The translations under genes and the position numbers were made by a program. The notes below the pieces were generated by a model, which searched no databases, had not been told where the DNA came from, and was given only the letters and a program-made list of their open reading frames with translations. Positions 1 to 64,000 of a stretch of 64,000 bases of DNA are shown here, piece by piece (positions within the stretch are counted from its first letter, which is position 1; every line of letters starts with the position of its first letter). Source of the DNA: Luteibacter sp. dw_328 (lineage in GTDB: Bacteria; Pseudomonadota; Gammaproteobacteria; Xanthomonadales; Rhodanobacteraceae); NCBI RefSeq assembly GCF_018449605.1, contig NZ_JAAVUW010000003.1, positions 1 through 64,000 of the forward strand. The letters run 5' to 3'.

Positions 1-24
1 AAGGGCCGCCGTGCCGCAGGCGGC

Positions 25-2370
25 TTATGGGTGCAGGGGCACCGTCACGGTCGGTTCCGCGGCGCGCGGCTTCGCGGCACCCTCGCGATACGGCTGCAGC
101 GATTCGAACTTGCGCTGGTACTCGTCGGTGATCTGCTTTGCATCTTCACCATTGGTGATGACACGCGGCGTGATCAACACGATCAGCTCCGTACGGTTGC
201 GACTGCGCGTGGTGGAACCGAACAGGCGACCGAACACGGGAATGCGGTTGAGCCCCGGAATACCGGTATCCGTCGTGCCCTCGTCCTGCTTGATCAAACC
301 GCCGAGCAGCACCGTCTGCCCGCTCTGCACCGCGACCTGCGTGGCCACTTCGCGCTGCTGGATCGGGAAATTACCGGTGGTGGTGTCCTTCTGGCCGGGA
401 GCGCTCACCACCTGGTTGATGTTGAGATACACCAGGCCGCCCGGATTCACGCGCGGACGCACGTTGAGGATCACGCCGGTGTCCTTGTACTCGACCTGGC
501 CGATTGTGTTGTCCGTGTTCGCCCCAGTGTTGACGAAGGTCTGGGTGATCGGAATCTGGTCGCCGACCTGGATGTGCGCCTTCTGGTTGTTCAGCACCAC
601 GAGCGAGGGCGCGGACAAGGTCTTCGTATTGCCGCTGGTTTCCATTGCCTTCAGGGCAACGGAGATGTTGTTGTTGACGAACGAGTAGAAGAAGCTGTCC
701 GTGCTTGGGTTGTACGTGGCGCCACCGCTTCCCAACGCCCACTGCTGTTTGTTACCCGGCTGCGTCGGCTGCCCGTTGGTCGTGCCCACCAGTCCTTCCA
801 GATACCACTGCACACCGAACTGGAAGTTGCCGGTGAGCGCGACTTCGAGGATGCGCGTTTCAATCTGCACCTGAAGCGGCACGGCATCGAGGCGCTTGAT
901 CGCCTGCTCGATCTCCGCCCACTGCGCCGGGCGACAACGCACCATCAACTGGTTGTTCGAATCCACCGAGGTGATGCGCACGCCTTCGTCGGTCGTGATG
1001 CCACCGCTGTGTGAGCGATGCGAGTTGTCGTCGTCACCGAAACCACTGCCGGCAAAGCCGCTCTGCGAGCCGCCGCTCGACGAACCGCTGCTTCCGAATC
1101 CGGCCGAGGAGCCGTTGATGCCGTTACCGCTGGTGGTGTTGAGGTAGCCACCGGACGACGAGGACGACGACGAGCCGCTGCCGAACGTGCCCGAGCCGCT
1201 GCCAAAGCCCGAGCCGGAGCCCCCGCGACTGGAATCACTGTCGCCACCGAGGGTGCCCGAGCTCAGGCCCGGGCCCACCTTCCCGCCGCGATCGCCGGAG
1301 CGGCCACCGCTGGAGCCGCCACCGTAGATGTCGGAAAGGTAATCGGCCAGATCCGACGCCTGCACGTTGCGCACGTCGTAGACGTAGAGCTGGGCTTCAT
1401 TGCCGCCGCCGTGGTCGATGCGATCGATCCAGCTGCGCACTTCGTCCAGATAGGCCGGCTGCGGGCTGATCACCACCAGCGAATTGGTCCGCTCGATGGG
1501 GATGAAGCGCAACAGGCCGGCCATCGGCGTGTTGCCCTTATCACCGAACAGCTTGTCGAGCATGGGCGTGAGGTCCTTGACCTCCGCGCGCTGCAGGCTG
1601 AACACGCCCACGGACATACCGCGCAGCCAGTCCACGTCGAAGGTGGCCACGGTGCGCTGGTAGTTCTCCAGTTCGCTCGGCGTGCCGGCCATCACGATCA
1701 CGTTGCGCGTGGGATCGGCGAGCAGCACCGCGTCGGCACGTGCGAACGGCTTGATCAGCTTCTGCATCTCCGTGGCGGAAATGAAGTGCAGCGGGAACAG
1801 GCGCGCCTGCAGGCCGCCAGCGGGCGCATTGGCGCCGATGCTCGGCACGAGGTTGCCGGCGACGGCGTCCTTGGCGGGCATCACCACGTAGCGGCCGTTG
1901 CTGTGCACGAGCGCATTGCCCGTCCACGACAGCAGGGTCTCGAGGATCGGCAGGGCCTGCTCGGCCGTGACCGGCTGCGAGGTCGAGAAGGACACGTTGC
2001 CCTGCACGCCCGGCACGATCGAATAATTTTCATGCAGCAGGTCGCCGAGGATGGCTTTCACCACCGACTCGACCGGCTGGTTCTCGAAATTGAAGGTCAC
2101 CGTGCCCGCGCCTTCGGCGACCGGCGTCGGTTTGGCCAGGCCCACGGCCTTGACGAATTCGCCCGTGCCCGTGGTGACTTCCGGCGGCGCCACGCCCGGC
2201 GTGGACGGATTGGTGCTGGCGATCGGCACCGACCGCGGTGCGGGTTTCTCGGTGCCGGCCATGGCCTCGCGCTGCAGTGCCCCGTCGTCGCGCGGCTGAG
2301 GCAGGGTCGAGCATCCGGCCAGCGCTACCGCGAGCGCCACGGCGCCGGTCAGCTTACGTCTCTGCGTCAA
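25..2370 (-). CDS. gspD: Type II secretion system secretin GspD (lipoprotein form)
   Basis: Outer-membrane secretin that forms the exit channel of the type II secretion system. The 781-residue product starts at a TTG codon; a GAGGGAG sequence lies about 9 nt upstream, and only this start gives a complete lipoprotein signal with the lipobox ending at Cys20 (ALAGC). This matches the lipidated secretins (XpsD type) of xanthomonads. N-terminal N0/N1-N3 repeats occupy roughly residues 90-480, followed by the secretin domain with the hallmark VPVFGRLFGS near the C terminus. Residues about 350-460 are an unusually long Gly/Ser-rich linker inside the periplasmic part. No other gsp genes are in the window, so the rest of the system lies elsewhere or beyond the left edge. 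Confidence 0.93.
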   Translation of the reverse strand: MTQRRKLTGAVALAVALAGCSTLPQPRDDGALQREAMAGTEKPAPRSVPIASTNPSTPGVAPPEVTTGTGEFVKAVGLAKPTPVAEGAGTVTFNFENQPVESVVKAILGDLLHENYSIVPGVQGNVSFSTSQPVTAEQALPILETLLSWTGNALVHSNGRYVVMPAKDAVAGNLVPSIGANAPAGGLQARLFPLHFISATEMQKLIKPFARADAVLLADPTRNVIVMAGTPSELENYQRTVATFDVDWLRGMSVGVFSLQRAEVKDLTPMLDKLFGDKGNTPMAGLLRFIPIERTNSLVVISPQPAYLDEVRSWIDRIDHGGGNEAQLYVYDVRNVQASDLADYLSDIYGGGSSGGRSGDRGGKVGPGLSSGTLGGDSDSSRGGSGSGFGSGSGTFGSGSSSSSSSGGYLNTTSGNGINGSSAGFGSSGSSSGGSQSGFAGSGFGDDDNSHRSHSGGITTDEGVRITSVDSNNQLMVRCRPAQWAEIEQAIKRLDAVPLQVQIETRILEVALTGNFQFGVQWYLEGLVGTTNGQPTQPGNKQQWALGSGGATYNPSTDSFFYSFVNNNISVALKAMETSGNTKTLSAPSLVVLNNQKAHIQVGDQIPITQTFVNTGANTDNTIGQVEYKDTGVILNVRPRVNPGGLVYLNINQVVSAPGQKDTTTGNFPIQQREVATQVAVQSGQTVLLGGLIKQDEGTTDTGIPGLNRIPVFGRLFGSTTRSRNRTELIVLITPRVITNGEDAKQITDEYQRKFESLQPYREGAAKPRAAEPTVTVPLHP

Positions 2371-2393
2371 ACAACGTACTCCCTCGTTGGTCG

Positions 2394-2427
2394 CGAGAGA
2401 GCCGCCTCACAGGGGGCGGCTCTCTCG
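2394..2427. other. Perfect 13-bp hairpin upstream of gspD
   Basis: CGAGAGAGCCGCC and its exact complement are separated by 8 nt, just 5' of the gspD start. There is no T-tract on the gspD-coding strand, so it is not a classical terminator for gnd. It may separate gnd from gspD transcripts or structure the gspD leader. Function unknown. Confidence 0.5.
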
Positions 2428-2521
2428 ATTTCGCCAACTCTAAAGGGAGGGTCCCTCTCAGCGCTAGTTCTTGCGTCTCAAGCCGCGACGCAGGTCCACC
2501 TACAGGGCGGCTGCTGCTCCT

Positions 2522-2604
2522 TGCAGGAGCCGATTCATCGGCGATAACCAGGTCGCGACAACCTGCCCCGCTGCCGCGGGATCGCCGATGAATCGGCTCC
2601 TACA
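2522..2604. repeat. REP-like palindromic repeat (paired inverted copies)
   Basis: Two inverted copies of a unit with core GGAGCCGATTCATCGGCGAT, separated by about 40 bp, between gnd and gspD. The same unit recurs at 5553, 15800, 17878, 25265, 26272, 33168 and 56519, and a CGCTTCAGCGGCG variant occurs at 7051 and 23816. The layout is typical of extragenic palindromes in Xanthomonadales genomes. Confidence 0.85.
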
Positions 2605-2621
2605 CAGGGGGCGGCAGTGGG

Positions 2622-4037
<1,416 letters not shown>

Positions 4038-4168
4038 GAGAACCTCCAGGTATGTTGCCCAGCACCATGGACCAGCGTGAACCTCCGGCGTACCACGGAA
4101 CGTGATGGCGCTCGGCTATGATGGCGGGCGAACCGGCGGCGGGACCGCCCGGATGGACTCGACAACGC

Positions 4169-4897
4169 ATGAACCAGGTGAAGTCGCACTCGCGCGACAA
4201 ACGTGTCGCCAGCGCCCGTGAGGCTCTGGCCGGCCTCGTGGCCGACGGACAGATCATCGCCGTGGGCGGCTTCGGCCTCTGCGGTATTCCGGAGCTTCTC
4301 ATCGAGGCCCTTCGCGATTCCGGGGTCACGGGCCTGACCGCCGTGTCGAACAATGCCGGTATCGACGGCGTCGGCCTCGGCCTGCTGCTGGCCACCCGCC
4401 AGATCCGCAAGATGGTTTCCTCCTATGTGGGTGAGAACAAGGAGTTCGAGCGCCAGTTCCTCGCCGGTGAGCTCGAGGTCGAGTTCACCCCGCAGGGCAC
4501 GCTTGCCGAGAAGCTGCGCGCCGGCGGCGCGGGCATCCCCGCCTTCTTCACCCGCACCGGTTACGGCACCCAGGTGGCCGAGGGCAAGGAAACCCGCGAC
4601 TTCGACGGCAACATGTACGTGATGGAGCGATCCATCGTCGCCGACGTGGCGCTGGTAAAAGCCTGGAAGGCCGATCCCTCGGGCAACCTCGTCTACCGCA
4701 AGACCGCGCGCAACTTCAATCCGATGGCTGCCACGGCGGGCAAGGTCTGCATCGCCGAGGTCGAGATCATGGTGGAAGTGGGCGAGCTGGATCCGGACCA
4801 GGTCCATACGCCGGGCATCTACGTCGATCGCATCGTGCATAACCCCGCGCCGTCCAAGCGCATCGAACAGCGCACCGTGCGCGCACAGGGAGCCTGA
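4169..4897 (+). CDS. scoA: 3-oxoacid CoA-transferase subunit A
   Basis: Alpha subunit of a succinyl-CoA:3-ketoacid CoA-transferase that activates acetoacetate by moving CoA from succinyl-CoA. I chose the ATG at 4169 (242 residues), which fits the family length (about 235-240). A longer reading from 4118 adds 17 residues with no family match, and a TATGAT -10-like sequence at 4115-4120 would lie upstream of the shorter start only. The glycine-rich CoA-binding stretch [11 protein letters not shown] is at about residues 33-43. Subunit B follows after 2 nt, so the pair is translationally linked. It could act on a related 3-oxoacid instead of acetoacetate. Confidence 0.92.
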
Positions 4898-4899
4898 CC

Positions 4900-5535
<636 letters not shown>

Positions 5536-5552
5536 CTTTGCGGCTCTTGCCT

Positions 5553-5646
5553 TGTGTGGGAGCCGATTTATCGGCGATTGGGTGCTGGCGACAACGCCGC
5601 ACCCCGGCCCGCTGCGGCGTGATCGCCGATGAATCGGCTCCCACAA
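5553..5646. repeat. REP-like palindromic repeat pair
   Basis: GTGGGAGCCGATTTATCGGCG on one side and its inverted partner GCCGATGAATCGGCTCCCAC on the other, about 50 bp apart, immediately 3' of scoB. Same family as at 2522. Confidence 0.85.
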
Positions 5647-5803
5647 TTTTGCCGGCCCAGAAATAAAGTCGCCCCGCAGAGGACGCCTCGGTATGGGCCT
5701 CGGGGGGGGAGGTAGGCCAGATACCGGTGTTTAGCGTCGATGCGGGGCGAGGGACCTACCGACCCAGGGGGAGGGTTGATTGGTAGGTCGACGAGGATCA
5801 TAG

Positions 5804-5817
5804 ATTTCCTAGGAAAT
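5804..5817. promoter_or_regulatory. 14-bp perfect palindrome upstream of LysR gene
   Basis: ATTTCCTAGGAAAT lies 45 bp before the LysR start codon, in a locally AT-rich patch. Perfect dyad symmetry at this distance suggests a regulator-binding site, for example autoregulation. It is not a textbook T-N11-A box, so the assignment is tentative. Confidence 0.45.
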
Positions 5818-5862
5818 TCTCGCCAATATATCTTTCACCGCTCACTTAGACGAAAATCGACT

Positions 5863-6777
5863 ATGTTCGATCTGCGCCAGCTGCGCTACTTCGTGGAAGT
5901 GGCGGAAACCCTCAGTTTCACCCAGGCCGCCCAGCGCCTGCATATCTCGCAGCCACCGCTGTCGCAGCAGATTCTCGCCCTGGAGGCGGATCTCGGCGTA
6001 CGCCTGTTCGACCGCAACCGGCGCCGCGTGGCGCTGACCGAGCCGGGACGACTCTTCCTGCTCGAAGCCAAGGCGATCCTGGCGCGGGCGGAGAGCGCGC
6101 GAACCGTGGTGACCGAAGCGGCCGCCGGGTTCACCGGCCAGCTGAGGCTGGCCTATGCCGTCTCCGTATCATTTCACCGCGCGCTCCCGGAAACCTTGCT
6201 GCGCTTCACACAAGCGGCACCCGGCGTCAGCCTGCATCTGGGTGAGATGCTCACGGGCGCCCAGTACGACGCCATTCTCAGCGGACAGATCGACGTGGGC
6301 CTGCTTCGGGCCCACCCGGAGGGCGTGGCCAACGCCCGCCAGCTGAACGTCGAGGTGATCGATCACGAGCCGCTGGTTATCGCCCTGCCCACAGGCCATC
6401 GGCTCGCCAACCGCGAGTCGCTACGCATGGAGGAGCTCGCGCATGAGCGCTTCGTGGCCCCGCCTCGCGCCCATGCGGCGACCCTGATCGACAGGCTGAT
6501 GCTGCTGGCGAATAAGGCGAAATTCCGCCCCAACGTTCGCCAGGAAGCGCAGCAGATCCCTTCCCTGCTGCCACTGGTGGCCGCCGGACTGGGCCTGGCA
6601 CTCGTGCCGGGCTCGCTACGCGCCGTCCACTTGGACGGCGTGGCCTTCGTGCCGGTGGACGATCCGGAAGCTTACCTGTTGCTTGCTGTAGCCAGTCGCG
6701 TGGACAATACGTCTCCCGTGCTCGATAGCTTCCTTCGCACGGTGCGCGAGGCCCGTACCGCACTGGGCCTCGCCTGA
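5863..6777 (+). CDS. LysR-family transcriptional regulator
   Basis: 304-residue LysR-type regulator: winged helix-turn-helix at residues 1-60 ([19 protein letters not shown]), then a periplasmic-binding-protein-like effector domain. I chose the ATG at 5863 because [15 protein letters not shown] is the canonical LysR N terminus; 41 in-frame residues upstream have no family match. The N-terminal half resembles the CatM/BenM-type aromatic-acid regulators, but the ligand cannot be deduced. It is downstream of and parallel to scoAB. A perfect palindrome 45 bp upstream may be its operator. Confidence 0.93.
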
Positions 6778-6798
6778 AAGGTCAATCTTTCCCGGCGC

Positions 6799-6827
6799 TT
6801 GCGTAACGCAGACCGGATCGCTACAAT
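6799..6827 (+). promoter_or_regulatory. Sigma-70 promoter of rpmJ
   Basis: TTGCGT and TACAAT separated by 17 nt, ending 38 bp before the rpmJ start. Good match to the housekeeping consensus. Confidence 0.75.
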
Positions 6828-6865
6828 TCCGTTTTTCCTTGTCCTTAAAGTTTCAGGAGCTAGCC

Positions 6866-6991
6866 GTGAAGGTGCTTTCCTCTTTGAAGTCCGCGAAGTC
6901 GCGTCACCGTGACTGCAAAGTCGTTCGCCGTCGCGGCAAAGTGTTCGTGATCTGCAAGAGCAACCCCCGTTTCAAGGCTCGTCAGCGCTAA
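6866..6991 (+). CDS. rpmJ: 50S ribosomal protein L36 (41-residue form)
   Basis: Tiny basic ribosomal protein, 41 residues, starting at GTG with CAGGAG 6 nt upstream. It begins [20 protein letters not shown] and continues [21 protein letters not shown]. This is the long paralogue (YkgO-like) with an extra N-terminal insertion and only part of the zinc ligand set. It is monocistronic, with its own sigma-70 promoter and an intrinsic terminator. Confidence 0.95.
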
Positions 6992-7015
6992 TCTTTAGCT
7001 GCGACGGGTAAAAAG

Positions 7016-7040
7016 AAGGCCGCGAAAGCGGCCTTTTTTT
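7016..7040 (+). terminator. Rho-independent terminator of rpmJ
   Basis: Stem AAGGCCGC / GCGGCCTT with a GAAA tetraloop followed by a T run, 24 bp after the rpmJ stop codon. Confidence 0.9.
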
Positions 7041-7050
7041 ATGCCTGATA

Positions 7051-7122
7051 GTGTGGGAGCCGCTTCAGCGGCGATAGCCAGGTGGCGGTAACCCTCATCG
7101 CCGGCATAGCCGACTCCCACAC
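7051..7122. repeat. REP-like palindrome, CTTCAGCGG variant
   Basis: GTGTGGGAGCCGCTTCAGCGG and an inverted, partly diverged partner ending CGACTCCCACAC. It reaches the stop codon of the diguanylate cyclase gene. Confidence 0.8.
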
Positions 7123-8945
7123 TACCCACGCGCCTCGGTCAGGTAGGGCGAATCCGGAATATCACCGGTATCGCCCATGAAGACGCAATTGCGCCCTGCC
7201 CGCTTCGCCCGATAAAGCGCCGCGTCGGCAACCACAAGCAGCCGGTGCAACTCGAAGCCACATTGCAATGTGGATGAAACACCGAAGCTCGCGGTCACCG
7301 CCAGCTCGGGACGCGTCGGCGTAGAGGCTGTCGCCGAGATGGATAAGCGAAGCTGTTCGGCGCGTGCGCGTGCCTGTGCCGGACTGCAATCGGGCAACAG
7401 GACCGCGAACTCCTCACCACCCAGACGACCGAACACATCGCAGGCGTGCAAGGCACGATGGCAGACATCGACCGCACGCTTAAGCACTTCGTCGCCCACG
7501 GCATGACCGTAGGTATCGTTGACGTTCTTGAAGTGATCCAGATCGAACAGGATCAGGCAGAGCCCACGGTCGGAACGCGCACCATAGGCAAGCACGCGAT
7601 CGGCCTGCTCGACGAAGTGTTCCCGATTGCAGATACCTGTCAGGCCGTCACGACGCGCCAGCTTCATGAAACGCATCTGTGAGCGGCGCAGCCACAACAC
7701 CAACCAGACGATGGCGGCAAGGCTGGCAGCGAGAATGACGATATAAAGACGACCGGTTTCGACGTCCTTGCGATCGAGCGCGCCATTCAGACGCAGGATT
7801 TCATTCTGCTTGTTGAGTGACTCGACTTCGGCCTTTCGTGCCAGCAGCTGCTGGTCGACGATCTGGAAGGCCAGACTGCGGGCACTCACGTCGTTGAGGT
7901 AAGCCTTATCCGCCGCCATGTACAGCACGTGGTAGGCCAGTGCCGCCGCTGCATTGCCCGCCTGCTCCTCGACCTGAAAGAGCACCTCGTAACCGGTGCG
8001 CCGCGGGTCTGTGAACTCACCGTGGACGGATCCGGCGATGGCGGAAAGACCGTACCGCCGTGCATTCGGCAAGTCACCCAGCCTGAAGTACGCCTGCGCA
8101 AGCGTCGCATCGAACTCGGCCAACAGCGCGGGATAGTTCAGGGTACGAAGCCCGTCGCGATGGGCAACAAGAAGTTTTACCGCTTCGTCCGGATGTCCAT
8201 TGGCTACCTGGAACGCGGCGATATTGACCCGCATCCCGTCGGCGAAAATTTCCTCGCCTGCGCCGACGCATGCTTCGAGGGTCTTTTCATAGATTGGATC
8301 CAGCACATGAAGACGATTTCCTTCGCGTCGAGCGCGAAGAAGATGTTCGCCTCCTTTGCAAATCGTCTCACCGGGTGGCGGGTCATCAATCATCTGCTGC
8401 GCATAGGCCTCGGCCTGGTCGTACTGACCCGCCGAACTGAGCATCTGCGAGGCTTCGCCAAGTGCCTGGAACCGGGCATTGCGATCACGGATGGACGGCA
8501 GCATTTCCTGCAACTGACTCAGGCGAAGGAACGCCTGCTCGTAACGGTGACCGATCCCGAGCAGATTCACGAGCGTCGCGGTCGCGCGAGCGCGCATCAC
8601 GTTACTACTTGCGGTATCCGCAACCTCGTCGAGCGCCGCCTTGCCCGTCTCGTAATCGCCAACCCACGTTGCGCGCCATCCACGCAGGAAAGTCAGCAGC
8701 GATTGCTGGTCCTTGGCCAGCCGCGCGCTTTGGGGGATGACCTCATCGAGAAGTCGGGAAAACTGAGCAAAATCGACAGTCTTGATTGCGTCCGCACGCG
8801 CCAGCTTCGCATCCAGATCGGCGATGTCCACAGAGGCTGCTGGCGCCGGAGCGCCAGCAGCTTGCGACGCCGCATGCACGCTGGCCGTCGCACATGCGAC
8901 AACCAGCATGGCCGAGATGAACCCAAAGCGGACGCCCGCTTTCAT
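7122..8945 (-). CDS. Diguanylate cyclase with periplasmic TPR-like sensor
   Basis: 607-residue protein that should make cyclic di-GMP. The start at 8945 gives a clean signal peptide (MKAGVRFGFISAMLVVACA...) with cleavage after ASVHA; upstream in-frame codons lie within the preceding small gene. Residues about 35-370 are helical and TPR-like. One membrane helix follows at about 400-420 (LYIVILAASLAAIVWLVLWL), then a GGDEF domain with an intact GGEEF active site (GRLGGEEFAVLLPD). The residues before it (HACD) lack the arginine of the RxxD inhibitory site, so product inhibition is probably absent. The gene starts 4 nt after the stop of borosin-like precursor C, suggesting coupled expression with the RiPP genes. 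Confidence 0.9.
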   Translation of the reverse strand: MKAGVRFGFISAMLVVACATASVHAASQAAGAPAPAASVDIADLDAKLARADAIKTVDFAQFSRLLDEVIPQSARLAKDQQSLLTFLRGWRATWVGDYETGKAALDEVADTASSNVMRARATATLVNLLGIGHRYEQAFLRLSQLQEMLPSIRDRNARFQALGEASQMLSSAGQYDQAEAYAQQMIDDPPPGETICKGGEHLLRARREGNRLHVLDPIYEKTLEACVGAGEEIFADGMRVNIAAFQVANGHPDEAVKLLVAHRDGLRTLNYPALLAEFDATLAQAYFRLGDLPNARRYGLSAIAGSVHGEFTDPRRTGYEVLFQVEEQAGNAAAALAYHVLYMAADKAYLNDVSARSLAFQIVDQQLLARKAEVESLNKQNEILRLNGALDRKDVETGRLYIVILAASLAAIVWLVLWLRRSQMRFMKLARRDGLTGICNREHFVEQADRVLAYGARSDRGLCLILFDLDHFKNVNDTYGHAVGDEVLKRAVDVCHRALHACDVFGRLGGEEFAVLLPDCSPAQARARAEQLRLSISATASTPTRPELAVTASFGVSSTLQCGFELHRLLVVADAALYRAKRAGRNCVFMGDTGDIPDSPYLTEARG

Positions 8946-8949
8946 ACCG

Positions 8950-9267
8950 TCAGTGCCTGGAGCCGGGAGCCGATGACTTCGGCAGGCGATGCTGGAGCGA
9001 TTGCTCGCCCTCCTCATCGTTCTCATCACCCTCTTCGTCTTCAGGCTCTTCCTCTTCACGGAGGGGATCGCCCATCTGCGTGGCAAAGAAAATACCCTGG
9101 CCCAGCACTGTGCGAAGCGCCTCGGGATCGCGGGAGATCATCGCTTCGCCCAGAGCACCGTCCATGCCGGATTCATTCGCGACAAGCGCGGCTAGCGCAT
9201 CGTCGGATGCGTCGCGTAGCGACGCGTCTTTTCCAAGACGCGCCAAGAACTCGATTACATTCCCCAT
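8950..9267 (-). CDS. Split-borosin-type precursor C (leader with acidic tail)
   Basis: 105-residue product, third of three paralogous small proteins. The leader MGNVIEFLARLGKDASLR and the later DPEALRTVLGQG match those of precursors A and B. The start at 9267 is chosen because AAGGG lies about 9 nt upstream and the leader begins there as in its paralogues. Residues about 68-86 are a very acidic run rich in Glu and Asp, followed by a basic Ser/Pro tail ending APGSRH. It lacks the A-L-M-P repeats of precursor A, so it may carry a different core or act only as a leader partner. Its stop is 4 nt before the diguanylate cyclase start. Assignment rests on leader similarity and context. Confidence 0.7.
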   Translation of the reverse strand: MGNVIEFLARLGKDASLRDASDDALAALVANESGMDGALGEAMISRDPEALRTVLGQGIFFATQMGDPLREEEEPEDEEGDENDEEGEQSLQHRLPKSSAPGSRH

Positions 9268-9368
9268 CCTACTCATCCCTTGAGCACAGAGGACCAACCC
9301 CTGGCCCGAACTGGCGAATCCTCCCCTTGAGGCCGCCCCCTGCGGATCATAGCCCTAAGGGTGGCTGG

Positions 9369-9478
9369 GTTGAAGTAGGCCAGTCGGCCGGTGCAACGCC
9401 CCGGTCAGCTCACGTCGGAAGCCATAGCCTGAAAGGGCGCCATGAGGGATGCGGAAACCGGAGGCATCAACGCTGCCG
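9369..9478. repeat. 110-bp direct repeat, copy 1
   Basis: Ungapped match to 9819-9928 at an offset of exactly 450 bp, about 85% identical by eye. It covers the 3' end of the precursor B region, including the unread core remnant, and the following spacer. Confidence 0.85.
9405..9476 (-). pseudogene. Unread core-repeat remnant downstream of precursor B
   Basis: Read in the -1 frame relative to precursor B, this stretch encodes AALMPPVS, then ASLMAPFQ, then AMASDVS and a stop. That is the same octapeptide array and the same SDVS ending as precursor A. In the annotated frame, precursor B stops at 9467-9469, so most of it is not translated. The -1 frame stays open upstream to about 9575. The simplest reading is that an indel within the second repeat of B shifted the frame and truncated the peptide. 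Confidence 0.7.
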
Positions 9479-9712
9479 GATCAGGGCGTCCTGGAAATCC
9501 GTGGGCATCTGACCTACCTGATACACCGGTACCTCCGCCGCGTGGCCGTGAAGCACGCGCTCCACGGCACGGGTGTCACCGGAGGCAACCGACTCACGGA
9601 ACACGACATCCAGCCCCTCGGCATCCATGGCCTGAAGCAGCGCATCGCGTCCGCCGTAACGCAGGCTGGCGTCACTTCCAACTTTCCCGAGAAACTCGAT
9701 CAACTGCGACAT
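9467..9712 (-). CDS. Split-borosin-type precursor B (frame-shifted core)
   Basis: 81-residue product with a strong AGGAGAG ribosome-binding site 6 nt before ATG. The leader MSQLIEFLGKVGSDASLR, followed by AMDAEGLD and SGDTRAVERVL, is clearly homologous to precursor A (MSQMIEFLTRVGADSSLR, AMDAMGLD, AGDAEGVRAQI). The C terminus, VYQVGQMPTDFQDALIRQR, shows one degenerate core repeat (QMPTDFQD) and the start of a second before a premature stop. Further repeats persist downstream in the -1 frame. It may still be a substrate with a short divergent core, or a decaying copy of precursor A. Confidence 0.75.
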   Translation of the reverse strand: MSQLIEFLGKVGSDASLRYGGRDALLQAMDAEGLDVVFRESVASGDTRAVERVLHGHAAEVPVYQVGQMPTDFQDALIRQR

Positions 9713-9818
9713 TCACTCTCTCCTGTCATGGGCCAAGGGTTAAGCCCCTCGGAACGCATCAGCGATTCCAGGCGGCTGCGGATTTCGTCATCGGGGATGC
9801 ATCGCACTTGCGGGATCC

Positions 9819-9928
9819 GTTGAAGTAGGCCAATCGTTGGGTGCAGCGCCCCGGTCAGCTCACGTCGGAGGGCGCAGCCCGAAAGGGCGCCACCAGGGAT
9901 GCAGAAATCGGAGCCATCAACGCTACCG
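9819..9928. repeat. 110-bp direct repeat, copy 2
   Basis: Partner of 9369-9478. It covers the 3' coding end of precursor A, its stop codon and the spacer. It indicates that precursor B arose by duplication of precursor A, or the reverse. Confidence 0.85.
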
Positions 9929-10157
9929 AAAATGCTGGCATCAACGCTGCCGAAAATGGTGGCATGAGGGCCACAAAGTATGCGGATTGCTGAACAATCT
10001 GCGCCCTGACCCCTTCAGCGTCACCGGCGGATACACAGGAGCGCATCTCGCCATCAAGGCCCATGGCATCCATGGCGGCGCACAGGCTTTCACCACTACC
10101 GAAGCGAAGGCTGGAATCAGCGCCTACGCGGGTCAGGAACTCGATCATCTGAGACAT
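9855..10157 (-). CDS. Split-borosin-type precursor A with four-repeat core
   Basis: 100-residue precursor peptide. The ATG at 10157 has GAGGAGAG about 6 nt upstream. Residues 1-60 form a predicted helical leader (MSQMIEFLTRVGADSSLRFG at the start) matching in pattern the borosin-binding domain of split-borosin precursors such as SonA: short N-terminal helix, G-x-D-x-x-L, then A-M-x-x-x-G-L and a G-D turn. Residues 62-93 are four octapeptides: VALMPPFS, AALMPAFS, VALMAPIS, ASLVAPFR, followed by AAPSDVS. They are small, hydrophobic and Pro-rich, as expected for backbone N-methylated cores. It lies 34 nt downstream of the methyltransferase gene. Product structure and processing are unknown. Confidence 0.85.
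   Translation of the reverse strand: MSQMIEFLTRVGADSSLRFGSGESLCAAMDAMGLDGEMRSCVSAGDAEGVRAQIVQQSAYFVALMPPFSAALMPAFSVALMAPISASLVAPFRAAPSDVS
9879..9974 (-). repeat. Four tandem 24-bp units encoding the core octapeptides
   Basis: Codons 62-93 of precursor A. Repetition is visible in the DNA (CATCAACGCTACCGAAAATG and CATCAACGCTGCCGAAAATG on the plus strand), so the core grew by in-frame tandem duplication. Confidence 0.85.
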
Positions 10158-10191
10158 TGGAACTCTCCTCAAAATGGAACATTGGCAAGAA

Positions 10192-11001
10192 TCACGCCAC
10201 GTCGGCGTGGCGCAACGCGTCGAGCCTCTCCCGGACCGTCGGATCCAACACAAGGGCCTTCGCCGGCGGAATGGCAACTGTTTCCGATGTGCTGACGACG
10301 GTGTCGACCAGTTGATCGAGCCGCACCCGTCGGATGGATGGCCGTTCGATAGGCAACGTCGGCACCTTGTACACAATGACCTCATGATCCCCAGGGTAGT
10401 GGCGCATGAGCACATCCACGAGCACCTGACGATAAGCGGGCCCCGTTCCCAGCTTCCCCAGCGTCAGGTCTCCCACCAGACCAACCTGCCACAGGAACAA
10501 CCACGCAGACGGGTCGACGACTCGCTTGTAGACGATGAACTGTGTCGCCTCGAAATGCTGACACCCAAAGGTACCCGGATCGATGCCCAGGTCGGCGTAG
10601 AGACAATCTTCCGAGGACACCCCCGGTTCCATGCGCGCTTCGTAACCTTCCGCGCGGGCCAGCTCAATCGACTGGTGCGGCGCGAGAGCAAAAATTCCAG
10701 GGTGCCCGTAGAACACGCCACATACGCGCTTTCCTGCGCGCACCTCGACAAGGATGGCTTCGACCATTTCCCCATAAGTGTCGTGCCGGGATTTCCCTGC
10801 GGCATAGTAAGGTTGCAGGCTTCGCACGTCCGGGTGCATCTCGCGCAACCAGAGCTCGACAATCGCGTCGGACACCCCAGCGAAAACGACGTCCGCATGA
10901 TCGATCTCGCTTTGCGCGATCGGTGTGATGTGCGACCCAAGGGTCATCCCCACGCCGACGCAGACCAGCCGTCCCCGTGTGGCTATCGCGCTCGCACTCA
11001 T
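10192..11001 (-). CDS. Borosin-type peptide backbone alpha-N-methyltransferase
   Basis: 269-residue SAM-dependent methylase of the tetrapyrrole-methylase fold. From memory it is closely similar along its length to SonM, the split-borosin enzyme of Shewanella, and to the N-terminal half of fungal OphMA. The SAM loop CVGVGMTLG is at 14-22. Y66, R72 and Y76 (Y-x5-R-x3-Y in YAAGKSRHDTY) have the spacing of the OphMA catalytic triad. YGHPGIFA is at 98-105, followed by MEPGVSSEDCLYADLGIDPG and FEATQF. There is no precobalamin or sirohaem biosynthesis gene nearby; instead three candidate precursors follow. GGGGAG precedes the ATG. It should methylate amide nitrogens of the core residues in trans. 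Confidence 0.9.
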   Translation of the reverse strand: MSASAIATRGRLVCVGVGMTLGSHITPIAQSEIDHADVVFAGVSDAIVELWLREMHPDVRSLQPYYAAGKSRHDTYGEMVEAILVEVRAGKRVCGVFYGHPGIFALAPHQSIELARAEGYEARMEPGVSSEDCLYADLGIDPGTFGCQHFEATQFIVYKRVVDPSAWLFLWQVGLVGDLTLGKLGTGPAYRQVLVDVLMRHYPGDHEVIVYKVPTLPIERPSIRRVRLDQLVDTVVSTSETVAIPPAKALVLDPTVRERLDALRHADVA

Positions 11002-11030
11002 GCCCTACTCCCCCGACAGACAAGAACGTC

Positions 11031-12662
11031 TTATAGCAGAGCCGCCGCTTTGTGCAAGGCGATCCAAACGCCGATCAGGAACGGAATGCCCACCGCCAGC
11101 CAGGCCACGATACCGATGGCTCCGAACGGCCCGCGCGCCGCGGCGGCCAGGCTGGCATCCGAGGCCTGCACCTCGTGCTGCAGCGCCCGTTCGCGCTTCA
11201 GCTCTTCCTCGGTCATGTGGTGCTTCGGGTCCACCGGGCGAACCAGCAGGTTGCAGATCAGGCCGATCAGCAGAAGACCCGCGAGAATGTACAGGGTGCG
11301 GTCGTAGACGAGATTCTTGGCCACGCCGGCGCCGAGCTGCGCTTCACGAATACCTGCGATCAAGACGGGGCCGATCACGCCGGCTACCGACCATGCGGTG
11401 AGCAGGCGGCCGTGGATGGCGCCGACCATCTGCGTGCCGAACATATCTGCCAGGTAGGCCGGCACCGTGGCGAAACCGCCGCCGTACATCGACAGGATCA
11501 CGCAGACCGTGATGACAAATGCCGCCGCCATGCCCAGGTGACCGAGCGTCGGCAGGAGGCAATACAGAATGATGCCGAGGATAAAGAAAACGCAGTAAGT
11601 AAACCGCCGGCCAAGAAAATCCGACGCCGACGCCCAGGCAAGGCGGCCCACCGAATTGAACAGGCTGATGAGGCCCACCAGGCCCGCGGCGGCGGTAGCG
11701 ATGGCGCTCTTCTGCGCGGCGGTGAGTGCCGTACCCGGATCGACACCAAGCAGACCCGCACCGAACACGTCCTGCAACATCGGACTTGCCATGGACAACA
11801 CGCCGATGCCAGCGGTCACGTTCATGCACAGCACGCCCCAGATGAGCCAGAACTGCGGCGTCTTCCAGGCGCGGCTAAGGTGCACGTGGCCATGGCTGAT
11901 CATGGGCCTTTTGGACACGTCCGCCGTGGCTAGCTGATAGCCCACCGGCTTCCAGCCGTTCGGTGTGACCCGGAAGCCGAACGCCCCCAGCGACATCACC
12001 ACGAAGTAAACCAGACCCATGACGATCAGCGTGGTCGACACCCCCGGGACATCGCCGCTCTTGAAGACGTCCATGAGCTTGACGGCAATCGGCGCGCCGA
12101 TCATCGCGCCGCCGCCATAACCCATGATGGCGAAGCCCGTGGCCAGGCCTCGACGGTCGGGAAACCATTTGATCAGCGTCGACACCGGCGTGATGTAACC
12201 AAGCCCCTGCCCCACGCCGCCCAGCAACCCGCAGCCGAGGTAGACCAGCCAGAGCTGGTGGAGAGAGACGCCGATGCCGCCCAGCACCAGGCCGCCGCCC
12301 CAGCAGCACGCGGCGATGAAGCCGGCCTTGCGCGGCCCCGCGTGCTCGAGCCAGCCACCCCAGATCGCCGCGGCGAGGCCGAGCATGGCGATGAAGGTTT
12401 CGAAGATATGGTTGACCGAGGGGACGGTCCAGTTGCAGGTCGTGGTCGTGAGCTGGTCGAGGAAGCCCTGGCTCGCGCAGACCGTGGCATCGGCGCCGGT
12501 CACCAGGTTGCTCATCGGCAGCCAGAACACCGAGAACCCGTAGGCCATGCCGATACATAGATGAATGGCGAGGGCCGCAGGTGGCACCAGCCAGCGATTG
12601 AAACCCGGACCCGCGATCGTACGTTCCCGGGCCAGCAAGCCGGCCGTCTCGTTTCCTGCCAT
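11031..12662 (-). CDS. OFA-family MFS transporter
   Basis: 543-residue inner-membrane transporter of the oxalate/formate antiporter branch of the major facilitator superfamily, with 12 predicted helices. Family signs are GMAYGFSVFWLPMSNL in helix 1, GCGLLGGVGQGLGYITPV in helix 4 and WFPDRRGLATGFAIMGYGGGA. A hydrophilic insertion between the first two helices (about residues 55-80) has two cysteines. Substrate is unknown; family members move oxalate, formate or other monocarboxylates. Its stop is 29 nt upstream of the N-methyltransferase start on the same strand, so it could be co-transcribed with the RiPP genes. Confidence 0.85.
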   Translation of the reverse strand: MAGNETAGLLARERTIAGPGFNRWLVPPAALAIHLCIGMAYGFSVFWLPMSNLVTGADATVCASQGFLDQLTTTTCNWTVPSVNHIFETFIAMLGLAAAIWGGWLEHAGPRKAGFIAACCWGGGLVLGGIGVSLHQLWLVYLGCGLLGGVGQGLGYITPVSTLIKWFPDRRGLATGFAIMGYGGGAMIGAPIAVKLMDVFKSGDVPGVSTTLIVMGLVYFVVMSLGAFGFRVTPNGWKPVGYQLATADVSKRPMISHGHVHLSRAWKTPQFWLIWGVLCMNVTAGIGVLSMASPMLQDVFGAGLLGVDPGTALTAAQKSAIATAAAGLVGLISLFNSVGRLAWASASDFLGRRFTYCVFFILGIILYCLLPTLGHLGMAAAFVITVCVILSMYGGGFATVPAYLADMFGTQMVGAIHGRLLTAWSVAGVIGPVLIAGIREAQLGAGVAKNLVYDRTLYILAGLLLIGLICNLLVRPVDPKHHMTEEELKRERALQHEVQASDASLAAAARGPFGAIGIVAWLAVGIPFLIGVWIALHKAAALL

Positions 12663-12734
12663 GCGTTTGTTCCCCTGCCTGTGAGTGGTACTTCCCCGGA
12701 TCGCATCTTAGGCAGGTTTTGGGCTGGCGCCACC

Positions 12735-13085
12735 CTACGATGGTCTTAGTCGCTCCCTTCGCCGCCACTCGCCCGGCGGCGCGTCGAACGCGCGGCGGAA
12801 GCGCCGCGTGAAGTGGGCCTGGTCGGAGAGGCCGCAGCGCACGGCAATGTCACATAGCGCATCGTCGGTGGCGAGCATGAGCTCGCAGGCGCGCTCCAGG
12901 CGACGCATCAACACATAGGCGTGAGGCGTACTGCCGAAGCTCGCCTTGAAGGCGCGGAAGAAATAGGACTCGCTGTAACCGATCGCCGAAGCCAGTTCGG
13001 CGATGGCGAGGCGACGTCCGAGATGCGTGTCGATGAAGCGTTGCAGGCGCTCGTGCGCCCAGGGGGGAAGACGACTTTCGTTCAT
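12735..13085 (-). CDS. Small AraC-family DNA-binding protein
   Basis: 116 residues consisting almost only of an AraC/XylS double helix-turn-helix (LAIAELASAIGYSESYFFRAF and LCDIAVRCGLSDQAHFTRRF). It has no effector-binding domain, so it may act constitutively or respond to abundance, like MarA/SoxS-type proteins. The start at 13085 overlaps the ohr stop by ATGA, indicating translational coupling. It is the last gene of an SDR-ohr-araC operon, suggesting a role in hydroperoxide or electrophile response. Confidence 0.88.
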   Translation of the reverse strand: MNESRLPPWAHERLQRFIDTHLGRRLAIAELASAIGYSESYFFRAFKASFGSTPHAYVLMRRLERACELMLATDDALCDIAVRCGLSDQAHFTRRFRRAFDAPPGEWRRRERLRPS

Positions 13086-13573
13086 TGCTCTAGGGAGACG
13101 ATGCATTCGATGCCCTGGCGGGCCATCTTTGCGTAGGGACAGATACGCTCGGTGTCGCGGACCAGCTCCTCGGCGGCCGCGCGGCCGACACCGGGAAGCG
13201 CGATGCGAACACCGGCGACGAGGGTGAACAAGCCATCCATGGGATCACGGCCGAAGGTCACCGATGCCGTGACCCGGGCGTCGGGAATCGACATACCGGC
13301 ACGGGTGGCAAGCAGACTCAACGCACCGTGGAAGCACGCGGCAAAACCGGCCGCGAACAATTCTTCGGGATTGGTGCCGCCACCCGGACCACCCAGTTGC
13401 GCAGGCATGCGAAGCTCGATATCGAGCGTGCCGTCGCGCGAGCGCGCCACGCCCGATGCACGGCCATGCGCTGCCTCCCCGCCCGAAACACTCACCACGG
13501 CGGTGTACAGCGGCGCAAAGTCCGCGCCTGTATAGCGGTCGAGGAACGAAACGGGCGGGCGCGTCGGTTTCAT
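13082..13573 (-). CDS. Organic hydroperoxide resistance protein (Ohr/OsmC family)
   Basis: 163-residue thiol peroxidase that reduces organic hydroperoxides, usually with dihydrolipoamide-derived electrons. The two catalytic cysteines are visible in AACFHGALSL and ERICPYAKM, which is the Ohr spacing. The start at 13573 (MKPTRPPVSFLDRYTG) gives family length; upstream in-frame residues are unrelated. It is preceded by an SDR gene (19 nt) and followed by an overlapping AraC gene. The regulator is not the usual MarR-type OhrR in this operon. Confidence 0.9.
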   Translation of the reverse strand: MKPTRPPVSFLDRYTGADFAPLYTAVVSVSGGEAAHGRASGVARSRDGTLDIELRMPAQLGGPGGGTNPEELFAAGFAACFHGALSLLATRAGMSIPDARVTASVTFGRDPMDGLFTLVAGVRIALPGVGRAAAEELVRDTERICPYAKMARQGIECIVSLEQ

Positions 13574-13592
13574 CGGTTCGTACGCGTCACGG

Positions 13593-14363
13593 TCAGGCCG
13601 CCGCTCCAGACCGCGCTGCCTCGGCCTGGTTGAACCAGGTCGCGAAGCCGATCTTGCCAAGCGTCGCACCCGGGCCCGGCACCAGCGAGTTCTCCTGCAG
13701 CACCGTGCCGAAATACAACGCCTTCGGATCCGGAATCACATGGCGCGGATCCTTTGTCGCCGCGAGGTAACGCTGAACCAGATCGGCCATGCGGATCTTG
13801 TCCGGGCCACCGATCTCGATGATACCGTTGACGGGCGCACCCACCGTCGCCGTGGTCATCGCATCGGCAACATCGTCGGAGGCGATTGGCTGCATATATC
13901 CCGTGGAAAGATGTACCGACTCACCCTTCGCGCTGGCCTGGACGATTCCCTTGAGGAATTCGAAGAACTGCGCTGACCGGACGATGGTGTACGGCACGCC
14001 CGAATCTTGGATCAGTTTCTCCTGAACGACCTTCGCGCGCAGGTAGCCGCTGTCCGGCAGTTCGTCGGTACCCACGATGGAGAGTGCGACGTGGTGCTGC
14101 ACTCCCGCCTTCACTTCGGCCGCAGCGATATTGCGGCCCGACGTCCGGAAGAAATCGAGCACATCCTGGTCCGCGAACGACGGCGAGTTGCTCAGGTCGA
14201 GCACGGTGTCCACCCCCGTCATGGCCGCATCGAGCCCCTCACCTGTCATGGCGTTGACCCCTGATGACGGCGACGCCGGGATGACGTCATGGCCGAGGGT
14301 GCGCAGACGGGGAACGACCTTGCTACCGATGAGGCCCGAGCCGCCGATGACGAGAATTTTCAT
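13593..14363 (-). CDS. NmrA-like / atypical SDR NAD(P)-binding protein
   Basis: 256-residue Rossmann protein starting MKILVIGGSGLIGSKV, with AGGAG 7 nt upstream. The N-terminal GGSGLIGS nucleotide-binding loop, YLRAKVVQEKLIQDSGVPYTIVRS and the ADDV-like segment ASDDVADAM place it with NmrA-like reductases or redox sensors. The catalytic Tyr/Lys of classical SDRs is only loosely recognisable (Y-L-R-A-K). It is the first gene of an operon with ohr and an AraC regulator, and might process quinones or electrophiles. Confidence 0.82.
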   Translation of the reverse strand: MKILVIGGSGLIGSKVVPRLRTLGHDVIPASPSSGVNAMTGEGLDAAMTGVDTVLDLSNSPSFADQDVLDFFRTSGRNIAAAEVKAGVQHHVALSIVGTDELPDSGYLRAKVVQEKLIQDSGVPYTIVRSAQFFEFLKGIVQASAKGESVHLSTGYMQPIASDDVADAMTTATVGAPVNGIIEIGGPDKIRMADLVQRYLAATKDPRHVIPDPKALYFGTVLQENSLVPGPGATLGKIGFATWFNQAEAARSGAAA

Positions 14364-14496
14364 GGGGTATCTCCTGTTCGTACGAACATGGCGCCACGGT
14401 CCGGATTCGGCGTGGCGAGTATGGAAACAGTAGGCTGGCGCTGCGCCTCCCGGTAGAACCCCGGGGAGGACTACCGTGTTGCCTTTTGTGCACCAA

Positions 14497-15510
14497 TCAC
14501 CCGACGGCGGCCAGCAAGGCCACGACCGAGAGGCCACCGGCGCATTGCAGGTCCAGCGCGCGCACACGCGTGATCATGTAGTCGATGAAGACGCGAATAC
14601 GCGATGGCAATTGTTGGCGGCTCAGATAGCAGATGTAGTGTCCGCGATCGTCAGGTGCGTACTGCGGAAGGCACGCCACCAGCTGTCCGGATCTCAGGTG
14701 CTCACACACCTGGTAGGCAGCCAGCTGCACAAGACCGCGGCCATCCAGAGCCGCATCCATCAGGAGGTCAGTGTCGTTGAAGGTGAGCATCGCCTTGGGA
14801 ACCACTTTCTGCAGGCGACCTTCGACCTTGAATTCCCACTCGTGGATACGCCCCGAGGCGAGCCGGAAGTTGAGGCATTGATGCTCCGCGAGCTCGGCAA
14901 TATCGCGCGGCAACCCGTGCGTCGCCGCATAGGCCGGCGATGCACAAACGACCATCTGCATGGGGATCAGTTGCCGTGCGATCACCTGGCTGTCTTCCAT
15001 GCGCCCGTTGCGAAACGAGACATCGATCTGGTCCGTCGTGAAGTCGGCCGTGTGGTCGTCTAGCAACAGGTCCACCGCGATGTCCGGATACATATCGCGA
15101 AAGCCGTTCAACAGCGGCGCGACGACCTTACGGCCAAAGCCGACCGCCGAGCTGATGCGGAGCTGGCCTCGCGGCGGACCTTCGCGGAGCTCCTGCATGT
15201 CGGCCAGTGCCTGGGTGATGCGGTCGACACCGGGCTTGCAGTTCTCGAAGAAAATTTCTCCCTCACGCGTCAGCGCGTTGCTGCGCGTGGTCCGGATGAA
15301 CAGCCGCGCGCCCACCTGTCCTTCCAGCTTCTGCACGCTTCGGCTGACTGCTGATCGGCCAATGCCGAGCCGGTCGGCGGCCTTGGCGAAACTACCCTCG
15401 TTCACCACGGCAATAAAAGCGATAACACCCGCGTAACTCGCGGAGAAGCTCGATGCCAGCGCGTCTGCATGTTCGGCGACGACGAGACCTGGCGGGTTGT
15501 TGATAGTCAT
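14497..15510 (-). CDS. LysR-family transcriptional regulator
   Basis: 337 residues from the ATG at 15510, preceded by GGAGA. The HTH is at about residues 25-80 (FAKAADRLGIGRSAVSRSVQ); the effector domain resembles those that control oxidoreductase genes (DsdC/AaeR-like group). It has an extra 20-residue N-terminal extension before the HTH. Its ATG overlaps the stop of the upstream sigma-region-4 gene by 4 nt, so both lie in one operon under a predicted ECF41 promoter. The downstream neighbour on the same strand is the SDR-ohr-araC operon, a plausible target. Confidence 0.88.
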   Translation of the reverse strand: MTINNPPGLVVAEHADALASSFSASYAGVIAFIAVVNEGSFAKAADRLGIGRSAVSRSVQKLEGQVGARLFIRTTRSNALTREGEIFFENCKPGVDRITQALADMQELREGPPRGQLRISSAVGFGRKVVAPLLNGFRDMYPDIAVDLLLDDHTADFTTDQIDVSFRNGRMEDSQVIARQLIPMQMVVCASPAYAATHGLPRDIAELAEHQCLNFRLASGRIHEWEFKVEGRLQKVVPKAMLTFNDTDLLMDAALDGRGLVQLAAYQVCEHLRSGQLVACLPQYAPDDRGHYICYLSRQQLPSRIRVFIDYMITRVRALDLQCAGGLSVVALLAAVG

Positions 15511-15746
15511 GATTTGTCTCCGCGTACGTTGTGCTCGTGCCGGACGGACTGGATGTGGGAACGCGCTTGCTCCACGAGATCGCGGCAATGACGTGCGTCG
15601 CAACGCAGCAAGGCCGCGACGTCGTCCACGCGCATGTCGAACACCTCACTGAGGAGGAAGGCGACGCGCGCATCCAGAGGCAGTTGATCCAACAACACCA
15701 GCAGCCCGGTCCAGACCACGTCGGGTGAGTCTTTTAGTTCGTCCAT
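15507..15746 (-). CDS. Stand-alone sigma-70 region 4 protein (ECF41-like)
   Basis: 79-residue product that aligns only with region 4 of ECF sigma factors: LLDQLPLDARVAFLLSEVF corresponds to LERLTPEARAAFILREVL of the ECF41 gene at 16987, and CRDLVEQARSH to CRQLVHRAKDQ. There is no region 2, so it cannot melt promoters itself. The start at 15746 lies 8 nt from a CGTC -10 element, giving an almost leaderless mRNA. It is translationally coupled to a LysR gene. It may be a decoy, a modulator of the full sigma factor, a DNA-binding protein at -35 elements, or a remnant that survives because it is coupled to the LysR gene. Confidence 0.7.
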   Translation of the reverse strand: MDELKDSPDVVWTGLLVLLDQLPLDARVAFLLSEVFDMRVDDVAALLRCDARHCRDLVEQARSHIQSVRHEHNVRGDKS

Positions 15747-15754
15747 ACACAACA

Positions 15755-15781
15755 GACGCAGGCCGCACCGCTCTTGTGACA
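15755..15781 (-). promoter_or_regulatory. Predicted ECF41 promoter (minus strand)
   Basis: TGTCACA, 16 nt, CGTC on the minus strand. It has exactly the same elements and spacing as the site before the ECF41 sigma gene at 16951. It drives the region-4 protein and LysR genes; the ATG is 8 nt past the -10. Confidence 0.8.
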
Positions 15782-15799
15782 GTTTCCCGAGGGATTTTC

Positions 15800-15830
15800 T
15801 GTAGGAGCCGATTCATCGGCGATAACCAGG
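15800..15830. repeat. Single REP-like unit
   Basis: TGTAGGAGCCGATTCATCGG with flank, without an inverted partner, in the gap between the divergent region-4 and CMD genes. Confidence 0.75.
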
Positions 15831-15953
15831 TCGCCGAAACGCCATTGGTGCCCCTCACGCAACACGGTGATCCCGCGCACGGATCTACCGGGACGGGAGG
15901 CGCATGCCTAACCTCTGCGCTATCCCATTCCCCATCGCTAACGAGGCAATGAC

Positions 15954-16427
15954 ATGCGCGTCGATTATCAAAAGCAGTCCCCGGAACTGTTCAAGAAGTT
16001 CCTCGACTTCACCATGGCGTTCGGCCACTCCTCGATCGAAGAGTCCATCCGCGAGCTCGTCGAGCTGCGCGTGTCCCAGATCAACGGCTGCGCATTTTGC
16101 GTGGACATGCACGTGAAGCGCGCGACGATCCATGGTGAGCGCGCGCTGCGCCTGCATCATGTCGCCATCTGGCGCGAGTCGAACCTGTTCGCGCCGCGTG
16201 AGCGCGCCTGCCTGGCATGGGCCGAAGTCCTGACGCAGATCCCGGCGCAGGGCGTGGCCGATGAGATCTATGAGCGCGTGCGTACGCAGCTGTCGGAGAA
16301 GGAAATCTCGGACCTGACATTCTCCGTCATGGCCATCAATGCGTGGAACCGCGTGAATGTGGCCTTCCACATCGAGCCGGGCATCTTCGACAAGGCGTAC
16401 GGCCTCGAGAAGGCTAACCTTTCCTGA
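15954..16427 (+). CDS. Carboxymuconolactone decarboxylase / AhpD-like protein
   Basis: 157-residue all-helical protein of the CMD family. The redox pair CAFC, followed by VDMH, in NGCAFCVDMHVKRA at about residues 45-58 is the AhpD-type peroxidatic motif, so disulphide reductase or peroxidase activity is more likely than lactone decarboxylation. CMD proteins are the typical target or neighbour of ECF41 sigma factors, and an ECF41 gene lies two genes downstream. I see no TGTCACA-N16-CGTC directly in front of this gene. Confidence 0.88.
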   Translation: MRVDYQKQSPELFKKFLDFTMAFGHSSIEESIRELVELRVSQINGCAFCVDMHVKRATIHGERALRLHHVAIWRESNLFAPRERACLAWAEVLTQIPAQGVADEIYERVRTQLSEKEISDLTFSVMAINAWNRVNVAFHIEPGIFDKAYGLEKANLS

Positions 16428-16486
16428 GTCCTGTATTCCGGGCGAGGCGCGTGCCGCCTCGCCTCCCACCCTGCGAGGAATCTCCG

Positions 16487-16909
16487 ATGCGACACTTCAA
16501 GACGCTCGCCCTGCTCCTGGTATTGATCTGCGGCCAGGCTGCCGCCCACGACGCGGCGGCCCACGGCGACGCGACGGCGCCGCAGGCCAAGGTGACCGAG
16601 AACATGACCAAGGCCCTCCCCGACTTCCCGGGCAAGGAGATCCTGACCATCACGGTGGACTACCCGCCCGGCGCCGTGGACCCGGTCCATCGTCATGACG
16701 CGCATGCCGTCGTCTATGTGCTCGAAGGCTCGATCATCATGGGCGTGAAGGGCCAGAAGGAGCAGGTACTCAAGGCAGGCGACACCTTCTACGAAGGCCC
16801 GAACGACATCCACACCGTCGGCCGCAACGCCAGCAAGACCGAGCCGGCGAAGTTCGTGGTGTTCCTCCTGAAGAGCCAGAACGCGCCGGTGCTTATCCCC
16901 GTTCACTGA
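16487..16909 (+). CDS. Secreted cupin-domain protein
   Basis: 140 residues. The ATG at 16487 follows GAGGAA and gives a signal peptide (MRHFKTLALLLVLICGQAAA) with likely cleavage before HDAAAHG. A single cupin barrel follows: PVHRHDAHAVVYVLEG carries the metal-binding histidines, and FYEGPNDIHTVGRNAS the second motif. Periplasmic; substrate unknown. The protein at 49644 is a paralogue with the same order of motifs (YPPGG, H-x-H, FYEEPG, RNASKTEPAK). It sits between the CMD and ECF41 genes. Confidence 0.85.
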   Translation: MRHFKTLALLLVLICGQAAAHDAAAHGDATAPQAKVTENMTKALPDFPGKEILTITVDYPPGAVDPVHRHDAHAVVYVLEGSIIMGVKGQKEQVLKAGDTFYEGPNDIHTVGRNASKTEPAKFVVFLLKSQNAPVLIPVH

Positions 16910-16950
16910 GGTGGTTCCGCCAAGGCGGCTGACATTCGACTGACGTACCC

Positions 16951-16977
16951 TGTCACAGAGACCCAGGGAGCAACGTC
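16951..16977 (+). promoter_or_regulatory. Predicted ECF41 autoregulatory promoter
   Basis: TGTCACA, 16 nt, CGTC, ending 9 nt before the ECF41 start codon. This matches the family consensus I remember and repeats exactly in spacing at 15755-15781. Confidence 0.82.
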
Positions 16978-16986
16978 TTAGTCTCT

Positions 16987-17862
16987 ATGAATGACGCAAC
17001 CGCCACGTTCACCGCGCTACGCCCGCGCCTGCAAGGCATTGCTTATCGGATGCTCGGCTCGATCTCCGAGTCCGAAGATGTCGTGCAGGATGTGTGGATC
17101 AGCTGGAACGAAGCCAATCAGGCCTCGATCGACAACGCCGAGGCTTGGCTGGTGACCACCACCACCCGGCGCTCGATCGACCGCCTGCGGGCGGCGAAGG
17201 CGCGTCGGGAACACTACGCGGGCATCTGGTTGCCGGAGCCGGTCATGACGGAAGATTCTCGTTCGCCGGAATCCCTCCAGGAACTGGCCAGCGACGTGTC
17301 GATCGCTTTCCTCTTTCTGCTCGAACGCCTCACCCCCGAGGCCCGGGCCGCCTTCATCCTGCGCGAAGTCCTCGACTCGGACTACCCTGAAATCGCAAAG
17401 ACCCTGGGAAAGACCGAAGCGGCCTGCCGGCAGCTCGTCCACCGCGCCAAGGACCAGGTTCGCGACGAGCGTCCTCGCCAGTCGGTGACGCCGGCCACCC
17501 ATCGCGACCTGATGCACCGCTTTGCCAGCGCCCTCTCCGCGGGCGACTTCCCCGCAATACGCTCCATGCTCGCGGCCGATGCCGTGCTCATGGGCGACGG
17601 TGGCGGCAAGGTCAACAGCTTCCCGAAACCCATGGTCGGCGGCCAGCGCATCGCCCAACTCTTTTACGCGGCCAACCTTCGCTACAAGTACGGCCTGCGC
17701 CTGGAACTGGCGACCATCAACGGCGAGGCGTCGCTGCTGCGGTTCCTCAACGGTGCCCTGGAATCGGTGCAGACCTACGTCGTCGACGGCGAGCACATCA
17801 CCCAGATCCTCATACAGCGCAATCCCGACAAGCTCGAGCGCATCCTGCAAGCCCTGCATTGA
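16987..17862 (+). CDS. ECF41-family RNA polymerase sigma factor (SigJ-like)
   Basis: 291-residue alternative sigma factor. Region 2 is at about residues 10-75 and region 4 at about 105-165 (ERLTPEARAAFILREVLDSD). A fused C-terminal SnoaL/NTF2-like domain spans about 170-285 and replaces an anti-sigma factor. Diagnostic ECF41 motifs are present: WLPEP in the linker (GIWLPEPVMTED) and DGGGK in the C-terminal domain (MGDGGGKVNS). The C-terminal domain both tethers and inhibits activity in this family. The inducing signal is unknown. Its own promoter carries the ECF41 consensus. Confidence 0.93.
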   Translation: MNDATATFTALRPRLQGIAYRMLGSISESEDVVQDVWISWNEANQASIDNAEAWLVTTTTRRSIDRLRAAKARREHYAGIWLPEPVMTEDSRSPESLQELASDVSIAFLFLLERLTPEARAAFILREVLDSDYPEIAKTLGKTEAACRQLVHRAKDQVRDERPRQSVTPATHRDLMHRFASALSAGDFPAIRSMLAADAVLMGDGGGKVNSFPKPMVGGQRIAQLFYAANLRYKYGLRLELATINGEASLLRFLNGALESVQTYVVDGEHITQILIQRNPDKLERILQALH

Positions 17863-17877
17863 CCCTCACCCCGCTCG

Positions 17878-17947
17878 GTAGGAGCCGATTTATCGGCGAT
17901 GGGTGGTGCGACACGGTTAGGGATCGCCGATGAATCGGCTTCTACAG
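17878..17947. repeat. REP-like palindromic repeat pair
   Basis: GTAGGAGCCGATTTATCGGCG and inverted GCCGATGAATCGGCTTCTAC, between the convergent ECF41 and greA genes. Confidence 0.85.
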
Positions 17948-17954
17948 AAAGCAA

Positions 17955-17979
17955 AAAGCCCCTCGCAGAGGGGCTTTTC
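17955..17979 (-). terminator. Intrinsic terminator of the carAB-greA operon
   Basis: AAAAGCCCCTC, GCA, GAGGGGCTTTT: an 11-bp perfect stem just past greA. T-rich tails exist on both strands, so it may work bidirectionally against the convergent ECF41 gene. Confidence 0.88.
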
Positions 17980-18000
17980 TCGTCAGCATGCAGCCAGCGA

Positions 18001-18476
18001 TCAGCTGTAGCGGACTTTCTCGATCGAGTAGGTCTTCACGCCATTAGGAGCGGTGAAATCGAACTCATCGCCTTCGCTCTTGCCGATAAGGGCGCGAGCG
18101 ATCGGCGAGGACACCGCGATCAGACCCTTCTTGATGTCGGCCTCGACGTCGCCGACGATCTGGTAGGTCACGGCGGTATCGGTATCGACGTCGATCAGGT
18201 CGACGATGGCGCCGAAGACGATGCGCGTACCGACAGTCAGGCGTTCGGTGTCGATGATCTCGGAGTTCGACAACGCCGCTTCCAGCTCAGCGATACGCCC
18301 CTCGTTGAAACCGTGTTCCTCGCGGGCAGCGTGGTACTCGGCGTTCTCCTTGAGGTCACCATGCGCACGCGCCTCCGCCACCGCGGCGATGATCGCCTGG
18401 CGCTTCGGGCCCTTCATGTGCTCCAGTTCGAGGCGCAGACGATCGGCGCCCTTCTGGGTCATGGGAGGACGGCTGC

Positions 18477-18480
<4 letters not shown>
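18001..18480 (-). CDS. greA: Transcription elongation factor GreA
   Basis: 159-residue factor that rescues backtracked RNA polymerase by stimulating transcript cleavage. The N-terminal coiled coil has the acidic tip (around [20 protein letters not shown] to [17 protein letters not shown]), and the C-terminal FKBP-like domain ends YSIEKVRYS. Its ATG overlaps the carB stop by 4 nt, as in other xanthomonads (carA-carB-greA). Confidence 0.96.
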
Positions 18481-21704
<3,224 letters not shown>

Positions 21705-21756
21705 GGTTTCTCTCGCGAATCGAAGCGGATGGTTGAGTGAGGGGGCTAGCTGCGCG

Positions 21757-22899
21757 TCAGGACGCGCGCTTGGCCTTGTGCTCTTCCATCGAGGCGATGA
21801 ACGTGTCGAACAGGTAGCCGACGTCTTCGGGACCCGGGCTGGCTTCCGGATGGCCCTGGAAGCAGAAGGCCGGCCGATCCGTCAGCGCGAAGCCCTGCAG
21901 GGAACCGTCGAACAGCGAGGTATGCGTCACGCGGACGTTCGCCGGAAGCGTCTCCGCGTCCACCGCGAAGCCGTGGTTCTGCGAGCTGATCAGCACGCGG
22001 CCGGTGTCGAGGTCCTTCACCGGATGGTTCGCTCCGTGGTGGCCGAACTTCATCTTCAGCGTCTTCGCGCCGATGGCCAGCGCGAGGATCTGGTGACCCA
22101 GGCAGATGCCGAACAACGGAATCTTCGTTTCGAGGATCTGCTTCGTCGCTTCGATCGCGTAGTCGCAGGCTGCCGGGTCGCCCGGGCCGTTGGCGAGGAA
22201 GATGCCGTCCGGGTTCATGGCGAGCACTTCCGAGGCCGGCGTCTGCGCAGGCACCACGGTTATGTCGACGCCGCGGTGGGCGAGCAGGCGCAGGATGTTC
22301 TGCTTCACGCCGTAGTCGTAGGCCACCACGCGGAATTTCTTCGGTGCGTTGAAGAAGGCCTGCTTGTCGAGGTCGTACGTGCCCTCGCTCCACTGGTAGG
22401 TCTTCGTGGTGCTGACCACCTTGGCCAGATCCATGCCGTTGAGGCCCGGGAAGGCCTTCGCCTTGGCCACGGCGGCGTCCACGTCGATGGCGTCACCGGC
22501 GACGAGGCAGCCGTTCAGCGCGCCCTTCTCCCGAAGGATGCGCGTGAGGCGGCGCGTGTCGATACCGGCGATGGCCACGACGTTGTGGCGCGCGAGGTAG
22601 TGCGGCAGCGGCTCGGTGCTACGCCAGTTACTGGCCAGGCGCGGCACATCGCGCACGATCAGGCCCGCCGCGTGAACGCGGTCGGCCTCGACGTCGACGT
22701 CGTTGGTGCCGGTGTTGCCAATATGGGGGTACGTCAGGGTGACGAGCTGGCGGGAGTAGGACGGGTCGGTCAGGATTTCCTGATAACCGGTCATGGCGGT
22801 GTTGAACACCACCTCGCCAATCGTTTCGCCTCGTGCACCGACCGAGTGGCCGTGAAAAACGCTGCCGTCTTCGAGAGCAAGCAGAGCAGGAGTACGCAT
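21757..22899 (-). CDS. carA: Carbamoyl-phosphate synthase small subunit
   Basis: 380-residue glutamine amidotransferase subunit. The class I GATase triad is intact: Cys in [11 protein letters not shown], and His/Glu in [12 protein letters not shown] chose the ATG at 22899 ([17 protein letters not shown]), which fits the family N terminus; the longer reading from 22935 adds unrelated residues. A sigma-70 promoter lies about 93 bp upstream, leaving a leader of about 85 nt that could hold arginine or pyrimidine control, though I see no clear attenuator. Confidence 0.96.
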
Positions 22900-22991
22900 G
22901 GGATGGGCCGCCTTCAGGTGCAGCAAAGCCCGCAAGCCTGCTTTAAGCGGCTCGTGGGCCTTGGGGATAAGGGATCATTGGGCGGGTATGA

Positions 22992-23020
22992 ATGATAGGT
23001 GTGAAGGCGCGTTTTGTCCA
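22992..23020 (-). promoter_or_regulatory. Sigma-70 promoter of carAB-greA
   Basis: TGGACA and TATCAT on the minus strand with a 17-nt spacer. Confidence 0.7.
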
Positions 23021-23056
23021 TCGGAAAACCGTGAACGGCCTCGTAGGAAAATATCG

Positions 23057-23084
23057 CTGGCAACCCTGCCTGACACGATACAAT
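23057..23084 (+). promoter_or_regulatory. Possible sigma-70 promoter of the 2OG oxygenase gene
   Basis: CTGGCA, 16 nt, TACAAT, ending 33 bp before the ATG at 23118. Good -10, weak -35. Confidence 0.5.
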
Positions 23085-23117
23085 GATGCCCGAGGTACTT
23101 AGCCGAGATCCGCCCGC

Positions 23118-23801
23118 ATGCTGCTCGACCCCGCCCGACTGGAGCGTCCCGACACCGACATCCGGCATGAGCCGTTTTCGTTCATGATCGCGCACGGTCA
23201 GTTACCGGACGAATCGCGCAACGATCTCGACCGCGACTTCCCCCAATACACCAGCGCCGGGTTCTTCCCGTACGACGCCAGCGACTGCGGTCCGTCCGTG
23301 AACGAGCTGGTCGCGCAGATGACGTCGCGGGCGTTTTCCTCGGCCATCGGGCGCCATCTGGGCATTCCGGGCCTGGAGGACTACCCCACCCTGGTCACCC
23401 TGTGCCGGCTACTCAACAAGCGCCACGGCACCATCCACACCGACAGCAAGTCCAAGATCGCCACCGCGCTGATCTACCTCAACCCGATGTGGCCGGACAC
23501 CAGTGACGGCTGCCTGCGCTTCCTGGCCTCCATCGACAATATCGACAACACCGTGGCGCCGGAGCTCAAGCCGCTTTATGGCGAGTTTGCCGTGTTCCGT
23601 CGCTCGGAGAATTCCTTCCACGGCCACCTGCCTTATGAAGGCGAGCGCCGGGTCATCCAGGTCGCCTGGCTGACCTCCGAGGAGGAAAAAACCCGCAAGA
23701 CCAAGCGAGGCAAGTTCTCCCGAGTGTTCAAGAAGATCTTCGGCAAGCTGGACCGCCAGCACGGCGCCGGCCGCGACCGCAGCGCCTCCCACCCGGACTG
23801 A
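23118..23801 (+). CDS. 2-oxoglutarate/Fe(II)-dependent oxygenase
   Basis: 227-residue double-stranded beta-helix oxygenase of the prolyl-hydroxylase-like group. The iron facial triad is visible: HTD in GTIHTDSKSKIATALIYLNP (about residues 106-125), and the distal His in SENSFHGHLPY. The 2OG-binding Arg follows in EGERRVIQV. The C terminus (about residues 193-227) is strongly basic and probably disordered. Substrate unknown; homologues beside housekeeping genes are often called SM-20-like. It is divergent from carA and sits between carA and dapB, which are adjacent in many relatives. Confidence 0.85.
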   Translation: MLLDPARLERPDTDIRHEPFSFMIAHGQLPDESRNDLDRDFPQYTSAGFFPYDASDCGPSVNELVAQMTSRAFSSAIGRHLGIPGLEDYPTLVTLCRLLNKRHGTIHTDSKSKIATALIYLNPMWPDTSDGCLRFLASIDNIDNTVAPELKPLYGEFAVFRRSENSFHGHLPYEGERRVIQVAWLTSEEEKTRKTKRGKFSRVFKKIFGKLDRQHGAGRDRSASHPD

Positions 23802-23815
23802 CCGACCGAGCCCCT

Positions 23816-23942
23816 GTGGGAGCCGCCCCTGTGGGAGGAGCCCCTGTGGGAGGAGCCCCTGTGGGAGCCGCTTCAGCGGCGATCCCGCGTCAGCGGGCAA
23901 GGCTCCCGCACCCCCATTCGCCGCTGAAGCGGCTCCCACAGG
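23816..23942. repeat. Composite REP element with short tandem repeats
   Basis: CTGTGGGAGCCG is followed by tandem CCCCTGTGGGAGGAG units, then a full inverted pair of the CGCTTCAGCGGCG variant, and two copies of AGGGTGCAAACA. It looks like repeated slippage at the outer arm of a REP unit. Confidence 0.8.
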
Positions 23943-24033
23943 GTGCAAACAGGGTGCAAACACATCCTGCAAACACAGCCCGCAAATGCGTCTCACCGAA
24001 TCCTCGAACGCGTGTTAACATCCGCGCCGAAGT

Positions 24034-24160
24034 CATTGGGGAGTAGCCATCCTCTACCCCGAGGAGTTCGCGTCAACACACTTGGTGGCCTCGCGCCCCA
24101 TGGCGCGAACGGCACAGCGCCCGGAGAGTGCGCTGCCCGCCCGGCGAGACCTTTGGCCAG
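24034..24160 (+). ncRNA. yybP-ykoY (Mn2+-sensing) riboswitch
   Basis: The conserved blocks of this class occur in order: TTGGGGAGTAGCC at 24036, GCGTCAACACACTTGG at 24070, and GCGAGACCTTTGGCC at 24143. They stand directly upstream of a cation-exchanger gene. The family senses Mn2+ and switches on Mn exporters. The aptamer is followed by a 13-bp stem just before the start codon, the likely expression platform. Confidence 0.93.
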
Positions 24161-24175
24161 CGACATGCTTACCCG

Positions 24176-24226
24176 GGCCGGGCGAGCGGTGTTGCTGCGC
24201 CATCGGTATATCTCGCTCGCCCGGCC
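24176..24226 (+). promoter_or_regulatory. Expression-platform hairpin of the riboswitch
   Basis: GGCCGGGCGAGCG pairs perfectly with CGCTCGCCCGGCC, 25 nt apart, ending 11 nt before the ATG. No T run follows, so control of ribosome access is more likely than intrinsic termination. Confidence 0.65.
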
Positions 24227-24237
24227 TTAGATAAAAC

Positions 24238-25248
24238 ATGCTGCTGACATGCTTTCTATTCCTGGTTTCGGCCGGGGCTATCTATTTCGCCTGCGAATAC
24301 TTCGTCAACGGCGTCGAATGGTTCGGGCGCAAGCTCAACCTCGGCGCCACGGCGACCGGCACGGTGCTTGCCGCCTTCGGTACCGCCCTGCCGGAAAGCG
24401 CGGTGACCTTCGTTGCCGTCATGTTCGGCAAGACCCCCGAAGCAAAGGACATCGGTGTCGGCGCCGCCCTCGGCGGTCCGCTGGTGCTTGCAACGATCGC
24501 CTATGCCGTGGTCGGATTCGCTTTATATGCGGGCCGTAAACGACTGAAAAGACCCGACTTACGGGTGCGCGTGGACAATAAGCGGCTGGCCAGGGACCAG
24601 TCCTGGTTTCTGGCGATCTTCGTGGTCAAGGTGGGCCTGGGCCTCGTGGCCTTCGCATGGAAGCCCTGGCTCGGCGTGCTCTTTCTGCTCGCCTACGTCG
24701 CCTATGTGTGGCGGGAAATGCGTGACGACACCAGCGCGCCCGAGGGCGAGGATGAGCTCGAGCCCCTCACCTTCCGTCCCCACGAAGCCAATCCGTCGAT
24801 GAACTGGGTGATGCTGCAGACGGGCCTGGCGCTGGTCGTTATCGCCATCGCCTCGCGCACCTTCGTCTGGCAGCTGGAAGCGTTCGGCGAGTTCTTCCAC
24901 CTGTCGCCGCATATCGTCGCCCTGGTGTTGAGCCCGGTCGCCACCGAGTTGCCGGAGACGGTCAACGCGTTGATCTGGGTGCGGCAGGGCAAGGAGCGAC
25001 TGGCCCTGGCGAACATCTCGGGCGCCATGATGATCCAGGCGACGATTCCGAGTTCGTTGGCGCTGTTCGCCACCCCGTGGCTGTTCGATACGCCGCTGAT
25101 CGTGGCCGGCGCCATCACCATGGTCGCGGTGATCGCACTGTGGGCGATGTTCCGCCGGGGGGCCGTGGAAGCCCGCTGGCTGATGCCGATTGGCGGACTT
25201 TATGGCGTGTTCGCGTTGTTTGTCGGTTGGTGGTTCGGCACCCACTGA
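24238..25248 (+). CDS. CaCA-superfamily cation exchanger, probable Mn2+ exporter
   Basis: 336-residue inner-membrane protein with two inverted halves. Each half has the alpha-repeat acidic motif: FGTALPESAVTFVAVMFG at about residues 46-63, and SPVATELPETVNALIWV near 235-251. About 10 helices, with a charged cytosolic loop (about residues 155-185). The family usually moves Ca2+ against Na+ or H+, but the Mn2+ riboswitch directly upstream argues for manganese efflux here. The start codon lies 11 nt after a stable hairpin and has no strong Shine-Dalgarno sequence. Confidence 0.85.
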   Translation: MLLTCFLFLVSAGAIYFACEYFVNGVEWFGRKLNLGATATGTVLAAFGTALPESAVTFVAVMFGKTPEAKDIGVGAALGGPLVLATIAYAVVGFALYAGRKRLKRPDLRVRVDNKRLARDQSWFLAIFVVKVGLGLVAFAWKPWLGVLFLLAYVAYVWREMRDDTSAPEGEDELEPLTFRPHEANPSMNWVMLQTGLALVVIAIASRTFVWQLEAFGEFFHLSPHIVALVLSPVATELPETVNALIWVRQGKERLALANISGAMMIQATIPSSLALFATPWLFDTPLIVAGAITMVAVIALWAMFRRGAVEARWLMPIGGLYGVFALFVGWWFGTH

Positions 25249-25264
25249 CGGGCTTACAACCCCC

Positions 25265-25347
25265 TGTGGGAGCCGATTCATCGGCGATTGGGTGCTAGCG
25301 ACAGCCCAGCCCGCTGCCGCGGGATCGCCGATGAATCGGCTCCTACA
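25265..25347. repeat. REP-like palindromic repeat pair
   Basis: TGTGGGAGCCGATTCATCGG and inverted GCCGATGAATCGGCTCCTAC, between the convergent exporter and dapB genes. Confidence 0.85.
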
Positions 25348-25397
25348 ACCGCTTATGGCGACCTGGGATCTCCGGCGTGCCGTTTCCAGCGGGGCTC

Positions 25398-26192
25398 TTA
25401 CATCTTGCTGGTGATGACGTCTTCGATGGACCAGGAGCCGGGCGCACGCCCGGCGATCCAGTTCGCGGCTTCCAGCGCACCGCGCGCAAAGATCGATCGA
25501 TCCGTCGCCCGGTGACCCAGTTCGATCCGCTCGCCCTGCCCCATCAGCAGCGCCTGGTGCTCGCCGACGATGTCGCCGCCGCGTACGACGGCGAAACCGA
25601 TCGTGCCGTTCTTGCGTGCACCGGGACGGCCTTCGCGCGAATATACCGCCAGCTCCTCCAACGTCGCTCCGCGTCCCGCGGCCGCCGCTTGGCCGAGAGC
25701 GAGCGCCGTACCGGAGGGAGCGTCTTCCTTCCGTCCGTGGTGCGCTTCGATGATGTCGAGGTCCCAGCCTGGCAGTGCCGCGGCGGCTTCGCGCAGCAGA
25801 CGCGTCAGTACAGCTACGCCGAGGCTGAAGTTGGCGGCACGTAGCACGGCGATACGCTCGGCAGCCTTGGTCAGGCGATCCTCCAGCGCAGGTTCGAGGC
25901 CGGTCGTGCCGGTGACGAGTGAGGCACCCGAAGCTTCACAATAGTCGAGCGCAGCGCCGAGGCCTTCCGGGCCGCTGAAGTCGATGACGACGTCGATATC
26001 GCCCGCGTCGGTCCAGTCGGTGAAGCGCAGCGCGGAGACGTCGCCGAAGGCCGCCTTGCCGATCCGGGGCGATCCCGACGACACGATGGCGCGAACGAGC
26101 TCGAAGCGTTCGTCGCCACGCACGAGTCCGAGCAGCGCAGTGCCCATGCGACCGGAGGCGCCGCTGATGGCGAGACGGGCGGGACGGGTCAT
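25398..26192 (-). CDS. dapB: 4-hydroxy-tetrahydrodipicolinate reductase
   Basis: 264-residue NAD(P)H-dependent reductase in the diaminopimelate/lysine pathway. The Rossmann loop SGASGRMG is at residues 9-16, then GTTG, and the substrate/catalytic motif EAHHGRKEDAPSGTAL is at about 153-168. I chose the ATG at 26192 (MTRPARLAISGASG), matching the family N terminus. It is downstream of dnaJ on the same strand, separated by a REP pair, as in other xanthomonads. Confidence 0.96.
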   Translation of the reverse strand: MTRPARLAISGASGRMGTALLGLVRGDERFELVRAIVSSGSPRIGKAAFGDVSALRFTDWTDAGDIDVVIDFSGPEGLGAALDYCEASGASLVTGTTGLEPALEDRLTKAAERIAVLRAANFSLGVAVLTRLLREAAAALPGWDLDIIEAHHGRKEDAPSGTALALGQAAAAGRGATLEELAVYSREGRPGARKNGTIGFAVVRGGDIVGEHQALLMGQGERIELGHRATDRSIFARGALEAANWIAGRAPGSWSIEDVITSKM

Positions 26193-26271
26193 GGGGCAGC
26201 CTTCTGCGTGCGATGGGAAGGCGAATCGTAGCAGGCGTCCGAAAAGAAAACGGCCCCCACAACGCGACCGT

Positions 26272-26358
26272 TGTAGGAGCCGATTCATCGGCGAAAGCAA
26301 GTTACGACAAGTCATCAAAGCGGCGCTGTGCAGGAATCGCCGATGAATCGGCTCCTAC
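26272..26358. repeat. REP-like palindromic repeat pair
   Basis: TTGTAGGAGCCGATTCATCGG-type unit and inverted GCCGATGAATCGGCTCCTAC, between dnaJ and dapB. Confidence 0.85.
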
Positions 26359-26377
26359 CGAGCGAGGGCGTGGCGAC

Positions 26378-27508
26378 TTACGACGTCACGCGCGACCAGA
26401 AATCCTTTACGCCATCGATGAAGGTCGTCGAGCGCGGCGTGTGCTTGGCCGCATCTTCACCCACAAAGGTGGCCTCGAGCTGCGTGAGCAGTTCGCGCTG
26501 TTCCTTGGTCAGGCGCACTGGCGTTTCGACGACCACGGTGCAGATGAGGTCGCCGGTACCGCCACCGCGGACCGACTTCACACCACGACCGCGCATGCGG
26601 AACTGATGACCGGTCTGCGTCTCGGGCGGCACGCTGACGGGGATCTCGCCTTCGAGCGTGGGCACCATGAGGTCGGTACCGAGCGCTGCCTGGGCGAACC
26701 GGATCGGCACTTCGCAATAGAGGTCGCTGCCGTCGCGCTGGAAGATGGCGTGCTCGCGCACACGCACTTCCACGTAGAGATCGCCGGACGGCGCACCGGC
26801 AGGGCCCGCTTCGCCCTGCCCGGTCAGACGGATGCGATCGCCGTTGTCGACGCCGGCAGGAATCCGCACGGACAGCGTGCGCTCTTCCTCGAGGCGGCCT
26901 TCACCGCGGCACTTCTTGCAGGGCTTGTCGATCTTCTGGCCGGAGCCATGGCAGGTCGGGCAGGCCTGCTGGATGGAGAAGATGCCGTTCTGCATGCGCA
27001 CGCGGCCGTGACCGGCGCAGGTGCTGCACTTGGATACCTTGCCGTCTTCCGAACCCGAGCCATTGCAGTGGTGGCAATTGACCTGGGTGGGGATTTCGAT
27101 CTTCTTCTCGACGCCGAACACGGCTTCCTCGAGATCCAGATCCATCATGTAGCGCAGGTCCGCACCACGACGCGCGCGCTGGCGACCTGCGCCACCGCCG
27201 CCGAAAATGTCGCCAAAGATGTCGCCGAAGATATCGCCGACGTCGCCGAAACCGGCGCCACCGCCACGACCGAACCCGCCGCCCTCGAAGGCCGCGTGTC
27301 CGTGCTGGTCGTACATCGCGCGCTTCTGCGCGTCGGCCAGCACTTCGTAAGCCTCTTTGGCTTCCTTGAATTTGTCGATCGCTTCCGGGTCGTCCGGATT
27401 GCGGTCAGGGTGATACTTCATCGCGACGCGACGAAAGGTCTTCTTGAGGTCGCCCTCGGTCACGGTGCGTTCGACACCGAGAATTTCGTAGTAGTCGCGC
27501 TTGCTCAT
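26378..27508 (-). CDS. dnaJ: Chaperone DnaJ
   Basis: 376-residue Hsp40 co-chaperone that delivers clients to DnaK and stimulates its ATPase. The J domain is at 1-70 with HPD ([10 protein letters not shown]), followed by a Gly/Phe-rich linker. Four zinc repeats are visible: [24 protein letters not shown] and CKKCRGEG. The C-terminal substrate-binding domains follow. Length is standard. It follows dnaK by about 130 bp with a strong hairpin between. Confidence 0.97.
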
Positions 27509-27588
27509 GTCACGTGTACTTTCCCTGGACGGACGAACGCACCGACGGGTTGCCCCTCGGCGCGATCGTTCCGGTTAACCGTCGGTAC

Positions 27589-27617
27589 CGCGCCGCGGGC
27601 ATCGAGCCCGCGGCGCG
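27589..27617. other. 12-bp perfect hairpin between dnaK and dnaJ
   Basis: CGCGCCGCGGGC, ATCGA, GCCCGCGGCGCG. No T tract on the coding strand, so more likely an attenuating or 3'-protecting structure that sets dnaJ below dnaK than a full terminator. Confidence 0.55.
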
Positions 27618-27638
27618 TCATTACATGCCGAAGACGAA

Positions 27639-29564
27639 TTACTTCTTCTCGTCCTTGACTTCGGTGAACTCGGCGTCGACCACGTCGTCCGGCTGGGCCG
27701 AACCGCCGCCCGGCGCCGACTGCTGCGCGGTGTCCTGCGCACCACCGGACTGGGCCGCGGCGGAGAGCGCCTGCGCTACCTGCTCGAGGTTGGTGATCTT
27801 CGACTCGATCGCGTCCTTGTCTTCGCCCGCGAGAGCCTTCTCGAGATCGGAGACGGCGCTGTCGATGCCGGCGAGCTGCTCGGCCGGGATCTTGCCGCCG
27901 TGCTCCTTGAGCTGGCTACGCGTGGCATGGACAAGCTGGTCGCCACGGTTACGCGTCTGCACGAGCTCGTGGAACTTCTTGTCTTCTTCGCGGTTCGCTT
28001 CCGCGTCCGCCACCATGCGCTGGACTTCTTCGTCCGAGAGGCCGGAGCCGGCCTTGATCTCGATCTTCTGTTCCTTGCCGGTGTCCTTGTCCTTCGCCGA
28101 CACGTGCAGGATGCCGTTGGCGTCGATGTCGAAGGTCACTTCGATCTGCGGCTGGCCACGCGGCGCCGAACGGATGCCGGAGAGGTCGAACTTGCCCAGC
28201 GACTTGTTCGCATTGGCACGCTCGCGCTCGCCCTGCAGCACGTGCACGGTGACGGCGGTCTGGTTGTCATCAGCGGTCGAGAAGGTCTGCGAGGCCTTGG
28301 TCGGCACCGTGGTGTTCTTATCGATCAGCTTGGTCATCACGCCGCCCATCGTCTCGATACCGAGCGACAGCGGGGTGACGTCGAGCAGGAGGACGTCCTT
28401 GACGGTACCGCCCAGCACGCCACCCTGGATCGCTGCGCCGACGGCGACGGCTTCATCCGGGTTGACGTCCTTGCGCGGCTCGCGGCCGAAGAAGTCCTTC
28501 ACGGCTTCCTGCACCTTGGGCATGCGGGTCTGTCCACCGACGAGGATCACCTCGTGGATGTCCGAGATCTTCAGGCCGGCATCGTTCAGCGCCGTGCGGC
28601 ACGGGTCGATCGTGCCCTTGACCAGGTCTTCCACCAGCGACTCGAGCTTGGCGCGCGTCAGCTTGATGTTGAGATGCTTCGGACCCGAGGCATCGGCCGT
28701 GACGTACGGCAGGTTCACGTCGGTCTGGTGAGCCGAGGAGAGCTCGATCTTCGCGCGCTCGGCGGCGTCCTTCAGGCGCTGCAGGGCGAGCTGATCCTGG
28801 CGCAGGTCGATGCCCTGCTCCTTCTTGAACTCTTCGACGAGGTAATCGATGACGCGGTTATCGAAGTCCTCACCACCGAGGAAGGTGTTGCCGTTGGTGG
28901 ACAGCACTTCGAACTGCTTCTCGCCGTCGACGTTGGCGATCTCGATGATCGAGACGTCGAACGTGCCGCCGCCCAGGTCGTACACGGCGATCTTGCGGTC
29001 GCGCGCGTCCGTCTTGTCCAGGCCATAGGCCAGCGCAGCCGCGGTCGGCTCGTTGATGATGCGCTTGACGTCGAGGCCGGCGATCTTGCCTGCGTCCTTG
29101 GTGGCCTGGCGCTGGCTGTCGTTGAAGTAGGCCGGGACCGTGATGACGGCTTCGGTCACTGCCTCACCGAGGAAGTCCTCGGCGGTCTTCTTCATCTTCA
29201 TCAGCACCTTCGAGGAGATCTCCTGCGGCGCCATCTTCTTGCCGTCGGCGGTCTGCACCCAGGCGTCGCCGTTGTCATGCGCGACGATGCCGTAGGGGAC
29301 CAGCTTCAGGTCTTTCTGGACTTCCGCGTCGGTGAACTTGCGGCCGATGAGGCGCTTGACGGCGTAGAAGGTGTTCTTGGGATTGGTCACGCTCTGGCGC
29401 TTGGCCGGCGCGCCCACGAGGACTTCGTTGTCCTTGGTGAAAGCCACGATGGACGGCGTGGTGCGATCGCCCTCTGCATTCTCGATGACGCGTGCGGTCG
29501 AACCTTCCATCACTGCTACGCAGGAGTTGGTTGTACCGAGGTCGATACCGATGATCTTGCCCAT
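27639..29564 (-). CDS. dnaK: Molecular chaperone DnaK (Hsp70)
   Basis: 641-residue ATP-dependent chaperone. N-terminal ATPase [18 protein letters not shown], the [10 protein letters not shown] phosphate loop at about 195-204, substrate-binding domain from about residue 385, and a lid ending in a Gly/Gln/Pro-rich tail with the [10 protein letters not shown] terminus. I chose the ATG at 29564; a GTG two codons upstream is also possible but too close to the GGAG site. A sigma-32-like promoter sits in the grpE-dnaK gap. Confidence 0.97.
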
Positions 29565-29618
29565 AGTCACGTTGCTCCGAATTTCATGCGGCCCCCGCGG
29601 CCGCGACTGTGTTGGAAA

Positions 29619-29645
29619 ATGGGGGTAACCCCCATCGATTCAATA
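29619..29645 (-). promoter_or_regulatory. Sigma-32 (heat-shock) promoter of dnaK
   Basis: TTGAA, 14 nt, CCCCAT then TT on the minus strand, close to the RpoH consensus and to the arrangement of E. coli dnaK P1. The same bases form a small hairpin ATGGGGG/CCCCCAT. Confidence 0.65.
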
Positions 29646-29661
29646 TCTTTGGTGAAGCTGT

Positions 29662-30198
29662 TCAGTTGTCGCGCACCACGGCGACGAGTGCCGGACGCAG
29701 CAGACGGTCGTTGAGCACGAAGCCCTTCTGGACCACGGCGACAACGGTGTTGGGCGCGTGCTCGTTCGAATCGACCGAGCTGATGGCCTGGTGGTGCGCC
29801 GGATTGAACGGCTCGTGCAGCGGGTCGACCACGGAAAGTCCGTTCGCCTGGGTGACCTTCTCCAGCTGCTTCAGCGACATATCCAGACCTTCGCGCAGGG
29901 TCTTCGCATCCGCGGCCTGATTGGCCAGGCCCAGGGCAATGCCGTCGTACACCGGCAGCAGCTCACCGAGCAGCTTCTCGTTGGCGAAGCGGCGGGCCTG
30001 GTCGATATCGCGCTGCATACGGCGGCGCTGGTTCTCGATCTCCGCCTTTTCGCGCAGCACCGTCTCGCGCGCCTGGGCCAGTTCGGTTTCCATCGCGGCC
30101 AGCTTGATGTTCAGGGCCTCGATCTCGGCATTGACGCCGTTGTCGGCCACACCGCCGTCCTGCGCCGGATCCGGCACGTGGGGATCGTTGTTTTGCAT
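29662..30198 (-). CDS. grpE: Nucleotide exchange factor GrpE
   Basis: 178-residue homodimeric exchange factor for DnaK. A long N-terminal helix (about residues 28-90, EIEALNIKLAAMETELAQAR) is followed by the beta-wing domain with the conserved NEHAPNTVVAVVQKGFVLND. The ATG at 30198 has GGAG 7 nt upstream. It sits between hrcA and dnaK in the usual heat-shock order. Confidence 0.95.
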   Translation of the reverse strand: MQNNDPHVPDPAQDGGVADNGVNAEIEALNIKLAAMETELAQARETVLREKAEIENQRRRMQRDIDQARRFANEKLLGELLPVYDGIALGLANQAADAKTLREGLDMSLKQLEKVTQANGLSVVDPLHEPFNPAHHQAISSVDSNEHAPNTVVAVVQKGFVLNDRLLRPALVAVVRDN

Positions 30199-30284
30199 TA
30201 CTTGCTCCAAATGTCAGCGTACCGACCCCTCCGAGGAAGGGTCGAACATTCGCGGGAAATACTAAACCCGCCTCCCGTGGCGGT

Positions 30285-31346
30285 TTATGAGGTCGCCGCG
30301 GCGCGATTCAAGGCGTCGCTAAGCAGTGAGGCGGTGGCTTGTACCACCGGAATCACCCGCTCATATGCCATACGCGTCGGTCCAATAACTCCGATCGCGC
30401 CCAGCATGCGGCCCTGCGTGCCGTAGGTGGCGGTGACGATGCTGCAACCGTCGAGGGCCGAAAAACCGGACTCCTCGCCGATGAACAAGCGTACGCCAGG
30501 GGCTTTGACGCACATTTCCATCAGCTGAAGCAGGTCTCGCTTCTGCTGGAAAGCGTCGAAAAGGTCGCGGAGCCGCTCGATATCGGCCAGCTCGGAATAA
30601 CCCATCAGGTTGGTCTGGCCACTGACCAACACGTCGTCAGCGTCCTCGTCGGAGCTGAACGAAGCGGTGGCCAGTTCGACCACGCCGGTGAGCAGGCGAT
30701 TGAGTTCGCCGCCGGCCTCGCGCAACTCGGTGGCCAGATGCGCGCGGATATCCGCCAGCCGGAAGCCGGCGAACTGGGCATTGAGGTAGTTGGCCGCCTG
30801 CTCCAGCTCCGCCGATTCGAGGGGCCGGGCCAGCTGCACCACGCGGTTCTGCACCTGGTTATCCGAGAAAACCAGGATCACCAGCACCCGCGCGTCGGGC
30901 AAATTGACGAAATCGATATGCCGTAGCGGAAAGTCGCCCTGGCGCGGCACGGTAACCACGCCGGCGAAGTGGGTCATGGCCGATAGCAGGTGTGAGACGT
31001 TGCCAAGCAGGTCGCGCGTGGTCGTCTGGTGCGGCGGCAGGCCGCCCTGCAGACGGGCCATCTCGTCACGCGGCAGCGGCTTGAGCTCGAGGAGGCTGTC
31101 GACGAACAGGCGCAGGCCGCGCGGGGTGGGGATTCTTCCGGCCGAGGTATGCGGCGAGGAGACCAGCCCGGCCTCTTCGAGGTCGGCCATGATGTTGCGG
31201 ATGGTCGCGGGGCTGACTTCCAGGCCCGACGACTTCGCCAGCGTGCGTGAGCCGACCGGCTCACCGTCTGACAGGTATTGAGAGATCAGGGTACGCAGCA
31301 GCCGGCGCGCGCGTGCATCAATGTCGTGACCGGAAAACGGATTCAT
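30285..31346 (-). CDS. hrcA: Heat-inducible transcription repressor HrcA
   Basis: 353-residue repressor that normally binds CIRCE elements before groESL and dnaK operons. Winged HTH ([20 protein letters not shown]) at about residues 40-60, GAF-like middle domain, and C-terminal [18 protein letters not shown]. The ATG at 31346 ([17 protein letters not shown]) is the family-like start. I find no CIRCE sequence in this operon, so its own targets are probably elsewhere, for example groESL. Confidence 0.94.
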
Positions 31347-31478
31347 GCGCGTGGGCGGGCCGGAGGGTTGGTTCGTCCGGCTATCAATAAGGTCTCGACG
31401 CTCCTGTTGCAAGTCTCGGCTTCTGCGACGCGCCTCCCGCTACAATCGGCGCGATTCCATCCGCCGCCATCGGTAGCC

Positions 31479-33149
31479 ATGCTCACCTCGCTCTACGTCC
31501 GCCAGTTCGCCGTCGTCGAAGAAGCCGAGATTGCCTTCGGGCCAGGGCTCACCGTGGTCAGCGGCGAGACCGGCGCCGGCAAGTCCCTGCTCGTGGACGC
31601 CCTCATGCTCCTGGCCGGCGCCCGCGCCGACAGCGGCATGGTGCGTTCGGGCAGCGACCGCGCCGAGCTCGCCGCGGAATTCGACCTCACCGGCCTGCCC
31701 GAGGCCACCGAATGGCTGCGCCAGGAAGAACTGGACGACGGCGAGACCTGCCAGCTGCGCCGCGTGATCCGCGTCGAAGGCAGCTCGCGCGGCTGGATCA
31801 ACGGCCGCCCGGCGAGCCTCGCCCAGATGTCGGCGCTGGCTGCGCTCATCGTTGAGATCCACGGTCAGCACGAGCACCAGGCCCTGCTTTCGCGCCAGCA
31901 TCAGATGGCCTTGCTGGACGCCTACGCCGGCAACGAGGTGCTACAGACGAGCGTTCGCGAGACCGCGAAGTCGTGGCGTGAGGCTGTCGCCCGCATCCGC
32001 ACGCTCTCCGGGGGTGACGATCGCGAGCGTCAGATCGAGTTGCTCGCCCACGAACTGGAAGAACTGGATCGGTGGGCCCTGGTCCCCGCCGCGCTGGAAG
32101 AACTCGAAGCGCAGCATCGCCGCCTGGCCAACGCCGGAAGGCTGGCCGAAGGCGCCAATGGCGTGGTCGAAATCCTCGATGGCGAGAGTGAGTTCGCGGT
32201 CGGTCGCGCCCTGCTCCGCGCTCATGCCGAGCTGTCGCGACTTGCCGAACTGGATGCCTCGCTGGTCCCCACCCTCGAATTGCTCGACAGCGCCCAGATC
32301 CAGGTGGGCGAAGCCGTGGACGGTCTGGGCCGCTACGCCCAGGACGTGGAACTGGACCCCGAACGCCTCGCCGAGGTCGACACCCAGCTCACCCACCTGC
32401 ACGACCTCTCGCGCCGTTACCGGCTGCCCATCGAGGAACTGACGGTGAAGGCTGAGGAGATTCGGGAGCGCCTCGCCGAGCTCGAAGGCGCCGGCGATGC
32501 CCTGGATCGCCTCGGCCGTGAGCGCGATCGCCTGCACAAGGCGTATGACGAAGCGGCGGCCGCCTTGTCGGCCGCGCGCTTTGCCGCCGCCGGTCGCCTT
32601 GGCACCTCGGTGGCTGCGCTGATGGGCGAGCTCGGCATGGCCGGCGGTCGCCTGGAAGTCTCGCTGGAGCGCGTGGACGGCGACGAACCCGATCCACAAG
32701 GCCGTGAGCGCTGCGAACTGCTGGTCAGCGCCAACCCCGGCCAGCCGCCGCGGCCGCTGCGCAAGGTGGCCTCGGGTGGCGAACTCGCCCGCATCAGCCT
32801 GGCCATCGAAGTGGCCACGCTGGGCAACGACAACATCGGCTGCATGATCTTCGACGAAGTGGACACCGGCATCGGTGGCGCCGTCGCCGAAGTGGTCGGT
32901 CAGAAACTGCGTGCGCTCGGCGAGCGGGTCCAGGTGATGTGCGTCACCCACCTGCCCCAGGTGGCCGCCCAGGGCCACGCGCACCTGCAGGTCGCCAAGG
33001 AAAGCGACGGCGAAGCCACCCGCACGCGCATCCACAACCTGGACGCCGCGGGCCGGCGCGACGAGCTCTCACGCATGCTCGGCGGCGTGGAAATCACCAA
33101 GGAAACCCGCGCCCACGCCAAGAAGATGCTCGACCGCGCACAGGGCTAA
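31479..33149 (+). CDS. recN: DNA repair protein RecN
   Basis: 556-residue SMC-like ATPase acting early in double-strand-break repair. Walker A is in VSGETGAGKSLLVDAL at about residues 27-42, followed by a coiled-coil central region. ABC signature KVASGGELARISLA and Walker B GCMIFDEVDTGIGG are both in the C-terminal part. I chose the ATG at 31479 (MLTSLYVRQFAVVEE); a TACAAT -10 lies about 35 bp upstream. I do not see a clear LexA box. Divergent from hrcA. Confidence 0.95.
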   Translation: MLTSLYVRQFAVVEEAEIAFGPGLTVVSGETGAGKSLLVDALMLLAGARADSGMVRSGSDRAELAAEFDLTGLPEATEWLRQEELDDGETCQLRRVIRVEGSSRGWINGRPASLAQMSALAALIVEIHGQHEHQALLSRQHQMALLDAYAGNEVLQTSVRETAKSWREAVARIRTLSGGDDRERQIELLAHELEELDRWALVPAALEELEAQHRRLANAGRLAEGANGVVEILDGESEFAVGRALLRAHAELSRLAELDASLVPTLELLDSAQIQVGEAVDGLGRYAQDVELDPERLAEVDTQLTHLHDLSRRYRLPIEELTVKAEEIRERLAELEGAGDALDRLGRERDRLHKAYDEAAAALSAARFAAAGRLGTSVAALMGELGMAGGRLEVSLERVDGDEPDPQGRERCELLVSANPGQPPRPLRKVASGGELARISLAIEVATLGNDNIGCMIFDEVDTGIGGAVAEVVGQKLRALGERVQVMCVTHLPQVAAQGHAHLQVAKESDGEATRTRIHNLDAAGRRDELSRMLGGVEITKETRAHAKKMLDRAQG

Positions 33150-33167
33150 CCCTTGGCTTTTAGCTTT

Positions 33168-33213
33168 TGTAGGAGCCGATTCATCGGCGAAAACCAGGTT
33201 GCGGCAACCCCGA
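33168..33213. repeat. Single REP-like unit
   Basis: TGTAGGAGCCGATTCATCGG plus flank, between the convergent recN and response-regulator genes, without an inverted partner. Confidence 0.75.
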
Positions 33214-33843
33214 TCAGGCGCGAATAAGCCCCCGCTCCTGCGCCATCCGATAAAGATCCAGCTCGGACCCCGCGTTGAGCTTGTTCATCACCGCCGCGCG
33301 GTGGATATAGATCGTCTTTTGCCCGATACCCAGCTCCGCAGCCACCTGCTTGGGTGCCCGCCCTGCCGCTAGCAGCAGGAAGACCTCACGCTCGCGCGCC
33401 GTCAGGCGACTGAATGGATCGAGGTCCACCGACGACCGGCCGGAACGGCGCTCACGCAGATCCGAGCTCAGATACTGCTCGCCCGCCAGCACGGCGCGCA
33501 CCGCCACGACCAGCTCCTCGGGCGCCACGCCCTTGGTGACATAGCCGCGGGCACCGCGACGCAGCGCCTCGGAAACATAAGGCTCGCCGTCGTGCATGCT
33601 CAGCACCACGATCTTCATGTCCGGCGAAATACTCGCCAGGTGCTCGATCAACGGCAGCCCGCTGCCATCGGGCAAGGAGAGATCCACCGCCACGAGGTCG
33701 GGAAGATGCTGGGTCACGGCGTCCACCGCCTCATCGGCGTTCCTTGCCTCGGCGACGACGTCGAGGTCAGGTTCCAGCTCGATGAGGCGTTTGAAACCCT
33801 CACGAACGATGGCGTGGTCATCTACAAGGACGATTCTTGGCAT
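33214..33843 (-). CDS. NarL/UhpA-type response regulator
   Basis: 209-residue two-component regulator. The receiver domain spans 1-120 with acidic pocket VDDH at 7-10 and phospho-acceptor Asp in LVAVDLSLPDGSG; a LuxR-type HTH spans about 143-205 (LTAREREVFLLLAAG, then VAAELGIGQKTIYIHRAAVM). It is divergent from a UhpB-like histidine kinase whose start is 87 bp away, so the two form a pair. Targets unknown; homologues are often generically called UvrY/GacA- or UhpA-like. Confidence 0.92.
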   Translation of the reverse strand: MPRIVLVDDHAIVREGFKRLIELEPDLDVVAEARNADEAVDAVTQHLPDLVAVDLSLPDGSGLPLIEHLASISPDMKIVVLSMHDGEPYVSEALRRGARGYVTKGVAPEELVVAVRAVLAGEQYLSSDLRERRSGRSSVDLDPFSRLTAREREVFLLLAAGRAPKQVAAELGIGQKTIYIHRAAVMNKLNAGSELDLYRMAQERGLIRA

Positions 33844-33930
33844 GGACAGAATGTAGCAGGCTCGCCCGACGCGTGCGTATGGGTGGAACCGTGCAACGTC
33901 ATCTGAGGTTCGCCGTGTAACATTCGGGGA

Positions 33931-35550
33931 ATGCGACTAAACGCCGTCTCCCGGTTCGCCGGCCCTCTGTTTGCCCTCGTCTATGCCGCGGCCTGGATCC
34001 TGCTGTGGCCGACGGAACAGCCCTATTGGGTGCTGCCCTTCGGCTTGCGCTTCGGCGCCCTACTCCTCATGCGGACCCGGAACTGGTTCTGGATCCTCGG
34101 CGCCGAGATCCTCGCCAGCACGTTTTGCGAGTGGCGTAGCGGACTGCCGATCGGCGGTGCCGGCTTCGTGCTGGGCGACGCGCCCGAGCCGCTGATGGTC
34201 GCTGCCTGCCTCTGGCTGCTGCGTCGCGCCCACCTGCATGCCAGCCTGAATACCCCGGAAGACGTCGCCCGCCTGCTGCTGTCGGCCATGGTCACGGCCA
34301 CCGTCGCCACCGCCGGCAATGCCGCGATGATGGCCTCGCTGCATCCGGCCGCCCCCGTGGAGATGCTCGGCACCACCTTCGGCAGCGACCTGCTCGGCAA
34401 TTACCTCGGCGTGCTGCTCGTCGTCCCGGTGATGATCCTGATCTTCCGCGAACGGCCCACCCAGTCCGCCCTCGCCGAGCTGCTCCTGGACGGCTTGCTG
34501 GTAATGCTGCCCTCGCTGGCGATCCTGATCACCCTGGCCGAATACTCGCCCCAGCCGCAGTTCGCGCGGGTGTTGTCGCTGGCGCCGGTGCTGTTCTTCG
34601 CCTTCCGCCATGGCTGGCGCGGCGCCGGCCTCGCCATGCTGATCACCAGCGTGGGCCTGAATGTCACCGAAGACATGATCGGCCGCGGCGCCCCGACAGC
34701 CGCTGCCCACCTGTTCCTCGCCGTGGCGGGCACGGGCACCCTCATGCTCGGCGCCGCCACCGACGCCCTGCGCCGGAGCAGCGAGCGCGTGGCCCAGCAA
34801 AACACCCACCTGGCTGCCGCCAACCAGCGCCTCGACCAGCTTGCACGTCAGTTACGGGACGCGGCCCGCGGCAACCTCCAGGCCGAAGAGGATCTGCGCA
34901 AGCACATGGCCGCCGAGCTTCACGACGAACTGGGCCAGAACCTCACCGCCATCCAGACCCACCTCAAACTGGCCCAGGCGCGACTCGGCAGCGCGGGCCT
35001 CGACGACATCGGCGCCTCCATCAACGGGATCCTCGGCCACATGCGCCGCGCCCTGCACAAGATGCTGGACAGCCTGCGCCCCTCCGTTCTCGACGAGTTC
35101 GGCCTGCTTCGGGCGCTGGACGAAGGCCCGGTACGCGACATGCTCACGGCCGCCGGCATTCACTATGTGACCGACTTGCGGGGCGAACCCCGGCTGCTCG
35201 ACGACGAGACGCTTACCGCTATTTATCGCGTCGTGCAGGAAAGTGCGACCAATGTGGTCCGCCATTCGGGTGCGAAGGAACTGAAATTACGATTGCGTAT
35301 CGGCCTGCGTGACAGCGGTCCGGTGGCGATCCTCGACATTCGTGACGACGGTACCGGCCTGCCCTCGACGCCACGACCGATTCGCACAGACGGTGGTGGG
35401 CGCGGCCTACAAGGCATGAGCGATCGCATCACCGCCCTCGGCGGCATCTTTCGTATCTGCCCCGAGCCCATCGGACTACACCTTCGTGTGTTGCTTCGCA
35501 GCACAAGTATCGGAACTCACATAGGAAATTTTCCGATACCGGGTCAGTGA
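33931..35550 (+). CDS. MASE1-domain UhpB-like sensor histidine kinase
   Basis: 539-residue membrane sensor kinase. An N-terminal MASE1 domain with about 8 helices covers residues 10-285. A coiled-coil linker precedes a HisKA_3 dimerisation domain with the phospho-His in MAAELHDELGQNLTAI at about residue 330. The HATPase domain has the N box VVQESATNVVRHSGAKEL, and DDGTGLP and GRGLQGMSDR as G boxes. It pairs with the divergent NarL-type regulator. Two kinase-free MASE1 proteins occur at 44438 and 45954. The ligand of MASE1 domains is unknown. Confidence 0.9.
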   Translation: MRLNAVSRFAGPLFALVYAAAWILLWPTEQPYWVLPFGLRFGALLLMRTRNWFWILGAEILASTFCEWRSGLPIGGAGFVLGDAPEPLMVAACLWLLRRAHLHASLNTPEDVARLLLSAMVTATVATAGNAAMMASLHPAAPVEMLGTTFGSDLLGNYLGVLLVVPVMILIFRERPTQSALAELLLDGLLVMLPSLAILITLAEYSPQPQFARVLSLAPVLFFAFRHGWRGAGLAMLITSVGLNVTEDMIGRGAPTAAAHLFLAVAGTGTLMLGAATDALRRSSERVAQQNTHLAAANQRLDQLARQLRDAARGNLQAEEDLRKHMAAELHDELGQNLTAIQTHLKLAQARLGSAGLDDIGASINGILGHMRRALHKMLDSLRPSVLDEFGLLRALDEGPVRDMLTAAGIHYVTDLRGEPRLLDDETLTAIYRVVQESATNVVRHSGAKELKLRLRIGLRDSGPVAILDIRDDGTGLPSTPRPIRTDGGGRGLQGMSDRITALGGIFRICPEPIGLHLRVLLRSTSIGTHIGNFPIPGQ

Positions 35551-35559
35551 ACCGTTCGT

Positions 35560-35770
35560 TACGATTCCGTCATCGATGTGGGGGAGCCGCCGTCGAGAGA
35601 CGGTGAGCCCAGGTCGGTCGTGGGGACGATCGACCTGATGAGGCGACAGGATGTCAGCCTCGCCGATGCGAAGTGGTGACCCGTGGATCCCGCGAGCAAC
35701 TCGCGATTCACGAACCGCGGAAACATCGGATCAAGCCGCTGGTGGACAGGAGTCCGCCAGCGGCGTTTTT
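35560..35770 (+). ncRNA. Candidate structured small RNA with GGA-loop hairpins
   Basis: A 313-bp gene-free gap holds four consecutive hairpins: 35590-35603 (CCGTC/GACGG), 35611-35636 (AGGTCG...CGACCT, loop GGGG), 35640-35661 (GAGGC-GACA/TGTC-GCCTC, loop GGA), and a terminator at 35735. The third and fourth loops present AGGA, the motif recognised by CsrA/RsmA proteins. No ORF fits. The 5' end is not fixed, since I see no convincing promoter. It lies just downstream of a sensor-kinase gene and could be that gene's 3' UTR instead. Confidence 0.5.
35735..35770 (+). terminator. Rho-independent terminator
   Basis: GCCGCTGG and CCAGCGGC plus GGAC/GTCC around an AGGA loop: a 13-bp stem with one wobble, then a T run. 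It ends either the kinase mRNA or the candidate sRNA. Confidence 0.88.
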
Positions 35771-35804
35771 ATTGGGCGCCATCCAGGATCCTGACGAACC
35801 CCCA

Positions 35805-35833
35805 CAAAGAAAAAGGCCCCCTATTCGGGAGCC
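35805..35833 (-). terminator. Intrinsic terminator of fur
   Basis: On the minus strand, GGCTCCC, GAATA, GGGGGCC followed by TTTTTC, about 30 bp past the fur stop codon. Confidence 0.75.
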
Positions 35834-35864
35834 CTTCTCACCTGCCAGGCCGGAAAACCCCGCC

Positions 35865-36278
35865 TCAGCGCTTCTTCTTCGGTCGCACGTACAGCACCAG
35901 GCTGTGATCTTCGATCACGTACCCGTGGCGTTCCGCGATTTCATGCTGGAGGCGTTCGATCTCCTCGCTGATGAACTCGATGACCTTCCCGCTGTCCACA
36001 TCGATCATGTGGTCATGATGTTTGCCGCGGTCCAGCTCGTATACGGCCTGCCCACCCTCGAAGTTGTGCTTCATAACGATGCCAGCAGCTTCGAACTGGG
36101 TCAGCACCCGATACACCGTGGCAAGCCCGATGTCTTCCTGGTGCGCAAGCAGACGCTTGTAGATGTCTTCGGCGGTAAGGTGGCGCTCGTCCGCCTCCTC
36201 GAAGATCTGCAGGATCCGCATGCGCGGGTGTGTGACTTTAAGCCCCGCTTTACGCAGTTCTTTTGTTTCCTGGTCCAT
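35865..36278 (-). CDS. fur: Ferric uptake regulator Fur
   Basis: 137-residue iron-responsive repressor. N-terminal winged HTH (LTAEDIYKRLLAHQEDIGLATVYR has the recognition helix), and the metal site HHDHMIDVDSGKVIEF at about residues 87-102. Only a short C-terminal extension follows (VRPKKKR), and the CxxC zinc pairs of E. coli Fur are absent, as in other xanthomonad Fur proteins. It is divergent from bamE, a common gammaproteobacterial arrangement. Confidence 0.95.
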   Translation of the reverse strand: MDQETKELRKAGLKVTHPRMRILQIFEEADERHLTAEDIYKRLLAHQEDIGLATVYRVLTQFEAAGIVMKHNFEGGQAVYELDRGKHHDHMIDVDSGKVIEFISEEIERLQHEIAERHGYVIEDHSLVLYVRPKKKR

Positions 36279-36350
36279 TGAGACCCCCTCGCGGTGCCGT
36301 CAGGCGCTTAGTGTATCATCGCAGGCTTCACGATCCGGACGTTACTACGC

Positions 36351-36821
36351 ATGCAAAAGCTCATTCGCCGCACGCTGGGTATGGCCATGATGGCGGTCGC
36401 CATCGCGGGCTGCAGCCTTATCTATACCCCCGACGTGCAGCAGGGCAACCTGCTCGACAAGAAAAACGTCGAACAGCTGCAGCCGGGTCTGACCAAGCGC
36501 CAGGTTCTGGTGCTGCTGGGCACCCCTTCGGTGGCCTCGCCGTTCGACAACGATCGTTGGGACTACGTCTCCACCTTCTCCCACCGTGGTGGACCCATGA
36601 CCACCCGTACGCTCACGCTGACCTTCAATAACGACACTCTGGTCCGTACCGAAGGCGATTTCTTCGCCCAGGACGCCCAGCAGCTGCTGAAGGACTCGAA
36701 GAAGTACAAGAACGATCCGGTCAATGGCACCAAGGGTGACAAGAACACCAGCGCCAACGACAAGAAGGATGACGACAACGGCGGCATCTTCGGCGGCAGC
36801 TCGTCGGACGACAAGAAGTAA
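36351..36821 (+). CDS. bamE: Outer membrane protein assembly factor BamE (SmpA)
   Basis: 156-residue outer-membrane lipoprotein of the Bam complex. The lipobox IAGC puts the acylated Cys at residue 21. The SmpA/OmlA fold is recognised by YTPDVQQGNLL, LQPGLTKRQVLVLLGTPSV and WDYVSTF. The C-terminal 45 residues are a charged, Lys/Asp/Asn-rich tail longer than in E. coli BamE and probably disordered. Confidence 0.95.
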   Translation: MQKLIRRTLGMAMMAVAIAGCSLIYTPDVQQGNLLDKKNVEQLQPGLTKRQVLVLLGTPSVASPFDNDRWDYVSTFSHRGGPMTTRTLTLTFNNDTLVRTEGDFFAQDAQQLLKDSKKYKNDPVNGTKGDKNTSANDKKDDDNGGIFGGSSSDDKK

Positions 36822-36829
36822 GAAGGCTC

Positions 36830-37108
36830 TCAGGCGCCGCGTTTCGCGCGGCGCCGCCTGGCTTCCATCGGATCGAGTGTGAGCGGCCGGTACAGTTCCA
36901 CCCGGTCGCCCTCCTCCAGTACATGGTCCGCGGTCACCTTTTTCGCGAAGATGCCCAGTCGGGCCGGGTCCGGCGTGACGCCTGCCGGCAATCCGCTCCG
37001 GGCCAGGCCGACTGCCTCCCAGGCGGTAGTTCCCGACGGAACGGCAAGGGTAAGGACGACCTGCCCCTCCGGCCCTGCGTAGGCCACCTCGACGCTCAGC
37101 TCAGCCAT
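36830..37108 (-). CDS. rnfH: RnfH/RatB family ubiquitin-like protein
   Basis: 92-residue beta-grasp protein (MAELSVEVAYAGPEGQVVLT, then DRVELYRPLTLDPMEARRRR). Despite the name, no rnf operon is present. It overlaps the 3' end of ratA by 8 nt, the standard ratA-ratB pairing found next to smpB. Biochemical role is not established. Confidence 0.9.
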   Translation of the reverse strand: MAELSVEVAYAGPEGQVVLTLAVPSGTTAWEAVGLARSGLPAGVTPDPARLGIFAKKVTADHVLEEGDRVELYRPLTLDPMEARRRRAKRGA

Positions 37109-37529
37109 ACTGGCGACGCGCCTCGTCGCAGAAGTCGTCGACCATACGGTTGGCCAGTTGCTGGAAACCCATCCTCAGCACCGAGCCACCCAGCCCGGCG
37201 TAGTCGAAGTCCAATGCCAGGGCGATCTTGCAGCCCACGTCGCCCAGGGCCTGGAAGGTAAACACCCCATCCAGCGAGCGAAACGGGCCTTCCACGAATT
37301 TCATGGCCAGGCTATGCGGCCGGTCCGCGGTGTTCCGGGTGGTGAAACTCTGTTTCAGTCCGGCGAACTTGAGATCCAGCCGGGCCACCAGCACGTTGTC
37401 TTCCCGCTCGAGCACTTCAGCGGCGTCACACCAGCCGAAGCGCTTTGGGTATGCTTCTACATCGTTGACCAGGTCGAACATCTGCGCGGGCGTGAAAGGC
37501 ACGATCGCACTGCGGCGGATTTCAATCAC
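37101..37529 (-). CDS. ratA: RatA-family START-domain protein
   Basis: 142-residue SRPBCC/START-fold protein (MIEIRRSAIVPFTPAQMFDL, YPKRFGWCDAAEVLERE, and C-terminal VDDFCDEARRQYG). In E. coli the homologue was reported as a toxin blocking 70S formation; in many organisms it resembles coenzyme Q-binding COQ10 proteins, so either role is possible. Divergent from smpB, 80 bp apart. Confidence 0.92.
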   Translation of the reverse strand: MIEIRRSAIVPFTPAQMFDLVNDVEAYPKRFGWCDAAEVLEREDNVLVARLDLKFAGLKQSFTTRNTADRPHSLAMKFVEGPFRSLDGVFTFQALGDVGCKIALALDFDYAGLGGSVLRMGFQQLANRMVDDFCDEARRQYG

Positions 37530-37609
37530 TGCTTTGACCTCGTCTCATTTGCCGGCTCACGGACCCGCCGGCCTTGTATCAGGGATCCGATAGACCGATT
37601 TTAGCGGAC

Positions 37610-38110
37610 ATGGCAAAAGCGAAACCGAAGGACACGGAAAAAGACGGCGGCGGCACGATTGCGCTGAACAAGCGCGCGCGCCACGAATATCACATCGACC
37701 AACGCTTCGAATGCGGCATGGCCCTGGAAGGCTGGGAGCTGAAGTCCCTGCGCGCGGGCCGGATCAACTTCGGAGAGGGCTGCTACGCGATCATCCAGCA
37801 CGGTGAGGTTTTTCTCGTCGGCGCCCAGATCCCGCCCCTGATCAGCGCCTCCACCCACGTCATCGCGAACGATCGCCGCACGCGCAAGCTGCTGCTCCAT
37901 CGCGAGGAGATCGACCGCCTGATCGGCGCCGTCGAGCGCAAGGGCTACACCCTGGTACCCACCGCGATGTACTGGAAGAACAACAAGGTGAAGTGCGAGA
38001 TCGGCCTGGCCAAGGGCAAACAGGACCACGACAAGCGCACCGCAGAGAAAGAACGCGAGTGGGCGGTCGACAAACAGCGGGTCATGCGCTCCCACAACAA
38101 GATGGGCTGA
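37610..38110 (+). CDS. smpB: SsrA-binding protein SmpB
   Basis: 166-residue tmRNA partner in trans-translation. The OB-fold core includes [34 protein letters not shown] and the basic C-terminal tail that mimics codon-anticodon pairing. The ATG at 37610 gives the family start after an AGCGGAC stretch. ssrA lies 82 bp downstream on the same strand. Confidence 0.96.
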
Positions 38111-38191
38111 CCTGAACGGACGGGCGGCGCCCATTGTGGGTGGGCTGCCCCGGCCATATACTGATAGGTGTAGTCACACAACGTTTTCCCC

Positions 38192-38587
38192 GGGGATGTT
38201 CTGGTTTCGACGGGGGTAGTGCGATCTACTGGTGCATGCCGAGGGGGTAGCTTTCCTCGTTAAACCAGCTGCAAAAACTATAGTTGCCAATGACAACTAC
38301 TACGGTAATGACGCTTCGGTGGCTCTCGCCGCCTAAAGCGTTCGGCCCCTAAAAAAGGCCCTACCCCCGAACCGATCTTGTGCTCATGCTCGTCGGTGTA
38401 GGGTCACTATCATGAGACCGCCGAAAGACTCTCCATCTGTGGGTCTGACGCTAGATCAATCAGGTATGTCCGTCGGTGCGCTTCGCACACCGTGCTGCTG
38501 GCGGACGAGATCTAACGGTGAGCTAAGCATGTAGATCTGGAGATTAAACGCCTTCGGACGCGGGTTCGACTCCCGCCATCTCCACCA
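38192..38587 (+). ncRNA. ssrA: Transfer-messenger RNA (tmRNA)
   Basis: The 5' end GGGGATGTTCTGG pairs in tRNA-like fashion with the 3' end, which carries GGGTTCGACTCCCGCC and an encoded CCA. The resume codon follows TATAGTT, and the open reading gives the tag ANDNYYGNDASVALAA before TAA. The tag ends in the degradation signal ALAA but is longer (16 codons) than the common 10-codon tag. Directly downstream of smpB. Contiguous one-piece form. Confidence 0.97.
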
Positions 38588-38612
38588 ACAAAGCGTCCAC
38601 GGACGCATCAAG

Positions 38613-38656
38613 AAGGTCGGAATCCTGAGCAATAAAGGGTTCCGGCCTTTTTTTTT
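38613..38656 (+). terminator. Intrinsic terminator of ssrA
   Basis: AAGGTCGGAA and TTCCGGCCTT form a 10-bp stem (one G-T wobble) followed by a T run, 25 bp after the tmRNA CCA end. Confidence 0.9.
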
Positions 38657-38738
38657 GGTTCTTCGCGGAATGCCGGGGACGCCGAAGACGGTGAGGCGCA
38701 GAGCCTTCGGCGTGTAGACGTGGCGGCGCAGAGCCTTC

Positions 38739-38864
38739 GGTGCCCACCCTCGCTGCTCAGACACGTCCTCCGCGTTTCGTACCGGAAAGTCCGCTGCGCG
38801 GACCATGTTCTTATTGGCCTACGGCCGCTCCACTTGTGCGGAACTCGCCTCGAGGGTGGGCACC
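38739..38864. repeat. 126-bp inverted element, copy 1 (terminal inverted repeats)
   Basis: Bounded by GGTGCCCACCCTCG and its exact complement CGAGGGTGGGCACC. The reverse-complement copy is at 39121-39246 and has the same length. It is preceded by two tandem GCGCAGAGCCTTCGG units. No coding capacity is credible in 38657-39393, the longest gene-free stretch in the window; short overlapping ORFs on both strands there are by-products of the inverted symmetry. Confidence 0.85.
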
Positions 38865-39120
38865 GAAGACTCTCCCGGACCCTGAGGTTCGTGTGGGTCG
38901 AGCCGACAAAGCAGCGCCGCTTCGGATGCTGGCTCGTCGGCATCGCCAAACGGTCGACCCCAGCGCGCTGAGATCGTCCGCGAGTCAGCGCAGCGGCGAG
39001 GAAAACGCTCGCCGCGCCGGAAATGACGTATCTGCACGACCGCCGTAACGGTCCGCTTGGGCGGCCACACCCACTCCAACGGCTCTCCTTCCACTCAACC
39101 GTATCGTCGTGAGAGACCTT

Positions 39121-39246
39121 GGTGTCCACCCTCGAGGCGAGTTCCGCACAAGTGGAGCGGCCGTAGGCCAGTTAGGTACACGGGCCGCGTGAGCGGCCTT
39201 CCTTTTCGAACGCGGAGGACGTGTCTGAGCAGCGAGGGTGGGCACC
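39121..39246. repeat. 126-bp inverted element, copy 2
   Basis: Reverse complement of copy 1 in most of its length, with ends GGTGTCCACCCTCG and CGAGGGTGGGCACC; the terminal symmetry extends outward (GAGACCTT / AAGGTCTC). It could be a MITE-like or REP-like non-autonomous element. From 39320 on, an 8-bp unit GCGAGGTG is repeated in tandem before the histidine-kinase stop. Confidence 0.85.
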
Positions 39247-39393
39247 AAGGTCTCCCCGCGAAACGCCCAAGTGTAGAGAGCGATGGCAACGCCGAGCCCG
39301 CGAAGCCGAAGGCGAGCCATGCGCGAGGTGCGAGGTGCGAGGTGCAGACCCCGGTCATCCGCGAAGAGCCTTTTTTTGATGTCCTGCCAGGCT

Positions 39394-40443
39394 TTAGCTC
39401 GCGTCCGCTGGCTGCGGCTCGTCACGAAGCGGGAGCGAGACTGTAAATCGACTCCCCTCCCCGACGCCTTCGCTCGTCGCCGTGACATGGCCTCCATGCG
39501 CCTCAACCAGCTCACGTACGACCGTCAATCCGATACCCAGGCCACCGCTATTGAATGCAACCGCCTGTGGATCCTGCACGAAGGGGTCGAACAGGGTGGC
39601 CAGAATATCCGTCGTCATGCCAATGCCGCTATCGATCACCGTGACGGTCAACGCGTTGCCGGTGCTGACCACGCTCAGCGTGATCTCGCCACCCTGGGGT
39701 GTGTATTTGGAGGCGTTATCCAGCAGGTTGATGAAGACCTGGGCGAGGCGCACTGGATCGCCTTGTATTTCGACGGGCGTCGACGGCAGGCTCGAATGAA
39801 GGAGCTGATTTCGTGCGTCCATGGCCGGCACACAGGTTTCGACGGCTTGCTCGAGGATGTCGGCGATATCCAGGACCTCCTTCATCAACCGCAACTTGCC
39901 GACACCGACGCGTGAGACCTCCAGCACATCCACCAGCAGGCGGGTGATATGCCGCACCTGGCGCTCAATGACCGCCCTCATCCTCGGAAGCTCTTTCAGA
40001 CGCGTCTCGTCGAGCATCGACGCGGCCATGCTGATTGGCGTCAACGGCGTGCGCAACTCGTGGGCAAGCACAGCGAGAAAGTCGGCATGCCTGACCCGGG
40101 CCAGTTCGGCGGCATCCAACAATTGATGCGCGTCGAGGGCAGCGAGTACCAATTTTTCGTTCGCTTCGCGCAACCGCGCGAAATGATGTCCGTGTTCAAC
40201 GTTGTCTTTCCCCACGGACAGGGACAGCGCCTTCAGGGCTCGGGCGGATGCGTCAGCCTCTTCCCTCAATTGCAGTGAGGAAAGGACCAGCGCTTCGTTG
40301 GCGGCGATCATTTGGGCCACGCGTGCTGCGAACGCCGAATGGGTTCCCGCTGCGAGGATTCCCGCTTCTTTTGCAAGGGCCACGCGGGCGTCTTCGCCGG
40401 GTATGGCGACGCCGGCACGCTTCGGTTTTTGCCCCTTCACCAT
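39394..40443 (-). CDS. Soluble histidine kinase next to KaiC-like gene
   Basis: 349-residue cytosolic sensor kinase with no membrane helix. A helical N-terminal coiled coil (about residues 25-115) is followed by a HisKA domain with phospho-His in FLAVLAHELRTPLTPISMAA. The HATPase domain has the N box VFINLLDNASKYTPQGG, G1 VIDSGIGM and G2 GGLGIGLTVVRELV. No response regulator is adjacent. It starts 21 nt after the KaiC-like stop, so it is co-transcribed and probably signals together with it. Confidence 0.9.
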   Translation of the reverse strand: MVKGQKPKRAGVAIPGEDARVALAKEAGILAAGTHSAFAARVAQMIAANEALVLSSLQLREEADASARALKALSLSVGKDNVEHGHHFARLREANEKLVLAALDAHQLLDAAELARVRHADFLAVLAHELRTPLTPISMAASMLDETRLKELPRMRAVIERQVRHITRLLVDVLEVSRVGVGKLRLMKEVLDIADILEQAVETCVPAMDARNQLLHSSLPSTPVEIQGDPVRLAQVFINLLDNASKYTPQGGEITLSVVSTGNALTVTVIDSGIGMTTDILATLFDPFVQDPQAVAFNSGGLGIGLTVVRELVEAHGGHVTATSEGVGEGSRFTVSLPLRDEPQPADAS

Positions 40444-40464
40444 GGCAAAGAGCGTGCGGGCAAC

Positions 40465-41958
40465 TTATTCATGAGCGTAACCGTCAGGAACAACACCTGA
40501 AGCCGGCAGGGATTTTCGCGTGGGTCGGCCACCCAACAGTCCCTCCTGCTCCGGCAGCATGCTGCCAATGTGGATGCCATCCTCGCTGATCTCGTACGCG
40601 CACAACTCGTTCGAGTGCGCGCTTGCGCGCACCTTGACCACAGCCATGACGCGCAACAGCCGGCTATCGACTTCAATGTAACGCTGCACAACGATCGCGT
40701 CGGTCATGAAAGCGGTGCCGTAAGGGCTAAAGCGCAGGTCGGTGTAGCGGTCCTCCAGTTCCGAGGTCATCAGCACGGTGACACCTTCCGCGGCGAGCGC
40801 GGACACCATGCGCGACAGCGATTCGCGGAAGTCGGGACGGAAGGTCGGCGCCAGGGCCAGCTCGAAACCCGAAAGCGAATCGATGACCACGCGGGTCGCG
40901 CCAAGTCGACGAATTTCGGTAAGGAGAAGAAGAACAATTTCGTCGATCGAAAGATCCGGCGCCTGCGTGTCGACGAGACCCACTTCGCCCTGTTCAATCA
41001 GTTGCGCCAGTAAAGGAGAACGCTCGCGGTTGGGGATCTGCTCGAAAGCCGCGATGACGCCGGTTTCCCCCTGATTCGCGCCCTCGACCAGGAATGCCGC
41101 GGCGAGGATGCTCTTGCCCGATCCGGAGGGACCGGCCACCAGCAACGAGTAGCCCCTGGGCAAGCCGCCACCCAGCATCGCGTCAAGCTTGGGCACGCCG
41201 GTGCCCAGCCGGCGAACCGGGACGTCTGTCGGTACACCGGGGTCTACCGGGGCCAGCACCCGAGCCGGTGCGAACACTTTGATCCCCGTGTCATCGATCC
41301 GGAAGGTATGCAAACCGGGCAACGTCGGCTGCCCACGCATCTTCATGATTTCGATCTTGCGGACCATCGAATTGCGCTGGACGCTCTGCCGCAGCCAGAT
41401 CAGGCCGTCCGCCACCGTGAAAACGGGATTGGCGTCGGTCTCGGCAAAGTATTCGCCAATGAGGAAGGTGGTCGCCTGCCAGCTGGTCATCACCATGCCC
41501 AGTTGTTGCACGAACTGCTGGAGGCTGTTGTGCTCGTTGCCGGGCGCGCTGTTTGCCAGAACGACGGAGCGGAATGAGTCCACGAAAATAAGGGCCGGAT
41601 TGTATTTCTCGACCTCGGCGATGATGCGCTTAAGCACCTGGTCGAGATCGCCTGCGAGCGTCTCGTCCGTCAAATTGATGAAGTGGATGGAGCCGTTGAC
41701 CAGTTCTGTGTCGAAGAACCCGAACTGCTGCTGATAGCGCAACATCTTGAGCGGTGGTTCGCCGAGCACGGTGAAGTAAAGCGTCGGGCGCTCCGCTTTG
41801 GCCAGTGAGAACATCATCTGGTGCGCAAGCGTTGTCTTGCCGCAACCCGGAGGCCCGGCGATCAGGTTGAACGAGAACTCTGGCAAACCTCCGCCGAGCA
41901 CCTCGTCCAGGCCCGGCACGCCGGTCGCCAAGCGAGTGATTGTTGATCGGGTGCTCAT
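40465..41958 (-). CDS. KaiC-like double-domain ATPase
   Basis: 497-residue RecA-superfamily protein with two KaiC domains. Walker A motifs are GPPGCGKTTLAHQM (about residue 35) and GPSGSGKSILAAAF (about 275); Walker B segments are PALIFVDSF and RVVIDSLSG. Compared from memory with cyanobacterial KaiC, the catalytic Glu doublet after the first strand is incomplete (VLGEPP, AAFEQI), and the S431/T432 autophosphorylation sites appear replaced by Ala/Phe (YGTAFMTDAIVVQ). No kaiA or kaiB is present. It is the middle gene of an unknown-kaiC-kinase operon. A stress or light signalling ATPase is more likely than a clock. Confidence 0.9.
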   Translation of the reverse strand: MSTRSTITRLATGVPGLDEVLGGGLPEFSFNLIAGPPGCGKTTLAHQMMFSLAKAERPTLYFTVLGEPPLKMLRYQQQFGFFDTELVNGSIHFINLTDETLAGDLDQVLKRIIAEVEKYNPALIFVDSFRSVVLANSAPGNEHNSLQQFVQQLGMVMTSWQATTFLIGEYFAETDANPVFTVADGLIWLRQSVQRNSMVRKIEIMKMRGQPTLPGLHTFRIDDTGIKVFAPARVLAPVDPGVPTDVPVRRLGTGVPKLDAMLGGGLPRGYSLLVAGPSGSGKSILAAAFLVEGANQGETGVIAAFEQIPNRERSPLLAQLIEQGEVGLVDTQAPDLSIDEIVLLLLTEIRRLGATRVVIDSLSGFELALAPTFRPDFRESLSRMVSALAAEGVTVLMTSELEDRYTDLRFSPYGTAFMTDAIVVQRYIEVDSRLLRVMAVVKVRASAHSNELCAYEISEDGIHIGSMLPEQEGLLGGRPTRKSLPASGVVPDGYAHE

Positions 41959-41983
41959 GGTGGAGTGTCCTACATGGATCGGT

Positions 41984-42427
41984 TTAGCAGTTGTCCCAGA
42001 TCGGACGAAGCAATCGCTCCGTCAACGAGGGGCCGACCAAGCTCGATAGCAGCTCGTAGAACGTTCGAAAAAGTGCGCCGCCGCCGTCGAGCGCGACGGC
42101 CTTGTCCTGTTCCATCAGCGCTGCCCGGAGTAACGTCAGATCGAGCGCTTGCGGAAGGCCTTCTGCCGTACCAGACCCGGGAATCCATCCGTAGGCGGAG
42201 CCGGCCAGATACGTGCTCCGCTTGTAGAGCATGGCAATACCACGCTTGCCGAGTATGGGCCCCAGGGTCGTGTCGATCTCATTCCAGATGGAAATAATGG
42301 ACTCAACGACGTCGGCAACGCCGGGATCGTCGCCCGCGCGTCGGCTGAGCGCCTCAACTATCCGATCACTCTCTCGACCAACCACAGGAATGACCTGCCC
42401 AATTTTTGGGACGTAGACGCGCACCAT
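41984..42427 (-). CDS. Protein of unknown function in the kaiC operon
   Basis: 147-residue predicted cytosolic, mostly helical protein. I do not recognise the family. Notable segments are ISIWNEIDTTLGPILGKRGI, MLYKRSTYL and a C-terminal YELLSSLVGPSLTERLL. The repeated hydrophobic spacing suggests a helical bundle, perhaps a partner or input module for the KaiC-like ATPase, whose gene starts 25 nt downstream. The start at 42427 is the first ATG of the open frame. No transmembrane segment or signal peptide. Confidence 0.7.
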   Translation of the reverse strand: MVRVYVPKIGQVIPVVGRESDRIVEALSRRAGDDPGVADVVESIISIWNEIDTTLGPILGKRGIAMLYKRSTYLAGSAYGWIPGSGTAEGLPQALDLTLLRAALMEQDKAVALDGGGALFRTFYELLSSLVGPSLTERLLRPIWDNC

Positions 42428-42548
42428 ACGCTGTCTTGAGATTCACCGTTACGATTGGTTTGCAGAACCCGAGAAGCGACCCACGCCGAAATGCTCGGCC
42501 GTGCCACGGCCTGGACGGCTGACCACCATCAAAGCAGCGAGGGGCACC

Positions 42549-43535
42549 ATGGTCGACACAGTCACCAGTCTCGAGATCGACGAACTTCATACCTACTGGG
42601 CTTGCCAGCGCGCACCAGGATCTGCCGCGCCGCTACCCCAGGACATCCAGAAAACACTACTGGCCGGCTTGCGTCTTAACGTGCTGGAAACCCTGCGCTA
42701 CCTGAACTACGAAAAGCCGAGCTACGCTCAATTCGAAGCCTGGATACGCGAGCGCAACGACGGCGAACTGACGGACGCCTCGCTGGACCGCCTGCGGCGT
42801 GCACTGGCGGGCGAGAGGGTTGGCTCTGAAGTTGGCAGTCTTGATCACGTCGAAGGCCTGAGTAAAGACGACCTTGCGCACTGGGACGAGCACGGCTACG
42901 TCATTCTTCGCCAGGCGATCAGCGCCGAAGCGGCGAGAAACGCCGAGATGGCCATCTACGACCATCTCGGGATGAACCCCGACGACTCCGAGTCCTGGTA
43001 TCGCGAATCGCTAGGCCATTCCATCTGGGTGCCCTTGCTGCGGCACCCGGCGCTAGTAGCCAACCGAAGCGCGCCCCGTATCCACAAGGCCCATGCCCAG
43101 CTATGGGGTCGCGAAGATCTCTGGGTAACCATTGACCAGGGCGGACTCAACCCGCCGGAACGCGAGGACTGGCCGTTCCCCGGCCCGCATTTGCACTGGG
43201 ATGCCACGCTCGCCGAGCCGCACTGCCTCGAGTTGCAAGGCATCCTGTATCTCGCCGATGTCGAAGAGGACCAAGGGGCATTCAGCTGCGTGCCGGGCAT
43301 GCATCGTACGCTGAAGCAATGGCTGAGCACCGTCCCGGCAGGTGTCAGTGCGCAGCAGCATGCGCACCGCACACTGACCATGAAGCCGATTGCCGCCAAG
43401 CGTGGCGACATGATCATCTGGCATCACCTGCTGCCGCATGGCAGCAGTCCGAATCGCGCGCAACGTCCGCGTGTCGCGCAATACATGTCGCTTCGACCGA
43501 CGCGCTTTGCCTATGCCGACAAATGGACGTCTTGA
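42549..43535 (+). CDS. Phytanoyl-CoA dioxygenase (PhyH) family protein
   Basis: 328-residue Fe(II)/2OG dioxygenase. The metal triad is HxD in PHLHWDATLAEPHCLELQG and the distal His in WHHLLPHGSSPN, followed by the 2OG-binding Arg (QRPRVAQY). The N-terminal approximately 95 residues are outside the usual domain. I chose the ATG at 42549, with GAGG 8 nt upstream. Substrate unknown. It is convergent with trhA, with the two stop codons adjacent. Confidence 0.87.
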   Translation: MVDTVTSLEIDELHTYWACQRAPGSAAPLPQDIQKTLLAGLRLNVLETLRYLNYEKPSYAQFEAWIRERNDGELTDASLDRLRRALAGERVGSEVGSLDHVEGLSKDDLAHWDEHGYVILRQAISAEAARNAEMAIYDHLGMNPDDSESWYRESLGHSIWVPLLRHPALVANRSAPRIHKAHAQLWGREDLWVTIDQGGLNPPEREDWPFPGPHLHWDATLAEPHCLELQGILYLADVEEDQGAFSCVPGMHRTLKQWLSTVPAGVSAQQHAHRTLTMKPIAAKRGDMIIWHHLLPHGSSPNRAQRPRVAQYMSLRPTRFAYADKWTS

Positions 43536-44213
43536 TCACAGGCCTGTCGTGGCGGCCCCCGGCAACACATAAAGATAGACGGCGAAGTAATGCAGCATGC
43601 TGCCCGCCAGCACGAACACATGCCACAACGAATGGTGAAACGGCAACCGCTTTGCCAGATAGAACGGGACGCCCGCCGTGTAGGCAACACCCCCCGCCAC
43701 CAACAACACCAGGCCGGTCTTTGGAACGTGAGCTGCCAGCGGCTGAAACGCAACAATCGCGCCCCACCCCATCGCGACGTACATGAATACGGCCGCACGG
43801 TGATACCGCTTCAAGATACCGAGCTCAAGCACGCTGCCGACAATAGCCACCAACCAGACCGCACCAAACAGACCAAGGCCCCATGCGCCGGGGACCGCCA
43901 CGAGTGCGAAAGGGGTATAGGTGCCGGCGATAAGCCAGTAGATACCCACATGATCCAGTGTCCGAAGAATGCCCTGGACGCTGTGGTGCTGGAGCGCGTG
44001 ATAAAGCGTCGACGCGGTGTAGAGGAAAATCAGTGTGGCCCCATAGAGCGCACTGGCGAACACGGCAACGGACCCCGCGTACACAGCCGCTTTCGCAACC
44101 AGTGCGACGAGCCCGGCGATGCTGAGCCCTATGGCCACCCCATGGACGACGCAACTGCCCAGTTCGTCGACGCGCGCGTGAGGCACCAAGGCGGCGCTTG
44201 AATCCGTAGCCAT
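43536..44213 (-). CDS. trhA: Hemolysin III / TrhA family membrane protein
   Basis: 225-residue seven-helix membrane protein of the PAQR/HlyIII family. Conserved YTASTLYHALQHHS, LDHVGIYWLIAGTYTPFALV and the C-terminal FHSLWHVFVLAGSMLHYFAV-like block (FHHSLWHVFVLAG) carry the metal-binding His residues. The haemolysin name is historical; a role in membrane-lipid homeostasis was suggested for relatives. Confidence 0.92.
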   Translation of the reverse strand: MATDSSAALVPHARVDELGSCVVHGVAIGLSIAGLVALVAKAAVYAGSVAVFASALYGATLIFLYTASTLYHALQHHSVQGILRTLDHVGIYWLIAGTYTPFALVAVPGAWGLGLFGAVWLVAIVGSVLELGILKRYHRAAVFMYVAMGWGAIVAFQPLAAHVPKTGLVLLVAGGVAYTAGVPFYLAKRLPFHHSLWHVFVLAGSMLHYFAVYLYVLPGAATTGL

Positions 44214-44437
44214 CTGGAAAACCCGATCGAAGGCAAGGTGTCATCTTGCCAGCGTGGCATTGCAATTGATGCTGCCCCGCCTGCGTGGGGCCTGCGCACT
44301 GACACCTTGCCCTTCCTCAAGCATTTTCGGCAAACCTGCCCCAACCGTGACGTGCTTCCGGCCAATAAGGGGTTGGAACCATGGCATCCTTAAAAAGATA
44401 GCCGCGAACCACACTCACCATCGAAGGGAGCAGAGGT

Positions 44438-45382
44438 TTGAAAGGAAGCGCAGAGTGTGACCTCACCGCTACGGCCGTCCACTGGCAAGCCTGGGGGCGG
44501 CACATGGCCGTTGCCGCGGCCTACATCGGCTTCTACGAACTTTGCCGCTACGTGTCCTTTCCGCAATGGATGCTGATGAGCGGCTTTCGCCTCACCTGCC
44601 TCTTGCTCCTTCCTCCACGTTACTGGCCGGCCATCGTCCTGGGCGAAGCCCTGCCCTTGCTCGAGAACGCCGTAGCATGGGGTCCGAAATTCGGGATCGA
44701 GTGGGCGCTGCTGGCCGCAGTGCCCATGGCGCTCCTGTGGATACCCGCGCTGAAACCGCTGTGCGCGCGCTGGCCGATTCATGACGCCGAGGGCCGCCCG
44801 AACATGACGGCGATCCTGATGGCCAACCTGGTCACGGCCATCATCACCGCCGCGTCCACCACCGTCAGCCTCGTCCTGGCATTACGGCATAACCCGGGCC
44901 AGTGGCCCGACGTGGTACCTGGGGACTACTTCTTCGCCTATCTGCTCGGGGCGTACCTGGGCGCACTGACTCTGACGCCGGTTGTTCTGGCCCTGCATGA
45001 GCGGTTCCGCGCGCTGCGAGACGCGCCCCTGAGCGTGGGGTCGGTGTGGTGCAGTGCCCTCCTCCGCGACACGCTCTGGTGGGTGCTTCCCGCGCTGGCG
45101 ATGCTCGCGTGGGTAGCCGTACTCACACCCAACGATGAACTACGCACGGCGGCCCGGCTGGCAATGCTCTGGCCGGTGTTCGGCCTGGCGTGGCGCCATG
45201 GGTGGCACGGCACGGCGGTAGGCGGCATGGCGGCCAGTGTGGCCCTGGCCATGACCGCTAAAGACTTTCTCGATCCCCAGATGATCCGGGTCCAGTTGGT
45301 GCTGGCGATCGCGCTGTCCGGAAGCCTGCTGTGGGGTGCCCGGAACAAAGGCGCCCGGGCTGTTCTGCCCGAGCGCCTCTGA
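44438..45382 (+). CDS. Stand-alone MASE1-domain membrane protein
   Basis: 314 residues, about 8 transmembrane helices, consisting only of a MASE1-like sensor module (YRYVSFP-like start, FRLTCLLLLPPRYWPAIVLGE, GDYFFAYLLGAYLGALTLTP, MLWPVFGLAWRHGWHGTAVGG). MASE1 normally precedes kinase or GGDEF domains, but no output domain is present and the frame is not broken. The gene at 45954 is a close paralogue in opposite orientation. It could work with a separate signalling protein or be a transporter-like remnant. Confidence 0.82.
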   Translation: MKGSAECDLTATAVHWQAWGRHMAVAAAYIGFYELCRYVSFPQWMLMSGFRLTCLLLLPPRYWPAIVLGEALPLLENAVAWGPKFGIEWALLAAVPMALLWIPALKPLCARWPIHDAEGRPNMTAILMANLVTAIITAASTTVSLVLALRHNPGQWPDVVPGDYFFAYLLGAYLGALTLTPVVLALHERFRALRDAPLSVGSVWCSALLRDTLWWVLPALAMLAWVAVLTPNDELRTAARLAMLWPVFGLAWRHGWHGTAVGGMAASVALAMTAKDFLDPQMIRVQLVLAIALSGSLLWGARNKGARAVLPERL

Positions 45383-45403
45383 TCGGATCAATGCCCCGTG
45401 CTG

Positions 45404-45844
45404 TCAGGGGCCTTTCATCGAGCAATCCGCAGGATTACCGTTGCAGTTGCCCGGGGCCAGCAACAGCCGCACCGTACCGTCGGACTGCGGCGCCGCGTGG
45501 ACCGTCATGCTCTGGTCCTGGTAAACCGTTTCCCCCGTAACCGGAGCAGCCGGGTCCGTGGCGACAACCCAGTGACTGGCGTCCACCCCGATGGGTAAAT
45601 CCAGCACCTGACCATCGATGTAGGCGACCGCACCACGCACGTTGCCGTTCGCGTCATTGATCTGGACGTAGCGCACGCCCTGCTTCTCAAAGCGATAAGC
45701 ATGGAAGTTCGGGCTCGCACTGAGGTCGGCGGCATTGGGCCATGATTGACCCAGCCCTGTCCCCGAAGGCATGGTGGCCGCAGCTGTTCCACATCCAAAC
45801 AGCAGCGCAAGGGACAGCAAGGCACGGTGATTGATTGAACGCAT
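45404..45844 (-). CDS. Small secreted protein of unknown function
   Basis: 146-residue protein with a clear signal peptide from the ATG at 45844 (MRSINHRALLSLALLFGCGT, likely cleavage after AAA before TMPSG). The mature part has FHAYRFEKQGVRYVQINDAN, GAVAYIDGQVLDLPIGVDAS, and two C-terminal cysteines that could pair (GNCNGNPADCSMKGP). I do not recognise a family. It stands between two oppositely oriented MASE1 proteins. Confidence 0.75.
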   Translation of the reverse strand: MRSINHRALLSLALLFGCGTAAATMPSGTGLGQSWPNAADLSASPNFHAYRFEKQGVRYVQINDANGNVRGAVAYIDGQVLDLPIGVDASHWVVATDPAAPVTGETVYQDQSMTVHAAPQSDGTVRLLLAPGNCNGNPADCSMKGP

Positions 45845-45953
45845 ACAGGACTCCGTTGTTCGCGTTATGGGAGACGCAAGCGTAGCGGAGCTTTCATTCC
45901 CATCGCCTGTGCTCTCTGCATGGTGCGGCCGAAAATGCACACGGGCTTTTCAG

Positions 45954-46877
45954 CTACCCATCTCCCGGCGTGCTTACCGCCCGGATGGCCATGAACGGAG
46001 CGCGGGTACCCGCGAGCAGGATTCCCGAGATAAACAGGGCAAGAACCACCTGACTCTCGATCATCGCTGGGTCGAACGAGACGGTCCCGGTGACGGCAAG
46101 GGCGATGCTTGCGCCGAAACCGCCGATCGCGCTGCCATGCCATCCGTGCCGGAAGGCGAGTCCGAGGACAGGAAGCAACATGGCCATGCGGGCAAGCTGA
46201 CGGATGGTGCTGTCTGGTGCGACATGCGCCAGCCACGCAGAGATAACCAGGCCTGGAAACGCCCACAACGCAGCATCACGCAAGAGACCACTGCGCCACA
46301 CCACCCGCCACGTTAGTCGCTTGAGTGCCTGTGATCGCTCATGCAGCGTAAGGATGGCGGGAGGCAGGGTCAGCGCGATGAGGTAAGCGCCTAACAAATA
46401 CACCCAGAAACAGGTCCCTACCGAGATGCCGGGCCACGCCATCGGCGCATACGACAGCGCGGTGGCGAGTGTGACCGACGTGGACACGGCTGTGATGGTT
46501 GCACACCCAAACGCCACGACGATGACGACGGGCATCCGCACCCTTCCGTCCTCTCCGCGCAACGGCCAACGCTGCAAAACGGGTTTCACGCATCCCATGA
46601 AAAGAACAATCATCGGCACGGAGGCCGAGAGAGCCCAGGGACCGCCTAACGTCGACATGCAGAACAATGCATTGACCACGAGCGGAACGGTTTCACCCAC
46701 CGCAAGCGCCGGCCAGTATTTGACCGGCACGAGAAGTAGGCAGGCCAGGCGAAGGCCCGCCGTTAACGTCCAGTCGGAGAAGTTCATATGACGAGCAACC
46801 TCGTAGCAGCCCGCGTAGGCTGCCGCGATCGCAAAGTGCTGTCCCCAGGCGGTCCATCGCGCGCTGCTTCCGTTCAC
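45954..46877 (-). CDS. Stand-alone MASE1-domain membrane protein (paralogue)
   Basis: 307 residues, about 8 helices, alignable along its length with the protein at 44438: YEVARHMNFSDW with YELCRYVSFPQW, RLACLLLVPVKYWPALAVGE with RLTCLLLLPPRYWPAIVLGE, and LGLAFRHGWHGSAIGG with FGLAWRHGWHGTAVGG. No output domain follows. Arose by inverted duplication around the small secreted protein gene. Confidence 0.82.
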   Translation of the reverse strand: MNGSSARWTAWGQHFAIAAAYAGCYEVARHMNFSDWTLTAGLRLACLLLVPVKYWPALAVGETVPLVVNALFCMSTLGGPWALSASVPMIVLFMGCVKPVLQRWPLRGEDGRVRMPVVIVVAFGCATITAVSTSVTLATALSYAPMAWPGISVGTCFWVYLLGAYLIALTLPPAILTLHERSQALKRLTWRVVWRSGLLRDAALWAFPGLVISAWLAHVAPDSTIRQLARMAMLLPVLGLAFRHGWHGSAIGGFGASIALAVTGTVSFDPAMIESQVVLALFISGILLAGTRAPFMAIRAVSTPGDG

Positions 46878-47011
46878 TCATTTCCCCGACGTATTGTCTG
46901 GATGTCGGAGGATGCCATGGTCCGGCCTCGATGGCAGGCGGAAACCGCGGCTTAACCGTCAAAGGGAAAGCCACTGCCGAAAATGCATGCTGATCGCCCT
47001 TCTTCGGGCGG

Positions 47012-47902
47012 TTATCGCTTGGGCGGCTTCCACGTCGATGCCATGGCCACAAAGGCCCGACACGCGGCAGTGCGATACGCGCCCTTCCGTTGAAGCAAGG
47101 CCACGGTGCGCTGGGCCATGGCATCGCGCAACTTCACGGGGCAAAGTCCATCGTGATGGTGGGCGACTGCCTCCGGCAGCACGGTAGCGAGCCTGTCGCT
47201 GTGCTGGACGATCTCGATGATGCCACTGACCGAATTGGCTTCGATCGCGGTACGAGGATTGATTCCCTGGTCGTGGCAGTGACGGTCGATATGACCTCGC
47301 GTTGCGAAGTCACCACTCAACAGCACGCGCGGCTCACTTTCGAACTCACGAAGGGAGAGCGCCCGCCGCCGGGTGGCATACGGGTGCTTCTTACCCACCA
47401 CCAAGGCGAGTGTTTCGACAAACCAGGCCTGACTCTCGATGTCCGCCGACCGCGCACCCATGAAGCCGATGCCGATGTCGAGATCGTCTTGCGCAAGCAG
47501 GGTCTCGATGCGGTCCTGGTTCATTTCCGAGACGCTGAGATCGATGCCGGGATAGGTCGCGTTGAAGCGTGCCACCAGCGGGCCCATCAGATAGGCGGTG
47601 AAGGTCGGCGTCATGGCCAACCTGAGATTGCCGCGAGTCAGGTCCTGCGCGTCATGAATGGCTCGCTTGCCGGCATCAAGATCCTGCATGGCGCGGCGCG
47701 CGTATTCCGCATAGGCCCTGCCCGCATCCGTTAGCCGGACGGTGCGTCCGGACCGATCAAGGAGCTGCGCCCCAAGGGCGTCTTCCAGTTGCCTCATCTG
47801 CTGCGACAACGTCGGTTGCGAAACATGCAGCGCCTCCGCGGCGCGCGTGAAGTTCCGGTGCTCCGTGACCGCAAGGAAGTAGCGAATGTGTCGCAGCAGC
47901 AT
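47012..47902 (-). CDS. CynR-like LysR regulator
   Basis: 296-residue LysR-type regulator. The HTH is FTRAAEALHVSQPTLSQQMR at about residues 18-37. The sequence MLLRHIRYFLAVTEHRNFTR and the effector-domain segment ESQAWFVETLALVVGKKHPY resemble CynR, the cyanate-operon activator. It is divergent from a secreted metallo-hydrolase gene, 120 bp away, its likely target. No cyanase (cynS) is in the window. Confidence 0.87.
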   Translation of the reverse strand: MLLRHIRYFLAVTEHRNFTRAAEALHVSQPTLSQQMRQLEDALGAQLLDRSGRTVRLTDAGRAYAEYARRAMQDLDAGKRAIHDAQDLTRGNLRLAMTPTFTAYLMGPLVARFNATYPGIDLSVSEMNQDRIETLLAQDDLDIGIGFMGARSADIESQAWFVETLALVVGKKHPYATRRRALSLREFESEPRVLLSGDFATRGHIDRHCHDQGINPRTAIEANSVSGIIEIVQHSDRLATVLPEAVAHHHDGLCPVKLRDAMAQRTVALLQRKGAYRTAACRAFVAMASTWKPPKR

Positions 47903-48022
47903 GACGCCTCAACGATAGGTGGTGCTTATGGTCCGGATAGCGAACCGGTCTTGGACGTCATGGGGCACGCAGGTGGATTCTATCGCGTCATCAAACCTAC
48001 CGTGTCCCGGAAGAACCCAACC

Positions 48023-48988
48023 ATGAAAACGCTACGCACGTCGCATCGCCGGTGGATGTTGTCGCTTGCCGTCCTGACTGGCGCCTTGGCGATTTCCACC
48101 ATAAGTTTTGCCAATGGGTCGTCACCGGACGACTACTTCCACACCGGCGCGGGCGCGCGCTACCTGGTTCGCGCACAGACCGCGCTCGACATCGAACCCC
48201 AGCGCGATGGCATCACCGTGGTGCTTGGATCAGGCGGCAACATCACCGTTCTCTCCGGACCCGACGGCAAGTTCCTGGTCGATGCGGGCATCAGCCCGTC
48301 GAGGGCCAAATTGCAGGTGGCGTTGAAGCAACTCGGCCCTACCCCGGTCAAGTACGTGGTCAACACCCATTGGCACTGGGATCACACCGACGGCAATGCA
48401 TGGCTGCATGCATCGGGTGCGACCATCGTCGCCCAGAGGAATACGTTCAAGCACCTCACCGAGACGACGCACGTCAACGAATGGAACTGGACCTTCCATC
48501 CCGTCCCTGCCGGCGCGCGGCCGACGCTTCTCGTGGATGACGAGAAGACCTTCGACTTCGATGGAACACGTATCGAGGTAGAGAACCTGGGCGCCGGGCA
48601 CACCGATGGCGACCTCTGGGTCTACTTCGTCAAAGCGGACACCCTGGTCCTAGGCGACACGTTCTGGAACGGCCACTTTCCGTATATCGACAACGAGGAC
48701 GGCGGCAACATCGACAGCGCCATCAAATGGGCCAACAGCGCCATCGACCGGACCACGGACAAGACCATCGTCGTGCCGGGCCATGGTCCGGTCGGGAGCC
48801 GCGCCGACCTGATCGCCTTCCGCGACATGCTTATCGCGGTACGCAATAACGTTCGCGCGCTGAAGCAGCAGGGAAAGTCGCTGGACGACATCCTTGCCGC
48901 CAAACCCGCTGCCGCCTTCGACGCCCGCTGGGGTGGTTTCGTGATCGGGCAGGATCACTTCGTCAAGCTAGTCTATGCGGGCTTGTGA
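48023..48988 (+). CDS. Periplasmic MBL-fold metallo-hydrolase
   Basis: 321-residue metallo-beta-lactamase-fold hydrolase with a signal peptide (MKTLRTSHRRWMLSLAVLTG, ending about ISFA). Zinc ligands are HWHWDHTDG at about residues 115-123, AGHTDGDLW, GDTFWNGHFPYID and PGHGP. The motif is complete, so it should be active; the substrate cannot be named, and homologues include subclass B3-like lactamase relatives and lactonases. Divergent from cynR-like; convergent with the HD-domain gene. Confidence 0.87.
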   Translation: MKTLRTSHRRWMLSLAVLTGALAISTISFANGSSPDDYFHTGAGARYLVRAQTALDIEPQRDGITVVLGSGGNITVLSGPDGKFLVDAGISPSRAKLQVALKQLGPTPVKYVVNTHWHWDHTDGNAWLHASGATIVAQRNTFKHLTETTHVNEWNWTFHPVPAGARPTLLVDDEKTFDFDGTRIEVENLGAGHTDGDLWVYFVKADTLVLGDTFWNGHFPYIDNEDGGNIDSAIKWANSAIDRTTDKTIVVPGHGPVGSRADLIAFRDMLIAVRNNVRALKQQGKSLDDILAAKPAAAFDARWGGFVIGQDHFVKLVYAGL

Positions 48989-48999
48989 GTAACGCTCGG

Positions 49000-49641
49000 T
49001 CAATGCGCCCAGGGCGAGTGACGGATCACGCTGCAGATGTCCACTCGCTGGAACGCAGGCTCTCTCGCAGCGATAAAATCGTCGTTGAACGTGCCGAACG
49101 TCGTGGCGGGTCGACGCTTCAACCCCTCATAGAAGGTATCGATGATGTGCTCCTTGAAGCGATCATCACGGGGAAAAGCCGCCACTACCGCCTCGCGCTC
49201 TTCGTCGGTGATCTGGTCGTATGAGCGCCCCGCCACATCCATGCCCGCTGCCACATGAAGCAAGGATGCTTCCGGATGCAGGAATTCCGGGATCCCGGGC
49301 GTCGTGTGGAGGGCGATGGCGGTCCAGACTTTATGGATGTCCGTTTCGGCGATGCCATGACGACGCATGAAATCGCGCGCGGCATTCGCTCCATCCACTT
49401 CGAAACGAAGCGCGCTGCTGTGGAAGCCTTCGGTCAGCCCGAGGTCGTGGAACATCGCGCCGGTGTACAGCAGTTCTGGATCGAAGCTCAGGCCCTTGTG
49501 CTCTGCGAACAGAGCGCCCCAGAGATAGACCCGCATCGAGTGCTGGAACAGCAGGTCGCTGGCCGTGTCGCGAAGCAGCTGCGTGGCTTCGCGGGCGATA
49601 GCGCTGTCGGGAAGCGTTATCCCGAGGATCGTGGTTGCCAT
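49000..49641 (-). CDS. HD-domain phosphohydrolase-like (cyanamide hydratase-like)
   Basis: 213-residue HD-superfamily protein. Metal ligands occur in LFQHSMRVYLWGALFAE, GAMFHDLGLTEGF, ALHTTPGIPEF and AGMDVAGRSYD. The HSMRVYLWG start and overall order resemble fungal cyanamide hydratase (Cah) and related bacterial proteins. With a CynR-like regulator nearby, a nitrile or cyanamide role is attractive but unproven. It starts 2 nt before the end of a secreted cupin gene, so the two form an operon. Confidence 0.83.
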   Translation of the reverse strand: MATTILGITLPDSAIAREATQLLRDTASDLLFQHSMRVYLWGALFAEHKGLSFDPELLYTGAMFHDLGLTEGFHSSALRFEVDGANAARDFMRRHGIAETDIHKVWTAIALHTTPGIPEFLHPEASLLHVAAGMDVAGRSYDQITDEEREAVVAAFPRDDRFKEHIIDTFYEGLKRRPATTFGTFNDDFIAAREPAFQRVDICSVIRHSPWAH

Positions 49642-49643
49642 GC

Positions 49644-50075
49644 TTACTGGCCTTTTCCCGCGTTCTGCGGCGTGGTCAGCGCGGTGTCGTCCGTATCGAC
49701 GACGAACACGGCGAGCAATTTCGCCGGCTCGGTCTTGCTGGCGTTGCGGCTGATTCGATGCTGCGCACCGGGCTCTTCGTAGAACGCCTGCCCCGCCGTG
49801 TAGACGTGCGCGGGCTGGTCATTCACCTGGCTTTCGATGGCGCCCGATACGACGTAGGCGTAGATGAAGGCCGACTTTGCATGGGTATGTGGTTGCGAAG
49901 CGCCGCCCGGAGGATAGGACACCTCGACGGCAACCAGCGACTTGCCGGGGATATTGGGAATGACATGCGAGAAATTCGGCTTGACCGAATCGCCCGGCGA
50001 GTGGGCGCTGGTCGGCGCCACGGAAGCCAGCGAAGCAACGGCAAACAGGGCGGGAAGAAGGATTTTCGTCATCAT
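49644..50075 (-). CDS. Secreted cupin-domain protein (paralogue)
   Basis: 143 residues with a signal peptide (MMTKILLPALFAVASLASVA, cleavage near SAHS). A single cupin: SQPHTHAKSAFIYAYVVSG holds the His ligands, followed by AFYEEPGAQHRISRNASKTE. It shares YPPGG, FYE-P, RNASKTEPAK and the terminal Val-rich strand with the protein at 16487. Operon with the HD-domain gene 2 nt downstream. Confidence 0.85.
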   Translation of the reverse strand: MMTKILLPALFAVASLASVAPTSAHSPGDSVKPNFSHVIPNIPGKSLVAVEVSYPPGGASQPHTHAKSAFIYAYVVSGAIESQVNDQPAHVYTAGQAFYEEPGAQHRISRNASKTEPAKLLAVFVVDTDDTALTTPQNAGKGQ

Positions 50076-50193
50076 GGATTACTCCTCTTGGAGCAACCAT
50101 CTTGCGCCGTGCCGAGGTGCATCGAAAAGGACCAAAAACGTCGCCTTTCAATGCACCATCGATCCGGACGTCGACGTGGCGGGTCAGATGGCC

Positions 50194-51708
50194 CTAATCC
50201 ACCAACGTCGCCGCAGCCGCCTGCTCAGTGTTATGCACCGCACGCTTGCGCGGCAGGAAGCTCGCGGCGATGAGGCCCAGCACGACCACGCCCAGAGCCC
50301 ACACGAAGGTGTGGCCGAACGCGCGGCCGAGCGCTGGCAGGATCGCCGTATGCATCGCGGGCGTCATGGCGCGGGCAACGGCAAGGCCGGACTCCGGCAC
50401 ACCGGTCGAAGGCATCACGCTGGCGATCTGGTGCGACAGCACAACGGCAAGCAAGGCCGTGCCGACCGAGCCACCCACGCGCTGCACCACGTTCATGCCA
50501 CTGGTGACGCGAGCGATCTCGTGGCGCTGCAGGCTGCTCAATGCCGCCGTCATCGACGGCATCATCGTCGAACCCATGCCGATGCCGAGCAGGAACAGCA
50601 TGCCCTCGACCATCCACATCGGCGTGTCACTCTGGATCTGGGTGAGTCCCAGGAGACCGAGGCCCGTCATGCAGAGACCGACGAGCACGATGCGACCAGG
50701 ACCCGTCTTGTCAGTCAGGCGTGCCGCAATCGGCATAGAGATCATCGCGCCGATGCCCTGCGCCGCCATCAGCAGGCCGGCGTGCAACGCCGACTCACCG
50801 CGCACCAACTGGAAATACAGCGGCAGCAACAGCGCGGTACCAAAGAACGCCGTGCCGAAGAAGAACGACGTGGAAGCCGCGGCACCGACGACACGCGTGC
50901 CGAACAGGCGCACGTCGATCAAGGCACCTTCCTTGCGACGTGCATGCCACACGAAGCCGATGACCAACGCCAGGCCAAGCAATACACCGCCTACGGCATC
51001 GGGCCGGGTGAAGCCTCCACCCGCCGCGGTCTCCGCCAGCCCATAGACGAAGATGGCCAGGCCCGGCGACAGCATCAACAGGCCACGCCAGTCGAGTCCA
51101 TGATGTGGCTTGGGCTCATCGCGGTCCAGGAAACGCGACGCCGCGAACAAAGCGATCACGCCGATCGGGAGATTGACGAAGAAGATCCAGCGCCACGAGA
51201 GATCGTCGACGAACCAGCCACCCAAAATGGGACCGACGATCGGCGCGACCAGCATCGGGATGCCGACCAGTCCCATGACGCGCCCCATGCGCTCGCGTCC
51301 TGCGGCGTGGGAAAGAATGGTCATGCCAGCAGGCATGATCATGCCGCCACCGAAGCCTTGCAGCACGCGAAAGACGATCAGCGATGTCGCCGACCATGCG
51401 AGGCCGCATAGCACGGAGCCGAGCACGAACAGCGCGATGGAACCGATGTACAGGCGCTTGGTACCGAAGCGATCGGCCGCCCAGCCGGTCAGCGGGATCA
51501 CCGTGGCAAGCGCCAGCATATAGCCGGTGGAAATCCACTGCGTGACCGACAGCGATGTGCCGAACGAGTGCGACAACTCGCGGATAGCGACGTTGACGAT
51601 GGTGGTGTCGAGAATCGACATGAAGCTGCCGAGCACGACGACGGAAGCGATGCTCAGCAACCGGCGGTCGAGCGCCGGCGGCGCATCGGTTTTGGCGGGG
51701 GCGTTCAT
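50194..51708 (-). CDS. EmrB/QacA-family MFS drug exporter
   Basis: 504 residues with 14 predicted helices (DHA2 family). Marks are LGSFMSILDTTIVNVAIREL in helix 1, WISTGYMLALATVIPLTGWA and motif C GPILGGWFVDDLSWRWIFFVNLP. It should expel drugs or organic acids with protons. No EmrA or TolC partner is adjacent. The ATG overlaps the upstream marR stop (ATGA), so it is presumably controlled by that MarR protein. Confidence 0.92.
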   Translation of the reverse strand: MNAPAKTDAPPALDRRLLSIASVVVLGSFMSILDTTIVNVAIRELSHSFGTSLSVTQWISTGYMLALATVIPLTGWAADRFGTKRLYIGSIALFVLGSVLCGLAWSATSLIVFRVLQGFGGGMIMPAGMTILSHAAGRERMGRVMGLVGIPMLVAPIVGPILGGWFVDDLSWRWIFFVNLPIGVIALFAASRFLDRDEPKPHHGLDWRGLLMLSPGLAIFVYGLAETAAGGGFTRPDAVGGVLLGLALVIGFVWHARRKEGALIDVRLFGTRVVGAAASTSFFFGTAFFGTALLLPLYFQLVRGESALHAGLLMAAQGIGAMISMPIAARLTDKTGPGRIVLVGLCMTGLGLLGLTQIQSDTPMWMVEGMLFLLGIGMGSTMMPSMTAALSSLQRHEIARVTSGMNVVQRVGGSVGTALLAVVLSHQIASVMPSTGVPESGLAVARAMTPAMHTAILPALGRAFGHTFVWALGVVVLGLIAASFLPRKRAVHNTEQAAAATLVD

Positions 51709-52205
51709 TCGGGTTTTTCCGGGGAGCAGTAAGAGGAGCCGGGGGGCGTAGAGAAATGCTTGCGGGTGAGCGCACCAAGGGTGGCCAAGGCACCAGCCAG
51801 GGCGGTCCGCTCTTCGTCGGAGAGCGCCTGGACAAAGCGATCTGCGGATCGGCCACGAGCGCGACCGATCTTCTCGAGCGCCTCGCGGCCCGGCTGGGCG
51901 AGACCGATGCGCTTGATGCGTCGGTCCGCGTCGTCCTCCCTTCGCGTCAGCAGACCCAGGCGGACCATGCCGTCTACGGCCCGACCGGCTGCTGGCAGCG
52001 ACAGGGAAACCGTCTCGGCCAGCTCGTTCACCGCGAGGTCCGAGCCCGAGTTATCGAGGATCCACAGCATGCGCAGCTGCGAGAAGGTCAGGTCAAAACC
52101 GGCCATGACGGCGGCCACACCGGCCTGACTGTCCTTGATGATGGGCATGAGGACGCCCATGAGCTCGGCGGCGAGGGGATGCGTGTCTGGAGGTAGCTTG
52201 TGCAT
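51705..52205 (-). CDS. MarR-family transcriptional regulator
   Basis: 166-residue winged-helix regulator (LTFSQLRMLWILDNSGSDLA, VNELAETVSLSLPAAGRAVD, and the wing RREDDADRRIKRIGLAQPGR). Translationally coupled to the EmrB-type exporter gene, the classical repressor-pump pair. The ATG is at 52205; the upstream AT-rich stretch up to the divergent small gene is its likely operator region. Confidence 0.92.
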   Translation of the reverse strand: MHKLPPDTHPLAAELMGVLMPIIKDSQAGVAAVMAGFDLTFSQLRMLWILDNSGSDLAVNELAETVSLSLPAAGRAVDGMVRLGLLTRREDDADRRIKRIGLAQPGREALEKIGRARGRSADRFVQALSDEERTALAGALATLGALTRKHFSTPPGSSYCSPEKPE

Positions 52206-52310
52206 GGGCGCAATATTACGCCTTTAAGCAATAGTTGCAAGGTCGCAAGTATAAGTGCATACGACGCAAGGCTGATGCCGCCTTCGCACCCTCGCGCCTA
52301 TGCTCGTTCC

Positions 52311-52583
52311 ATGGCCACCGTCGATAAAGAAACCGTTCTCAGCCGCCACCGCCTGGCGCTGGATGCGACTGCCATCGGTCAGGCGATGATCGAAGGCGAT
52401 ATGGAGGAAGCGCGATTTCGCGCCTACCTCCTACGCAGCCAGGCCTCTGAGCTTGGCCTAGAAGATGTCGAGAAAGCCGCCCTGATGGTGGTCGTCATGC
52501 TGCCGCCCGACGAACGCCTGCCGAAGCGCGGCATCGGCCGCGCGATGCTGCGGCTCTGCGACACACTCGACGTCCGACACTAG
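52311..52583 (+). CDS. Small protein of unknown function
   Basis: 90 residues from the ATG at 52311: MATVDKETVLSRHRLALDAT, helical throughout, with GDMEEARFRAYLLRSQASEL and a conserved-looking MLPPDERLPKRGIG. No signal peptide or recognised domain. The codon use looks like that of its neighbours. Divergent from marR, with about 105 bp between. Confidence 0.65.
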   Translation: MATVDKETVLSRHRLALDATAIGQAMIEGDMEEARFRAYLLRSQASELGLEDVEKAALMVVVMLPPDERLPKRGIGRAMLRLCDTLDVRH

Positions 52584-52599
52584 CTGCCCTCTCCCTCTT

Positions 52600-53514
52600 T
52601 CATTTGAACGTAGCCAGCCACTGCAGCAGGGCGTGAGAGAGTTCGGTCCGCTGGTCGGAATACGCGTGGTCGGTCGGCAGGTGGAGTGTCGTCACCTGCT
52701 TGTCGCCCGCTTTGCGAAGGGCATTCGCAAACGCATCGTCGGCAGGGGCCAAGCCATCGTCCGACGTGATCACGAACGCCGGCCGGTTCTTGAGCGGCCC
52801 GACCATGGATTGAAACGCCCATGTTGTCGCGTGGTCAGCCAGATCCGTCGCCAGGCTTTCGGGGGTGCATCCGTTGAGCGGCGCCAGTCCTTCCTCCGCC
52901 AATGCCGCGCCCATCTTCGTGACCGCCTGGGTCCGCGAGCCCTGCTCCTTCGCCTGCATCTCGCCGAACCGGCCTGCCAGGTCAGCTGCAGAAATCATCG
53001 CTATGCCCTTGATAGCCGGGTCAGCGGCAGCGGCCTGCACGGCCATGAAGCCACCCATGCTGTGACCGACCAGCACGATGCGTGAAGGATCCAGCCGCAG
53101 TCGTTTCGCCGTTTCGGGTTGACGCAGGTAGGCGATCGCGGCCGCCACGTCCTCGATGCTGTGCGAGAAGGAGAAATCCCCCGGCGTTCCCCACGACCCA
53201 CGGTAGTTGAAGAACAGAACGTCCCATCCCGCGCGGCGCATGTCCTGGGCGAGATCCAGGTTGCGTTCGTTGCCTGGAAAGCCATGCAACAGGATCACGA
53301 CAGGATGCGGGCCGGCACCTGCCGCCACGTAAACCAACGCATTCATCGGCGAACCATGGCTGGGAATCTGCATGGTTTCCATCGACGCCTTTGCCGGTGC
53401 TTCCAACTTGGAAAGCAGACGATCATCGAAAGGGGCGGCGTGCGCAGATGCCATGACCAGAGACAGCAGCACGTACGTCGAGAACCGCGAAAACGCCGTC
53501 GAATGAACCTTCAT
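52600..53514 (-). CDS. Secreted alpha/beta hydrolase
   Basis: 304 residues with a signal peptide (MKVHSTAFSRFSTYVLLSLV, ending about SAHA). Oxyanion region VILLHGFPGNERN, nucleophile elbow VLVGHSMGGFMAVQAA, late His in LPTDHAYSDQR and Asp in TSDDGLAPADD. Serine hydrolase of the BAAT/dienelactone-like group; ester or peptide substrate unknown. Confidence 0.87.
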   Translation of the reverse strand: MKVHSTAFSRFSTYVLLSLVMASAHAAPFDDRLLSKLEAPAKASMETMQIPSHGSPMNALVYVAAGAGPHPVVILLHGFPGNERNLDLAQDMRRAGWDVLFFNYRGSWGTPGDFSFSHSIEDVAAAIAYLRQPETAKRLRLDPSRIVLVGHSMGGFMAVQAAAADPAIKGIAMISAADLAGRFGEMQAKEQGSRTQAVTKMGAALAEEGLAPLNGCTPESLATDLADHATTWAFQSMVGPLKNRPAFVITSDDGLAPADDAFANALRKAGDKQVTTLHLPTDHAYSDQRTELSHALLQWLATFK

Positions 53515-53636
53515 TTTATTCCCTCGATTGAGATTCCTGGCACCAAGAGCGCATCGTACGTCAACGGCACCCGGCTTCGCTCCGGGTTAACGCACCGACT
53601 GTTCCACTGGCGCCCCGTCCTAGCCGGCAACACGCC

Positions 53637-55172
53637 ATGCGCCATCTCGTTGTCGTCCTTGGCGACCAGCTCAACAGGGACTCGTCGGCCTTTGATGACT
53701 TCGATCCCGCCGCCGACCGTGTGTGGATGGCCGAGCGTAAAGGCGAGTCCGAACACGTGTGGTCGCACAAGGCCAGGAGCGCGCTTTTCCTGGCCGCCAT
53801 GCGCCATTTTGCGGCCGGGCTCGACGCCGACGAGGTCCCCCTGACGTATACGCGACTCGCCGACGCCGGCCCCGACGACCTTGTCGAGCTCCTGGCATCG
53901 CAACTCCAGGACCTCAAGCCCCGCCGCCTGGTCATGGTCCGTCCCGGCGAACATCGTCTGCGCGAAGGCATCAAGGCTGTCGCGAAGGCGTGTGGCGTGG
54001 ACTATGTCGAACGCCCGGACCGGCACTTTCTCGTATCCACCGATGATTTCGGCCAATGGGCCAAAGGCAAGACACAGCTTCGCATGGAGCTGTTCTACCG
54101 CTGGATGCGTCAGCGCCACGCCATCCTGCTTGATGACAACGGCCAACCCGTCGGCGGCAAGTGGAACTACGATTCAGACAACCGGGGCAGCTTTGGCCGG
54201 CAAGGTCCGGGCTGGGTGCCGCGCCCGCTGGCCTTCGCGCCCGATGCCATGACGCAGGAAGCCATCGACGATGTCGCCTCCACGTTTCCCGCTCATCCAG
54301 GCGAGCTGGGTGCGTTCGACTGGCCGGTCACGCGCGATCAGGCGCAGGACGCGCTCCTCGACTTTCTTGACAAGCGCTTGCCCGCTTTTGGTCACTGGCA
54401 GGACGCCATGTGGACCGGGGAGACGTGGCTTTACCATGCACGTCTGTCGACGTGTATGAACCTGCGGCTTCTGTCACCGATGGAAGTGATTGAGGGCGCG
54501 CTGGAACGCTTTAAGGAAGGCAAGGTCAGCTTGTCCTCTATCGAAGGATTCATCCGCCAGATTCTGGGTTGGCGCGAATTCGTGCGCGGTGTTTACTGGC
54601 TCGCTCCCGAACGACTTCTTGGTTCGAACGCGCTTCATGCCGACGCCGCCCTGCCGGATTTCTACTGGACGGGTGACACCGACATGAACTGCATGAAGGA
54701 AGTCATCGGCCAGACGCTTCGGACAGGTTATGCGCACCATATCCAGCGCTTGATGGTGACCGGCAACTTCGCCCTGCTGCTTGGGGTGACGCCAACGCTG
54801 ATCCACGAGTGGTACCTCGCGATCTATGTCGATGCCGTCGAATGGGTCGAGGCTCCCAACACCCTTGGCATGAGTCAGTTCGCCGATGGCGGCCGCATGG
54901 TCTCGAAGCCTTACGCCGCCTCGGGCCGGTATATCGACCGCATGAGCAACTACTGCACGGGGTGCCGATACAAGCCTGGCGACGCTGTGGGCGACGCTGC
55001 GTGCCCGTTCACGACGTTGTACTGGGATTTCCTCGAGCGTCATCGTGCCCGCTTCTGGCATCACCCGCGTGCAGCCCTTCAGTGGCGCTCGCTGGAGCGC
55101 TTATCGGCGGACCAGACCGAGGCAATCCAGGAGCAGGCCCGCCGCCTGCGTGCGCAATGGGCGACGCGCTGA
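53637..55172 (+). CDS. FeS-cluster (6-4) photolyase / cryptochrome-like protein
   Basis: 511-residue flavoprotein of the prokaryotic FeS-BCP group (PhrB-like), which repairs (6-4) photoproducts in light. The four cluster cysteines fit: one in DTDMNCMKEVIGQ, three in SNYCTGCRYKPGD...ACPF. N-terminal Rossmann MRHLVVVLGDQLNRDSSAFD, and FAD-binding IEGFIRQILGWREFVRGVYW. Length is family-like. It is followed by an MFS gene on the same strand. Confidence 0.92.
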   Translation: MRHLVVVLGDQLNRDSSAFDDFDPAADRVWMAERKGESEHVWSHKARSALFLAAMRHFAAGLDADEVPLTYTRLADAGPDDLVELLASQLQDLKPRRLVMVRPGEHRLREGIKAVAKACGVDYVERPDRHFLVSTDDFGQWAKGKTQLRMELFYRWMRQRHAILLDDNGQPVGGKWNYDSDNRGSFGRQGPGWVPRPLAFAPDAMTQEAIDDVASTFPAHPGELGAFDWPVTRDQAQDALLDFLDKRLPAFGHWQDAMWTGETWLYHARLSTCMNLRLLSPMEVIEGALERFKEGKVSLSSIEGFIRQILGWREFVRGVYWLAPERLLGSNALHADAALPDFYWTGDTDMNCMKEVIGQTLRTGYAHHIQRLMVTGNFALLLGVTPTLIHEWYLAIYVDAVEWVEAPNTLGMSQFADGGRMVSKPYAASGRYIDRMSNYCTGCRYKPGDAVGDAACPFTTLYWDFLERHRARFWHHPRAALQWRSLERLSADQTEAIQEQARRLRAQWATR

Positions 55173-55348
55173 GGCTTCGCTCGGTGCCACTTCCCGCGAG
55201 TCTTCCATGACGGATGCTTGGCAGACGCTCCTGCCGCTGCTAATGTCGCGCCGTCGCCACCGCAGGCGACCGTAAGCGTTTACGTCAACCAACGCGCATC
55301 CTGTCCAGTTGCCCTCGTGGCGGCTGGTCGCTGCGTGGAGTTGATAAC

Positions 55349-56563
55349 GTGAACCTGCTTACCTTTTTCAGGAAACCGGCGTACATCGCCGCCCTGCTCT
55401 TCCTTTTCATCAGTATTGGCGACGGCGTGATGCTGCCTTTCTTTGCCCTGTGGGCACAGAAAGACGCGGGCGTGCCGACGGCATGGATTGGCGTCCTTTT
55501 CGGCTGTTACGCCGGTGGCGAACTGCTTGCCACACCGCTTCTTGGCGGTATCGCGGATCGCCTGGGTCGACGACCTGTCCTGCTTGCTTCCACCCTGGGC
55601 GTTGGCGGCGGATTCCTGCTGTTGTCGTTCTGCCACGGCGTCATTGCGACGGCTGCCGTGCTTCTGCTGATTGGCGTCTTCGAAAGCGTGCTGCATCCGA
55701 CGGCCTTCACCGTGATCGGCGATGTGGTGCCGCAGGACGAGACACGCCATTACTTTGCCGTGGCGCGTGTGCTCTCCAGTGTCGGGCGTGCCATCGGGCC
55801 GGCCCTTGGTGCGCTTCTCGTGTTGAGGTCGTTGAGCACGGTATTCGTCGGCTCCGCCGTGGCGCTCCTGATGGCCGCTGCGCTGGTGACATGCTTGCTA
55901 CCCGAGACTCGCCACGTCGGCACCGCCGGGGAGGAAGACGATGACGAGGAAGGCTTCTCGGCCTTGTTGCCCGCACTTCGCGATCGCCGTCTCGGCGGCT
56001 TGCTGCTGTGCTTCATGTTGCTGGAGGTTTCGGGAAGCTGGGTCGAAACGGTCCTGCCGCTCAGCGTGCATGCCGCGGGGACGCTGACGCCTTCGGGCGT
56101 CGGCTTGCTCTTTACCTTCGGCGCCGTGCTTACGTCATTCTTTCAGATCCCCGTCACGCGGCTCACCGCTCAAATCAGTGCACGCGTACTGGTGCTCGCC
56201 AGCGCGGCGATACTGATCGTGGCCTTTGGCGTCCTTTTGGCCTCGCCGAGCCTGGTTGCGCTTGTCGCGGCGATGGCGTGCTTCTCGATGGCCGACATCT
56301 TCTGTGGGCCGCTGATTCCTTCAGCAGTGAACGAACTGGCAGCACCGAAGACGCGGGCGACGTACATGGCTGCCGTGTCGGTGGCGAACGATCTGAAAGA
56401 CACCGTGGGGCCGGCTAGCGGAACGATGCTGTTCTCGGTAGCGGCCACCTTGCCCTGGGTTATCGGTATTCCGTTGGTGGGAGCCGCAGCGCTGGGCCTG
56501 GCTTCGGCGTTGTCGCGAGCACCCATCGCCGATGAATCGGCTCCAACCGAGCCTGTTTCGTAG
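55349..56563 (+). CDS. MFS transporter with REP-encoded C terminus
   Basis: 404-residue, 12-helix MFS protein resembling MdtG/TetA-type exporters (motif A-like GGIADRLGRRPVLLASTLG, motif C-like VLSSVGRAIGPALGALL). GTG start with GGAG 8 nt upstream. The last residues, APIADESAPTEPVS, are encoded by a REP-like unit (56519 on), so the natural stop was replaced or the repeat inserted at the 3' end. Confidence 0.85.
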   Translation: MNLLTFFRKPAYIAALLFLFISIGDGVMLPFFALWAQKDAGVPTAWIGVLFGCYAGGELLATPLLGGIADRLGRRPVLLASTLGVGGGFLLLSFCHGVIATAAVLLLIGVFESVLHPTAFTVIGDVVPQDETRHYFAVARVLSSVGRAIGPALGALLVLRSLSTVFVGSAVALLMAAALVTCLLPETRHVGTAGEEDDDEEGFSALLPALRDRRLGGLLLCFMLLEVSGSWVETVLPLSVHAAGTLTPSGVGLLFTFGAVLTSFFQIPVTRLTAQISARVLVLASAAILIVAFGVLLASPSLVALVAAMACFSMADIFCGPLIPSAVNELAAPKTRATYMAAVSVANDLKDTVGPASGTMLFSVAATLPWVIGIPLVGAAALGLASALSRAPIADESAPTEPVS

Positions 56564-56590
56564 CACCCATCGCCGATTCATCGGCGAGCC
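56519..56590. repeat. REP-like pair overlapping the MFS 3' end
   Basis: ATCGCCGATGAATCGGCTCC followed 30 bp later by inverted ATCGCCGATTCATCGGCGAG. The first unit lies inside the coding sequence and supplies the last codons. Confidence 0.8.
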
Positions 56591-56698
56591 GTTCATCCGT
56601 TGATCGGCGCAATCCGCATCAAGACGGTCGCTATCGATGCAGCGCAATGTGCCGGTAGCGGCCAGTCGGCCCCTCGTAAGAAAAAAAGGAGCCCACCC

Positions 56699-59140
56699 GT
56701 GAGACCTCAGACTTCCTCACGCCCGCCGTGGATTTTGATTCTCACGGCCGTCGTCGTCCTGCTCCTTGGCATCGCGCTCAGCGTGCTGGGCGTCAAGCTC
56801 GTCACCCTGGGTGGATCGCTGCACTATGTCGTCTTCGGCCTGGGCCTGATCGCCGTTGCGGCATTGCTTTATGCGCAGCGACAGTCGGCCGTTTCGCTCT
56901 ACGCGGTCATGCTGGTGCTCACGACCGTATGGGCGCTGTACGAGGTCGGCCTCGATTTCTGGCAACTGTTGCCCCGCCTGGACGTCTGGTTCGCGCTCGG
57001 GATCTGGCTCGCCCTGCCTTTCATTCGCCGGCCGCTGCGCGCGACATCAGCTCCGTATCCGGCGGCGTCCCTTGCGCTCGGCCTCGTCTTCCCCTTGGTC
57101 GTTGCACTGGTGAGCCTGCCCCGCGAATCGACCACGATCGAGGGCCACCTCGCGCGCGGACTCGATGCGGTCCTGCCGACGGCGGCACTGGGTCCCGGCG
57201 GCCTACCGGCCGGCGAGTGGCATGCCTATGGTGGCACCCCCTTCGGTCAACGCTATTCGCCCCTGGACCAGATCACGGCCCAGAACGTGGGTCATCTGAA
57301 AAAGGCCTGGGAGTTTCACACCGGTGACCTTCCGGGTCCCGAGGATCCCGTCGAAATCACCAACCAGGTCACCCCGCTGAAGATCGGTGACACGTTGTAC
57401 GTGTGCACGCCACACAGCATTGTGATTGCCGTGGATGCGACCACCGGCAAGGAGCAGTGGCGCTTCGATCCGAAGATTCAGAGCGCGAACGGCACGTTCA
57501 AGAAGTGGGAACACATGACCTGCCGTGGCGTGTCGTATCACAACGACGCGGACTATGCGGCGTCCAGTACCGCGCCGGCGGCGGCAGCGACGACGTCAAT
57601 GGCCTCGACACCGGCAACCACGGCGACCGACTGCCCGCGCCGCCTCTTCTTGCCGACCGCCGACGCGCGCCTGATCGCCCTCAATGCCGATAACGGACAG
57701 ATCTGCCCCAGCTTCGGCGACAAAGGCACGATCCAGCTCCTCACCGACAATCTCGACGGCAACATGCTTCCGGGTGGTTATTACTCGACGTCGCCCCCGG
57801 CGATCACTCGCGATCTCGTCATCATCGGTGGCCACGTCAGCGACAACTATTCCACGCATGAAGCATCGGGCGTCATTCGTGCCTTCGACGTGCACGACGG
57901 CCACCTCGTGTGGAACTGGGATGCCGGCAATCCGGACGAAACCACGCCACTGCCGGCAGGCCAGCACTACACGCGCAACTCCCCGAATGTGTGGTCGGTG
58001 ATGAGCGTGGATGAAAGGCTGGGCCTCGTGTACCTGCCGATGGGCAACCAGACACCGGATACCTGGGGCGGCGATCGCACGGCCGGCGCGGAGAAGTACG
58101 CAGCCGGCGTGGTTGCACTCGACATCGCCACGGGCAAGGTGCGCTGGAACTACCAGTTCACCCACCATGATCTGTGGGACAAGGATGTAAGCGCCCAGCC
58201 GACCCTCGTCGATCTGAAAACGCCCTCAGGTGTACAGCCCGCCCTCATCTCGACCAGCAAACAGGGCAGCATCTACGTGCTGAACCGGCTGACCGGACAG
58301 CCGATCATCCCCATCGACGAAGTGCCGGTCGCTCAGGGCGCGGTGCAAGGCGATCACACCTCGCCGACGCAAGCCCGGTCGCAGCTCAACTACGATCCGC
58401 CGAAGCTGACCGAAGCAGACATGTGGGGCACCACGCCCTTCGATCAGGTGATGTGCCGCATCCGCTTCAAGTCCATGCGTTATGACGGGCCATACACGCC
58501 ACCCGGCGTGACCGAGACCCTCATTCATCCCGGCAATGCGGGCGTCTTCGACTGGGGTGGTATCTCAGTCGATCCGGTTCGCCAGATCGCGTTCACCAAT
58601 CCCAACTCGTTCGCGTTTGTGTTTCGTCTGGTCCCCGCGGCGGAAGTCGCACGTCGTGAGGCGTCGACCAACGAGAGTTCGGGCGTCCACCCCGATACGG
58701 GCGCACCGTACGGCGTCGAGATCTCCCCGCTTCTCAGCGCGCTCGGCATCCCGTGCCAGGCGCCGCCCTGGGGATGGGTGTCGGCGGTGGACCTGACCAC
58801 GGGCAAGATCATCTGGAAACACAAGAACGGCACCACCCGTGACAGCGCGCCATTCGGCATTCCGCTGCCGCTCGGCGTGCCCGGCCAGGGTGGCACGCTC
58901 ATCACGGCCGGCGGCATTGCGTTCTTCGGCGCCACGCTCGACTCCTATCTGCGTGCGTATGACGTCACCGATGGTCGCCAGCTCTGGAGTAGCCGACTGC
59001 CTGCGGGTGGCCAGGCGACGCCGATGAGCTTCAAGGGCAAGGATGGCCGCCAGTACATCGTCATCATGGCCGGTGGCCATGGTTCGCTCGGAACGAAGAT
59101 GGGTGATTCCGTGATGGCGTACGCACTACCCGCGCCTTAA
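56699..59140 (+). CDS. gcd: Membrane-bound PQQ-dependent glucose dehydrogenase
   Basis: 813-residue quinoprotein that oxidises glucose to gluconolactone in the periplasm and feeds electrons to ubiquinone. GTG start with AGGAG 7 nt upstream. Five N-terminal membrane helices (residues about 10-140) are followed by the eight-bladed PQQ propeller: WHAYGGTPFGQRYSPLDQI, LFLPTADARLIALNADNG, YQFTHHDLWDKDVSAQPTL, and the C-terminal DGRQYIVIMAGGHGSLGTKM. PQQ biosynthesis genes are not in the window. Confidence 0.95.
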   Translation: MRPQTSSRPPWILILTAVVVLLLGIALSVLGVKLVTLGGSLHYVVFGLGLIAVAALLYAQRQSAVSLYAVMLVLTTVWALYEVGLDFWQLLPRLDVWFALGIWLALPFIRRPLRATSAPYPAASLALGLVFPLVVALVSLPRESTTIEGHLARGLDAVLPTAALGPGGLPAGEWHAYGGTPFGQRYSPLDQITAQNVGHLKKAWEFHTGDLPGPEDPVEITNQVTPLKIGDTLYVCTPHSIVIAVDATTGKEQWRFDPKIQSANGTFKKWEHMTCRGVSYHNDADYAASSTAPAAAATTSMASTPATTATDCPRRLFLPTADARLIALNADNGQICPSFGDKGTIQLLTDNLDGNMLPGGYYSTSPPAITRDLVIIGGHVSDNYSTHEASGVIRAFDVHDGHLVWNWDAGNPDETTPLPAGQHYTRNSPNVWSVMSVDERLGLVYLPMGNQTPDTWGGDRTAGAEKYAAGVVALDIATGKVRWNYQFTHHDLWDKDVSAQPTLVDLKTPSGVQPALISTSKQGSIYVLNRLTGQPIIPIDEVPVAQGAVQGDHTSPTQARSQLNYDPPKLTEADMWGTTPFDQVMCRIRFKSMRYDGPYTPPGVTETLIHPGNAGVFDWGGISVDPVRQIAFTNPNSFAFVFRLVPAAEVARREASTNESSGVHPDTGAPYGVEISPLLSALGIPCQAPPWGWVSAVDLTTGKIIWKHKNGTTRDSAPFGIPLPLGVPGQGGTLITAGGIAFFGATLDSYLRAYDVTDGRQLWSSRLPAGGQATPMSFKGKDGRQYIVIMAGGHGSLGTKMGDSVMAYALPAP

Positions 59141-59224
59141 ATACCCAAATTTGCAAATACACCCAAAATACCCCAACCTCCGCGGGATGCCACAGGGCGC
59201 GCCGTCGTCGATCGGAGGTTGGGG

Positions 59225-62155
59225 ATGTTTGCTTTTCAAGGGCCGTTTGGCCGTCTTGCCGGGTATTCGGCAGCCGTGGGGCTGCTGGCCCTTTCCCTGC
59301 AGGCGCCGGCCGCATCGACACCCCCGCATGCACACACCATCACCTACGACCACTACTCGCTGAGTATCGACGGCAAGCCGACCTACCTCTGGTCGGGATC
59401 CTTCCACTATTGGCGCCTGCCCTCGCCGGATCTGTGGGCCGATGTCCTGCAGAAGATGAAAGCCGCGGGCTTCAACGCCGTGGAAATCTACTTCGACTGG
59501 GGTTACCACTCGCCCAAACGCGGGGTCTATGACTTCGCGGGCATCCGCGATGTCGACCGTCTTCTGGACATGGCGCGGGACGCAGGCATTTACGTCATTG
59601 CCCGTCCGGGCCCGTACATCAACGCGGAAACCGACGCGGGCGGCTTTCCTGGCTGGCTGGTCACGACGGCCGGCAAGCCCCGGTCCACCGCACCGGACTA
59701 CACCGCCGCCTATCGCGAGTGGATGACGCAGATCGATCGGATCCTCGCGCGTCATCAGTTCACCGATGGCCGTGGCACCGTGCTGCTTTATCAGGTCGAG
59801 AACGAGCTTTACGACGATTCCGCCGATAGCCGCCGCTACATGCAGGACATCGAAGACAAGGCGCACGCCGATGGCATCACCGTGCCACTGATCGGCAACC
59901 ACAACGATAACTTCTTCACTGGCGTCGGCGCCGTCGACATGCCCGGCTACGACTCCTATCCGGCGGACTTCGACTGCACGCGTCCCGAGCGCTGGAACGG
60001 TGTGTACGACTTTGCAAGCGAACGAAAGCGCCTGACTCACTCGCCGCTGTTCTTCCCGGAATTCCAGGGAGGCGCGTTCGACGTCTGGGGTGGTCCCGGC
60101 TATGAAGCCTGCCGCAAGCTCACCGGCCCGGACTTCGAGCGCGTGTTCTACGAGTCGAACATCGCCGCCGGCTCGACCATGCAGAACTTCTACATGACCT
60201 ACGGCGGGATCAATTGGGGCTGGCTGTCGTCGCCGGGCGTTTACACTTCGTACGACTACGGCGCACCGATCACGGCAAACCGGATTCTCACCAACAAGTA
60301 CGACCAGCAGAAGCTCATCGGTTACATGACACACGCCGTCGCGCCGCTCGCGCGGACCGATGCCGTCGCGACATCCGTGCCGGACAACCCGCGCCTTCGC
60401 GTCAACGCCCGCGTCAATCCGGAGGACGGCACTCGCTTCTACATCCTGCGGCACGCCGACGCGGCGGATACGTCGAACGACACCACGCACCTCCGCGTCA
60501 CCCTGGGCAAGACGGGCGATACGACGATTCCACTGCAGGCGGGCACCGCGATCCGTATCAACGGCCGCGATTCGAAGATGCTTCTCGCCAACTACCGCTT
60601 CGGCAGGCAGGACCTGGCGTATTCGACGTCCGAGCTGATGACGCAGCTGCGCATGGGCGACCGCGATGTCGCGCTGCTTTACGGCCGGCACGATGAAGAC
60701 GGTGAAACAGTGTTGCGCTATTCGACCGAGCCCACGACACGCGTGATCGATGGCAACGTCACCGCGCACTGGGACGCGGCCACGCACATGCTCCGCCTCA
60801 ACTATCGCCATGACGGACTGGCGCGAGTCACTATCGGCCAGGGCGAGACATCCCTGCTGTTGCTGATCGGCGACAACGAGACGGCGAAGCACTTCTGGCA
60901 GCTGGATACGTCAACGGGACCTGTCCTCGTGCGCGGCCCTTACCTCGCGCGGACCGCCACTGGCGAGGGCGAGCAGTTGGCTCTTACCGGCGACACCGAC
61001 AAGGCCGGTGACATCGAGGTGTTCGCTGGCCCGGGTATCCATGGTTTTACGTGGAATGGGGCGCCCGTGACAGCGAAGGTCACGGCCTCCTCAAGCCTGC
61101 AAGGCCATATCGACGGTCCGCAACCTGTGTCGCTGCCGAGCCTCACAGCCTGGCGTATCAGCGAGGCCGCGCCGGAAATCGCACCGACCTTCGACGATAG
61201 CGGCTGGACGGCCACCGACCGCACCACCACGCCCAATCCCTACTGGAATCACGAGCTGCCGATCCTGGACAGCGACGACTACGACTTCCATCACGGCAAC
61301 GTGTGGTATCGCGGCCATTTCACGGCCACTGGCAAGGAAACCGCCATCCTCCTCGCTGCCAACACCGGTGTGCACCTGGGCAACCACGGCATCTTCACCG
61401 CCTGGCTCAATGGCCACTTCCTCGGTAACAACCCGAGCGGCGCGCAGCAGTTCCCCATCGACCCCAGCTGGCTCAAGACAGGTGGCGACAATATCGTCTC
61501 CGTGCTGGTCGACAACACAGGACACCTCCAGGAAGAACACAGTGGCAGCTTCCGCGAACCGCGAGGCCTCATCGCTGCCACGTTCGCGGGTGCACCCACC
61601 GGGATCCGCTGGAAGATCCAGGGCAACGTCGGCGGTGAAAACCTGCCGGATCCGGTCCGCGGGCCGTTCAACGCCGGCGGCCTCTATGGCGAACGGATGG
61701 GCTGGCAGCTACCCGGCTTCGCGGACGAACGCTGGGCGACGACCACCCTGCCCCGCGCAACGGATAAGCCCGGCGTCGACTGGTATCGCACTCGCTTCCA
61801 CCTGGATATTCCCGCGGGCCAGGACGTGCCCATCGCCTTGCGCATCCACGACATCGCGCCGCATCACTATCGCGCGATCATCTTCATCAATGGCTGGCAG
61901 ATGGGGCGTTACATCAGCGACGTTGGTCCGCAGACCGACTTCGAACTGCCGGCGGGGCTGCTGAACCCGCACGGAGACAACACCGTCGCCATCGCTTCGT
62001 GGAGTACGGCGCAGGACGGTGGATTGGGCGAGGTGTCGCTGGTGATGCAGGGCAACTACCGAAGTGCACTGGACCCGAAGCCGGTCGCGGCGCCGGACTA
62101 TCAGCAAGTGACGAAGGCACAGAAGGCCTCGCTCAAGCCCGGCGCGACGAACTGA
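59225..62155 (+). CDS. GH35 family beta-galactosidase, secreted
   Basis: 976-residue glycoside hydrolase with signal peptide (AAVGLLALSLQAPAAS). TIM barrel: SGSFHYWRLPSPDLW, ARPGPYINAETDAGGFPGWL. The acid/base Glu is in YQVENELYDD (about residue 198), and the nucleophile Glu is in FFPEFQGGAFDVWGG. C-terminal jelly-roll domains typical of large GH35 enzymes follow (VWYRGHFTATG, WYRTRFHLDIP). I chose the ATG at 59225 because GGAGG is 6 nt upstream; a TTG two codons earlier is less likely. Role: hydrolysis of plant galactans or galactosides. Confidence 0.93.
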   Translation: MFAFQGPFGRLAGYSAAVGLLALSLQAPAASTPPHAHTITYDHYSLSIDGKPTYLWSGSFHYWRLPSPDLWADVLQKMKAAGFNAVEIYFDWGYHSPKRGVYDFAGIRDVDRLLDMARDAGIYVIARPGPYINAETDAGGFPGWLVTTAGKPRSTAPDYTAAYREWMTQIDRILARHQFTDGRGTVLLYQVENELYDDSADSRRYMQDIEDKAHADGITVPLIGNHNDNFFTGVGAVDMPGYDSYPADFDCTRPERWNGVYDFASERKRLTHSPLFFPEFQGGAFDVWGGPGYEACRKLTGPDFERVFYESNIAAGSTMQNFYMTYGGINWGWLSSPGVYTSYDYGAPITANRILTNKYDQQKLIGYMTHAVAPLARTDAVATSVPDNPRLRVNARVNPEDGTRFYILRHADAADTSNDTTHLRVTLGKTGDTTIPLQAGTAIRINGRDSKMLLANYRFGRQDLAYSTSELMTQLRMGDRDVALLYGRHDEDGETVLRYSTEPTTRVIDGNVTAHWDAATHMLRLNYRHDGLARVTIGQGETSLLLLIGDNETAKHFWQLDTSTGPVLVRGPYLARTATGEGEQLALTGDTDKAGDIEVFAGPGIHGFTWNGAPVTAKVTASSSLQGHIDGPQPVSLPSLTAWRISEAAPEIAPTFDDSGWTATDRTTTPNPYWNHELPILDSDDYDFHHGNVWYRGHFTATGKETAILLAANTGVHLGNHGIFTAWLNGHFLGNNPSGAQQFPIDPSWLKTGGDNIVSVLVDNTGHLQEEHSGSFREPRGLIAATFAGAPTGIRWKIQGNVGGENLPDPVRGPFNAGGLYGERMGWQLPGFADERWATTTLPRATDKPGVDWYRTRFHLDIPAGQDVPIALRIHDIAPHHYRAIIFINGWQMGRYISDVGPQTDFELPAGLLNPHGDNTVAIASWSTAQDGGLGEVSLVMQGNYRSALDPKPVAAPDYQQVTKAQKASLKPGATN

Positions 62156-62170
62156 CCCGATCGCGCGGGA

Positions 62171-62515
62171 TCAGGCTCCCAGCCATGCCTCGAGGACGAC
62201 GGCATGGTTGATCGCGGGATCGTGTGCCCCGTAGACCAGCGTCACCTTGCGCTTCTTCACCAGCGCGCGCAGTTCCGCCACCGCCGGATTGTGCTCGAGC
62301 TCGTGCCGGTACTTTTCGGCAAAGGCGTCGAAACGGTCTTCGCGATGATCGAACCAGGTTCGCAACGTCGGCGTCGGCGCGATCTCCTTGAGCCAGAGGT
62401 CGACGGCCGCCTTCTCCTTGGTCAGGCCACGGGGCCAGAGCCGGTCGACCAGGACGCGCATGCCATCACGAGGCGATGGCTCTTCGTAGACGCGCTTGAC
62501 GGATAAGTTGGGCAT
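62171..62515 (-). CDS. DUF488-family protein
   Basis: 114-residue protein with family blocks VKRVYEEPSPRDGMRVLVDR, LWPRGLTKEKA and TLVYGAHDPAINHAVVL. Function is not established; genes of this type are widespread next to stress or metal-related genes. Convergent with the GH35 gene. Confidence 0.9.
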   Translation of the reverse strand: MPNLSVKRVYEEPSPRDGMRVLVDRLWPRGLTKEKAAVDLWLKEIAPTPTLRTWFDHREDRFDAFAEKYRHELEHNPAVAELRALVKKRKVTLVYGAHDPAINHAVVLEAWLGA

Positions 62516-62563
62516 GGCATCAACTCCATGGGAGTGAACCCATTATGGCGCTGGCGACGTTGA

Positions 62564-63358
62564 TTAACGCGGGGAAGTAACCCGGCTCATATAACGGCTG
62601 CCAAGCCACGCTGCGCAGAGCGGAAACAGCAGGTAGCGGGACGTCATCGACAGGATCTGAGAAATCAGGCCGTAGGAACCGTTGATCGCATCACCGCTGA
62701 AGAACGAGAAATACCAGAAGGCGGTAAAGGCGATGAAGAGGACGCCATTGGGCAGCGACCCGGCGGTGATCGTCTCGTAGACCTGCGCCAGCATCCGCGT
62801 CAGGAAGTGCCATGTCACCCAGGCAGACACCGCCATGACGAAGGGAAACAGGAGCCATGTCGAGATGCCAAGGCCTTTCGCGGCGAGTGCAATGTCCGCG
62901 TGCGTGGTCAGCGCCCGGAGGGGCACATAGCTCCAGACATTCGCTGCGCACATGAGCGACAGCCAGTAGAGGAACATCACCGGATACCGCCGGGACCTGA
63001 CCGAGGACGTCGAGATCAGGGCGTAGATAAGGAAATAAAGCAGGCCGTTCCCAACGAAGGGGCCTGCCAGCGCAATGACCGCTGCACTCGGGCCGTGCCC
63101 GCTCGCGAAGATCGGGTTATAGCTCACGTTGTCCGAAACGTCGCCCAGCAAGATGACGTTAGAAACAGTCGCTGCGCCGTAGTCGACATCGAATGGTTTC
63201 GCCATCCAGCCCAGCGACCAGGCAGTCAACGTGTGTGCGTATTCATGCGTGAGGTAGGCCACCGCATGAGCGACAAGCGCGAAAAGCGTCGTGACCAGGG
63301 CGAAGATGATGCTCTTGCGCCCAAGGCGGGTCGCATCCGAACGCAAGTCTTGATCCAC
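62564..63358 (-). CDS. Integral membrane protein with HExxH motif (M50-like)
   Basis: 264 residues with about 6 helices. HEYAH in YLTHEYAHTLTAWSLGW (about residues 38-42, end of the first helix) is a possible zinc site as in site-2-type peptidases. The usual second NxxPxxxLDG motif is not evident, so activity is uncertain. Conserved-looking GPFVGNGLLYFLIYA follows. No functional neighbour. Confidence 0.7.
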   Translation of the reverse strand: MDQDLRSDATRLGRKSIIFALVTTLFALVAHAVAYLTHEYAHTLTAWSLGWMAKPFDVDYGAATVSNVILLGDVSDNVSYNPIFASGHGPSAAVIALAGPFVGNGLLYFLIYALISTSSVRSRRYPVMFLYWLSLMCAANVWSYVPLRALTTHADIALAAKGLGISTWLLFPFVMAVSAWVTWHFLTRMLAQVYETITAGSLPNGVLFIAFTAFWYFSFFSGDAINGSYGLISQILSMTSRYLLFPLCAAWLGSRYMSRVTSPR

Positions 63359-63432
63359 GGCAACGCCTTCTGACGATGGGATGATCCAACAGGGGCCAAC
63401 ATGGTTGGCCTCGGCGGATCATCCCACACTCA

Positions 63433-64000
63433 TCATGCCTCGGACGTCACCGCCACATGTGCCTCGGAACGATCCCGCATACTGACGAAGATCATCGCCG
63501 CCGCCACGAGTAGCACCGCACCGGCGCCGACGAACACGCCCGACGCACCGGCCCGATCGAACACCAGGCCGCCCGCTGCTGCGCCCAGCGTGATGGCGAA
63601 CTGCACCGCTGCCACGATCAGGCCGCCACCGCTTTCGGCTTCATCGGGAACGGTCTTCGTGATCCATGTCGTCCACGCCACCGGCACGGCGCCGAAGGCC
63701 ATGCCCCACAGCGCGACGAGCAGCGCGTCAGCCATCGGGGCGCGACCCAGGGCCACCAACGCCAGGGCGATCGCACCCATCGCCAGGGGCATCAGCAAGA
63801 GGGTCATGCGAAGGCTGCGCTCGAGGACGAAGCCCGCGAGCGACGTACCGATGAAATTGGCGACGCCGAAGCCGAGCAGGATCACCGACAGCCCGTTCAC
63901 GCCCACGCCCGTCACGACTTCGAGGAAGGGCCGCAGATACGTGAAGAACGCGAAGTGCCCGGTGAACACGAGGAGCACCGAGATCATGCCTGCGCGCATG
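63433..64000 (-). CDS. MFS transporter, C-terminal part (cut by window edge)
   Basis: The last 189 residues of an AraJ/YdhP-like (DHA1) exporter: helices 7-12, with GHFAFFTYLRPFLEVVTGVG, GVANFIGTSLAGFVLERSLR and GMAFGAVPVAWTTWI. The frame is open to the end of the window, so the start and the N-terminal half lie beyond it; the Met at 63999 is probably internal. Confidence 0.87.
   Translation of the reverse strand, partial: MRAGMISVLLVFTGHFAFFTYLRPFLEVVTGVGVNGLSVILLGFGVANFIGTSLAGFVLERSLRMTLLLMPLAMGAIALALVALGRAPMADALLVALWGMAFGAVPVAWTTWITKTVPDEAESGGGLIVAAVQFAITLGAAAGGLVFDRAGASGVFVGAGAVLLVAAAMIFVSMRDRSEAHVAVTSEA

Follow-up and report, generated by a model that had tools for sequence, protein, structure and literature searches.

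An operon in the 64,000-nucleotide window from Luteibacter sp. dw_328 (the whole stretch of DNA that was analyzed) is best explained as a split-borosin operon whose peptides are ligands of co-encoded TPR sensors, an explanation that we hold at a probability of about 0.6. We infer a type IV (split) borosin pathway in which a methyltransferase would bind the helical leader (BBD) of three precursors, A, B, and C, and would methylate backbone amides in the short core behind the leader. The methylated core would be freed from the leader and exported by host enzymes, and the TPR domain of a co-encoded membrane diguanylate cyclase would sense it, leading to altered cyclic di-GMP output. Because the core would be sensed by the TPR-cyclase and so change cyclic di-GMP, the peptide most likely serves as a signal, or as a cue that its producer senses, rather than mainly as a toxin. 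The biosynthetic half of this explanation, a borosin methyltransferase with its precursors, is very likely; to the ligand-sensor half, in which the methylated peptides bind and act through TPR sensors, we give even odds. The locus comprises the following features:

10192 to 11001, minus strand: probable split-borosin alpha-N-methyltransferase (SonM type), 269 aa; SonM match, E 5.5e-70; conserved active site
9855 to 10157, minus strand: precursor C, with a BBD leader and a four-fold 8-residue repeat core, without an acidic tail
9467 to 9712, minus strand: precursor B, with a BBD leader and a short core, without an acidic tail
9405 to 9473, minus strand: out-of-frame C-like core, past and over the stop of B (coordinates counted by hand)
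8950 to 9267, minus strand: precursor A, with a BBD leader, a short core, and a long acidic tail
7122 to 8945, minus strand: predicted sensor diguanylate cyclase, 607 aa; Pfam GGDEF, 2e-37; TPR model pLDDT 92.7

The methyltransferase and the precursors are separate proteins encoded on the same strand, and only 4 nt separate precursor A from the cyclase gene downstream. Precursor A starts with the ATG at 9267, with an alternative TTG possible upstream at 9297, and precursors B and C are tandem duplicates, of which B appears frame-shifted relative to C. The host genome carries two more borosin loci, for a total of 13 precursors.

The enzyme family and the leader family, like the repeat core of precursor C, can be read directly from the sequence. 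The sequence-only reading had pointed to a tetrapyrrole-methylase-fold gene with Y66, R72, and Y76 and had assigned the locus to split borosins of the SonM/SonA type, and both points were borne out. Residues Y66, R72, Y76, and Y98 of the methyltransferase align with SonM Y58, R67, Y71, and Y93, respectively, for which residue roles are given in the part of PMC8429565 consulted, and their counterparts are invariant in 48/48 other enzymes of the compared loci. The product of 10192 to 11001 is probably a SonM-type split-borosin N-methyltransferase. Its membership of the broad Pfam TP_methylase family would also suit a cobalamin, siroheme, or diphthine-type methylase lying next to unrelated small genes. 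We reject that possibility, to which we accord almost no weight: the best match was to SonM (E 5.5e-70) and not to a cobalamin or diphthine methylase, the best cobalamin enzyme, precorrin-2 methylase, reaching 0.0022; no NCBIfam model came near its cut-off (best 29.9 bits, cut-off 525), including the tetrapyrrole-specific models (best 20.4 bits, cut-off 391); and the adjoining small genes carry SonA-type leaders. A PHROGs search returned no match for the enzyme. The methyltransferase ends about 14 residues beyond the SonM match and has no fused C-terminal core, which excludes fused types I-III; it shares a homologous methyltransferase domain with the fused borosins OphMA and dbOphMA, whereas the core in the window is separate from the enzyme. 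This arrangement, with BBD and core in one protein and a separate methyltransferase, resembles split borosin types IV-X (Imani 2022 and Cho 2022, as cited in the portions consulted of PMC11285071 and PMC11395268) and corresponds to the "class 3" of the Figure 1 legend of PMC11395268.

A common leader pattern proposed for three small genes on the same strand proved real in A, B, and C (MIEFLTRVGADSSLR, LIEFLGKVGSDASLR, and VIEFLARLGKDASLR). When a profile of 53 precursors was compared with 177,635 PDB sequences, the top seven matches were SonA (E 2.7e-5) and the next non-SonA chain stood at 0.1; precursor B alone matched only designed repeat proteins in a phmmer search of the PDB, SonA being found with the profile. 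Five helices are predicted for the leader of precursor C, and the top five Foldseek chains were SonA, at weak E-values of 0.6-1.7. By these comparisons, the leaders of A, B, and C are classed as SonA-type. No Pfam match was found for any of the three precursors, and the one NCBIfam match, to the acidic tail of A, had an E-value of 0.019, far under cut-off. Since dN is well under dS for the leader of precursor B compared with its L049 counterpart (0.17 versus 0.97) and for the leader of precursor A (0.43 versus 1.49), these substitution rates indicate that the leaders evolve under purifying selection.

The repeated core previously noticed in one precursor was confirmed for precursor C, where the 45-residue stretch taken as core matched itself at 14 positions when shifted by a period of 8 (20,000 shuffles over periods 3-19 gave P = 1.5e-4). 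Residues 62-93 of precursor A, proposed earlier as its methylation zone, consist mostly of acidic tail. SonA is methylated at L63 and I65, according to the portion of PMC8429565 consulted, and alignment with SonA would make the vicinity of residues 62-66 the first place to look for methylation of precursor A. It is likely that one methyltransferase serves A, B, and C. The locus resembles the type IV split-borosin system SonM/SonA of Shewanella oneidensis MR-1 in its separate enzyme and precursor, its SonM homology, the counterparts of the four SonM residues, and its five-helix BBD leader; it differs in having three precursors instead of one, an acidic tail on A, and a repeat core on C. Three natural candidate substrates of differing length and sequence, one of them with a repeat core, for a single backbone methyltransferase would be useful for enzyme engineering.

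Not mentioned in the sequence-only reading was the TPR-GGDEF gene at 7122 to 8945, which we judge to be the more informative part of the locus. Its product runs from a signal-like N terminus through a TPR domain at about residues 25-390 and one hydrophobic segment to the GGDEF domain, whose motif, GGEEF, occurs in 55/55 host-family cyclase proteins listed; the protein is predicted to be a sensor diguanylate cyclase. Because the TPR domain follows the signal-like N terminus and precedes the hydrophobic segment, it is predicted to face the outside of the inner membrane, a topology read by eye from the sequences. Structural matches to the TPR model were peptide-binding TPR proteins, including the Rap and NprR pheromone receptors, with eukaryotic LGN ranking higher, a ranking that counts against a sensing role; RapF was the sole match to the TPR part among the best 60 rows listed (E 7e-4). 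TPR folds bind many kinds of partner. The RRNPP receptors of the RapF-PhrF and NprR-NprX systems, which share the TPR solenoid, are cytoplasmic and read re-imported peptides; unlike them, the TPR domain in the window is predicted to lie outside the inner membrane and is joined to GGDEF, or to a histidine kinase in other loci.

Gene order, precursor-sensor pairing, and exchange of the output domain were apparent from the genomes compared. A TPR-GGDEF gene was found on the same strand in 47/48 host-family loci, usually as the gene immediately following the precursor or precursors, and among 233 host-family genomes, enzyme and TPR-cyclase occurred together in 157, neither in 70, and in disagreement in 6 (lists compared by eye). 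The TPR part was matched only twice in the host genome, both times at borosin loci, and GGDEF domain matches numbered 28. Because the adjoining sensor gene is of the kind usually found beside such peptide genes, the peptides of the operon may be chemical signals. Outside the host family, 11 of 20 loci had an adjacent TPR-GGDEF gene (TPR-part E 1e-37 to 1.6e-4) and three had a TPR-histidine kinase instead (profile E 5e-10, 1.4e-8, and 0.0076), so that the TPR part is kept while the output changes; the remaining six (L106-L110 and L126) had neither sensor type and count against a sensing role. In L116, a close relative of SonM (456.7 bits), the enzyme, a SonA-like precursor, and TPR-GGDEF are consecutive, and in L119 the cyclase and enzyme lie on opposite strands, which also counts against such a role. 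The assignment to a xanthomonad held at the level of the order, the best named relative being a Lysobacterales MAG, and did not hold below it.

These data also bear on a rival reading in which the locus is an ordinary borosin natural-product cluster that yields secreted bioactive peptides, with the cyclase only timing production or biofilm growth and the TPR domain sensing something else. Among 18 further cyclase loci of the host genus, 13 had a precursor and no local methyltransferase; this persistence of the pairing between precursor and TPR sensor where no methyltransferase is nearby argues for the ligand-sensor half and against a natural-product cluster, as does retention of the TPR part at loci that have a histidine kinase as the output domain. 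The four of these 18 loci in which a precursor was not found count against a sensing role. So does L048, one of the three borosin loci of the host genome, where no TPR-cyclase was present within the 13 kb examined and a TonB-dependent receptor lies downstream, features that favor a natural-product cluster, as do repeat cores and arrays of tail-less paralogues resembling product diversification. Precursor cores weigh on both sides: in one clade the core PQ..Q.PGHEEE is conserved across genera (18 precursors), which supports sensing, and in the other it varies except for one proline, which would suit diversified products. On balance, we regard a natural-product cluster as unlikely, if the foremost of the alternatives to TPR-sensed peptide ligands.

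Precursor numbers differed among the 48 host-family loci, with a single precursor detected in 36, two or more in 11 (one of which, L089, carries two methyltransferases), and none detected in one. The suggestion that the locus is unlike simple enzyme-precursor pairs therefore stands for the host family, where single precursors prevail; it is not unique, the largest arrays, with 7 and 12 matches, both occurring in the host genus. Arrays of this size per cyclase fit poorly with a one-ligand model. Because no gene family besides the enzyme and cyclase recurs in more than 11/48 host-family loci, no dedicated exporter or peptidase was seen among recurrent gene clusters, which counts against sensed peptides and would fit an uncleaved precursor acting as an intact intracellular regulator, with the methyltransferase as a regulatory protein-modifying enzyme. 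The long acidic tails point the same way: outside the host genus, the mean acidic fraction after residue 60 is 0.30 in one clade (18 precursors) and 0.33 in the other (16 "V" precursors, including L070 (MSHTVELLEAIG), which was mis-typed by the rule used). Precursors B and C lack a tail, and the TPR domain is predicted to lie outside the cytoplasm; an intact regulator is accordingly improbable, well behind a natural-product cluster. Precursor types were assigned by the letters DT in the first five, with fixed labels for L051 and L056. A single locus "misplaced" in the trees is probably a labeling slip, and agreement between the trees could be explained by shared descent alone.

More speculatively, and at somewhat less than even odds, SonM-type split borosins as a class might be N-methylated peptide signals for TPR sensors with cyclic di-GMP or phosphorelay output, with one methyltransferase able to serve several scattered precursor-sensor cassettes and with precursor arrays multiplied in one genus. 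The discoverers of split borosins state, in the portion of PMC8429565 consulted, that no split pathway has yet been tied to a final natural product; a sensor that travels with the precursor, even when the methyltransferase is elsewhere, would offer a concrete, testable function, namely that of an N-methylated peptide signaling through cyclic di-GMP or a phosphorelay. A word search of the main text of PMC8429565 found no mention of GGDEF or cyclase. A literature search that did not extend to Imani 2022, Lee 2024, and Cho 2022 found no paper joining borosin to diguanylate, tetratricopeptide, Rhodanobacter, or Xanthomonadaceae, nor any joining "RiPP precursor" with "diguanylate cyclase." For borosin with GGDEF, it returned only PMC11395268, where the legend of Figure 1 mentions a GGDEF domain in some borosin architecture, so the association may already be known in part.

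No promoters were found at the locus, terminator-like sites numbered 4 against 4.6 expected, and no RNA family matched within 6900-13000. An MFS gene lies upstream at 11031-12662; among the compared loci it is common only to L049 and L050, and it was treated as local gene order.

The product of 10192-11001 was compared with all PDB sequences, and its top match was SonM, the split-borosin methyltransferase of Shewanella oneidensis MR-1 (E 5.5e-70, residues 10-255). Next came dbOphMA, MroMA, and OphMA, all fused borosin enzymes (E about 1e-48 to 1e-42), and below them a precorrin-2 methylase at E 0.0022. Pfam assigned the broad TP_methylase family alone, and every NCBIfam model was far from its cut-off. 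On alignment, Y66, R72, Y76, and Y98 correspond to SonM Y58, R67, Y71, and Y93, residues whose mutation is described as lowering SonM activity (PMC8429565); all four were invariant in 48/48 other enzymes of the loci compared. Homology gives good support to the sequence-only reading of these genes as a putative split borosin locus, in which both enzyme and leader belong to families already known. In transcription order, the genes are as follows.

Genes of the window locus, in transcription order
10192-11001, minus strand, methyltransferase
9855-10157, minus strand, precursor C
9467-9712, minus strand, precursor B
8950-9267, minus strand, precursor A
7122-8945, minus strand, TPR-GGDEF gene (607 aa)

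Successive intergenic spacings are 34, 142, 199, and 4 nt. Position 7035-7016 holds a hairpin resembling a terminator, although the region shows no enrichment of sites of this kind.

The three precursors gave zero Pfam matches. An alignment of 53 precursors, taken from 78 matches (3 of the window, 8 of the other two borosin loci in its genome, and 42 of relatives), yielded a profile whose top seven PDB matches were all SonA, the SonM substrate precursor (E 2.7e-5 to 1.3e-4), with the following match at 0.1. In the structure predicted for C (pLDDT 77.2), residues 3-64 form five helices and the core is disordered, which agrees with the five helices described for the SonA leader (PMC8429565). The top five Foldseek matches of this model were SonA chains at weak E-values (0.6-1.7) and probabilities of 0.72-0.94. 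Precursor leaders are under purifying selection. The acidic tail usual for family precursors is present in A and absent from B and C. The core of C carries a period-8 repeat (P = 1.5e-4). B and C are duplicates whose likeness runs past the coding part, and beyond the stop of B, at 9405-9473, another frame spells a C-like repeat core; this out-of-frame remnant may reflect a real mutation or an assembly error. In a comparison locus (L049, 6590-6901), the counterpart of B appears by eye to carry a 9-residue repeat core unlike that of C.

The 7122-8945 product has a signal-like N terminus and a single hydrophobic segment ahead of its GGDEF domain, as read from sequence. Among the 55 full-length cyclases listed, GGEEF was present in all; 35 retain an RxxD inhibitory site in its usual position, which the window's gene lacks. 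Cys 196 and Cys 226 were invariant (55/55), which would suit an oxidizing compartment. The TPR domain was predicted confidently (pLDDT 92.7, pTM 0.86); LGN complexes were its top structural matches, and the Rap and NprR pheromone receptors appeared from rank 18, with other TPR proteins between. By sequence, RapF was the only match to the TPR part among the best 60 of 61 matches (E 7e-4).

At the thresholds used, enzyme and precursors were each detected in 162 of 233 Rhodanobacteraceae genomes; the cyclase's TPR part was matched in 158 of the 233. Lists compared by eye place enzyme and TPR-cyclase together in 157 and neither in 70. Five genomes (G031, G034, G036, G039, and G040) have the enzyme, in every case a remote one (E 1e-65 to 1e-68), without the TPR-cyclase; one, G081 (86% complete), has the reverse. 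We then compared 48 loci: the window, two more from its genome, and 45 from relatives, the last chosen among high-scoring matches spread over genera rather than drawn at random. A same-strand protein matching both the TPR and GGDEF halves was found in 47/48, as a rule right behind the precursor(s). Detected precursors numbered none in 1 locus, one in 36, and at least two in 11, of which 7 belong to the window's genus; the maxima were 7 and 12. The twelve matches of L051 (2590-6228), one a fragment, lie beside a single methyltransferase and include two pairs or near-pairs that are almost identical, those at 4161 and 4789 being the same protein. L089 (6592-11291) has two tandem methyltransferase-precursor units with one full-length TPR-cyclase in between.

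The sole locus of the 48 in which no such same-strand TPR-GGDEF protein was found is in the window's own genome, which has three borosin methyltransferases and 13 precursors at these loci (window 3, contig 21 7, contig 11 3).

Further borosin loci of the genome
G000:C21:56000-71000 (L047), methyltransferase, seven precursors, and TPR-GGDEF gene
G000:C11:481000-494000 (L048), precursor, methyltransferase, and two precursors

Only the last of the seven L047 precursors has a long acidic tail. No TPR-cyclase was found within the L048 interval, where a TonB-dependent receptor lies downstream instead. Genome-wide, 28 GGDEF domains were matched; the TPR part of the window cyclase was matched only twice, both times at borosin loci. 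Trees of enzyme, TPR, and GGDEF were built for 45 loci (L048, L062, and L089 dropped), and each splits the two precursor types with one locus, L070, misplaced, probably through mislabeling by the precursor-type rule. Enzyme and TPR distances correlate across these loci (r = 0.79, P = 0.0005), for which shared descent alone could be sufficient.

The best matches to the TPR part of the window's cyclase, G114 left out, supplied eighteen further loci in 17 genomes of the genus. A precursor with the helical leader domain (BBD) lay directly upstream of the cyclase in 14; none was seen in L138, L139, L143, and L144. Thirteen of the 14 have no methyltransferase in the surrounding 13.5-14 kb (L135 has one), and all 17 genomes encode at least one, in G106 the local one. 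The steadier unit therefore looks like precursor plus TPR sensor, on which the enzyme probably acts in trans.

The enzyme is seldom found beyond the family (9/369 genomes of a class sample and 15/398 of a phylum sample, counts that include the family's own). Among the 20 distinct outside loci from both samples, an adjacent TPR-GGDEF gene is present in 11 (L104, L114-L123), a TPR hybrid histidine kinase takes its place in 3 (L105, L124, L125), and neither sensor occurs in 6 (L106-L110, L126). Some TPR matches are weak (L123, E 1.6e-4; L116, 4.9e-5; L124, 0.0076), cyclase and enzyme of L119 lie on opposite strands, and the enzyme match of L122 contains a stop. L116, whose enzyme scores 456.7 bits against SonM, is ordered enzyme, SonA-like precursor, TPR-GGDEF. 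L104 has both sensor kinds: at 8774-11746 the kinase lies between SonA-like precursor and methyltransferase, with the TPR-GGDEF gene on the enzyme's far side. A profile detected a BBD-like small ORF in 11/14 sensor-bearing loci, L117 only at E 0.012, and those of L105, L124, and L125, chosen by eye, had seeded the profile that afterwards matched them; in L118, L119, and L120, candidates were picked by eye only. Among four named genome-collection loci, an enzyme above threshold was not seen in L008; the other three (L005, L006, and L007) combine enzyme, precursor, and TPR protein, the L006 contig ending before any GGDEF part. L126 has, at 4840-8373, a 1177-aa open frame with a methyltransferase domain near its start and no other Pfam match.

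From the pairing, domain exchange, and fold, we infer that the peptides may be ligands of the TPR sensors, a reading weakened by the exception loci and by an export route not having been seen. Our literature search found no paper joining borosin with diguanylate or tetratricopeptide. One paper found joins borosin with GGDEF, naming the latter in a figure legend (PMC11395268); some association of the two has therefore been seen before, and the link may not be wholly new.
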